From: Oscillospiraceae bacterium
GTDB lineage: Bacteria; Bacillota; Clostridia; Oscillospirales; Ruminococcaceae
Length of the DNA stretch: 34,270 bases
Direction: 5' to 3'
NCBI GenBank assembly: GCA_017829005.1
Contig: JAGAJF010000159.1
Location: 1-34,270, forward strand
The translations under genes and the position numbers were made by a program. The notes below the pieces were generated by a model. The model was not told the DNA's origin. It searched no databases and saw only the letters and a list, made by a program, of their open reading frames with translations. Below are positions 1 through 34,270 of the stretch, in pieces (within the stretch, counting starts at the first letter, position 1; each line of letters begins with the position of its first letter).

Positions 1-251
1 ATAGGAGCGGAGCTGCTCTGCTTCAAGGGCATAGTAACGTCCATGGGGGCGGAGCTGCTCTGATTAAGCGGCATAGTAACGTCCATAGGAGCGGAGCTGC
101 TCTGCTTCAAGGGCATGGTAACGTCCATGGGAGCAGAATTGCCCTGATTTAATGGCATAGTAACGTCCATGGGGGCAGAACTGTCCTGCTTCAAGGGCAT
201 AGTAACGTCCATGGGAGCGGAACTGCTTTGCTTCAAAGGCACAGTCACGTC
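1..251 (-). repeat. 42-bp in-frame tandem repeat array encoding DVT(M/V)PL units
   Basis: The 11-base core gtaacgtccat recurs at 34, 76, 118, 160 and 202, with a variant at 244, so the spacing is exactly 42 bases. Each unit encodes 14 residues, which keeps the kinase frame open. Units are nearly identical at the DNA level, with mainly K/N, S/D and S/G changes; the unit nearest the kinase domain is the most divergent. The array continues past the left edge, so the total copy number is unknown. Confidence 0.95.
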
Positions 252-1319
252 CGAAGCGGGCTTTTCCGATTTAACAGACACTGTCCTGCTGTGAGCGGCT
301 TTTCTGTAATTCTCAGCCTGCTGTTTGAAATCACGCTTTATAAATGGCTCGGGCTTTATTGAAATAGCTGCAAAGGCTTCCTTGAACTCAAATATATCCT
401 GATATCTGTCGGAGATTTTCAGCTCTGTAGCCTTCTTTATTATCTCCCACAGCTCGTCAGGGATATTGTGAACATTGGAGTTGTATTCCTCATCATCTTC
501 AAGCCTGGACATGGGGTCATCGAGAAGGTCAAGGGTGAGGGCATGGTAAAGTGTGGCACCAAGGGAATAGATATCCGTCCATGGACCCTGTTTACCCTTT
601 TTCTGATACTGCTCAAGAGGAGCATAGCCCTGCTTTAGTATTACCGAAAGGCTCTGGGAGCCTTCAGCGATTACCTGCCTTGCCGCACCGAAATCCAGCA
701 GCTTCAAGGTGCCGTCATTGCAGAGCATAATGTTGTCGGGGGAGATATCACGGTGGAGAACGTTGGCGTTATGAGCAGTGATAAGGGCGTTTGAGACTTC
801 GTTGGCAAGAAACACAGCCTGTCCCGGGGTTATTGCGCCGTTTTTGCCTATGTAGGCTTTCAGGTTTATGCCCTGCAGATATCCCATTGTGAAATATACC
901 GTATCGTTTCCGTAGAAGAAATCGTAAACGCTTACGATATTGGGATTGCCGTTAAAGCCTGCCACAAGGCGGGCTTCGTTGTAAAACCTGTCGGCGCCCT
1001 CCTTGAAGCTTTTCTGCGTATCGGCAGAGGTGGTCACCATAGTGCTGCTGATGTCTCTTACTGCAACGCCATAAGGGTAATACTCCTTTATTGCCACCTT
1101 GCAGCTGAGCTTCATATCATAGGCAAGATAGGTTATACCAAAGCCGCCCTTTCCTATGACCCTGCCTATCATATATCTGCCCTCGAGAACACTTCCCACA
1201 GGCAGCACCACAGGGTCGCAGGTATATTTGCTCCTTTCAAAACCGCATTGGCTGCAGGGCTCGCTGCTTATTTCGGCAAAGCAGTTCTCGCAAAGAGACT
1301 TGTTCGACATTCTTATCAT
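1..1319 (-). CDS. Zinc-ribbon Ser/Thr protein kinase with C-terminal Thr-repeat array (3' end outside window)
   Basis: This is a Hanks-type Ser/Thr kinase that I translated by hand; the reading frame stays open to the left edge, so the C terminus is missing (439 codons visible). Cys10, Cys13, Cys22 and Cys25 form a short zinc ribbon. The kinase domain spans about residues 46-320, with glycine loop GKGGFG (56-61), Lys78, Glu115, HRD (189-191), Asn196 and DFG (209-211), so it should be active. Residues 354 onward are 14-residue tandem repeats (consensus SAPMDVTMPLKQSS) with threonines at 359, 373, 387, 401, 415 and 429. The start was chosen because AGGAGG at 1327-1332 lies 7 bases upstream; a second in-frame ATG is at 1310. 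No transmembrane helix is seen in the visible part. It is the last visible gene of an operon that also encodes an FHA protein and a PP2C-like protein. Substrates are unknown. Confidence 0.92.
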   Translation of the reverse strand, partial: MIRMSNKSLCENCFAEISSEPCSQCGFERSKYTCDPVVLPVGSVLEGRYMIGRVIGKGGFGITYLAYDMKLSCKVAIKEYYPYGVAVRDISSTMVTTSADTQKSFKEGADRFYNEARLVAGFNGNPNIVSVYDFFYGNDTVYFTMGYLQGINLKAYIGKNGAITPGQAVFLANEVSNALITAHNANVLHRDISPDNIMLCNDGTLKLLDFGAARQVIAEGSQSLSVILKQGYAPLEQYQKKGKQGPWTDIYSLGATLYHALTLDLLDDPMSRLEDDEEYNSNVHNIPDELWEIIKKATELKISDRYQDIFEFKEAFAAISIKPEPFIKRDFKQQAENYRKAAHSRTVSVKSEKPASDVTVPLKQSSSAPMDVTMPLKQDSSAPMDVTMPLNQGNSAPMDVTMPLKQSSSAPMDVTMPLNQSSSAPMDVTMPLKQSSSAP

Positions 1320-1337
1320 TTGTTAACCTCCTGAAGG

Positions 1338-2780
1338 TCATTCTGAAAGCTCGTTGTCAAGATAGGGATTTAAAGGACCGTCGGCAAAATTCTCTCTGGG
1401 GAAGGGCTTATACATATTTGAATTATACTGCTCGCATACCTCGTCGGCAAGAAATCCGCCCATTTCGGTAAGCTTCACGACCTTGCCGTTGTCCTCGATA
1501 AGACCGTATTTTTTCAGTGTTTCTGTCTTCTTTTGGAAAACATCGTCAAAGTTCACACCGGTTTTTCTGAGGAAATCCGACTTGATAACGGAGCGGTTTT
1601 TCAGGGGAAGGATTATCGCCTGGCGTATCTGCTCCTCACGGGAACGTCTGCAGCCTCTTGTTATGGGCAGCTCGCCGCTGTCTATCTTGCTGTAATACTC
1701 GTCAAAATACTGGGAATTGATGTCGAAGCGGTCGTGATAGCTGGAAAATCCCGTAAGTCCGAAGCCCACCTGGTCGTACATATTGCAGCACTGATTGTAT
1801 GCGTAGTGGGAAAATACCCTCTTATCCTTGGCATACACACGTCTGAGAGTTTCGTTATAGCCGTTTTCGTTCAGGATATCTATGGCTATCTGCTTCATCA
1901 TCATGGTCGTTTTGAAATCGGGGATAGCCGTTCCCTGTCTGCCGCCCTCGTAGGTGTTTATCTTGCCCTGCTTGTCGCCGTATGCCTGGACTTTCAGACG
2001 ATATATCTGTATCTCGCCCACAGGCAGGCGGACTGCCCTGTCCATTACCTCTATCCAGTTGTCAATGGTCTCGCCGGGGTGACCGTAGATAAATTCAATA
2101 TTTACGTCAAAGCCGTATTCAACAGCTTTCCGCACCGCTTCCTCAGCCTGCTCCGCATTATGGGAGCGGTTCATTACCTTGAGAACATCATTGTCAAGCG
2201 ACTGTATGCCGATGGTAAGTCTGGTTATTCCGTGCTTTTTCATTATTTTAAGGCGCTGCTCTCCCTCCTCGCCAATGATGGAGTTGGGGTCGTGGTCAAC
2301 GTTATACTGCTTGCAGCAGGACAGATCCATTCTTTTTCCCAGCTCCTCAAGGAGATGGTCAAGAAGTGCGGGAGGCAGATATGTAGGAGTGCCGCCGCCC
2401 AGAAGTATTGAACGGGGCTTGAGCTTCTCTATATTAAATCTTTTAAGATAAAGGTCGATCTCCCTTATAAGATAGCTTACATATTTTTCCTTTTCCTCAC
2501 GGCATTCTCCTGTTTTGCCGGGATAGTGGCAGAACAGGCAGTGACGGATACAGAAGGGTATGTGAACGTAAACGTCCATAAATCCGTCAGCGGGATATTC
2601 AAAATCCTTCAGACATTCGTCGGCATTGGTGTCGGGATATCTGGTGATGGGGGGGTAATGCACCGAGGGAACGAAATCTCCGTCCTTGCAGATAAGCCCC
2701 ATATCCTGGTACTCCTTTACCTTGGAAAATACCTCTTCAGCGTGCAGTATCAGCTGCTTTTTTCTTTCATTCGAAGTCAT
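1338..2780 (-). CDS. HemN/HemW-like radical SAM protein
   Basis: This is a radical SAM enzyme of the coproporphyrinogen III oxidase-like family. The [4Fe-4S] motif CxxxCxxC is at Cys77, Cys81 and Cys84 (after YVHIPF), followed by a GGGTP SAM-binding segment. The C terminus resembles the HemN C-terminal winged domain. True HemN/HemW function is not established: this fold also covers heme-degrading HutW/ChuW-like enzymes and class C radical SAM methyltransferases. The ATG at 2780 is preferred over an upstream GTG at 2798 because AAAGGA lies 9 bases before it; this gives 480 residues. It sits 44 bases after the SLC13 transporter gene and 18 bases before the kinase gene, in the same apparent operon. 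No heme biosynthesis gene is nearby, so a specialised substrate is plausible. Confidence 0.85.
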   Translation of the reverse strand: MTSNERKKQLILHAEEVFSKVKEYQDMGLICKDGDFVPSVHYPPITRYPDTNADECLKDFEYPADGFMDVYVHIPFCIRHCLFCHYPGKTGECREEKEKYVSYLIREIDLYLKRFNIEKLKPRSILLGGGTPTYLPPALLDHLLEELGKRMDLSCCKQYNVDHDPNSIIGEEGEQRLKIMKKHGITRLTIGIQSLDNDVLKVMNRSHNAEQAEEAVRKAVEYGFDVNIEFIYGHPGETIDNWIEVMDRAVRLPVGEIQIYRLKVQAYGDKQGKINTYEGGRQGTAIPDFKTTMMMKQIAIDILNENGYNETLRRVYAKDKRVFSHYAYNQCCNMYDQVGFGLTGFSSYHDRFDINSQYFDEYYSKIDSGELPITRGCRRSREEQIRQAIILPLKNRSVIKSDFLRKTGVNFDDVFQKKTETLKKYGLIEDNGKVVKLTEMGGFLADEVCEQYNSNMYKPFPRENFADGPLNPYLDNELSE

Positions 2781-2824
2781 ATTAAAAATTCCTTTCACTT
2801 TAATTTTTTAGGAAAAACAGAATG

Positions 2825-4231
2825 TCACAGAATAAATTTAAATACAGCCCCGACCCATAGGGGAACTATAATTATCATACTTAACTGTATCCATACCGTT
2901 GCCCTGGGAAGCTCAAACATTGTAAATGCTTTTTTGTCATAAGCCGCAGCCAGAGGTGCGTCAAGGGGGAAAAGATAGATATTTGATACGCAGAGAGCGC
3001 TTGCTATGACAAGCATTATGGGGTCCAGACCGTTGTTTTGTGCAAAGCTGATTATTATGGGCGTAAGGATAGTAGTTACCGCAGGTGCCGACGGCAGCAG
3101 AGCCATAAACACAAAGGTAACAGCAGCCGTCTGCATAAGTATGAATATTAAGGGGAGACTTGTTTTTTCGGGAAACAGAAGCTTTGTGAACTGATCGCAC
3201 ATCCCTGTGCCGATGACAGCATTTGCCACGGAAATAAGATTTCCCGCAATAAAGAATGTGGGCCAGCTTATAGCTTTTGCAAACTCCTCATAGGTCAGCA
3301 CGCCGAATTTGGGAACAAAAAGCAGTGCAAGACCTGCAATGGCTGTTACCGTAATGTTTATGGAAGGCACCCAGGAGCTTATGAGCCAGGCGGATACAAC
3401 GGCAAAAATAACCAACGCCGCATAGATATCCTTGGAAGAAGCAGGAGCTTTCTCCGAGATATTGCTCAGATATGCGTTCATCTCGTCCTCGTTCGGTTCC
3501 TTCGGCGGGAACACTGCCGTGATAATTAAAAATGCGATGAAGACCATAATGACCGCAAGGGGCAGCCCTATCTTTATCCAGTCGATAAACCTGACGGTCT
3601 GACCGGTATATCTTTCCAGCATATCAAGGCAGATAAGGTTCATGCTTGAGCCTGCGGGGGTCATCATTCCGCCTATCATTGCTCCCACCGTAATGCACAT
3701 CATCATACAGCGCTTTGTTTCCGATTTTTTTCCCTTATCGGACATAAAATCAAGGAATGCTTCTGCAAAGGGTAAAAAAATAACCGCTGCGGCAACATTC
3801 GACATTATTGACGAAAGCAGCGCCGAGCATATCATAAAAATAAAGATAAGCTTTTTTACCCCGATTTTCTTTCCTCTTATCACAAGACTTAACAGGCGGC
3901 GGCTCAGCACCGATTTCTGAAATGCGGCTGATATTCCGAAGGAGGCTGTTGTAAAATAAAGAATATGGTTTGAAAAGCCGCAGAAGCCTTCGCTTACAGT
4001 GTCAACACAGCCGAATGCAAAAAGCATAGCCGATGAAAGCATACAGGTAACGCATATGTTGAACGGTTCAAAAATCAGCAGGAACAGGGTCGCTGCGGCA
4101 ACGCCCATTGTATGCGCTGCCTGCTCCGAAAGACCGTCAATGTTTATAAAAAAAGCTCCAAGCAGGGACAGCACAGCCAGAACTGCACCTGTAAGCTGCT
4201 TTACAGCTTTTGCATTAAAAGAGCTGCTCAT
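2825..4231 (-). CDS. SLC13/DASS-family anion symporter
   Basis: This is a 468-residue polytopic membrane protein with about 11-12 hydrophobic segments. It resembles the divalent anion:Na+ symporter (SLC13/CitT-like) family, which moves dicarboxylates, citrate or sulfate across the inner membrane. Two family-like signature regions are visible: MTPAGSSMNLI in the middle and PSAPAVTTILTPI near the C terminus. A hydrophilic loop lies near residues 225-260. The start is supported by GAGGAGA 7 bases upstream of the ATG. It lies between the PP2C-like gene and the radical SAM gene with short gaps, which suggests co-transcription. The substrate cannot be told from sequence. Confidence 0.82.
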   Translation of the reverse strand: MSSSFNAKAVKQLTGAVLAVLSLLGAFFINIDGLSEQAAHTMGVAAATLFLLIFEPFNICVTCMLSSAMLFAFGCVDTVSEGFCGFSNHILYFTTASFGISAAFQKSVLSRRLLSLVIRGKKIGVKKLIFIFMICSALLSSIMSNVAAAVIFLPFAEAFLDFMSDKGKKSETKRCMMMCITVGAMIGGMMTPAGSSMNLICLDMLERYTGQTVRFIDWIKIGLPLAVIMVFIAFLIITAVFPPKEPNEDEMNAYLSNISEKAPASSKDIYAALVIFAVVSAWLISSWVPSINITVTAIAGLALLFVPKFGVLTYEEFAKAISWPTFFIAGNLISVANAVIGTGMCDQFTKLLFPEKTSLPLIFILMQTAAVTFVFMALLPSAPAVTTILTPIIISFAQNNGLDPIMLVIASALCVSNIYLFPLDAPLAAAYDKKAFTMFELPRATVWIQLSMIIIVPLWVGAVFKFIL

Positions 4232-4277
4232 TTATATCTCTCCTCATATCTGCCAGCACCTCACGACAAGCTTTATT

Positions 4278-4931
4278 TTATCCGAAAAGACGGAATTTCT
4301 TCTTAGGCAGAATGACCGCCAGAGCAGAGCATCGCTGCTTTTCCAGCTCCGATGATATCCTTCCCACCCATTCCTCTGCGTCAGATGAAGCCGCAAGTCC
4401 GTCTTCAAGCACAGAAATTTGTAGGTCGATAATATTATCTGCTCCGCTTATGATAAGAAAAGAATTCACGCCTTTCTGCAGATCAAAGGCAGGCTCAAAC
4501 TTACAATGCAGATTAAGCCTTTTTCCAAGGGTAACGTCCTCGTTTCCCTCAGAAACAGACTGCAGCTTTCCGTCGGAAAAATAGTATATCTTAGCATTTC
4601 CCGTGACTGCCCACCGTGCTTTATTACGGAAAATATATAAAGCTGCGGTGCTGCAGAAAATGCTCTTTCCCGGTTCCTGCATACCGTATATGCCTTCGTT
4701 CACAAAGCCTGTGATGGCTTCCACCGCCTCGTCACGCATAGAGGGACGCTGTACAAAGCTTTCCGTACCAACGGTGACTGCTCTTTCACAGGCGGACGTG
4801 CCTCTGCTGTTATCGGCAGGGTAGGCTGCCGCAAAAGCAGAGGCAGCTCCACGCCTGCGAACCCCGAATAATACATTTTCGGGGCTTTTGCAGTCATAAC
4901 GGGAATAATGCTTTATGCTGATATCTGCCAT
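4278..4931 (-). CDS. Degenerate PP2C-like (PPM) protein, probable pseudophosphatase
   Basis: This 217-residue protein has no confident family match by eye. Residues 90-215 follow the order of a PP2C fold: a core strand (CSTAALYIF), then WAVTGNAKIYYFSDGKLQSV where active enzymes have GDSRxYxxxxGxL, then FLIISGADNIID where they have LLxxSDGLxD, then SALAVILP where they have DNxTxxxV. The metal-binding aspartates expected at GDS, SDG and DN are absent, so catalysis is unlikely. It starts at an ATG with AAAGGA about 11 bases upstream. It lies in the same operon as a Ser/Thr kinase and a tandem-FHA transporter, which fits a phospho-signalling accessory role. The PP2C assignment is an inference; a novel family remains possible. 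Confidence 0.6.
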   Translation of the reverse strand: MADISIKHYSRYDCKSPENVLFGVRRRGAASAFAAAYPADNSRGTSACERAVTVGTESFVQRPSMRDEAVEAITGFVNEGIYGMQEPGKSIFCSTAALYIFRNKARWAVTGNAKIYYFSDGKLQSVSEGNEDVTLGKRLNLHCKFEPAFDLQKGVNSFLIISGADNIIDLQISVLEDGLAASSDAEEWVGRISSELEKQRCSALAVILPKKKFRLFG

Positions 4932-4960
4932 TTTCGGATCATTCCTTTCGGGAAACAGAT

Positions 4961-7027
4961 TTACTGCTTATCATAATTCTCGTCCTGTCTGAAGATCAGC
5001 ACAAATCTCTGGGGAATGAGGGACAGGGAATCCACAAGCTTAAAGCCGTAATAGCTCAGCTGTGCAATAATAAGCTCGGGCATTATTCCGGGACCGTAAT
5101 AGGACGGAACGCCCTTTTCGGTAATGTTATTATCCACGATGATAAGTCTGCCGTCCTTTTTCAGTGCCTTGTGCAGGCTGTCAATAAACTGATCCTTTAC
5201 AAATTCGATATCAGTAATATAAACAGCGTGATACATCGAGCACATAAATACGGTATCAATGCTGTTTTCGGGAAGGCAGGCGTCATTCATTTTTGCGGTA
5301 AGGGGAATGATGTTTTTCACCTTATTCTGCTTTTTGAAGCCTTCAACATATTTAAGGGCTTCCTTGTTTATTTCGGTGGCATAGACCTTGCCGTTCCTGC
5401 CCGCAGCCTTGGAGAACTGCCGGGTAAAATATCCTCCTCCGCAGCCGATATCCGCCACGGTCTCGCCCTCACGAATGTTTATGTACTCAAGCATTTCCTT
5501 TGTTTTTTCCCACATATAGCGGTTGGGATTATTAAATACCAGAAATTCATTCCATTCGTTCAGCGTCTGGACGGAAAATTCCTTGCCGCTGTATTCAAAA
5601 TTGGTATTCTCCGAGGCATCGTCGGGGTCGGGAAGCTCAAGATGGAATTTATAGAAAAGATACTGCTTTAGCCGCTCGAAATCATTGTCCGCAAAATGAC
5701 TGCAGTAATATGCCGTAAGCTCGTCTGAGGTCATTTCATCACGCCGCTCCCGTGAGGCAAGGCGGTATTCGATAAACCACATCAGAGCCGTATAATCGTC
5801 GCCCACTCTTTCAAGGGGATAAAGCTCTTCAAATCCCTTATATGCTTCTCTCAGCTTGCTCTCATTGCTTTCCGCAAAGCCCTCGTACATTATCCGTCCC
5901 ACTTTTTTTCCACGCTTTGTATATCCCGAGGTGGAGGTGCCGATTATCCTGTATCTTACAAGGGATGCGGAGGAATTTACAAGTATTGTTTTCTCGTCTG
6001 CCATACTGCTGCGGCTTGTCTTTTCGGGGATATCCACCATATCAAAAAGCAGCACATATCTCTGAGGAGTAAACTGAAAGGTATCGGCAAGCTTGAAGCC
6101 GTAATACCACAGCTGGCTTATAAGCATCTGCTTGTTTACATAGGGACCGTGATAGGGGAGTGTTTCTCCCGTAACAAGGTCGTTATCCACAATTATGAGC
6201 CGTCCGCCTTCCTTCAGCGCATTGCGTATGCTTGCAGCAAAGCTGTCCCGCTCGGCGTCGGTAAATGCGGCGTAAACATTGTGGTAGAGAGAGCACATAT
6301 ACACAACGTCCACCTTTATATCCTTTGCAAGACCAATTCCGTCAAAGCTGCTTTCCACGACCTCCACATTCCTTATATCATAATCGCTGACATATTTGCG
6401 GAGATATTCCAGATGTCTGGGATTTGTTTCAATGGCGTATACCTTGCCGCTGTCTCCCACAACATCGGCAAAGCGGAAGGAATAATAGCCCGGACCGCTG
6501 CCTACATCGGCAATGTGCATACCCTCTTTAAGGTTGAATTTCTCCATATTTTCTCTGGTGGTCTCCCAGCGCTCCCTGTCGGGATTGCTGAAAAGTATGT
6601 AATCCTCCAGAAATCTCATACGGGCTTTCATTTCGGTATTATCTCCGGGACCGTATTCAACAATGTGGTATTTGTATTTCAGATATGTTCTGAGATTATC
6701 GTAGTCATTGTCTGTCATCATACGTCTGAAGCTGTTTACCATAGGCTTCCGGGTAAGCTCTTCCTTAACGCTGTCATCTGCAAGAAAATATTTGCAGAGC
6801 CATTCAAGGGCTGTGTATTCTCCGCCGAAATTTTCATTGGGGATTATCTCGTCATATATCCTTATTGCCTTTTGCAGCTTGTTGTTATTTTTGCTGTCAA
6901 GATAGTCAAGAATAAGCCTTGCCGCCTTTTTTCCGCCTTCGGTGATGTCAAAGGAGTCAAGACTTCCAAGATGAATGAGGGACTGCTTATCGGTTATCCT
7001 TATCTCAGCAGGATTTTCGTAGTTCAT
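4961..7027 (-). CDS. Internally duplicated SAM-dependent methyltransferase
   Basis: This 688-residue protein is built from two similar halves, offset by about 352 residues. Each half has an N-terminal helical module (about 40-125 and 385-465) followed by a class I SAM methyltransferase domain. Motif I reads ADVGSGPGY at 173-181 and ADIGCGGGY at 525-533, and the acidic end of strand 2 follows in each (AIETN, ATEIN). Both halves also share a conserved segment (FMCSMYHAVY or YMCSLYHNVY), GGRLIIVDN or DGRLIIVDN, and a C-terminal PQRxVLxF strand. Both SAM sites look intact. The substrate is unknown. The start has AAAGGAAG 6 bases upstream. It lies 29 bases upstream of the PP2C-like gene. Confidence 0.88.
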   Translation of the reverse strand: MNYENPAEIRITDKQSLIHLGSLDSFDITEGGKKAARLILDYLDSKNNNKLQKAIRIYDEIIPNENFGGEYTALEWLCKYFLADDSVKEELTRKPMVNSFRRMMTDNDYDNLRTYLKYKYHIVEYGPGDNTEMKARMRFLEDYILFSNPDRERWETTRENMEKFNLKEGMHIADVGSGPGYYSFRFADVVGDSGKVYAIETNPRHLEYLRKYVSDYDIRNVEVVESSFDGIGLAKDIKVDVVYMCSLYHNVYAAFTDAERDSFAASIRNALKEGGRLIIVDNDLVTGETLPYHGPYVNKQMLISQLWYYGFKLADTFQFTPQRYVLLFDMVDIPEKTSRSSMADEKTILVNSSASLVRYRIIGTSTSGYTKRGKKVGRIMYEGFAESNESKLREAYKGFEELYPLERVGDDYTALMWFIEYRLASRERRDEMTSDELTAYYCSHFADNDFERLKQYLFYKFHLELPDPDDASENTNFEYSGKEFSVQTLNEWNEFLVFNNPNRYMWEKTKEMLEYINIREGETVADIGCGGGYFTRQFSKAAGRNGKVYATEINKEALKYVEGFKKQNKVKNIIPLTAKMNDACLPENSIDTVFMCSMYHAVYITDIEFVKDQFIDSLHKALKKDGRLIIVDNNITEKGVPSYYGPGIMPELIIAQLSYYGFKLVDSLSLIPQRFVLIFRQDENYDKQ

Positions 7028-7052
7028 ACGGATCTTCCTTTCGTTACTTAAT

Positions 7053-7092
7053 TATGTACCGATAAGATCCGGCAAGATCTTATCGGTACATA
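7053..7092. repeat. Perfect 17-bp inverted repeat between lipoprotein and methyltransferase genes
   Basis: The arms are 7053-7069 and 7076-7092 with a 6-base loop. In RNA from either strand this forms a 17-bp stem without mismatches. The minus-strand transcript has no U run after the stem, so it is not a typical intrinsic terminator. It may be an mRNA processing or stability element, or a small REP-like repeat. Confidence 0.9.
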
Positions 7093-7101
7093 GCAGCATT
7101 A

Positions 7102-7941
7102 TCAGTTAAGAGTTTCGTATCCGTCGGTGGAGGGCAGCGTGATGTCAACTGCGCTGCCGGGGTCAACGAAGGAGATGTCAATGACAAGATCCAGATCGTA
7201 GCTTGTTTCCGTTCCCGAAGCCATAAGAGAGGCAGGCACAGTTACCTTCATAGTGCCGCTGTACTGAGCTTTGGTAACGATATCGTTTGTAACAGTCACC
7301 TTGTTGGAGAAATTGTTCAGCTCGTCGATAACAAGAGTGTCTCCGTCGGTGCTCTGAGTTTCGTTTGCGATGATGATGTTAAGATATTTCTTGACAAGAG
7401 TGTCCGAAAAGCTGAGGGTGTATACATCTCCCGATGCGGAAATATCGGTTATCGCCGCACGCTCAATGGGAGACAGGAGACCCAGCTCCTTTATCTTTCC
7501 TGCCTCAAGGAAGCTTGAGAATTCGTTCAGGAATTCCTCTGTGTTGAAGGTGCTGTCCGTGTCAGAGCCCTTCTTCTGTGCTTCCTCTCTGTCGGAGGAC
7601 ATTGCAGGCTTTGAGTTCATAGCATATCTGGTCTTATGTCCGTCAGCCTCGGTATAGATATAATCGCCGTCGGAGAACTGGATTATCTTGTTGCCGTCAA
7701 CGTCCATTTCATAGTAAAGGATATTTTTGCCGTTGGAAGTATCAAGCTTGAAAAGACCGTCTGTTTCTGTGGTAACGCCGTCCATTTTAAGGGAGAGGTC
7801 GATATTTGCCTCCATTCCTCCCTGTGCGGATACCTTTTTGTAGGCGGAAGCGTATTTTTCATAATCTCCTCCGCCTCCGCAGCCTGCAAATAACATACAG
7901 GAAAGGGAAAGACCGGTCAGAACTGCAATAAACTTTTTCAT
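7102..7941 (-). CDS. Predicted secreted lipoprotein
   Basis: This 279-residue protein begins with a type II signal peptide: Lys-Lys, a hydrophobic core, then the lipobox LFAGC with the lipidated cysteine at residue 21, followed by a glycine stretch. The mature part is rich in beta-strand-like segments with Thr, Ser and Asp. It resembles the broad group of Clostridial lipoproteins related to LppX/DUF6612-type folds, but I cannot name a family firmly. The start has AGGAG 8 bases upstream. It lies 76 bases after the FHA-ABC exporter gene, so it may be an extracytoplasmic partner or cargo acceptor for that exporter; this is inference from position only. Confidence 0.85.
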   Translation of the reverse strand: MKKFIAVLTGLSLSCMLFAGCGGGGDYEKYASAYKKVSAQGGMEANIDLSLKMDGVTTETDGLFKLDTSNGKNILYYEMDVDGNKIIQFSDGDYIYTEADGHKTRYAMNSKPAMSSDREEAQKKGSDTDSTFNTEEFLNEFSSFLEAGKIKELGLLSPIERAAITDISASGDVYTLSFSDTLVKKYLNIIIANETQSTDGDTLVIDELNNFSNKVTVTNDIVTKAQYSGTMKVTVPASLMASGTETSYDLDLVIDISFVDPGSAVDITLPSTDGYETLN

Positions 7942-8017
7942 AGTGATTACTCCTTTTTAAATAATATTATTTTTTCGGGTGTATTCCGGCACGTAGCCTG
8001 ACACCGTTTTAACTTTA

Positions 8018-10504
8018 TTACTGCCTTGCTTTTCTGTGGGGAGCGGAAAAACGTATATCCTTCAGATACAGGAAAACAACAGCCGCCGCAACGCATACCA
8101 CCGACATTATGAGCAGCATTATCCAGGAACTCCACACAGGGTCAAGTCCGAACAGATATGTTTTGTATTCGGAATATGCCTCGTCAACTCCGAAGCCGTT
8201 TGAAAATTCCGTATCTGTCCATATGCCAGTATCATAGCGGCAGGATTCATACATACTGTTTATTTTTGATGAGGTGAAGTAGGCTATGCACGCCCAGCGG
8301 CAGGTAACTGCCTTTGACATGACCTCCGTAAGACCCGAAAGGGTGCAGGCAACGCCCGACAGAAGTATCTGGGGCAGCAGGCACACGGGACATATTACAA
8401 GCGCCATATCGTTTGACACCGCTGCGGATATGGTCAGACCTATGCACATTGCGCTTAGCATTGACATAAACGTGGTTATGTACATCTCCAGCCACAGGCA
8501 GTTTTCAAAGACTATACCGCCCTCGTTCATTCCCAGCGCTCTTGCTGTTGCCGACTCCACATCTCCGTCAATGGTCGCCACGGTATCGGTGAAAAATACC
8601 AGCATAGCTATCATTATAGCTGCCTGAACAGCACAAAGTCCCGCTGTGATAACAAATTTCGACATAACATAGGGAATGGGCTTTACTCCCGTGAAGCGTT
8701 CTCTCTCGTATATGGTGCGCTCCTTGCTTATTTCCTGGACGGAATTGAAAATTCCCACCCAGAACGCCGCACACCCGAAGGAAAACATCAGCTTCATCGT
8801 GTCCTCAGCCACCATAAAGGGCATACTCGTTCGGTTTATTACTATCCCTAACAGGTTGTACAGATTTCCGTCCGCCTGAAAGGATATGCACACAAGTATG
8901 GTAAGCACTACGGGCATTGCAAGCAGCAAAATGAGACGTGTTCTGCTGTTGAAGGTTATTTCGGCATATCTTTGTGTCAGGACACGAAATTGCCTTATTC
9001 CCTCCGCAATACCGTTTTTCTGTTTCTTTTCCGCAATGGGAGTTCCCGTGTTATATCCCGTCATAGTGTTTGTCCCGGCAAATCTTTCCGAGACTTCCTT
9101 GGAATGTTCGTTCAGGTCGTCGTAAATATCGGTGATATTCTCTTTTCGGAAGAAGTCAAGAGCCTTTGAGGGTGCTCCCGAGTAGCAGAGCAGACCTCCG
9201 CTGCCCATACATATCAGCCTGTCACACAGATTTATATTCTGAACGGTATGGGTGACCATAATCACTGTTTTGCCCGTCATTGCAAGCTTTTTGAGCATCT
9301 TCATAAGATTTTTTTCCGTTCCGGGGTCAAGTCCCGAGGACGGCTCGTCAAGGAAAAACAGCTTGGGTGAAGCAAGAAGCTCCACTGCTATGCTTGCACG
9401 TTTTTTCTGACCGCCCGAAAGCTTGTTTATCAGCGTGTGTCTGTGCTTGGTAAGCTCGACCATCTCAAGTGTCTCGTCGATCTTGCGGTCTATCTCCTCT
9501 TTGGACATATCCTTGGGCATTCTAAGCCTTGCGGAATGGATGAGCATTCTTTCAAGGGTGAGGGTATCGTAAACGATATCCTTCTGAGGAACATAGCCGA
9601 TAATGCTTCGTATGCTCCTGTTATTGGTCTTGATGCTCTCACCGTTTATCAGAACATCGCCCGAAGTAAAGTCGGTCATACCCGACAGACAGTTGAGGAG
9701 CGTGGTCTTTCCGGCACCCGAACCGCCCACGATAGCGACAAATTCACCCGGTTCAATGGAAAGGCTCACATTGTCGGTGATGACCTTTTCGCCCTTTCCC
9801 GCCTTGACCTTTTTGACCACATTGCACGCCGCAATGCTGACTCCGCCCGAATTGCCCAGCTGATAAAGAATCGTTCCGCTGAAAACCATTGCTGTGTCCG
9901 CAACGGTTATCTTGTCCATCTGTTCAAGGCGCTGCTTTTTGGTGAGCGGCTTTCCATTAAGGATAACGCCGTTCATGGAATTGTTGTCGGCTATGTAATA
10001 ACCGTCATTTTCCTTGGTGATGATGCAGTGGAACCTTGATACTGACGGGTGATCCACAACGATGTCACATTCGTGGCTTCTGCCTATGACAAACTTGTCC
10101 TTTCCCTCCAGCGTAAAGCTGTCAGGCTTGCTGTCAGGAGCATTTTCGGCGTTCCTGATACCGGAAAAGGCTATAACGCAGCGTTCTGCGGGATTTTGTC
10201 CGATATAGAATTTATCTCCGTCATGAAGCTGCTTTGAAGCGACCTTAACGCCGTTGAAGGTCAGGCCGTTTACGCTGTTGTCGTCTTTAACGTTCCAGCC
10301 CGAGTCTGTCTTGAAAAAGGTGCAGTGAGCACGGGATATGAAGGAAACGCCTGAGTCAATGGCAATATCGTTTATTTCGCTGTCCTCGCCGCCGTGATGA
10401 TCTCCTCTTCCCATTCGCACCGTGCTTTTTTTATATGAATCAAGATCGTAAACACGAGGCTCGTTCTGCCCGATAAAAACGGTAATGTAATTTCTGGCAG
10501 GCAC
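8018..10504 (-). CDS. Tandem-FHA ABC transporter (Rv1747-like architecture)
   Basis: This 828-residue half transporter has two FHA domains, an ABC ATPase and an ABC-2 type membrane domain. FHA1 has Arg33, Ser57-x-x-His60 and Asn79; FHA2 has Gly141-Arg142, Ser156-x-x-His159 and Asn178, so both keep the phosphothreonine-pocket residues. The ATPase has Walker A GGSGAGKTT (260-268), Q-loop Gln307, signature LSGGQ (362-366), Walker B ending LDEP (to 388) and His419. About six membrane helices follow residue 510. The order FHA-FHA-ABC-membrane matches mycobacterial Rv1747, which is controlled by the kinase PknF. The GTG start is supported by AGGAGGGG 6 bases upstream. It heads the minus-strand run that ends with the kinase. 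The cargo is unknown. Confidence 0.93.
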   Translation of the reverse strand: MPARNYITVFIGQNEPRVYDLDSYKKSTVRMGRGDHHGGEDSEINDIAIDSGVSFISRAHCTFFKTDSGWNVKDDNSVNGLTFNGVKVASKQLHDGDKFYIGQNPAERCVIAFSGIRNAENAPDSKPDSFTLEGKDKFVIGRSHECDIVVDHPSVSRFHCIITKENDGYYIADNNSMNGVILNGKPLTKKQRLEQMDKITVADTAMVFSGTILYQLGNSGGVSIAACNVVKKVKAGKGEKVITDNVSLSIEPGEFVAIVGGSGAGKTTLLNCLSGMTDFTSGDVLINGESIKTNNRSIRSIIGYVPQKDIVYDTLTLERMLIHSARLRMPKDMSKEEIDRKIDETLEMVELTKHRHTLINKLSGGQKKRASIAVELLASPKLFFLDEPSSGLDPGTEKNLMKMLKKLAMTGKTVIMVTHTVQNINLCDRLICMGSGGLLCYSGAPSKALDFFRKENITDIYDDLNEHSKEVSERFAGTNTMTGYNTGTPIAEKKQKNGIAEGIRQFRVLTQRYAEITFNSRTRLILLLAMPVVLTILVCISFQADGNLYNLLGIVINRTSMPFMVAEDTMKLMFSFGCAAFWVGIFNSVQEISKERTIYERERFTGVKPIPYVMSKFVITAGLCAVQAAIMIAMLVFFTDTVATIDGDVESATARALGMNEGGIVFENCLWLEMYITTFMSMLSAMCIGLTISAAVSNDMALVICPVCLLPQILLSGVACTLSGLTEVMSKAVTCRWACIAYFTSSKINSMYESCRYDTGIWTDTEFSNGFGVDEAYSEYKTYLFGLDPVWSSWIMLLIMSVVCVAAAVVFLYLKDIRFSAPHRKARQ

Positions 10505-10811
10505 TCTAAACCCCTCCTGTTAAAATAAATGAAATCAGTTTAAAGAAAAATTTTTGATGAAATATTCCTGATTATTATATTAACATATACAGCAGTGCTT
10601 TTGGTGTGCAATTCTGCATTTTTTTAGGCAACGAAAATCTGGGATTTTTGGTCTGTAAAAAGACCGAACACGGCGTCAGGACGGAAAATTGACAGAAGGA
10701 TTTTCCCCGAAAAAATTTAATTTCTTGGAGCATCCTTTTTATGGTTTTGCTTCTTTCGGAAAGAATTTTATGCCGATGAAGGAAAAATTACACTCTTGTA
10801 GTTAGATAAGC
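10505..10811. other. Intergenic region upstream of FHA-ABC gene
   Basis: No gene is seen in this AT-rich stretch. On the minus strand a TATAAT hexamer at 10574-10579 could serve the FHA-ABC operon, but no good -35 box lies 16-18 bases upstream, so this is weak. A small hairpin (GGTCT 10650-10654 with AGACC 10661-10665) is present without a following T run. Confidence 0.45.
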
Positions 10812-10845
10812 AAAAAAATCCCCTCAGCTAAAAAGCCGAGGGGAT
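10812..10845 (-). terminator. Intrinsic terminator after nth
   Basis: On the minus strand an 8-bp stem (10838-10845 with 10818-10825) plus a 2-bp extension encloses a T-rich loop and is followed at once by seven T residues (10812-10818). It lies 6 bases past the nth stop codon and would end the pilZ-parA-comFB-nth transcript. It separates that operon from the FHA-ABC operon. Confidence 0.9.
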
Positions 10846-10851
10846 ATATGT

Positions 10852-11502
10852 TTATATTTTGCATTTAAAGCCGTTTAACTTGTCGTCCATATAAACTCTC
10901 AGGGGACAATGCTCGCAGTCTGGCTTCCTTGCTGAGCAGGTGTCTCTGCCGAAAAGTACAAGCCTGTGGCAGAAGTCGGAGCTTTTTTCGGGAGGTATGA
11001 GCTTTCTAAGGTCCTGCTCGACCACCTTGGGGTCGGTGGACTTTGTAAGCCCGAAACGTCCCGTTATCCGTATGCAGTGGGTGTCCGCAACGATGGCAGG
11101 CTTTTTGTGAATGTCACCCATGATAAGATTGGCGGTCTTCCTGCCGATGCCTGAAAGCTTTGTCAGCTCCTCAATAGACTCCGGGATAACACCGTTTAAG
11201 TCATAATAAAGCTGATGAGCCATTTCCACAATGCTCTTGGCTTTGGTCTTGTAAAGTCCGCAGGGACGGACTATCTCCGCAACCTCGTCAACGTCTGCAT
11301 CGGCAAAGCTTTTCAGCGTGGGATATTTCACGAAAAGCTCCTTTGTGACCACATTTACCCTTGCGTCGGTGCATTGGGCGGACAGCCTGCCTGCTATCAT
11401 AAGCTCATAGGGGTGAGTGTAGGTGAGGGAGCATTTCGCTTCGGGGTAGATCTGCTCAAGCCCCGGAACGACCTGCTCCGCGATCTGTTTTTTGGAAGGC
11501 AT
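10852..11502 (-). CDS. nth: Endonuclease III (DNA glycosylase/AP lyase)
   Basis: This base-excision repair enzyme removes oxidised pyrimidines and cleaves abasic sites. The helix-hairpin-helix reads LSGIGRKTAN with catalytic Lys122; the catalytic Asp140 is in VADTH. Length (216) is normal. The iron-sulfur cysteines are Cys189, Cys196, Cys199 and Cys214, so the spacing is C-x6-C-x2-C-x14-C and not the usual C-x6-C-x2-C-x5-C; the last cysteine is only three residues from the C terminus. The start has AAAAGGA 7 bases upstream. It is the last gene of a five-gene minus-strand operon and is followed by an intrinsic terminator. Confidence 0.96.
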   Translation of the reverse strand: MPSKKQIAEQVVPGLEQIYPEAKCSLTYTHPYELMIAGRLSAQCTDARVNVVTKELFVKYPTLKSFADADVDEVAEIVRPCGLYKTKAKSIVEMAHQLYYDLNGVIPESIEELTKLSGIGRKTANLIMGDIHKKPAIVADTHCIRITGRFGLTKSTDPKVVEQDLRKLIPPEKSSDFCHRLVLFGRDTCSARKPDCEHCPLRVYMDDKLNGFKCKI

Positions 11503-11514
11503 ATTTTTATCCTT

Positions 11515-11733
11515 TTATTCGTTATCGGGCTTTGTGCTTATATTTGGTATATCGGCGCAGGTGGGACAGGTAAAGTTCGCCTTATCGGTGAGGATAGGAG
11601 CGGTCTCACGCTTTTCACCCTCCGATTTTCCGCTTGATATGTCCGTAAGTATTTTTCCGTCTGCGGCTTTGAAGTAGCTTCCGCCGCTTTCCATATAGCC
11701 GTCCAGCATTTTAATAAGTTCTTCTTTATCCAT
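11515..11733 (-). CDS. Small protein of unknown function with CxxC
   Basis: This is a 72-residue protein that I do not recognise. It starts MDKEELIKML, is charged and Ser/Lys/Glu-rich in the middle, and ends with a TCPTC pair of cysteines, which could bind a metal together with a partner or form a disulfide. The ATG at 11733 is preferred over an upstream ATG at 11748, because a GGAGG site lies 8 bases before the former and nothing suitable precedes the latter. The start overlaps the end of the ComFB-like gene by 8 bases, and nth begins 12 bases downstream, so it is probably translationally coupled within the operon. Confidence 0.7.
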   Translation of the reverse strand: MDKEELIKMLDGYMESGGSYFKAADGKILTDISSGKSEGEKRETAPILTDKANFTCPTCADIPNISTKPDNE

Positions 11734-12166
11734 TGTTTTTTCCTCCATTTTCGTGACGTGGCAGTTTTTTTCTCGGGATAATTATCCTGATAAGCTGCAT
11801 AAGCACCGACTGCTCCTTGTCAAGCTTTATTTTTTGCGCCCGTTTAAGGTCGGAATCGCTTTTTACCTTGATTATTACAGGGCGGATATTGTCAAAGGCT
11901 TCAACAGTCGCCTCCGCCGAGCAGCGGCTGCAGGTGCATACGTTGAACCGCTTCATTACAAGGGGCAGCCACTGTGAGATAAGTTCCGAGGTTATGTTTA
12001 TCTCCGTTCCGCCCCCCTCTGAGGGAACGGGCTTTACGGGAGACGGGTTTTTCCTTGAGCGTATCATCTCCTCCTTGAAGGTTTCGTCAAGGATAGGGTT
12101 TGTGACCTGTGAGCCGCCTGTAAGCAGCTTCATAAGCTGGGGCGTTTTGTGGGTCTTTGGCGGCAT
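11726..12166 (-). CDS. ComFB-like protein
   Basis: This 146-residue protein has a central segment (about 60-105) resembling the late-competence ComFB family: NITSELISQWLPLVM, then the cysteine cluster CTCSRC, then an alpha-helical stretch ending near RPVIIKV. The family normally shows C-x-C-x-x-C followed by an Ala/Leu-rich helix and a Pro-Tyr-Val strand; here the last part is divergent. Members of this family have been reported as cyclic dinucleotide receptors. Residues outside the core are basic and Lys/Pro-rich. The start has a strong AAGGAAGGAG site 6 bases upstream. It lies 36 bases after parA and overlaps the next small gene, so it belongs to the pilZ-parA-nth operon. Confidence 0.68.
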   Translation of the reverse strand: MPPKTHKTPQLMKLLTGGSQVTNPILDETFKEEMIRSRKNPSPVKPVPSEGGGTEINITSELISQWLPLVMKRFNVCTCSRCSAEATVEAFDNIRPVIIKVKSDSDLKRAQKIKLDKEQSVLMQLIRIIIPRKKLPRHENGGKNNG

Positions 12167-12202
12167 ACGGGTCTCCTTCCTTTAATATTTTTATACTCTG
12201 TT

Positions 12203-12973
12203 TTATAACGCTTTTCCCGCAAGGTCGGGATAAAGCTGTTCGGCAAGCCTTGTATATTCTCTTGCAGCGCGGCATTTCGGTGAATATTCCACCAAAGTCT
12301 GCTGATGTGCGGGAGCCTCGGCAGCGGCTATGCAGGCGGATATGCGGGTATCGAATATCTGAGTGCCCAGCTGCTCTGCGATTATCTCCGCCATTTCCGC
12401 AACCTCCTCGCTGAGAAGATATTTGGAGCTGTATCTCGTGAGAAGTATGCCTCTTACATCAAGGCTTTTATTGTAATATTTTTTCACCGCAAGAATAGTG
12501 TCCTTCACCTGTGCGATACCCTGGAGCGACAGCACCTCGGGGGTCATTGGGATAATAAGGTCATTTGCGGCTGTGTATGCATTTATGGTGAGAATGGAAA
12601 GTGCGGGGGGAGTGTCAATGATAACAGCGTCATAATCGTCCTCCGCCTGAGACAGAGCACGCTTTAGTACAAATTCCCTGTCGCTGCCGTCAAGCTCAAG
12701 CTCGGTCCCAGACAGCAGGATATTCGAGGTGATAACATCGCATATACGAGTATGCTTCACTGCCTGACGGACAGTGCATTTTCCCTGCATAACATCGTGT
12801 ATGGTAAGCCCCGTGTCCTCCGCACCCAGGGAAAAGGAAAGATTTCCCTGAGGGTCAAGGTCGATGGCAAGCACCCTTTTACCGTTTTTTCTGAATATGC
12901 CCGCAAAGGCGGCACAGGTCGTTGTCTTCCCCACGCCGCCTTTCTGATTTGTCACAGCAATAACCTTGCTCAT
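12203..12973 (-). CDS. ParA/Soj-family ATPase (orphan)
   Basis: This 256-residue P-loop ATPase has the deviant Walker A motif KGGVGKTTT at residues 11-19, a Walker A-prime strand LAIDLDPQGNLSF, and a Walker B region VIIDTPPALS. These features place it with Soj/ParA partition ATPases, which form ATP-dependent dimers on DNA and position cargo. No parB or parS-like neighbour is visible, and the flanking genes are a PilZ protein and a ComFB-like protein, so it more likely positions another cellular structure than the chromosome. The ATG start has AAGGA about 12 bases upstream, which is rather far. It begins 33 bases after the PilZ gene. Confidence 0.93.
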   Translation of the reverse strand: MSKVIAVTNQKGGVGKTTTCAAFAGIFRKNGKRVLAIDLDPQGNLSFSLGAEDTGLTIHDVMQGKCTVRQAVKHTRICDVITSNILLSGTELELDGSDREFVLKRALSQAEDDYDAVIIDTPPALSILTINAYTAANDLIIPMTPEVLSLQGIAQVKDTILAVKKYYNKSLDVRGILLTRYSSKYLLSEEVAEMAEIIAEQLGTQIFDTRISACIAAAEAPAHQQTLVEYSPKCRAAREYTRLAEQLYPDLAGKAL

Positions 12974-13006
12974 TGTTTATGACCGTCCTTATAGAGAGCT
13001 TTTGAT

Positions 13007-13663
13007 TTACAGTCCTTCGTTCTTTCTGCGCTCCCTCTCGGCAAGCTGGCAGTTAAAGATGAAACGGGCTATCTTTTCCTCCTGAGGGGGAGTTACATCG
13101 AGAAAACGGCAGCCGTAGCCCATAAGCTCGCCGTCATTGTCAAGCTGGAGACGCAGTATCTCGGCATTCAGCTCAATGGGGTCGTCAAGCAGCTTTAATC
13201 TTACGATATCGCCCACATTAAGCGGGATATCGCATTTCATCAGCACGCCCGTAAGGTTTATATTAAGAATAGCGGCGCTGAAAGGCTCTTCAAGGTCGGT
13301 TATCTCCTCCTCGCCCCGTTCGATATGCAGTAGCTTTGCAAATGCGCCGGGAGTGTTTACTTTATACGAGCCTCTGCGCTCCTCAAGCACCATACCGTCG
13401 TCAACGTGGAAATTGAGCTGGAGGTCGGTGCTGAGATCTATCCTTGTATTGCACTGAATACGGGTGCCGTTCAGATATTCGAAAATTACAGTTATCTGAT
13501 CGCCCTTGGAAAGTATGGGAAGATCGTTTCCCTTGATGGCAACAAGCTCATAACCCTTTATTTTGAAAAAATCCCTGGGAAAAGAGAAAGCCTTTGTGGA
13601 AAGCACACGCTTGCCGCTTCCATCGTAAATATCCACCCTTTGAATTTTATCTTTGTTTATCAT
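13007..13663 (-). CDS. PilZ-domain protein (YcgR-like layout)
   Basis: This 218-residue protein has an N-terminal beta-rich domain (about 1-90, YcgR-N-like) and a C-terminal PilZ domain (about 93-205). PilZ domains bind cyclic di-GMP through RRxxxR and D/NxSxxG. Here the first motif reads RRGSYK (96-101, last Arg replaced by Lys) and the second NINLTG (134-139, Ser replaced by Asn), so both are near-consensus but altered. The C-terminal MGYGCRFLD strand is typical. No strong ribosome binding site precedes the ATG at 13663. It is the first gene after a clear minus-strand promoter and leads the parA operon. Confidence 0.82.
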   Translation of the reverse strand: MINKDKIQRVDIYDGSGKRVLSTKAFSFPRDFFKIKGYELVAIKGNDLPILSKGDQITVIFEYLNGTRIQCNTRIDLSTDLQLNFHVDDGMVLEERRGSYKVNTPGAFAKLLHIERGEEEITDLEEPFSAAILNINLTGVLMKCDIPLNVGDIVRLKLLDDPIELNAEILRLQLDNDGELMGYGCRFLDVTPPQEEKIARFIFNCQLAERERRKNEGL

Positions 13664-13761
13664 TTAAGGACCGACTCCGTTTCCGCAGGAGGAGAATACC
13701 CCGCAAATTTTTAAGTTGATTTCGTAAATATATGCTTTTGCGCATTATAATAGATAATATA

Positions 13762-13790
13762 ATTATAACAGAAAATTGTGCATATTGCAA
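13762..13790 (-). promoter_or_regulatory. Promoter of the pilZ-parA-comFB-nth operon
   Basis: On the minus strand a -35 TTGCAA (13785-13790) is followed after 17 bases by TATAAT (13762-13767), with an extended TGT just before the -10. It lies about 100 bases upstream of the PilZ start. A second TATAAT at 13744-13749 has no good -35. Confidence 0.75.
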
Positions 13791-13820
13791 TAGCTTGTGC
13801 GAAAAATCCTCAATCAGTTT

Positions 13821-14738
13821 CTACGAAATATCCTGCTCCGAATTGTCAAGATTAACAACTTGGGGCTTTCCGCTTACGCCGATAACGAGGGCAGATACTA
13901 CAAGGATAATGCCCACAGCGGCAGAGGGGGAGGGGATCTCTTTATATAGTATCATACCGAAAATCGTAGCTGCCACAGGTTCCACCGAGGCAATTACCGC
14001 AGCGGTGCTGTTGTCCGTTCCCCTGAGACCGATGGAATACAGCAGGTAGGGAAGTACCGAGGCAACTATGGCAAATACGGCGGCATACAGCCCCATGGAA
14101 GGCTTTTTTGAAAGCATATCCCCGAGAGAGGTCATATCCGCAGCAGCAGCGGAAAACAATGCCGCAAAGGAAAATGCCCAGCCTGTGACCGTAAGAGGGC
14201 TGTAGCCCCTGTTTATGGCGGCGCGGCTGAATATGCTGTAAAGAGCGTAGCCCAATGCCGAGCCAAGCCCGTAAAGCACTCCCGATGGGGTGATGGCGGC
14301 GGCGTCACCGATAACGCCCGTTACAAGCACCAGTCCGCATATGGCAATACCTGCCGAAAGTATCTTCCTGCGGGTTATCTTTTCTTTAAAGAACAGCGCC
14401 GACAGCAACATTACGAACACGGGAGAGGTGTACAGCAGTATTGCCGCCGCAGAAAGGGACATTACGGTAACAGCGGTGAAGTAGCAGTAGTTAAAGAAAA
14501 CAATGCTCAGAAGACCCATTCCCGCAAATATCCATATGTCACGAAGCTTTATTCTAAGGCTCTCGCGCTGAGCTATAGCCATTGCACCCATTGTGAATAT
14601 CGCCGTGAGGAGGGAGCGGAGAAATACCACGCTCATAGATTCCACGCCGTATTCGCTGAATTTTCTTACAAATATTCCCAGAGTGCCCCATAAACAGCCC
14701 GAGGCTATAACGCACAGGGCAGAAATTTTCTTGTTCAT
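13821..14738 (-). CDS. EamA/DMT-family transporter
   Basis: This is a 305-residue inner-membrane protein with about ten transmembrane helices in two EamA repeats (about 5-137 and 150-285). Both halves show the family pattern, including the N-terminal GCLWGTLGIFVRKF segment and EKITRRK at the end of the first repeat. Such proteins export or import metabolites such as amino acids or nucleotides; the substrate cannot be deduced. The start has GAGG 8 bases upstream and a dedicated promoter lies 34-63 bases before it. No clear terminator separates it from the downstream PilZ promoter region. Confidence 0.88.
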   Translation of the reverse strand: MNKKISALCVIASGCLWGTLGIFVRKFSEYGVESMSVVFLRSLLTAIFTMGAMAIAQRESLRIKLRDIWIFAGMGLLSIVFFNYCYFTAVTVMSLSAAAILLYTSPVFVMLLSALFFKEKITRRKILSAGIAICGLVLVTGVIGDAAAITPSGVLYGLGSALGYALYSIFSRAAINRGYSPLTVTGWAFSFAALFSAAAADMTSLGDMLSKKPSMGLYAAVFAIVASVLPYLLYSIGLRGTDNSTAAVIASVEPVAATIFGMILYKEIPSPSAAVGIILVVSALVIGVSGKPQVVNLDNSEQDIS

Positions 14739-14771
14739 AGCCTGTTCCTCATAATAAAATATTCCTTGAAG

Positions 14772-14801
14772 ATTATAGCATTACCGGGATAATAAAATCA
14801 A
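14772..14801 (-). promoter_or_regulatory. Promoter of the EamA transporter gene
   Basis: On the minus strand TTGATT (14796-14801) is followed after 18 bases by TATAAT (14772-14777), preceded by an extended TGC. It diverges from the ylxM promoter about 70 bases away. Confidence 0.7.
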
Positions 14802-14869
14802 GGAAATTTCGGTTAAACGTTTTCGAATATGTTCACAAAAATTTAATCTGACAAATTTGCCATATCCCC

Positions 14870-14897
14870 TTGACAAATTTCAGATATATGTTATAAT
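14870..14897 (+). promoter_or_regulatory. Promoter of the ylxM-ffh operon
   Basis: A consensus TTGACA (14870-14875), a 16-base spacer and TATAAT (14892-14897), with extended TGT before the -10, lie 38 bases before the ylxM start. This is a near-perfect housekeeping promoter, in keeping with strong expression of SRP and ribosomal genes. Confidence 0.88.
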
Positions 14898-14935
14898 TGT
14901 AAAGGTTGATAACTTTACAGCAAATAACGAGGTGT

Positions 14936-15271
14936 ATGTCCTTGAACGGAGAAAAAAATCTTGAAGTGGCTGTGCTGCTGGATTTCTATTCCGAGCTGCT
15001 CACCGAAAAGCAGCGTGATGTTATCGATCTTTACTATAACGAAGATCTGTCGCTTGCGGAGATCGCCGAGCATGAGAACATCACAAGGCAGGGCGTAAGG
15101 GACAGCATAAAACGGGGCGAGCAGGTGCTTTTCGAAATGGAGTCGGCTCTCCGTCTTGCGGAAAAATCCCGCAGGCTTGAAAGCATTGCTCAGAGACTTG
15201 AGGAGAAAGCGGATAATGCCTCTCCCGAGGATATCCGTGCCGCCGTCAGCGAAATAAGAAACATTCTTTGA
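14936..15271 (+). CDS. ylxM: YlxM/p13-like HTH protein
   Basis: This protein of about 112 residues belongs to the UPF0122 (YlxM) family, which resembles the DNA-binding region 4 of sigma factors. The core LLTEKQRDVIDLYYNEDLS is followed by the helix-turn-helix LAEIAEHENITRQGVRDSIKR, and the C terminus is a long charged helix. It is usually encoded just before ffh, as here, and is thought to act with the signal recognition particle. ACGAGGTG at 14928-14934 precedes the ATG very closely; a TTG at 14942 has better spacing from the GAGG, so the true start could be six bases downstream. Confidence 0.88.
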   Translation: MSLNGEKNLEVAVLLDFYSELLTEKQRDVIDLYYNEDLSLAEIAEHENITRQGVRDSIKRGEQVLFEMESALRLAEKSRRLESIAQRLEEKADNASPEDIRAAVSEIRNIL

Positions 15272-15299
15272 TCATAACATAGAAACGGGAGGGTTTGCT

Positions 15300-16646
15300 G
15301 TGGCTTTTGAAGGACTTTCCGAAAAACTTAATGCGGTCTTCAAGCGGCTCAAGGGCAGAGGCGTTCTTACCGAGGCTGATGTCAAGGAGGCTATGCGCGA
15401 GGTGAAAATGGCGCTTCTCGAGGCGGACGTAAGCTATAAGGTGGTTAAGGACTTTATCGCAAAGGTCACCGAAAGAGCTGTGGGTACCGACGTTCTTGCA
15501 AGCCTTACTCCTGCACAGCAGGTCATAAAGATAGTTAACGAAGAGCTTATCGCTCTTATGGGCAATGAAAATGCCCGCATAGAATTTCCGAGCAAGGGTC
15601 CCTGCGTTATTATGATGGTGGGTCTCCAGGGCTCGGGTAAGACCACTCACGCCGCAAAGCTTGCCAAGCATTTCAAGGAAATGGGCAAGAGACCATTGCT
15701 GGCAGCCTGTGACGTTTACCGTCCCGCGGCTATAAATCAGCTTCAGGTAGTAGGCGACAAGGCAGGGGTCAAGGTATTCGAGATGGGTCAGATAAATCCC
15801 GTTGTCATTGCCAAGGAGGCTGTCAAGCACGCCAAGGAGCACGGCAACGAGATAGTGATACTCGATACCGCAGGCCGTCTCCATATTGATGAGGAGCTTA
15901 TGGACGAGCTTAAAAACATCAAGGCGGAGACCGAGCCTAATGAAATTATGCTGGTAGTCGATGCAATGACAGGTCAGGACGCAGTTAACGTTGCAAAGGC
16001 GTTTGATGACGCTCTGGGCATCACAGGCGTTCTGATGTCAAAGCTCGATTCAGATACACGAGGCGGAGCGGCGCTTTCCGTTCTTGCCGTAACGGGCAAG
16101 CCCATCAAATTCGTGGGAACAGGCGAAAAGCTCGACGATTTCGAGCCCTTCCACCCCGAGAGAATGGCTTCGAGAATACTCGGAATGGGCGATATGCTCA
16201 CTCTTATCGAGCGAGCGCAAAGCACCATTGACGAGCAGGAGGCAATGAAGCTTGCCAACAAGCTCAAGGAAGAAAAGGGCTTCGACCTTGACGACCTTCT
16301 CGACCAGATGAAGCAGATAAAGAAGATGGGTCCCTTAAAGCAGATAATGGGAATGCTTCCCGGTGTGGGCGACAAGATAAAGGACGTTGACATCGACGAC
16401 AGGCAGCTCCTGAGAATAGAGGCTATGATAACCTCTATGACTCCTGCCGAAAGAGCAAAGCCATCCATCATCAACCCCAGCCGCAAAAAGCGTATCGCCG
16501 CAGGCAGCGGAAATACGGTCACAGACGTGAACAGGCTTCTCAGACAGTTTGAAGATATGCAGAAGATGATGAAGCAGTTCGGCGTTATGGGCAGAAACCA
16601 GAAGGGCAAAAAGAACAAGCTTCGTATCCCGGGAATGAGGTTCTGA
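15300..16646 (+). CDS. ffh: Signal recognition particle GTPase Ffh
   Basis: This is a 448-residue SRP54 homologue that binds signal sequences and 4.5S/6S-type SRP RNA and delivers ribosomes to FtsY at the membrane. The N domain is followed by the G domain with P-loop GLQGSGKTT, DTAGR and SKLDSD, and then by the methionine-rich M domain (about 300-440). The C terminus ends GMRF, as is usual. The GTG start is supported by GGGAGGG 6 bases upstream. It lies 28 bases after ylxM; a small membrane protein gene starts one base after its stop codon. Confidence 0.97.
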   Translation: MAFEGLSEKLNAVFKRLKGRGVLTEADVKEAMREVKMALLEADVSYKVVKDFIAKVTERAVGTDVLASLTPAQQVIKIVNEELIALMGNENARIEFPSKGPCVIMMVGLQGSGKTTHAAKLAKHFKEMGKRPLLAACDVYRPAAINQLQVVGDKAGVKVFEMGQINPVVIAKEAVKHAKEHGNEIVILDTAGRLHIDEELMDELKNIKAETEPNEIMLVVDAMTGQDAVNVAKAFDDALGITGVLMSKLDSDTRGGAALSVLAVTGKPIKFVGTGEKLDDFEPFHPERMASRILGMGDMLTLIERAQSTIDEQEAMKLANKLKEEKGFDLDDLLDQMKQIKKMGPLKQIMGMLPGVGDKIKDVDIDDRQLLRIEAMITSMTPAERAKPSIINPSRKKRIAAGSGNTVTDVNRLLRQFEDMQKMMKQFGVMGRNQKGKKNKLRIPGMRF

Positions 16647-16647
16647 T

Positions 16648-16866
16648 ATGGATAATGGGGAAAAGATCATTTGCTGCATATTTTTTGTTGCGGCAGGGGT
16701 ATTCAGTATTGCAGGCTCGTTTTTTAACTGGAATTTTTTCTTTAATTCAAGAAAAGCGCAGACCTTTGTAAGACTGTTCGGAAGAACGGGAGCAAGGATA
16801 TTTTACGCCGGTCTCGGAATATTTATCATATTCTGCGGCATTATGGTGCTTGTTACTCCCGGTTAA
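16648..16866 (+). CDS. Small membrane protein, Imm17-like
   Basis: This 72-residue protein has two hydrophobic helices (about 7-30 and 47-69) joined by a basic loop with RLFGRTGARIFY. The pattern of an NW-F segment followed by GRxGARxxY and a second helix resembles the Immunity protein 17 family as I remember it, which is linked to polymorphic toxin systems. No toxin gene is adjacent. Its ATG begins one base after the ffh stop, with GAGG 7 bases upstream inside ffh, so it is co-transcribed and probably coupled. The location between ffh and rpsP is unusual. The immunity role is uncertain. Confidence 0.6.
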   Translation: MDNGEKIICCIFFVAAGVFSIAGSFFNWNFFFNSRKAQTFVRLFGRTGARIFYAGLGIFIIFCGIMVLVTPG

Positions 16867-16924
16867 AACGCTTTCAATGTGTGAAAACACTTTGATATAT
16901 AAAATTATTTGAGAGGTGAATAAA

Positions 16925-17170
16925 ATGGCAGTAAAGATCAGACTCAGAAGAATGGGCGCTAAGAAGAACCCCTTCTACAGAATAGTTGTTGCTGATTCCA
17001 GATATCCCAGAGACGGCAGATTTATCGAGGAGATCGGTTATTACGATTCCACCACTGAGCCCAGCACCGTTAAGGTTGACGCTGAAAAGGCTAAGAAGTG
17101 GATGGCAAACGGCGCACAGCCTACCGACACCGTAAAGAAGCTCTTTGAGAAGACCGGCGTCACCAAGTGA
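16925..17170 (+). CDS. rpsP: 30S ribosomal protein S16
   Basis: This 81-residue protein is a clear S16: it starts [20 protein letters not shown] and continues [22 protein letters not shown]16 binds 16S rRNA and helps assemble the small subunit. The ATG at 16925 has GAGAGGTG 7 bases upstream; an in-frame GTG at 16916 overlaps that site and is not the likely start. It is the first ribosomal protein gene of the rpsP-khpA-rimM-trmD block. Confidence 0.97.
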
Positions 17171-17284
17171 TCCGTCTGACGGAAATATCAGTTGATCGCG
17201 ACACCTCGGGCGAGATATGAAACCACTTTGAGGTGTCCGAATATACTGATCCTGAATGTTTGCTGCTCTGCGAAATGCAGAGCA
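17171..17284 (+). other. Hairpin-rich spacer between rpsP and khpA
   Basis: Three or four hairpins follow the rpsP stop: TCCGT/ACGGA (17171-17183); an 8-bp stem 17200-17207 with 17230-17237, enclosed by a 6-bp outer stem 17187-17192 with 17245-17250; and a perfect 8-bp stem 17264-17271 with 17277-17284. No long T run follows, so they do not look like plain terminators. They may control khpA translation or process the mRNA. Confidence 0.65.
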
Positions 17285-17324
17285 TTCCTATAAATCGTGT
17301 AATAAACAGAAAGGCAGGCTGTCT

Positions 17325-17558
17325 ATGGAAAAGCTCCTTATCACTATAGCAATGGGTCTTGTTGAAAACAAGGAAGCTGTGACTGTTGACCGTGACGAAC
17401 CAAATGAAGAGGGCATTGTGGTATATCATCTCCACGTTGCACCCGATGATATGGGCAGAGTTATCGGCAAACAGGGCAGGATCGCCAAGGCGATAAGAAC
17501 TGTTATGCGTGCAGGCGCAGGCAGGATAAACGAGAAAATTATGGTCGAGATCGACTGA
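17325..17558 (+). CDS. khpA: KH-domain RNA-binding protein KhpA
   Basis: This is a 77-residue single KH-domain protein. The GxxG loop is in VIGKQGRIAKAI, and the start MEKLLITIAMGLV is typical of the KhpA/YlqC family, which pairs with KhpB in many Firmicutes and affects cell elongation and RNA. The ATG at 17325 has GGCAGG upstream. Longer in-frame starts back to 17256 would include the hairpin spacer and are unlikely. It sits in the usual place between rpsP and rimM, though an ankyrin gene now separates it from rimM. Confidence 0.93.
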   Translation: MEKLLITIAMGLVENKEAVTVDRDEPNEEGIVVYHLHVAPDDMGRVIGKQGRIAKAIRTVMRAGAGRINEKIMVEID

Positions 17559-17633
17559 TCTGTTATTTAATAAACGAAAAATGCATTTTCAGACTGCGGG
17601 AATAGTCCTGCAGGCGGAAAGACGGTGGATTTT

Positions 17634-18449
17634 ATGATTCTTACTCTTCTTTCGCACGTGACTGCAGTTCGGATATTGTTCGCTATCGGCATTGCTGTTA
17701 CAGCCCTGCCGATATTTTTTTATAAAATGAGCAAAACTAAAGGTGACGGACTGCGAAGGCTCAGAAATATTTCTGTCCTTTTTGGAATTCTGATGTGCCT
17801 GCCCATGGCGGTCTACATTTATGCGGATATCCGATACGATCTCAGGAATTTTTCCGAAAATGACAGGCTTTATCTTGCTTCCGAGAATAAAAATCTGTCC
17901 GCCGCAAAGGAATTTATTGAGAAGGGTGCCGATCCATGCGGAGAAAACCGCTATGGAAAGAGCGCAATTGCCCGTTCGGCGGAGCTGGACGATGTTCTGA
18001 TGGTAAGGCTTTTTCTGGAAAATGGTGCAGACCCCAATTCTCCTGCGGGGGCGAATAAGACCATACTTGGCGCCGCGGCGGAAAATCATTCCCTTGAAAT
18101 GACGGAGCTGCTGCTTTCAAACGGAGCTGTTCCCGATTATGACACAGATCGCTATATCCCTGCGCTCCATTTTGCGGCTGCAAATGATAAGGAATATTCT
18201 GCCGATATCGTGGAGCTGCTTGTGAATTCGGGTGCAGACCCTGCATCGAAGGCTGTCAGAAGCGGCAAGGTAATGCTTCCTTACAGATATTATTACGATT
18301 TCCATAAGGAGGACGAGGACATTACCGAAGAGGAGGAAGCCCGATTCCAAAGGATAAAGGATATCCTCTATGAGCCGTATATGCAGTGGCTAAAGGAAAA
18401 AATGACGGCGGAAAACGAAAGGTTGAGTGCTGATGAAAAGATTTCTTGA
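17634..18449 (+). CDS. Ankyrin-repeat membrane protein
   Basis: This protein of about 271 residues has two N-terminal transmembrane helices (about 10-30 and 44-64) and then an ankyrin domain. At least three or four ankyrin repeats are visible through the recurring pattern of A-x-F-(I/L)-E-x-G-A-D-P or E-L-L-x-S-G-A. The C terminus is acidic and helical. The start is uncertain: ATG at 17634 has GGTGG close by, and an in-frame GTG at 17625 is also possible. Its last 17 bases overlap rimM, so translation is coupled. Ankyrin repeats mediate protein contacts; the partner is unknown. It is an unusual insertion in this otherwise conserved operon. Confidence 0.82.
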   Translation: MILTLLSHVTAVRILFAIGIAVTALPIFFYKMSKTKGDGLRRLRNISVLFGILMCLPMAVYIYADIRYDLRNFSENDRLYLASENKNLSAAKEFIEKGADPCGENRYGKSAIARSAELDDVLMVRLFLENGADPNSPAGANKTILGAAAENHSLEMTELLLSNGAVPDYDTDRYIPALHFAAANDKEYSADIVELLVNSGADPASKAVRSGKVMLPYRYYYDFHKEDEDITEEEEARFQRIKDILYEPYMQWLKEKMTAENERLSADEKIS

Positions 18450-18936
18450 AATTGGAAAAATAGTCGCCGTTCAGGGACTTAAAGGAGAGATAAGGGTTGA
18501 CCCATGGTGCGACAGCCCCGATTTTCTCTGCGAGTTTGAGCAGCTGTATTTTAATAAGGGCGAAACTCCCGTGACCGTTGTGCGCGCCCGTCCCCACAAG
18601 AATATCGTTCTTATGAAGATAGAAGGCGTGGACACTCCCGAGGAGGCTCAGAAGCTTAGGGGAAAAATTCTTTATATGGACAGGGATGATGTGGAGCTTG
18701 AGGAGGGCTGCTATTTCGTGCAGGACCTCATCGGGCTTGAGGTCATTGACGCAGATGACGGTACCGTTTACGGCAAGCTTTCCCGGGTGACAGCCACAGG
18801 TGCAAACGATGTTTATCACATCAAAAACGGGGAAAACGAGTACCTTATCCCTGCCATTCCCGATGTGATCGTAAAGACGGATATTGAAAACGGGCAGCTT
18901 CTTATAAGAAAAATGGAAGGACTGTTCGATATATGA
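18433..18936 (+). CDS. rimM: Ribosome maturation factor RimM
   Basis: This 167-residue protein binds S19 and helps 30S head maturation. It starts MKRFLEIGKIVAVQGLKGEIRV, as expected for the N-terminal domain, and has the PRC-barrel domain in its C-terminal half (about 95-165), including DLIGLEVIDADDGTVYGKL and LIPAIPDVIV. The ATG at 18433 is preferred, with AAAGG 10 bases upstream; a GTG at 18427 is too close to that site. Its 3' end overlaps the aldo/keto reductase gene by 4 bases (ATGA). Confidence 0.95.
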   Translation: MKRFLEIGKIVAVQGLKGEIRVDPWCDSPDFLCEFEQLYFNKGETPVTVVRARPHKNIVLMKIEGVDTPEEAQKLRGKILYMDRDDVELEEGCYFVQDLIGLEVIDADDGTVYGKLSRVTATGANDVYHIKNGENEYLIPAIPDVIVKTDIENGQLLIRKMEGLFDI

Positions 18937-19895
18937 TGTCGGAAAATGAGTTCCCCTCCTGTGCGATCGGTACATGGGCATGGGGCGAGGGTGCAAACGG
19001 CGCAAAGATGGTATTCGGCGGAAAGCGTGACACAGATGCTCTGAAAGCCGCTTTTAAGACCGCTCTCGGACTGGGCTTTACCCTCTGGGACACAGCTGAG
19101 GTCTACGGAATGGGTTCCTCGGAGCGGCTTCTTGGTGAATGTATCCGTGAAGCGGGGGAGCTTGGCGGTAATGTACTCATTTCCACAAAGCATATGCCGC
19201 TGAAAAAGTATTCTCCCGGAGAGGTGCGCTCGGCGCTGCTGGGCAGTCTTGAACGTATCGGAGTTAACAAGGCTGACATTTTCTGGCTCCATCTTCCCAC
19301 AAATGCAAGGCAGAATTTAAACGAGTGCGCCGAGCTTGTGAGCGAGGGCAGGATAGGCATTATCGGGCTTTCGAATTTCAGCCTTAAAGAGATAATCAAT
19401 GCCGATGAACAGCTTCGGGAAAAGGGACTGAGAGTAGGAGCCGTTCAGAATCATTTCAGCCTCATAAGGCGTGACCCCGAGCAGCTTCGCATACTTGACT
19501 GGTGCCATAAAAACAACGTGCCTTATTTTTCCTATATGGTGCTTGAGCAGGGTGCTCTGACGGGCAAATACGACGACGAACACCCCTTTAAGGGACTCTC
19601 ATTGCGCAGTCTGCAGTATAACAGAGCGGTGCTGAAGAAGCTTCGCCCCCTTATTGACTGCCTGAGAGAGCTGGGCATAAAATATAATGCGGAGCCTGCA
19701 CAGATAGCCGTCTGCTGGGCGGCAGCAAAGGGAACAGTGCCCATTGTGGGCATAACAAAGCCCGGTCAGGTGGAGGAGCTTTCCGGGGTAAAGAATATTT
19801 CCCTTGAAGCAGAGGAAGTAATCCGTCTGGAGACCCTTGCAGAAGCTTCGGGAATTGTGAGCAAGGGTATATGGGAGCCGAAGCTCAGAAGGTGA
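18933..19895 (+). CDS. Aldo/keto reductase
   Basis: This 320-residue NAD(P)H-dependent oxidoreductase has a TIM-barrel AKR fold. The catalytic tetrad is visible: Asp53 (WDTAEVYG), Tyr58, Lys86 (STKH) and His120 (WLHLP). The C-terminal cofactor segment is present around GIVGITKPGQVEEL or close to it. The substrate is unknown; such enzymes act on aldehydes or sugars. It overlaps rimM by 4 bases and ends 13 bases before trmD, so it is translated with the ribosome genes although it has no known link with them. Confidence 0.92.
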   Translation: MMSENEFPSCAIGTWAWGEGANGAKMVFGGKRDTDALKAAFKTALGLGFTLWDTAEVYGMGSSERLLGECIREAGELGGNVLISTKHMPLKKYSPGEVRSALLGSLERIGVNKADIFWLHLPTNARQNLNECAELVSEGRIGIIGLSNFSLKEIINADEQLREKGLRVGAVQNHFSLIRRDPEQLRILDWCHKNNVPYFSYMVLEQGALTGKYDDEHPFKGLSLRSLQYNRAVLKKLRPLIDCLRELGIKYNAEPAQIAVCWAAAKGTVPIVGITKPGQVEELSGVKNISLEAEEVIRLETLAEASGIVSKGIWEPKLRR

Positions 19896-19908
19896 AAGGA
19901 AGGATATT

Positions 19909-20604
19909 TTGCGTTTCGATATAGCGACACTTTTTCCCGATATGTGCGAGGCTGTGCTGGGCGAGAGCATAATCGGCAGAGCGCGCAAAGCAGGGCTTAT
20001 CGAGCTTTACTGCCATCAGATACGGGACTATACCCTTGACAAGCACAACAGGGTGGACGATTCCCCCTACGGCGGCGGCAAGGGAATGGTAATGCAGGCT
20101 GAGCCTATTTACCGCTGCTATAATGCGGTGTGCGAAGGGCTTGACGAAAAGCCCTATGTGATATATATGTCTCCCAAGGGCAGCGTTTTTACACAGAAAA
20201 AAGCGGCAGAGCTTTCGAAAATGAAGAATATTTTCGTGATTTGCGGGCATTATGAAGGTGTAGACCAGCGCGTCATCGACAAGATAGTGGACGAGGAGAT
20301 ATCCATAGGGGACTATGTTCTCACAGGCGGAGAGCTTCCTGCAATGGTCATATGCGATGCGGCGGCGAGAATGGTCCCGGGAGTGCTGGCGGCGGAGGAG
20401 TGCTTCACTGAGGAGAGCCATTTTTCGGGGCTTCTGGAGTACCCCCATTACACCCGTCCCGAGGTGTGGGAGGGTATGGAGGTGCCACCCGTCCTGCTTA
20501 CGGGACATCACAAAAACATAGCCGCCTGGAGACACGAGCAGGCAGTGAAGATAACTGCCGAAAGACGTCCGGATATGCTGGACAATGAGGAAAAAAGAGT
20601 GTGA
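19909..20604 (+). CDS. trmD: tRNA (guanine37-N1)-methyltransferase TrmD
   Basis: This 231-residue SPOUT-family enzyme makes m1G37 in tRNA, which prevents frameshifting. It starts MRFDIATLFPDMCE and has the knotted SAM-binding region with GHYEGVDQRVID and GDYVLTGGELPAMV. It begins at TTG with a strong AAGGAAGGA site upstream, which is supported because the conserved N terminus starts exactly there. It is the last gene of the operon; rplS, which often follows trmD, is not present downstream. Confidence 0.97.
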   Translation: MRFDIATLFPDMCEAVLGESIIGRARKAGLIELYCHQIRDYTLDKHNRVDDSPYGGGKGMVMQAEPIYRCYNAVCEGLDEKPYVIYMSPKGSVFTQKKAAELSKMKNIFVICGHYEGVDQRVIDKIVDEEISIGDYVLTGGELPAMVICDAAARMVPGVLAAEECFTEESHFSGLLEYPHYTRPEVWEGMEVPPVLLTGHHKNIAAWRHEQAVKITAERRPDMLDNEEKRV

Positions 20605-20827
20605 AGGCAGGATTTTGTTGTTAAAATGTTCATATATTTATAAGTAGTTTAAAAACATAAGATATATGATGAACAAATTCCTGTGGATTTGCATATAAAA
20701 CTCTGTTGAAAATTGTACAGGTGTCATAAAATTAGTGAAAATCCACAAATCAAAAAGCCAAAAAATCAGCTCTGTATTTCAAAAGGCAGAAAATTCCGCA
20801 AAAACGGAAAATTATCATATTTTTCTG
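20605..20827. other. AT-rich intergenic region after trmD
   Basis: No gene is seen here. A 9-bp inverted repeat pairs TGTGGATTT (20682-20690) with AAATCCACA (20739-20747) across 48 bases. A short hairpin TTCCG (20794-20798) with CGGAA (20805-20809), followed by a T-rich stretch, may weakly terminate the trmD transcript. Confidence 0.5.
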
Positions 20828-20856
20828 TTGACTAAGGTTAAAATGCAATGTATAAT
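20828..20856 (+). promoter_or_regulatory. Promoter of the HPr gene
   Basis: TTGACT (20828-20833), a 17-base spacer and TATAAT (20851-20856) lie 78 bases before the HPr start codon. No further regulatory repeat is obvious in the leader. Confidence 0.82.
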
Positions 20857-20933
20857 TTAAATATAGCTTGAAGCAAGTTATAGTTATTCTCTTGAATTTA
20901 GAAATAGCTACTTAACGGATAGGAGAGAGTGTT

Positions 20934-21206
20934 ATGTTTGTTAAAGATGTAATGGTTCAGAATCAGGTTGGCTTACACGCACGTCCCGCAACATTTTTCA
21001 TTCAGAAGGCAAATGAGTTCAAGTCCTCTATCTGGATCGAAAAGGAAGAGAGAAGAGTAAACGCAAAGAGCCTTCTCGGTATTCTCTCACTTGGTATTGT
21101 CGGCGGCACACAGATAAGAATTATCGCTGACGGAGCTGACGAGCAGGAAGCTGTAACAGCACTTATCGAGCTGGTTGACAGCGGATTTGCCGAGGAGTCC
21201 AGATAA
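20934..21206 (+). CDS. ptsH: Phosphocarrier protein HPr
   Basis: This 90-residue protein carries phosphate from enzyme I to the sugar-specific PTS components. His15 lies in GLHARPAT and the regulatory serine Ser46 in NAKSLLGIL, so both the PTS phosphorylation site and the HPr kinase site are present; it is HPr and not the His-lacking Crh. AGGAGAG precedes the ATG. It is a single-gene unit with its own promoter and terminator; ptsI is not adjacent. Confidence 0.95.
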   Translation: MFVKDVMVQNQVGLHARPATFFIQKANEFKSSIWIEKEERRVNAKSLLGILSLGIVGGTQIRIIADGADEQEAVTALIELVDSGFAEESR

Positions 21207-21229
21207 CTTTTCGCTGCATTTTGATTTTC

Positions 21230-21268
21230 AGGGAGTATGTTCATAAGGGACGTACTCCCTTTGCTTTT
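21230..21268 (+). terminator. Terminator after HPr gene
   Basis: AGGGAGTA (21230-21237) pairs with TACTCCCT (21253-21260), and a T-rich stretch interrupted by GC follows. It lies 24 bases past the HPr stop. Confidence 0.75.
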
Positions 21269-21364
21269 AAGGCTTTGAATAAAAAAATTGTGATATTTGA
21301 CTAATGTTCATAAAAACTTAACACAAGCTGACGAATAATATGATAAAATTAAGCTATATAGAAA

Positions 21365-21498
21365 GCGGTCAAGGGTGATCTGCCCCGTAAGAAATGCGGT
21401 TTTATCCCGTGACAGGTCATCTGAGCGAGCGGCTTTGCCACTGTAATTGACCGCATTGCAGCTATGATCGGCAATACCTCACCCCGCAGCTTCGGCGG
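21365..21498 (+). ncRNA. Structured 5' leader of the CdaR-like gene, unknown class
   Basis: A compact multi-stem domain precedes the regulator gene. An outer 8-bp perfect stem (21365-21372 with 21447-21454) encloses a 9-bp stem with two G-U pairs (21374-21382 with 21413-21421) and a short GGC/GCC hairpin (21431-21439). Two further hairpins follow: 21455-21459 with 21471-21475 and 21484-21487 with 21495-21498. An alternative pairing of 21373-21378 with 21479-21484 would exclude the 9-bp stem. No U run follows, so translational control is more likely than termination. I could not match it to a known riboswitch class. Confidence 0.6.
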
Positions 21499-21521
21499 AG
21501 AAAATGAAAGGAAGACTGTAA

Positions 21522-22607
21522 ATGTCAAACAGACTGTTTCAAGGCCTCATACATCAGATGAGAGATACAATGGACTGCGTTATTGGAGTAGTGGACTCCA
21601 CCGCCACAATTATTGCCTGCAGCGAGCTTACCAAGATAGGCACGACTAATGAATTTGTTTCTCTTGACCTCAGCGATTCCCACGATATTTTCGTAAGGGA
21701 CGGCTATACTTATAAGCCCTTCGGCTCCCACATAAAGCCCGACTATGCGGTCTTTGTGGAGGGCACCGATGAAAATGCGGCTAAGTATGCGAATATTATG
21801 GCGATAACACTCTCAAGCATAAAGCAGTATTATGACGAGAAGTATGACCGCAACAACTTTATCAAGAACGTTGTCCTCGATAACGTCCTCCCAGGCGATA
21901 TCGTTGTAAAGGCAAGAGAGCTGCATTTTAATGCAGACGTTAGCAGGGTAGTGTTCCTTATCAGGATCATCTCCTCAAACGACGTGTCCGCATACGATGT
22001 TATCCAGAACCTTTTCCCCGATAAGACCAAGGATTTTGTTTTCAACATCACCGAAAGCGATATCGTACTTGTTAAGGAAATAAAGAGCAACGTGGAGTCC
22101 AAGGATCTTGAAAAGCTTGCTCGTTCCATTTCCGACACCCTCTCGGGCGAGTTCTATACCCGTGTGAACGTGGGCATAGGTACCGCTGTTGTGGGCGTCA
22201 AGGATCTTGCCCGTTCCTTCAAGGAAGCTCAGATAGCTCTTGAGGTCGGCAAGGTGTTCGATACCGACAAGGTCATTGTTTCCTACGATAATCTCGGTAT
22301 CGCAAGACTTATCTACCACCTTCCCACCACCCTCTGCGAGACCTTCCTCCAGGAAGTGTTCAAGAAAGGCTCCATTGAGTCCCTCGACCACGAGACCCTT
22401 TTCACCATTCAGAAATTCTTCGAGAATAACCTTAACGTGTCTGAGACCTCAAGAAAGCTTTTCGTACACAGAAATACTCTGGTTTACAGACTTGAAAAGA
22501 TAAAGAAGCTCACAGGTCTCGACCTCAGAGAATTTGACCACGCTATCATCTTCAAGATCGCGCTGATGGTCAAGAAGTATCTCTCCGCAAATCCCACAAA
22601 GTTCTGA
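21522..22607 (+). CDS. CdaR/PucR-family transcriptional regulator
   Basis: This 361-residue protein has a C-terminal PucR-type helix-turn-helix (about 303-345, including NLNVSETSRKLFVHRNTLVY and the following KKLTGLDLREFD). The central region (about 120-290) matches the GGDEF-like sensor region of CdaR regulators, and the N-terminal part (about 15-110) is a sensor-like alpha/beta domain. CdaR proteins respond to sugar diacids in E. coli; the ligand here is unknown. AAAGGAAG lies 7 bases before the ATG. It forms a single-gene unit with a long structured leader and its own terminator. Confidence 0.85.
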   Translation: MSNRLFQGLIHQMRDTMDCVIGVVDSTATIIACSELTKIGTTNEFVSLDLSDSHDIFVRDGYTYKPFGSHIKPDYAVFVEGTDENAAKYANIMAITLSSIKQYYDEKYDRNNFIKNVVLDNVLPGDIVVKARELHFNADVSRVVFLIRIISSNDVSAYDVIQNLFPDKTKDFVFNITESDIVLVKEIKSNVESKDLEKLARSISDTLSGEFYTRVNVGIGTAVVGVKDLARSFKEAQIALEVGKVFDTDKVIVSYDNLGIARLIYHLPTTLCETFLQEVFKKGSIESLDHETLFTIQKFFENNLNVSETSRKLFVHRNTLVYRLEKIKKLTGLDLREFDHAIIFKIALMVKKYLSANPTKF

Positions 22608-22660
22608 TAATTACGATTTTGTGCTTCGGGGAGAAAAATAAAACCGAATAGATTTTCAGG

Positions 22661-22689
22661 GGGCAGTCGGGGATCTCTACTGCCCTTTT
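22661..22689 (+). terminator. Terminator after the CdaR-like gene
   Basis: GGGCAGT (22661-22667) pairs with ACTGCCC (22679-22685), followed by TTTT. It lies about 55 bases past the stop codon and just before ftsE. Confidence 0.85.
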
Positions 22690-22723
22690 ATCTGCTTTAT
22701 ATATACTCAGGCGGTGAATTTTT

Positions 22724-23404
22724 TTGATAGAACTCAAAAACGTATCGGTGACATATAAAAACGGAGTTGACGCTCTGAATGATGTGTCCCTTAAAATAAA
22801 TGACGGCGAGTTTGCCTTTGTGGTGGGCGAGTCGGGTGCGGGAAAAAGTACCCTCATAAGGCTCCTTACCAGAGAAGTGAGGGCGGACGACAGAGCCGAT
22901 GTGAAAAGCGTTATCAAGGTAAACGGCTTCGACCTTATCAAAATGAAGCAGCGTGATGTTCACAAGCTGAGACGTACTATCGGCTTTGTGTTCCAGAACT
23001 TTATGCTCATAGACTCAATGACGGTCTATGACAATGTGGCGTTCGTCCTCAGATGTATCGACGCACCCACCAAATACATAAGAAAACGAGTGCCCCAGGT
23101 AATAGGACTTTTGGGGCTTCAGGAAAAGATAAACCGCTATCCCGGCGAGCTTTCGGGCGGCGAGCAGCAGCGTGTTGCACTTGCAAGGGCGCTGGTCAAT
23201 AACCCCCAGCTCATCATTGCCGACGAGCCTACGGGAAATCTTGACCCACGTACATCGGTGGAGATAGTAAAGCTTCTCAAGGAGATAAATGACCGCGGTA
23301 CCACTGTGCTTATGGTAACTCACGAGCACGAGCTTGTAAAGCGTATGGGCGGCAGACTTATCAATATCCGAAAGGGCGAGATCTCCTTCGACGACCGAAT
23401 TTAA
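22724..23404 (+). CDS. ftsE: Cell division ATP-binding protein FtsE
   Basis: This 226-residue ABC ATPase partners with FtsX at the division site and activates peptidoglycan hydrolases. Walker A is GESGAGKST, the signature is LSGGEQQR and Walker B ends [11 protein letters not shown]. The start is TTG with AGGCGGTGA upstream, and the N terminus [14 protein letters not shown] is typical. It lies directly upstream of ftsX and a PcsB/EnvC-like hydrolase gene, which is the usual functional set in Firmicutes. No strong promoter was found between the preceding terminator and the start. Confidence 0.95.
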
Positions 23405-23426
23405 GGGAAAGGAAAGCAGGAATTCA

Positions 23427-24329
23427 ATGAGACTCAGCGGTGCAGGCTATCTTATCAAGCAGGGCGTAAGAAATATCCTGAACAACAATATCGCCTCCGT
23501 TGCGACCTTCTGCGTACTTACGGTGTCACTTCTTATTGTTGGCTTCACAGGGCTTTTTTCGCTTAATATAAACACATTCATCAGCGGCGTGGAGGATAAG
23601 AATGAGGTTGTTATCTTCCTTGCGGACGATGCGGACGAGGAATACATCGAGGAGCTGGGAAACAAGCTCAGAGCCGATGAAAACATCTCCGAGGTCATAT
23701 TCTGGTCAAAGGAGGAGGCTCTCGACGGCATAAAAGCCGATATGAACGACGCCGAGGATATTTTCGGTTACATAGACGAAAATCCTCTTCCCGACGCATA
23801 TCGTATCAAGATAAAGGATATCACAAGAATGAGCTCCACCCTTTACGCCATAAACTCATACAGCCATATCGAAAAGGTGAAGGCTCCCTATGATTTTGTA
23901 AATATCCTGACAGGGCTTAAAAGCGCCATTACAGCGGTGTCCATACTGATACTCATATCTCTGGCACTTGTAAGCTTTGTAATGATATCGAATATCACCC
24001 GTGCCAGCGTTGAGACACGTCACAGGGAAATTGCCATTATGAAATTTGTCGGAGCTACCGACAGCTTTATAAAGATCCCCTTTTTCATTGAGGGTCTGGT
24101 GCTTGGAATAATGGCAGGCGTGGTGGCTTCGCTGCTCACCTTTGCAGGCTATGACAGGCTTATTGCGCTGCTCTCCACCGAGACCACACTTTTTGCAGCC
24201 ATGGGTTCTTCGGGATTTATCCCTCTTGAGAGCTTTATGTGGCAGCTTGCGGCTATTTATGTGGGAATAGGTGCAGTCCTTGCCTCCATCGGAACGGTTG
24301 CCAGCGTTAAGAAGCACGTTAAGGTATAA
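23427..24329 (+). CDS. ftsX: Cell division protein FtsX
   Basis: This 300-residue membrane protein has one N-terminal transmembrane helix (about 25-48), a large extracytoplasmic loop (about 50-165), and three more helices toward the C terminus, which is the FtsX layout. The conserved cytoplasmic segment ETRHREIAIMKFVGATDSFI is clear. The external loop recruits the hydrolase activator encoded next. It begins 22 bases after ftsE. Confidence 0.95.
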   Translation: MRLSGAGYLIKQGVRNILNNNIASVATFCVLTVSLLIVGFTGLFSLNINTFISGVEDKNEVVIFLADDADEEYIEELGNKLRADENISEVIFWSKEEALDGIKADMNDAEDIFGYIDENPLPDAYRIKIKDITRMSSTLYAINSYSHIEKVKAPYDFVNILTGLKSAITAVSILILISLALVSFVMISNITRASVETRHREIAIMKFVGATDSFIKIPFFIEGLVLGIMAGVVASLLTFAGYDRLIALLSTETTLFAAMGSSGFIPLESFMWQLAAIYVGIGAVLASIGTVASVKKHVKV

Positions 24330-24368
24330 AAAAGAGAACAAAACGCAGGATATGAAAGGAAAAATAAA

Positions 24369-25778
24369 ATGAAAAGGAATTCGGTAAAAAAGCTTTTCCG
24401 AAGCATCGGTGCAGTATGCGCCGCAGGTGTTATCGCCCTGTCTGTAATGACGGGTTCGGTGGTAACTGCCGATTATGAGGACGATATTGCTGAGCTTGAA
24501 CGCAAGCAGGAAGCTCTTGCCGAGGAGCGCAGACAGCTTGAGGCTTCTCTCGGCGATTATGAGCAAAATGCTGAGGAGCACGCAAAATATCTTGAAGTTT
24601 ACGATGAAAAAATGAAGGTGCAGGAGCAGGAGATCGCCAATATCAAGGAGCAGATTTCCCTTCTGAACGACAATATCGCCGACCTTGAGGAGCAGATAAA
24701 GGGCAAGGAAGAGGAAGTCGCCGAGGGAATAGAGGAGTTCAAGGCGCGGCTTCGTGCAATGTATATGAACGGAAATGACAGCATTGCTTCGATGCTTGCA
24801 GGCTCCACCGATTTCTACGATATCCTTGCAAGAACGGAGCTTATGGAGAGAATGTCCCGTCATGACAAGGAAATGATAGATGACCTGAATGAAAAAATAA
24901 CTGCCCTCAACAACGATAAGACCGCTCTTGAGCAAACTAAGGCGGAGACCGAGCAGAAGAAGAAAGAGGCAGAGAATGTTCTTGCCGACCTGCAGAAGAC
25001 CTATGCCGACCACGAGGAGACTAAGGAGTGGTACGAGGCACAGGCTGAATACAGCAGAAACCGTACCGAGGAGATCAAGCGAGAGGAAGCCGATGCCGAG
25101 CAGGAGCTGCAGGAATATATAAGAAAGCATCAGGAAGAGCTTGAAAGAAAGCGTGAAGAAGAGCGCAAGCGCAAAGAAGAAGAGGAAAGAAAGCGCAGAG
25201 AGGAAGAGCAGAGACGAAAGGAAGAGGAGGAGCGCAAGCGCAGGGAAGAGGAAGAGCAGAAGCGCCTTGAAGCGGAAGCTCAGGGCATTGAGTACGTTCC
25301 CGAGCCTGCCCCCGAGCCCGAGCCTGAGACTTCCTCCGCTGATACATATCAGTACGTAACGGGAGCTTCACAGGGCTTTATATGGCCCTGCCCCACCGTT
25401 CTCAATATGACCGATACATACGGCTACAGAACCATCGCCGAGGAGGGCGGAGCCAGCGATTTCCATAAGGGCATCGACATCAACAAGCCCGGCTGTGCGG
25501 GAGAGCCTATCGTGGCATCCGCTTCGGGAACCGTTATCAGAGCTTCCAATACGGGCAACGGCTACGGAATACACGTTCTCATTGACCACGGCGACAAGAT
25601 ATCCACCCTTTACGGTCATATGTCCAGCTGCACCGTCAGCGTGGGAGAAGAGGTGACCCAGGGACAGACCATCGGCTATATCGGCTGTACAGGCTATGCA
25701 TATGGAAATCATTGCCATTTTGAGGTCAGAGTAAACGGAGAGACCGTAGACCCTCTGAACTATGTAAGTATGGGATAA
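24369..25778 (+). CDS. PcsB/EnvC-like M23 peptidoglycan hydrolase
   Basis: This 469-residue secreted protein has a signal peptide (about 1-34), a long coiled coil (about 36-232) with a PcsB-like cap around residues 138-166, a highly charged E/R/K segment (about 233-305), a Pro-Glu linker (310-320) and a C-terminal M23 domain (about 345-465). The metal ligands His366 and Asp370, and His448 and His450, are present, so the domain looks catalytic, unlike EnvC of E. coli. Its place after ftsEX suggests it is the hydrolase controlled by FtsEX during septation. A hairpin follows its stop. Confidence 0.93.
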   Translation: MKRNSVKKLFRSIGAVCAAGVIALSVMTGSVVTADYEDDIAELERKQEALAEERRQLEASLGDYEQNAEEHAKYLEVYDEKMKVQEQEIANIKEQISLLNDNIADLEEQIKGKEEEVAEGIEEFKARLRAMYMNGNDSIASMLAGSTDFYDILARTELMERMSRHDKEMIDDLNEKITALNNDKTALEQTKAETEQKKKEAENVLADLQKTYADHEETKEWYEAQAEYSRNRTEEIKREEADAEQELQEYIRKHQEELERKREEERKRKEEEERKRREEEQRRKEEEERKRREEEEQKRLEAEAQGIEYVPEPAPEPEPETSSADTYQYVTGASQGFIWPCPTVLNMTDTYGYRTIAEEGGASDFHKGIDINKPGCAGEPIVASASGTVIRASNTGNGYGIHVLIDHGDKISTLYGHMSSCTVSVGEEVTQGQTIGYIGCTGYAYGNHCHFEVRVNGETVDPLNYVSMG

Positions 25779-25788
25779 TGAAGCCTGC

Positions 25789-25817
25789 CCCGCTGCCTAT
25801 GCAGGCAGCGGGTATTT
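25789..25817 (+). terminator. Hairpin terminator or attenuator after the M23 gene
   Basis: A perfect 10-bp stem (25789-25798 with 25803-25812) with a 4-base loop is followed by TATTTTG. The next gene begins only 23 bases later without an evident new promoter, so it probably allows partial read-through. Confidence 0.75.
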
Positions 25818-25839
25818 TGCGTTAAAAGGATAGAAAGAG

Positions 25840-27069
25840 ATGAAGATAAAAGTATCACTTGGAATAACAATAGGACTTATGGCGATAACAGCAGCCGTGA
25901 CCTTTATCATAACAAGCAATGTTACCCTTGATATGTTCAACAACAAGATAAAAAGCGTCAGCGAGAAGCAGGAGTTTTACAGCAAGCTCTCCGAGATCGA
26001 CACCTACAGCCGCACCCACTATATAGGAGATATCGACGAAGCAAAGCTTATCGAGGGAATGGTGCAGGGCTATATCGGCGGCGTTGGGGACGGATATGCC
26101 GAGTATCTCACCGCCGAGGAATATGCCAAGAGACAGAATGAGCAGACGGGAGTGTCGGTCTGGCTGGGCTTTAACTATGAAAAGGAGCCGGGCGGATATA
26201 TAAAGATAACCGAGGTACACCCCGGCACCTCCGCCGAGGAAACGGGACTTCTGGCAGGGGATATAATTACCGCGGTAAACAATACAGACGTTATCGCCTT
26301 TGAGGGCGGCTATGACGAGGCGACTTCTCTTTTCAAATGCGAAGAGGGAACCCGTGTAAAGCTGTATGTTAAGCGTACAAACGATGACGGCACCAGTGAC
26401 TTTATCACCTATAACGTTGTCGCCCAGCGCTCGGAGCAGGTCACCGTTACAGGCAGGGTCATAGACGCTATCGGCTATATAAAGATATCCTCATTCACCG
26501 ACAAGACCGAGTCACAGCTCAAAGCCAAGCTTGACGAGCTTATATCCGCAGGAGCAAGCGGACTTATCTTTGACCTGAGAAACAACAAGGGCGGCTCAAT
26601 GGAGTCACTGCAGAAATGTCTTGACCATATCATCGGGGCAGGTACGGCGGTTACAGCCGAGTATAAAAACGGCACTGCCGAAGCGGTAGTGGTATGCACC
26701 GAGTCGGAGGAGATAAAAATGCCCATGTCCGTTATCGTAAACCAGAACACTGCAGGCAGCTCCGAGCTTTTCGCATTTGCCCTTGCGGATAAATGCTCCG
26801 CTCATACGGTGGGCAAGACCACCGCAGGAAAGGGATATCTGCAGACAGCCTACACCTGTTCCGACGGCTCTGTGGTAATGCTTTCAACAGCCATACTGAG
26901 GACAGAAAACAGCGGCGATTTCAACGGCACAGGCTTGAAGCCCGAGTTTGATGTGGCTCTGTCATCTGAGATAGACCTTAATCAGATATCCGACGAGGCA
27001 GCTCTACTTACCGACGCTCAGCTTATCAAGGCGCTGGAGGTAACTGTTCCCAAGGAGACGGCGGAGTAA
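25840..27069 (+). CDS. S41-family carboxy-terminal processing protease
   Basis: This 409-residue protease has an N-terminal membrane anchor (about 8-28), a PDZ domain (about 100-185) and a tail-specific protease domain. The catalytic serine lies in NTAGSSE (307/308) and the lysine in TAGKG (331), so the Ser-Lys dyad is kept. Such CtpA/CtpB enzymes act outside the membrane on cell-wall or signalling proteins. Its place after ftsEX and the M23 hydrolase suggests it may trim division hydrolases. The start has AAAGGA upstream, after the preceding hairpin. Confidence 0.92.
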   Translation: MKIKVSLGITIGLMAITAAVTFIITSNVTLDMFNNKIKSVSEKQEFYSKLSEIDTYSRTHYIGDIDEAKLIEGMVQGYIGGVGDGYAEYLTAEEYAKRQNEQTGVSVWLGFNYEKEPGGYIKITEVHPGTSAEETGLLAGDIITAVNNTDVIAFEGGYDEATSLFKCEEGTRVKLYVKRTNDDGTSDFITYNVVAQRSEQVTVTGRVIDAIGYIKISSFTDKTESQLKAKLDELISAGASGLIFDLRNNKGGSMESLQKCLDHIIGAGTAVTAEYKNGTAEAVVVCTESEEIKMPMSVIVNQNTAGSSELFAFALADKCSAHTVGKTTAGKGYLQTAYTCSDGSVVMLSTAILRTENSGDFNGTGLKPEFDVALSSEIDLNQISDEAALLTDAQLIKALEVTVPKETAE

Positions 27070-27100
27070 AAAACGGGCAACAAAAGAAAGGCGGAAGCAT

Positions 27101-27433
27101 ATGAATAAGATAGACATATTCAGCTACGGCTGGATATATGACGCAGTGCTTTTAATGCTGTTCATAGTGGCGGCAGTGGACTGCGTGGGAATAATCAGAA
27201 GCATAAAAGAGGGAAAGGAGGAGCTGGCGGAATATGCGGCTCTGTGCGTGAAATACCTGAAAGTGGCAATGCTCCTGTTTGCGGGCTGCTTTTTCCTGCT
27301 CGTGGCATTTACCTACGGCTACGACTTTGCCACCACCCTCATTCACGGCTTTATGGGCTTTCTGCTCATTGCCGATGCAGTTGTGTCGCTTATCATAAAG
27401 ATAAAATATTCAAGAAGGTATGAAAAGAAATGA
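27101..27433 (+). CDS. Small membrane protein of unknown function
   Basis: This 110-residue protein has three predicted hydrophobic helices (about 14-32, 51-72 and 78-100) and a basic C terminus. I recognise no family. GGCGG precedes the ATG. Its stop overlaps the next gene by 4 bases (ATGA), so the two are co-translated and may work together. Confidence 0.75.
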   Translation: MNKIDIFSYGWIYDAVLLMLFIVAAVDCVGIIRSIKEGKEELAEYAALCVKYLKVAMLLFAGCFFLLVAFTYGYDFATTLIHGFMGFLLIADAVVSLIIKIKYSRRYEKK

Positions 27434-28125
27434 AAGCCGTGAAAAGCCTGAAGGAGACTGTTAAAGGTTTTCTGAAAATGACGGGTCATTATGCGGACTC
27501 GGCAATGTACCTTGCCGAGCACGGCTACAATGACGAATATATAAAAATGCTCTCATCCGAATGTGAAACAGCGGGAAATCCGAAGGAGAAGGCGGAGGGG
27601 CAGGCGCTCACCGCTCAGGGACTGCTGTTTCGGGGAAAGCTCAGAGACGCTCTGAAAGCCTTCGAGGAGACGGATATAGAGAGGCTTCCGAAAACCATTG
27701 GACACGTGTTTGTGAATAATTACATACTCTGCCTTTTCCTTCTGGGCAAGCCCGAAAGAATAAGAACGCTCTACGAGGAGCAGAATAAATATGTGCTGGG
27801 GGAAGGCTCCCTTGTGATGCGCCGCACAATAGGTATAAAGGAATACATCGAGAAGCGCTATGAAAACGCTGTTACTGTATTTATAAAGCTTCTCAGCGAG
27901 CCTGACCCCAGATGTACGCTGATGGCGGACATCTGTATAGTAAAGGCAATGCTGAAGCTTGATATGAAGGAGCGTGCGGCGGAAATAGCGGAGCTTGGCT
28001 TCGGAAGATATGTTGGCATGGGTGATATCACCACAGAGGTGAACCGCCTTCGTCTTATGATAAACGCCGCCCCCCGAACAAGCGGAAACGGCGGAAAAAA
28101 TAATAAAAAGAAAAAAAGAAAGTGA
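27430..28125 (+). CDS. TPR-like protein of unknown function
   Basis: This 231-residue protein is alpha-helical with weak TPR-like spacing, for example GLLFRGKLRDALKAFEE and EKRYENAVTVFIKLL. It ends in a Lys/Asn-rich basic tail. No signal peptide or membrane helix is seen, so it is cytoplasmic; it may act as the soluble partner of the small membrane protein whose gene it overlaps by 4 bases. A membrane protein gene follows after 10 bases. Confidence 0.72.
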   Translation: MKAVKSLKETVKGFLKMTGHYADSAMYLAEHGYNDEYIKMLSSECETAGNPKEKAEGQALTAQGLLFRGKLRDALKAFEETDIERLPKTIGHVFVNNYILCLFLLGKPERIRTLYEEQNKYVLGEGSLVMRRTIGIKEYIEKRYENAVTVFIKLLSEPDPRCTLMADICIVKAMLKLDMKERAAEIAELGFGRYVGMGDITTEVNRLRLMINAAPRTSGNGGKNNKKKKRK

Positions 28126-28135
28126 GTGATAGCCT

Positions 28136-28906
28136 ATGGCAGACAGGCAATACGCAAAATTTTTTGCAGGCTCGGTCATAAAGCTTGTGATGTTTTTAGC
28201 TTTTTGCGCGGCGGCAGGCTATGTTTCAAAGCTTTTTCTGCCGTCCCCCTTTGATGTCCTTGCCACCACAGCTGCAGCGATAGTTATCAGCTGGGTTTTT
28301 CTGACGGTCATCGAGGGCAATAAGCGGTCATTTTTTGCAAAGGGCTTCTTTGCGGAAAATGTTGCTCCCGGAGGAGCCTGGGGCTTCGGAGTTGCCTTTG
28401 CGGGAACGCTTATCGGGCTTGCCTTCAAGGTAAGATGGATAAACTGGGACGCGGACATTGACTTCACGGAGATTTTTCTCACAGCTGTGTCGAGCGGACT
28501 GTTTTCAGCCATAGTGATATTCGGATACTTTTTCCACATTATCCGTCAGGACTTCGGCTCCATACCTGCGGTGATAATTTCCGCACTGCTTTACGGAGCG
28601 TTATCTGCATACGAGGCAAAGGCGGGACTTATTACATATGATATCATCATTCCTGCGGCGGCGTATTACACCGTTATCGGAACGGCGGCAGGCATACTAA
28701 TAATACATCTGGGCGATATGCGTTCGGCGGCGGCATTTCTTTTCATTTACAGCCTGACCTCCGAGTTCTTCGAAGCCTTTACATCAGGCGGACGAAGCTT
28801 CGGAACGGACATTGCCGCTCCTGCGATGGCTGTCCTCTGCTGTCTCGCAATGTTCATTGAGATGTACGAAGAAAAGAAAAAGAAGAAAAAAGAGCAAGAA
28901 ATATAA
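28136..28906 (+). CDS. Polytopic membrane protein, degenerate CPBP-like
   Basis: This 256-residue protein has about seven to eight hydrophobic helices and a Lys/Glu-rich C-terminal tail. Part of it (about 120-165: FSAIVIFGYFFHIIRQDFGS, then IPAVIISALLYGAL) has the spacing of the CPBP/CAAX-protease family core, but the catalytic EExxxR is missing and the following conserved histidine is absent. If it belongs to that family it is a non-catalytic member. This assignment is tentative. It sits in a run of envelope genes with 10- and 17-base gaps. Confidence 0.65.
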   Translation: MADRQYAKFFAGSVIKLVMFLAFCAAAGYVSKLFLPSPFDVLATTAAAIVISWVFLTVIEGNKRSFFAKGFFAENVAPGGAWGFGVAFAGTLIGLAFKVRWINWDADIDFTEIFLTAVSSGLFSAIVIFGYFFHIIRQDFGSIPAVIISALLYGALSAYEAKAGLITYDIIIPAAAYYTVIGTAAGILIIHLGDMRSAAAFLFIYSLTSEFFEAFTSGGRSFGTDIAAPAMAVLCCLAMFIEMYEEKKKKKKEQEI

Positions 28907-28923
28907 AAGGCAGGTAATTTAAA

Positions 28924-29877
28924 ATGGAGCTTTCACTTATTTGCGTAAAGCAGATATCAGTTATGTTCATTCTTGTGACTTTAGGCTTTTTTTGCGGAAA
29001 GAAAAAGCTTATCAACAAGGAGACAAATTCAAAGCTGTCAAGCTTTGTTCTTGAGGTTGTAAATCCTGTCCTCATTTTTATGTCCTATCAGCAGGAGTTC
29101 AATACTCAGCTGCTTTTTGGACTTGGAATTTCAGTCGGATTTGGCTTTGTTTCTTATGTTATAATGATTTTTCTTGTAATGATACTTTACAGGAAAAACC
29201 ACACCGACGAGGGGCGGGTAGAGCAGTTCGCAGCTGTTTATTCAAACTGCGCCTTTATGGGAATTCCACTTATCAACGGACTTTTCGGTGCTGAGGGAGT
29301 GTTTTATCTCACAGGCTACGTTACCGTTTTTAATATTATGGTCTGGACACACGGCGTAATATCCTTCGGCGGAAAGGAGCAGAAGACCTCTCTGAAAAAG
29401 GTGCTTACCTCTCCTGCCATCATCGCTACAGCGCTGGGACTGGTGACATTCCTTATACGTCCTGCCCTGTCGGAAATACCCTTCCCTGCATTTGTTAAGG
29501 AGACCGTGGGAGTTGTTCTTTCGGCTGCGGATTATGTGGGCAGTATGAATACACCTCTTGCTATGCTCTGCGCAGGCGTTACCATAAGCGAAACGGTCAT
29601 AGGAGAGCATATCAGAAACGTGGGAGTTTACCGTGCGGCGGCCTTGCGGCTTATCGTTTGCCCTGTTCTGTTCTGGCTCATTTTCAGATGGTTCCCCATT
29701 CCTCATACGGTGTTTATGGTTGTTATGGCGGCGGCAGGCTGTCCTGCGGCGGCAACAGGAACTATGTTTGCCATAAGATATAAAAAATGCCCCGAAATGG
29801 CGGCGGTCATATTTGCGGTGACTACCCTGCTTTCGGCAGCTACATTGCCGATGATGGTCATGCTCGGCTCTGTGTAA
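28924..29877 (+). CDS. AEC-family transporter
   Basis: This 317-residue membrane protein has about ten transmembrane helices with the auxin efflux carrier (AEC) family pattern: an N-terminal helix bundle, NCAFMGIPLINGLFG, and a second half ending in PAAATGTMFA and further helices. Bacterial members transport malate or other organic acids; the substrate here is unknown. An RBS AGGCAGG precedes the ATG. It lies between the CPBP-like gene and the GH25 gene and is probably in the same operon. Confidence 0.88.
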   Translation: MELSLICVKQISVMFILVTLGFFCGKKKLINKETNSKLSSFVLEVVNPVLIFMSYQQEFNTQLLFGLGISVGFGFVSYVIMIFLVMILYRKNHTDEGRVEQFAAVYSNCAFMGIPLINGLFGAEGVFYLTGYVTVFNIMVWTHGVISFGGKEQKTSLKKVLTSPAIIATALGLVTFLIRPALSEIPFPAFVKETVGVVLSAADYVGSMNTPLAMLCAGVTISETVIGEHIRNVGVYRAAALRLIVCPVLFWLIFRWFPIPHTVFMVVMAAAGCPAAATGTMFAIRYKKCPEMAAVIFAVTTLLSAATLPMMVMLGSV

Positions 29878-29923
29878 ATTGACGATCAGCTAAAATTTTA
29901 GAAATATACAAGGACGGTAATAT

Positions 29924-30895
29924 ATGGAGGAAAGAAACGGCTTGCCCCCACGCACAGGCAGCGGACAGCCGCAGAAAAAAAAGAAATTTGACCCGAGAAA
30001 TATTATCATTTTGGTTATGGGCGTTTCCCTTGCGGTGCTTGGGATAAATAACGCAAGGCTTGACAAGGCGCTCAAGGAGGACGAGGAATACATCTCTGCC
30101 GAGGCTTCAAGGGTCTTTGAATATTTCGGGGAAAAGGACGTTATAAACCTTGATGACCCCACCTACGGTGATACGTGGCTGGCGGCGCTGACCGACGTTC
30201 CCCGTCACGAGATGGATTTTCAGAATGTGAAGCGTGAAAACGGCTTCAAGAATTATTACATAGACGGGGTAAAGGTCAATAAAACGGGCGTTGACGTGTC
30301 ATATCATCAGGGTGACATCGACTGGGAGGCTGTGAAGGCGGACGGCGTGGATTTTGCTATGATACGGCTGGGCTATCGGGGCTATGAGTCGGGACAGATA
30401 AATGTGGACGAGCGTTTTCATGAATATGCAAAGGGTGCGCTGGACGCGGGGCTTGACATCGGCGTTTATTTCTATTCACAGGCGGTGAGTGCCGAGGAGG
30501 CTCTGGAAGAAGCCGAGGCTGTTCTCAGTGAGATCGAGGGCTATGAGATAATGTACCCCGTTGTGTTCGACTGGGAGATAGTTGGGGACGAGACTGCTCG
30601 CACAAACCAGGTCTCCGCCGAGGTGCTGAACGAGTGTGCCGCCGCATTCTGCAACCGTATCGCAAAGGGCGGTCATATTCCTATGGTCTACAGCGTTAAG
30701 AAGATGGCTCTTACAAAGCTTGATATGAGCAGGCTTGCAGGCTTTGACTTCTGGCTTGCGGAGTATCGTGAGATACCCGAATATCCCTATTATTTCACCA
30801 TGTGGCAGTATGCGTCGGACGGACGTGTCAATGGCATTGAGGGGGACGTTGACCTGAATATGAGCCTTGTGGATTATTCGAAGGTAAAGAGATAA
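29924..30895 (+). CDS. GH25-family lysozyme (muramidase)
   Basis: This 323-residue protein has one N-terminal membrane anchor (about 26-43) and a GH25 domain (about 120-318) that cleaves the peptidoglycan glycan strand. Asp124 in GVDVS and the DxE pair Asp216/Glu218 in VVFDWEI are the expected active-site residues, so it should be active. The start has AAGGACGG upstream. It follows the AEC transporter by 46 bases and precedes two unknown membrane-anchored proteins, in an envelope-oriented run. Confidence 0.93.
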   Translation: MEERNGLPPRTGSGQPQKKKKFDPRNIIILVMGVSLAVLGINNARLDKALKEDEEYISAEASRVFEYFGEKDVINLDDPTYGDTWLAALTDVPRHEMDFQNVKRENGFKNYYIDGVKVNKTGVDVSYHQGDIDWEAVKADGVDFAMIRLGYRGYESGQINVDERFHEYAKGALDAGLDIGVYFYSQAVSAEEALEEAEAVLSEIEGYEIMYPVVFDWEIVGDETARTNQVSAEVLNECAAAFCNRIAKGGHIPMVYSVKKMALTKLDMSRLAGFDFWLAEYREIPEYPYYFTMWQYASDGRVNGIEGDVDLNMSLVDYSKVKR

Positions 30896-30916
30896 ATTTT
30901 TGCGGGGGATTTTTTT

Positions 30917-31768
30917 ATGGACAGGAAAGGACTTTCTATTGCGGCAAAGGCGGTTGTGACGGTATGCTTTCTTGGGTTTATGACACTCTTTTGTCTGAAC
31001 AGACTGCTTATTGCATTGGCAGTGCTTTTGCTTGGAATGATCGTCTTTATCCTGCTGACCGCATTGCAAATTCGGCTTGAGAACGGGGAGCAGCGGCATT
31101 TTATAAGAAATATCCTGCCCGAATATGTTAAAATCGTTAACGAGGACAAGGGCGATCAAAAAAACAGGGGACTTGCCTTTCTTGAAAGCGAGCTTGAGTA
31201 CAGCAAAACACATTCAAGGCTTGCCTGCAATAAAAATTATCTTGGGATATTGCTTGCGGCACATTACGGAAATCTTTCGGATATGGATAAATGCGGCGGG
31301 TATATTGATATGGTCAGCACCGAGGAGCTGAAACGGGACGGGGAATTTGGCTGGCTTATTACATATTATTCCGTTAAGATGGAGATCGCTGTGAAAAAAG
31401 GGGAGCATACTTTTGCAAAGGAGCTGTATGAGAAGCTTTGCGGCGAGATAGATGTGGAAAAATATGTAAATGACCCTAATCTCATAAAAATGCGCTCGGA
31501 GTATCTTTTGATTTGTAGGGATTTTGAGGGTGCCCTTAAAGAAGCGGACAGACTTGAGGGCGAAGATATTTTTTCACGCCTTGCCGCATTTCAGTGCAGG
31601 TTCAATGCTCTGCTTAATCTGGGCAGGCTTGAGGAGGCGGAGGAGCTTTTGGGAAATATGCGAAGCTCCGGGTTTCCCGAAGTAATATCGCCTGTTTTCG
31701 GGGAGTTTGAGGCGGCAATAAAACGTAAAAAAGAGGGTATGGAGCTGCATAGGGGAGAGTCTATATGA
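30917..31768 (+). CDS. Membrane-anchored TPR-like protein
   Basis: This 283-residue protein starts with two adjacent transmembrane helices (about 10-30 and 32-52) and then a cytoplasmic alpha-helical region with TPR-like pairs, such as EGALKEADRLEGEDIFSR and GRLEEAEELLGNM. It resembles the layout of the TPR-like protein at 27430 joined to a membrane anchor, but similarity is weak. GGGGGA precedes the ATG. Its stop overlaps the next gene by 4 bases. Confidence 0.7.
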   Translation: MDRKGLSIAAKAVVTVCFLGFMTLFCLNRLLIALAVLLLGMIVFILLTALQIRLENGEQRHFIRNILPEYVKIVNEDKGDQKNRGLAFLESELEYSKTHSRLACNKNYLGILLAAHYGNLSDMDKCGGYIDMVSTEELKRDGEFGWLITYYSVKMEIAVKKGEHTFAKELYEKLCGEIDVEKYVNDPNLIKMRSEYLLICRDFEGALKEADRLEGEDIFSRLAAFQCRFNALLNLGRLEEAEELLGNMRSSGFPEVISPVFGEFEAAIKRKKEGMELHRGESI

Positions 31769-32349
31769 CAAAAAATGTAAAAATAATTCTTTCGGGTATT
31801 TTTATCATTGTTATCGGAGTGTTAATTCTTGCTGCCGCTTTTCTATTTTCCGACGAGGACTTTCAGCCATATGTGCATAAGACAGTTACGCTTGAGAGGA
31901 AGCCGGTTTCGGGGAATGCTTTTGTCATTGGCGAAATTGAAGCCTCGCTCGGGGAGCTTGCCAACGTCATTGAACCGAATATGACCCTTACCTATGCCGA
32001 ATATACCTTTCGGAGCAGTGAAGATATCAAGGCGTCTTTTTTCTACATAAAGGAAACGGACGCAAACAGGAATGCAACTCTGCATATCAATATTGATGCG
32101 GTAAAGCAAACGCCAGTTGAAGCAGTTTTCGAGGAGGGCATACGAAAGCGTGTGGGACTGACATACAGTCGTCCGCTTGCAAATAATAAAGATGTTGACA
32201 TTTTCGGCGAATATCTGAAATGCATTGATGAAATAAACAAATCGGGACGTGAGGATTTGTATGGTATGCCTATTACCATTACTGTTACAGATGAAAAAAT
32301 CTACAGGTCGGTTTATTCGGCAGATGAGAGACTGACGGTAAATTTATGA
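31765..32349 (+). CDS. Membrane-anchored extracytoplasmic protein of unknown function
   Basis: This 194-residue protein has a single N-terminal transmembrane helix (about 7-28) and a predicted outside domain with mixed alpha and beta segments. I recognise no family. It overlaps the preceding TPR-like gene by 4 bases, which suggests a partnership between a cytoplasmic TPR part and an external part. A 7-bp hairpin (32352-32368) follows shortly after the stop, without a T run. Confidence 0.7.
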   Translation: MTKNVKIILSGIFIIVIGVLILAAAFLFSDEDFQPYVHKTVTLERKPVSGNAFVIGEIEASLGELANVIEPNMTLTYAEYTFRSSEDIKASFFYIKETDANRNATLHINIDAVKQTPVEAVFEEGIRKRVGLTYSRPLANNKDVDIFGEYLKCIDEINKSGREDLYGMPITITVTDEKIYRSVYSADERLTVNL

Positions 32350-32470
32350 TTTGCAGGCTGAGCCTGCAGCCACTCGTTATATAGTTAATTCGGGGAACAG
32401 GCAGGCGGCTCGGTAACGATATAAATTGTCTGCCACAAAATTATAATTTGTCGAAATATCCGAACTGTCC

Positions 32471-32499
32471 TTGAAAATGACGTGCAAATGTGGTATAAT
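32471..32499 (+). promoter_or_regulatory. Promoter of the CE2-like esterase gene
   Basis: TTGAAA (32471-32476), a 17-base spacer and TATAAT (32494-32499), with extended TGG before the -10, lie 35 bases upstream of the preferred start codon. Confidence 0.85.
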
Positions 32500-32533
32500 A
32501 TTATAAATGAAAATTCCGAGGGAGATGAATTTG

Positions 32534-33799
32534 ATGAAGAAAAAAATTGCCGCAGTTCTGGCGGTGCTTGGTTTTACCGCCTGCGGCAGCGGAAATTCGG
32601 GGGAGCCTGTGACATCCTATGCCGATACTTCGGCGGAGACAAATGTAACACCCGTGATCTCGGAAACCTCCGCGGCTGCTGTCCACGACATTGACCCCGA
32701 AGCAGAAGACAGAGGGCTTGAGGGCGTTCCGTATTTCTATTCGCCCCGTGCAGAAGAGGTCGTTTTTGTCCCCTCGGAGGAAACGGTAAAATACAGCGGT
32801 CGGCATATGGAGTATAATGACATATGCTATCTGTCATACACCTGCTCGGCAGTCCGTTTCAATATGACGGGGGACAGGATCGAGGCGGTGCTTGTTTCCA
32901 ACGGCGGAGCATATTCAAGCAGGCAGCAGGGCTGGATAGGCGTGGAGATAAACGGCGAACTGACTAATAGAATTCGCCTTGAGGACGGGGAGCAGAGTTA
33001 TGTTCTCTACGAGGGCGATGAGCTAAAAAATGCCGAGGTGGCTATTGTCAAGCTGACCGAAAATCAGATGACAAATACGGGTATCAAGTCCATAACCTGC
33101 AATGCAAGCAGGATAGCCCCTGCAGCCGAAAAGGAGCTTAGTATCGAGTTCATCGGGGACTCTATTACCTGCGGATATTCAAATGAAGCCGAGGGTCCCG
33201 AGTACGGCTTTAACTGCGATTATGAGAACGGTGCAGCCACATATGGCTATCTGACCGCAAAAAATCTTGACGCAGATTACAGTCTTGTGTGCATAAGCGG
33301 ACTGGGACTTATTTCCAATTATACGGAAAACGTGGGAGAGAAAGAGGATTATCTGCTGCTTGGCGAGGTCTACGATTACACCGATACAAATTTTGAGCAG
33401 CGCCGCGGCATTGAGCCCCTTTCCGAATGGGATTTCGGGGAGGGCAGCGACATTGTGGTCATAAATATAGGCACCAATGATTACAGCTACACGGGCAGGG
33501 ACGAGGACAGGCAGTACGAGTTTTACGAGGCGTATTATGCCTTTCTGGGCGATGTGCGTGAGCATAATCCCGACGCGGAAATTGTCTGCACTATGGGAAT
33601 AATGGGGGCAGAGCTGTTCGGGCAGATCGAAGAAGCTGCGGCGGATTTTTCGAGAGACAACTCTGACGAGCATATCCACACAATGAAGTTTGACTATCAG
33701 AGCGAGGAGGACGGCTACGGCGGCGATTATCACCCTTCGGTGGCTACTCATAAAAAGGCGGCTGAGCAGCTGACATCTTTTATTAAGACACTTGAATGA
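32534..33799 (+). CDS. CE2-type acetyl esterase lipoprotein (SGNH fold)
   Basis: This 421-residue secreted esterase probably removes acetyl groups from plant polysaccharides. The signal peptide ends in the lipobox-like FTAC with Cys17 as the lipid site, followed by a Ser/Thr-rich linker. A beta-sandwich domain (about 60-195) precedes the SGNH hydrolase domain (about 200-420): nucleophile Ser210 in FIGDSITCGY, a block III GTND and His400 in DYHPSVATH. This two-domain layout is that of CE2 esterases of cellulolytic Clostridia. The ATG at 32534 is preferred, with GAGGGAG about 9 bases upstream; ATGs at 32507 and 32525 are in frame. It has its own promoter and is not part of the preceding operon. 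Confidence 0.88.
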   Translation: MKKKIAAVLAVLGFTACGSGNSGEPVTSYADTSAETNVTPVISETSAAAVHDIDPEAEDRGLEGVPYFYSPRAEEVVFVPSEETVKYSGRHMEYNDICYLSYTCSAVRFNMTGDRIEAVLVSNGGAYSSRQQGWIGVEINGELTNRIRLEDGEQSYVLYEGDELKNAEVAIVKLTENQMTNTGIKSITCNASRIAPAAEKELSIEFIGDSITCGYSNEAEGPEYGFNCDYENGAATYGYLTAKNLDADYSLVCISGLGLISNYTENVGEKEDYLLLGEVYDYTDTNFEQRRGIEPLSEWDFGEGSDIVVINIGTNDYSYTGRDEDRQYEFYEAYYAFLGDVREHNPDAEIVCTMGIMGAELFGQIEEAAADFSRDNSDEHIHTMKFDYQSEEDGYGGDYHPSVATHKKAAEQLTSFIKTLE

Positions 33800-33815
33800 T
33801 GTGAAACTGCACATC
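33798..33815 (+). other. Small hairpin at the esterase stop codon
   Basis: GATGTG (33798-33803) pairs with CACATC (33810-33815) over the stop codon region. No T run follows, so it is at best a weak terminator. The rest of the stretch to the rRNA promoters is AT-rich and holds no gene. Confidence 0.4.
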
Positions 33816-33882
33816 TGATGACGAACAAATCACTTAGCAAATAGAACTTTTCAACAAATCCGAAAAACCTGTCGAAAAAGGC

Positions 33883-33911
33883 TTGACAAAAGAAAGAGGA
33901 TATGGTAAGAT
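33883..33911 (+). promoter_or_regulatory. rRNA promoter P1
   Basis: TTGACA (33883-33888), a 17-base spacer and TAAGAT (33906-33911), with extended TGG. AAGCTGTC begins 5 bases past the -10. AT-rich sequence upstream could be an UP element. Confidence 0.88.
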
Positions 33912-34012
33912 AATAAAGCTGTCGGTGATACGGAGTAAACCGAAAGGGAAAACAAAGTAAAAGCTGCGGCGAGTATTCACAAACAGTTCGAAAAGAATAT
34001 ACAAAATATTCT

Positions 34013-34041
34013 TTGACAAACGAAACTGAATGTGATATACT
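34013..34041 (+). promoter_or_regulatory. rRNA promoter P2
   Basis: TTGACA (34013-34018), a 17-base spacer and TATACT (34036-34041), with extended TGA. The same AAGCTGTC follows the -10 at the same distance as in P1, 130 bases upstream. Confidence 0.9.
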
Positions 34042-34245
34042 AAATAAGCTGTCTCGAAAGAGAGAGCGCACTCAGAACCTTGAAAATTGAACAATGAACG
34101 ACCAAAGAAACCCTTGAAATTCCGAGCTTATCGAAAGGTAAGCGAAGAGAATAAAAGAAGTCAAGGAAAAGACTAAAAAACCGAAGTCAGTTTTTAAAAC
34201 TGGACAGGATATGATTTTAAAGCAGAAAAGCTTTTAAATACAAAC
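34042..34245 (+). other. 16S rRNA leader region
   Basis: This is the 5' leader of the rRNA precursor. It contains a TCTC/GAGA hairpin near 34052, the CCTTGAAAATTGAACAA element common upstream of Firmicutes 16S genes, and a GCTTA/TAAGC hairpin near 34126-34144. A clear boxA was not found. No coding gene is seen. Confidence 0.75.
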
Positions 34246-34270
34246 TTACTAAAGAGTTTGATCCTGGCTC
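34246..34270 (+). rRNA. 16S ribosomal RNA, first 25 bases
   Basis: The near-universal 16S 5' sequence AGAGTTTGATCCTGGCTC is at 34253-34270; the mature 5' end should lie about 7 bases before it. The gene continues past the right edge. Tandem promoters and a Firmicutes-type leader precede it. Confidence 0.95.

Follow-up and report, generated by a model that had tools for sequence, protein, structure and literature searches.

A serine/threonine kinase of an Oscillospiraceae bacterium carries, in the linker between its kinase domain and a predicted membrane span, a tandem array in which every visible unit holds a threonine with leucine at +3, and this array is probably a juxtamembrane multi-site docking strip for an FHA exporter encoded in the same gene run. 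Sequence, gene neighbourhood and controls agree on this reading, of which the phylogenetic independence is weak; phosphorylation of the array and its binding by FHA domains are predictions. The DNA analysed, referred to as the window, is the whole contig C123 of genome G000 (34,270 bases); the genome comprises 2.88 Mb and is 93.7% complete. The kinase and its array lie at the edge of the window:

3..1319, minus strand: Ser/Thr kinase with an N-terminal Cys4 motif (by eye); Pfam Pkinase E 5.3e-34, residues 49-287.
4..252, minus strand: 42-bp / 14-residue tandem array in the linker from the kinase domain to the predicted span (TRF and unit alignment; span on contig C142).

The kinase frame runs over 439 residues from an ATG start and meets no stop before the contig end, the gene being cut inside the array; VAIK, HRD and DFG motifs are present in the kinase domain by eye. 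At positions 4-252, TRF reports a 42-bp unit in 5.9 copies with 84% matches. An earlier note on this DNA had described six 14-residue repeats of the form D-V-T-(M/V)-P-L, all with Leu at +3, and the translation agrees with it to the residue: the cores lie at T359, T373, T387, T401, T415 and T429, spaced by exactly 14 residues, five of them reading DVTMPL and one DVTVPL. The pattern [DN].T[VIM].[LIM] is absent from 25 other chosen ORFs of the window (8,558 residues). A separate repeat of the window, a degenerate 24-bp tandem repeat at 25158-25265, lies within the gene of an M23 peptidase that has a PcsB-type coiled coil.

The array coincides with an assembly break. The ends of C123 and C142 overlap by 18 bases, and C142 starts with the same kind of array: two cores in frame are followed by a hydrophobic span and then by LRR_5 (BspA-type) repeats. 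Searched as DNA, the final 700 bases of the gene matched the end of C123, the end of C142 and kinase paralogues on C110 and C145. C142 is the probable continuation of the window kinase and would thereby supply its membrane span; the contigs were kept unjoined, and the eight cores considered here are those visible on both together.

In all eight units, six in the window and two on C142, Leu stands at +3 of the Thr. Units were chosen by their core pattern; despite this selection, the window units follow one another every 14 residues, so that no period lacks a core. Across the eight units, variation is synonymous only at the Thr (ACT/ACC), the +2 Pro (four codons), the +3 Leu (three codons), the -1 Val and one spacer Ser, whereas the remaining nine columns, including -2 and +1, vary in residue. 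Lys occupies +4 in six units. A low-complexity linker that was expanded by slippage and binds no ligand would account for tandem repeats in a segment expected to be disordered, and for a copy number that differs between species (in a species-level comparison only). That T, +2 and +3 vary only silently, next to residue changes in most spacer columns, speaks against such an origin, which the linker counts given below make very improbable.

Eight Pkinase profile matches were found in the window's genome, two of them with arrays; five further Pkinase proteins that were read, with the C150 kinase left out, carry none. The second array, on the C110 paralogue, has a period of 9 residues and TVPL in 5/5 cores, and its T, +1, +2 and +3 positions vary by synonymous codons only. 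The window and C110 arrays differ, yet both read T-x-P-L: two kinases of one genome hold two arrays with one core. Their outer domains are LRR_5 on the window kinase (through C142) and LRR_4 on the C110 paralogue, and the C145 kinase has a lone TISI site ahead of its membrane span. The array peptide was searched against seven genomes. In the window's genome it matched only the window kinase and C142; the known TVPL array on C110 was missed, which indicates the short reach of this search. Elsewhere it matched two array kinases of G021 and gave further matches in G014 (one, weak) and G024 (four), with no match in G020, G025 and G030.

The predicted partner is an exporter in the same minus-strand run, as the earlier note had proposed; it was found at 8018-10504, and the genes from 10504 down to 1319 are separated by gaps of only 18-76 bases:

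8018..10504, minus strand: ABC exporter, FHA-FHA-ATPase-ABC2 membrane domain (Pfam FHA in two stretches, ABC_tran, ABC2_membrane).
10199..10417, minus strand: FHA domain 1, pThr-pocket residues G-R / S-R-x-H / S-x-N-G intact (profile and alignment).
9902..10090, minus strand: FHA domain 2, pThr-pocket residues G-R / S-R-x-H / S-x-N-G intact (profile and alignment).

In 13/13 aligned exporters neither FHA domain shows any variation at the pocket residues, the truncated exporter of G012 being omitted from the alignment. The two Pfam FHA matches are 108 bases apart, and the alignment likewise has a short inter-FHA linker; among solved structures, those of the Rv1747 FHA domains, 6cah (E 3.6e-8) and 6ccd (5e-7), are matched by a profile built on the window-type tandem FHA. 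A whole-genome search with PF00498 returned two FHA domains, both in the window exporter; this is one profile at E <= 0.001, which may miss divergent FHA domains, in a genome that is 93.7% complete. Leu or Ile at +3 of the phosphothreonine suits FHA domains other than those selecting Asp. Selectivity at +3 is described in PMC4037201, for Asp with Rad53 FHA1 and also for pTXXI. In the window kinase, Thr sites with such an FHA-type +3 residue lie between the kinase domain and the span that C142 would contribute.

Five genes lie between exporter and kinase, and a hairpin precedes the exporter:

10818..10845, minus strand: terminator-like hairpin and T tract in the interval that separates the exporter from the endonuclease III gene (consensus match only).
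7102..7941, minus strand: lipoprotein (signal peptide and lipobox seen by eye) without family match; its place next to the exporter, immediately after it, is conserved.
4961..7027, minus strand: protein with two SAM-methyltransferase domains (domain match); conserved in the gene order.
4278..4931, minus strand: 217-residue protein without Pfam or NCBIfam match, possibly a degenerate PP2C fold; conserved in the gene order.
2825..4231, minus strand: DASS/CitMHS anion symporter (domain match); same place in G024.
1338..2798, minus strand: HemN-like radical SAM protein; its position from exporter to kinase in the run is conserved, between the two.

The hairpin (10845-10818, 12 pairs) is likely the upstream border of the transcription unit; such matches number 16 in the region versus 11.4 in shuffles. 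The order exporter, lipoprotein, double methyltransferase, 217-residue protein, HemN-like protein and kinase recurs in G000, G021, G025, G028, G029, G031 and G032. G024 keeps it together with the DASS transporter, with no 217-residue homologue detected; at the other compared loci, no DASS symporter was detected in that place. In G014, G026 and G030 the first three genes are followed by a contig edge. The order is thus kept in 8 genomes (including G000) and partly in 3 more, all related gut Clostridia, and the arrangement around the exporter differs in G020 and G033. Exporter and family kinase share one contig in 11/14 exporter genomes, the G026 kinase being a 256-residue fragment frame. The 217-residue protein was compared by hhalign with 18 ORFs from PP2C loci and gave a weak core alignment (E 0.0075, probability 5%); the usual PP2C Asp after Gly seems to be missing by eye, so that the protein may be a dead phosphatase-like subunit.

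For a comparison of linkers, 73 related-kinase loci were collected from named records together with further loci of the genus. The exporter was sought in 70 genomes and found in 19 at E <= 1e-60, G045 being a duplicate of G012; four distant exporters (G060, G066, G068, G069; 39-42% identical) were counted apart, and G012 has an exporter and no usable linker. From 136 kinase ORFs, 36 were dropped (2 of the duplicate G045, 27 with a linker below 40 residues and 7 without a membrane span), leaving 100 with a linker of at least 40 residues that pass the membrane-span rule; three linkers (the window's, L044 and L046) were kept with the span unseen. Of these 100, 13 exporter genomes supply 37, another 33 genomes supply 53 and the four distant-exporter genomes 10. 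Four of the 53, from three genomes not searched for the exporter, were excluded from the linker and Ser/Thr context recounts, which leaves 49 linkers from 30 genomes; in the kinase tree they were counted as exporter-less. A side observation concerns a single element resembling T-A-[KQLVIR]-[PAS]-[FYI], 27-38 residues after the DRY-type motif of the kinase domain, in 10 of the 136 ORFs with and without exporter (L006, L092, L020, L021, L024, L026, L027, L196, L038 and L047); it is possibly an older phosphosite.

The 37 linkers of the exporter genomes contain 94 T-x-x-[L/I] sites versus 25.7 (sd 4.5) in shuffles, and 0/500 shuffles reach 94; the Ser-x-x-[L/I] control in the same linkers gives 17 versus 25.4. 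The 49 linkers of exporter-less genomes hold 20 sites versus 20.1 expected, with 20 versus 24.3 for serine. The longer pattern [DN].T..[LI], with an acidic or amide residue ahead of the threonine, occurs 59 times in the exporter group versus 3.1; by the same pattern the exporter-less linkers lie slightly above their shuffles (7 versus 2.6, reached in 9/500). A kinase with at least three T-x-x-[L/I] sites is found in 9/13 exporter genomes versus 1/30 exporter-less ones, and one with at least two in 11/13 versus 6/30, the per-genome and per-linker counts being uncorrected for descent. When one kinase per exporter genome was drawn at random, five draws gave 20-38 sites versus 8.1-11.0 expected. 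In the four genomes with distant exporters, T-x-x-[L/I] occurs 1 time versus 1.7 and the serine control 1 versus 1.9. Two of these genomes, G068 and G069, hold Gemmiger kinases (L089, L090) with a different repeated core, [HR]TVLAD with Ala at +3; both also encode a two-FHA protein of 513 residues, whose match to the exporter covers the FHA and ATPase part.

The enrichment is specific in residue and in offset. Leu or Ile after Thr is most frequent at +3 (94/374, 0.251; background 0.069), and +2 shows a lesser rise (0.136). When distinct contexts are counted once per kinase, +3 is Leu or Ile for 84/349 Thr versus 15/332 Ser in exporter linkers, and for 20/257 Thr versus 19/294 Ser in exporter-less ones. 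Beyond the membrane span, 35 of these exporter-genome proteins show no enrichment of T-x-x-[L/I] (95 versus 119.3). A linker shaped by slippage only was rejected on these grounds: threonine and not serine is favoured, at +3, and not beyond the membrane.

Arrays could also be multi-site autophosphorylation substrates that follow the kinase's own preference and tune the linker through charge, conformation or negative feedback, with no FHA domain taking part. StkP offers the precedent: according to PMC12077195, seven of its threonines between kinase domain and membrane span are phosphorylated in streptococci, which lack FHA domains, and its substrate motif restricts +3 and has K at +4, the residue most of the units here share. 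Kinase preference may therefore contribute to the array sequence, and the +3 residue could reflect it in addition to any reader. The +3 symbol of that motif, as printed in that paper, stands for a hydrophilic residue, which misfits Leu unless two symbols were swapped. Further evidence makes autophosphorylation without a reader an unlikely explanation: in five exporter-less relatives (L020, L021, L027, L038 and L047) the kinase shares 60-66% identity with that of the window and its linker holds 0 or 1 site, the exporter-less linkers as a whole hold no more sites than expected, and exporter and kinase keep a conserved gene order.

It is less probable still that the strip docks another phosphothreonine reader, whether a further FHA protein or a reader of unknown kind, with the exporter as an incidental neighbour. 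At least one FHA domain is present in 42/50 genomes tested, and many exporter-bearing relatives have FHA proteins besides the exporter, as this explanation would have it; in the window's genome, however, PF00498 found no second FHA protein, within the completeness given above. As a general partner, any FHA protein was tried and rejected: in three exporter-less relatives a protease-membrane-FHA protein is encoded close to the kinase, and the kinase linkers hold 0-2 sites and no array, so that the presence of an FHA protein alone does not predict arrays. These proteins (L047:3096-4475, L038:1589-2839 and L048:3264-4703) combine a trypsin-like protease and a membrane span (both by eye) with a C-terminal FHA domain, and their genes end 1.3-1.6 kb before the kinase.

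For docking to the exporter, the stronger argument is turnover: within the lineage that holds most exporter-genome kinases (see the tree below), arrays differ while Thr and mostly +3 Leu stay. The cores read TMPL/TVPL in the window, TVPL on C110, TVAL/TAAL in G021, TQAL/TMPV in G024 and TVLL in G030, besides T[MV][LYF]L; arrays of unrelated sequence retain Thr, with +3 mostly Leu or Ile, and in G024 (L028) the Thr codon is invariant. The earlier note had named related kinases with repeats lacking the Thr and +3 Leu as a finding that would refute it. On balance the comparison does not refute it, since the Thr persists and Leu or Ile prevails at +3. There are exceptions: G014 has an exporter and a three-unit repeat with A, M and V at +3, several G024 units have Val there, and G020, which also has the exporter, shows a single site (DKTVFIG) and four Ser-x-x-[L/I] in the linker. 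Of the six units listed for one G021 kinase, one has +3 Val, and G053, without exporter, has three sites in one linker. The interpretation put forward in the earlier note, of phosphorylated repeats as a multivalent ligand for the FHA pair, is partly supported. Its suggestion of a valency that may differ among strains was not confirmed in this comparison, which covered different species.

Descent limits the weight of the association. In a quick maximum-likelihood tree built from 100 kinase domains, one set (support 89, not starred) holds 27/37 exporter-genome kinases and just one exporter-less row, G035. On this tree, exporter presence changes 9 times, T..[LI] at two or more sites 16 times and T[VIM].[LIMV] at two or more sites 6 times. 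Six independent pairs on supported branches go on average 1.9 the same way and 0.6 the opposite way for T..[LI] at two or more sites, and 1.5 and 0.0 for the stricter motif, neither being significant. With few independent events and a pair test that is not significant, the exporter-array association, although real in the data, may rest on one ancestral pairing, largely in one kinase clade. A wider sample contained the exporter at E <= 1e-150 in 3/396 genomes of the family and 3/391 of the class, the window's own included in both; by coordinates these exporters coincide with G021, G020 and (one) G060 and so add no independent lineages.

Kinases with different outer domains may share the exporter. 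Beyond the membrane span, 20 further exporter-genome kinases were scanned, two of which (in G014 and G020) are the weak array cases. A sensor-type domain was found in 15 of them (LRR_5 in eight, YARHG in four, LRR_4 in two and PDZ in one); of the others, one has a weak match only (ECSCR, NTF2-like) and four have none. In single genomes, for example G024, G029 and G030, the T[VIMQ].[LIMV] core occurs at least twice in each of three or more kinases. This suggests that several sensors converge on one exporter.

The docking strip could operate in the following manner: An LRR-bearing sensor kinase, once activated at the membrane, would autophosphorylate the threonines of the array, either in cis or across adjacent kinase molecules. 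Each pThr-x-x-Leu could then be bound by an FHA domain of the exporter, whose gene heads the same run. Several phosphothreonines per tail and two FHA domains per exporter would provide avidity, by which an active kinase would retain the exporter, perhaps gather it into clusters, and place it for phosphorylation or switch it. Several kinases with different outer sensor domains, each with a strip, would converge on one exporter. A broader scheme, which we advance tentatively and with less conviction than the docking itself, is a many-to-one phospho-docking hub: sensor kinases with LRR_5, LRR_4, YARHG or PDZ domains would each have gained their own pThr-x-x-Leu strip by separate expansions and recruit one tandem-FHA exporter, the repeat number setting avidity and perhaps condensation at active sensors. 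If true, this would be a compact system with its valency written in the DNA as repeat number, and bacterial juxtamembrane phosphorylation and FHA-driven transporter clustering would become testable with short peptides and proteins of gut commensals. A limited literature search aimed at such arrays or at the exporter in these bacteria returned one paper, a kinase classification; this does not imply absence from print.

Three known systems resemble parts of this arrangement. With StkP the window kinase shares multiple threonines in the segment from kinase domain to span, phosphorylated in StkP and candidate sites here; it differs in that the available part of PMC12077195 describes no repeated core for StkP, and in that streptococci are without FHA. 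The same paper reports that the phosphorylated juxtamembrane segment of PknB binds FhaA. The likeness lies in a juxtamembrane phosphothreonine of a kinase (here a candidate) that is read by an FHA protein (here predicted), the difference in the tandem array, in the several kinases with different sensors and in the reader, which would be an exporter. Closer to the gene run as a whole, we read the window system as a rearranged PknF-Rv1747-type module, with the candidate phosphoacceptors moved to the kinase and multiplied. In Rv1747 of Mycobacterium tuberculosis, the inter-FHA linker carries phosphoacceptor sites. PMC7761784 and PMC9312465 place Rv1747 in an operon with the kinase PknF and report that phosphorylation induces clustering; in the former, its two FHA domains are joined by a 150-residue disordered region. 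Both systems combine a kinase gene with an FHA-FHA-ATPase-membrane-domain exporter, here on the same strand, closely spaced and in conserved order. In contrast to the long disordered linker of Rv1747, the FHA domains here are joined by a short linker, and the candidate phosphothreonines are on the kinase, in repeated form; if the docking reading is true, multivalent docking strips on the exporter's sensor kinases have taken the place of the long Rv1747-style inter-FHA linker.
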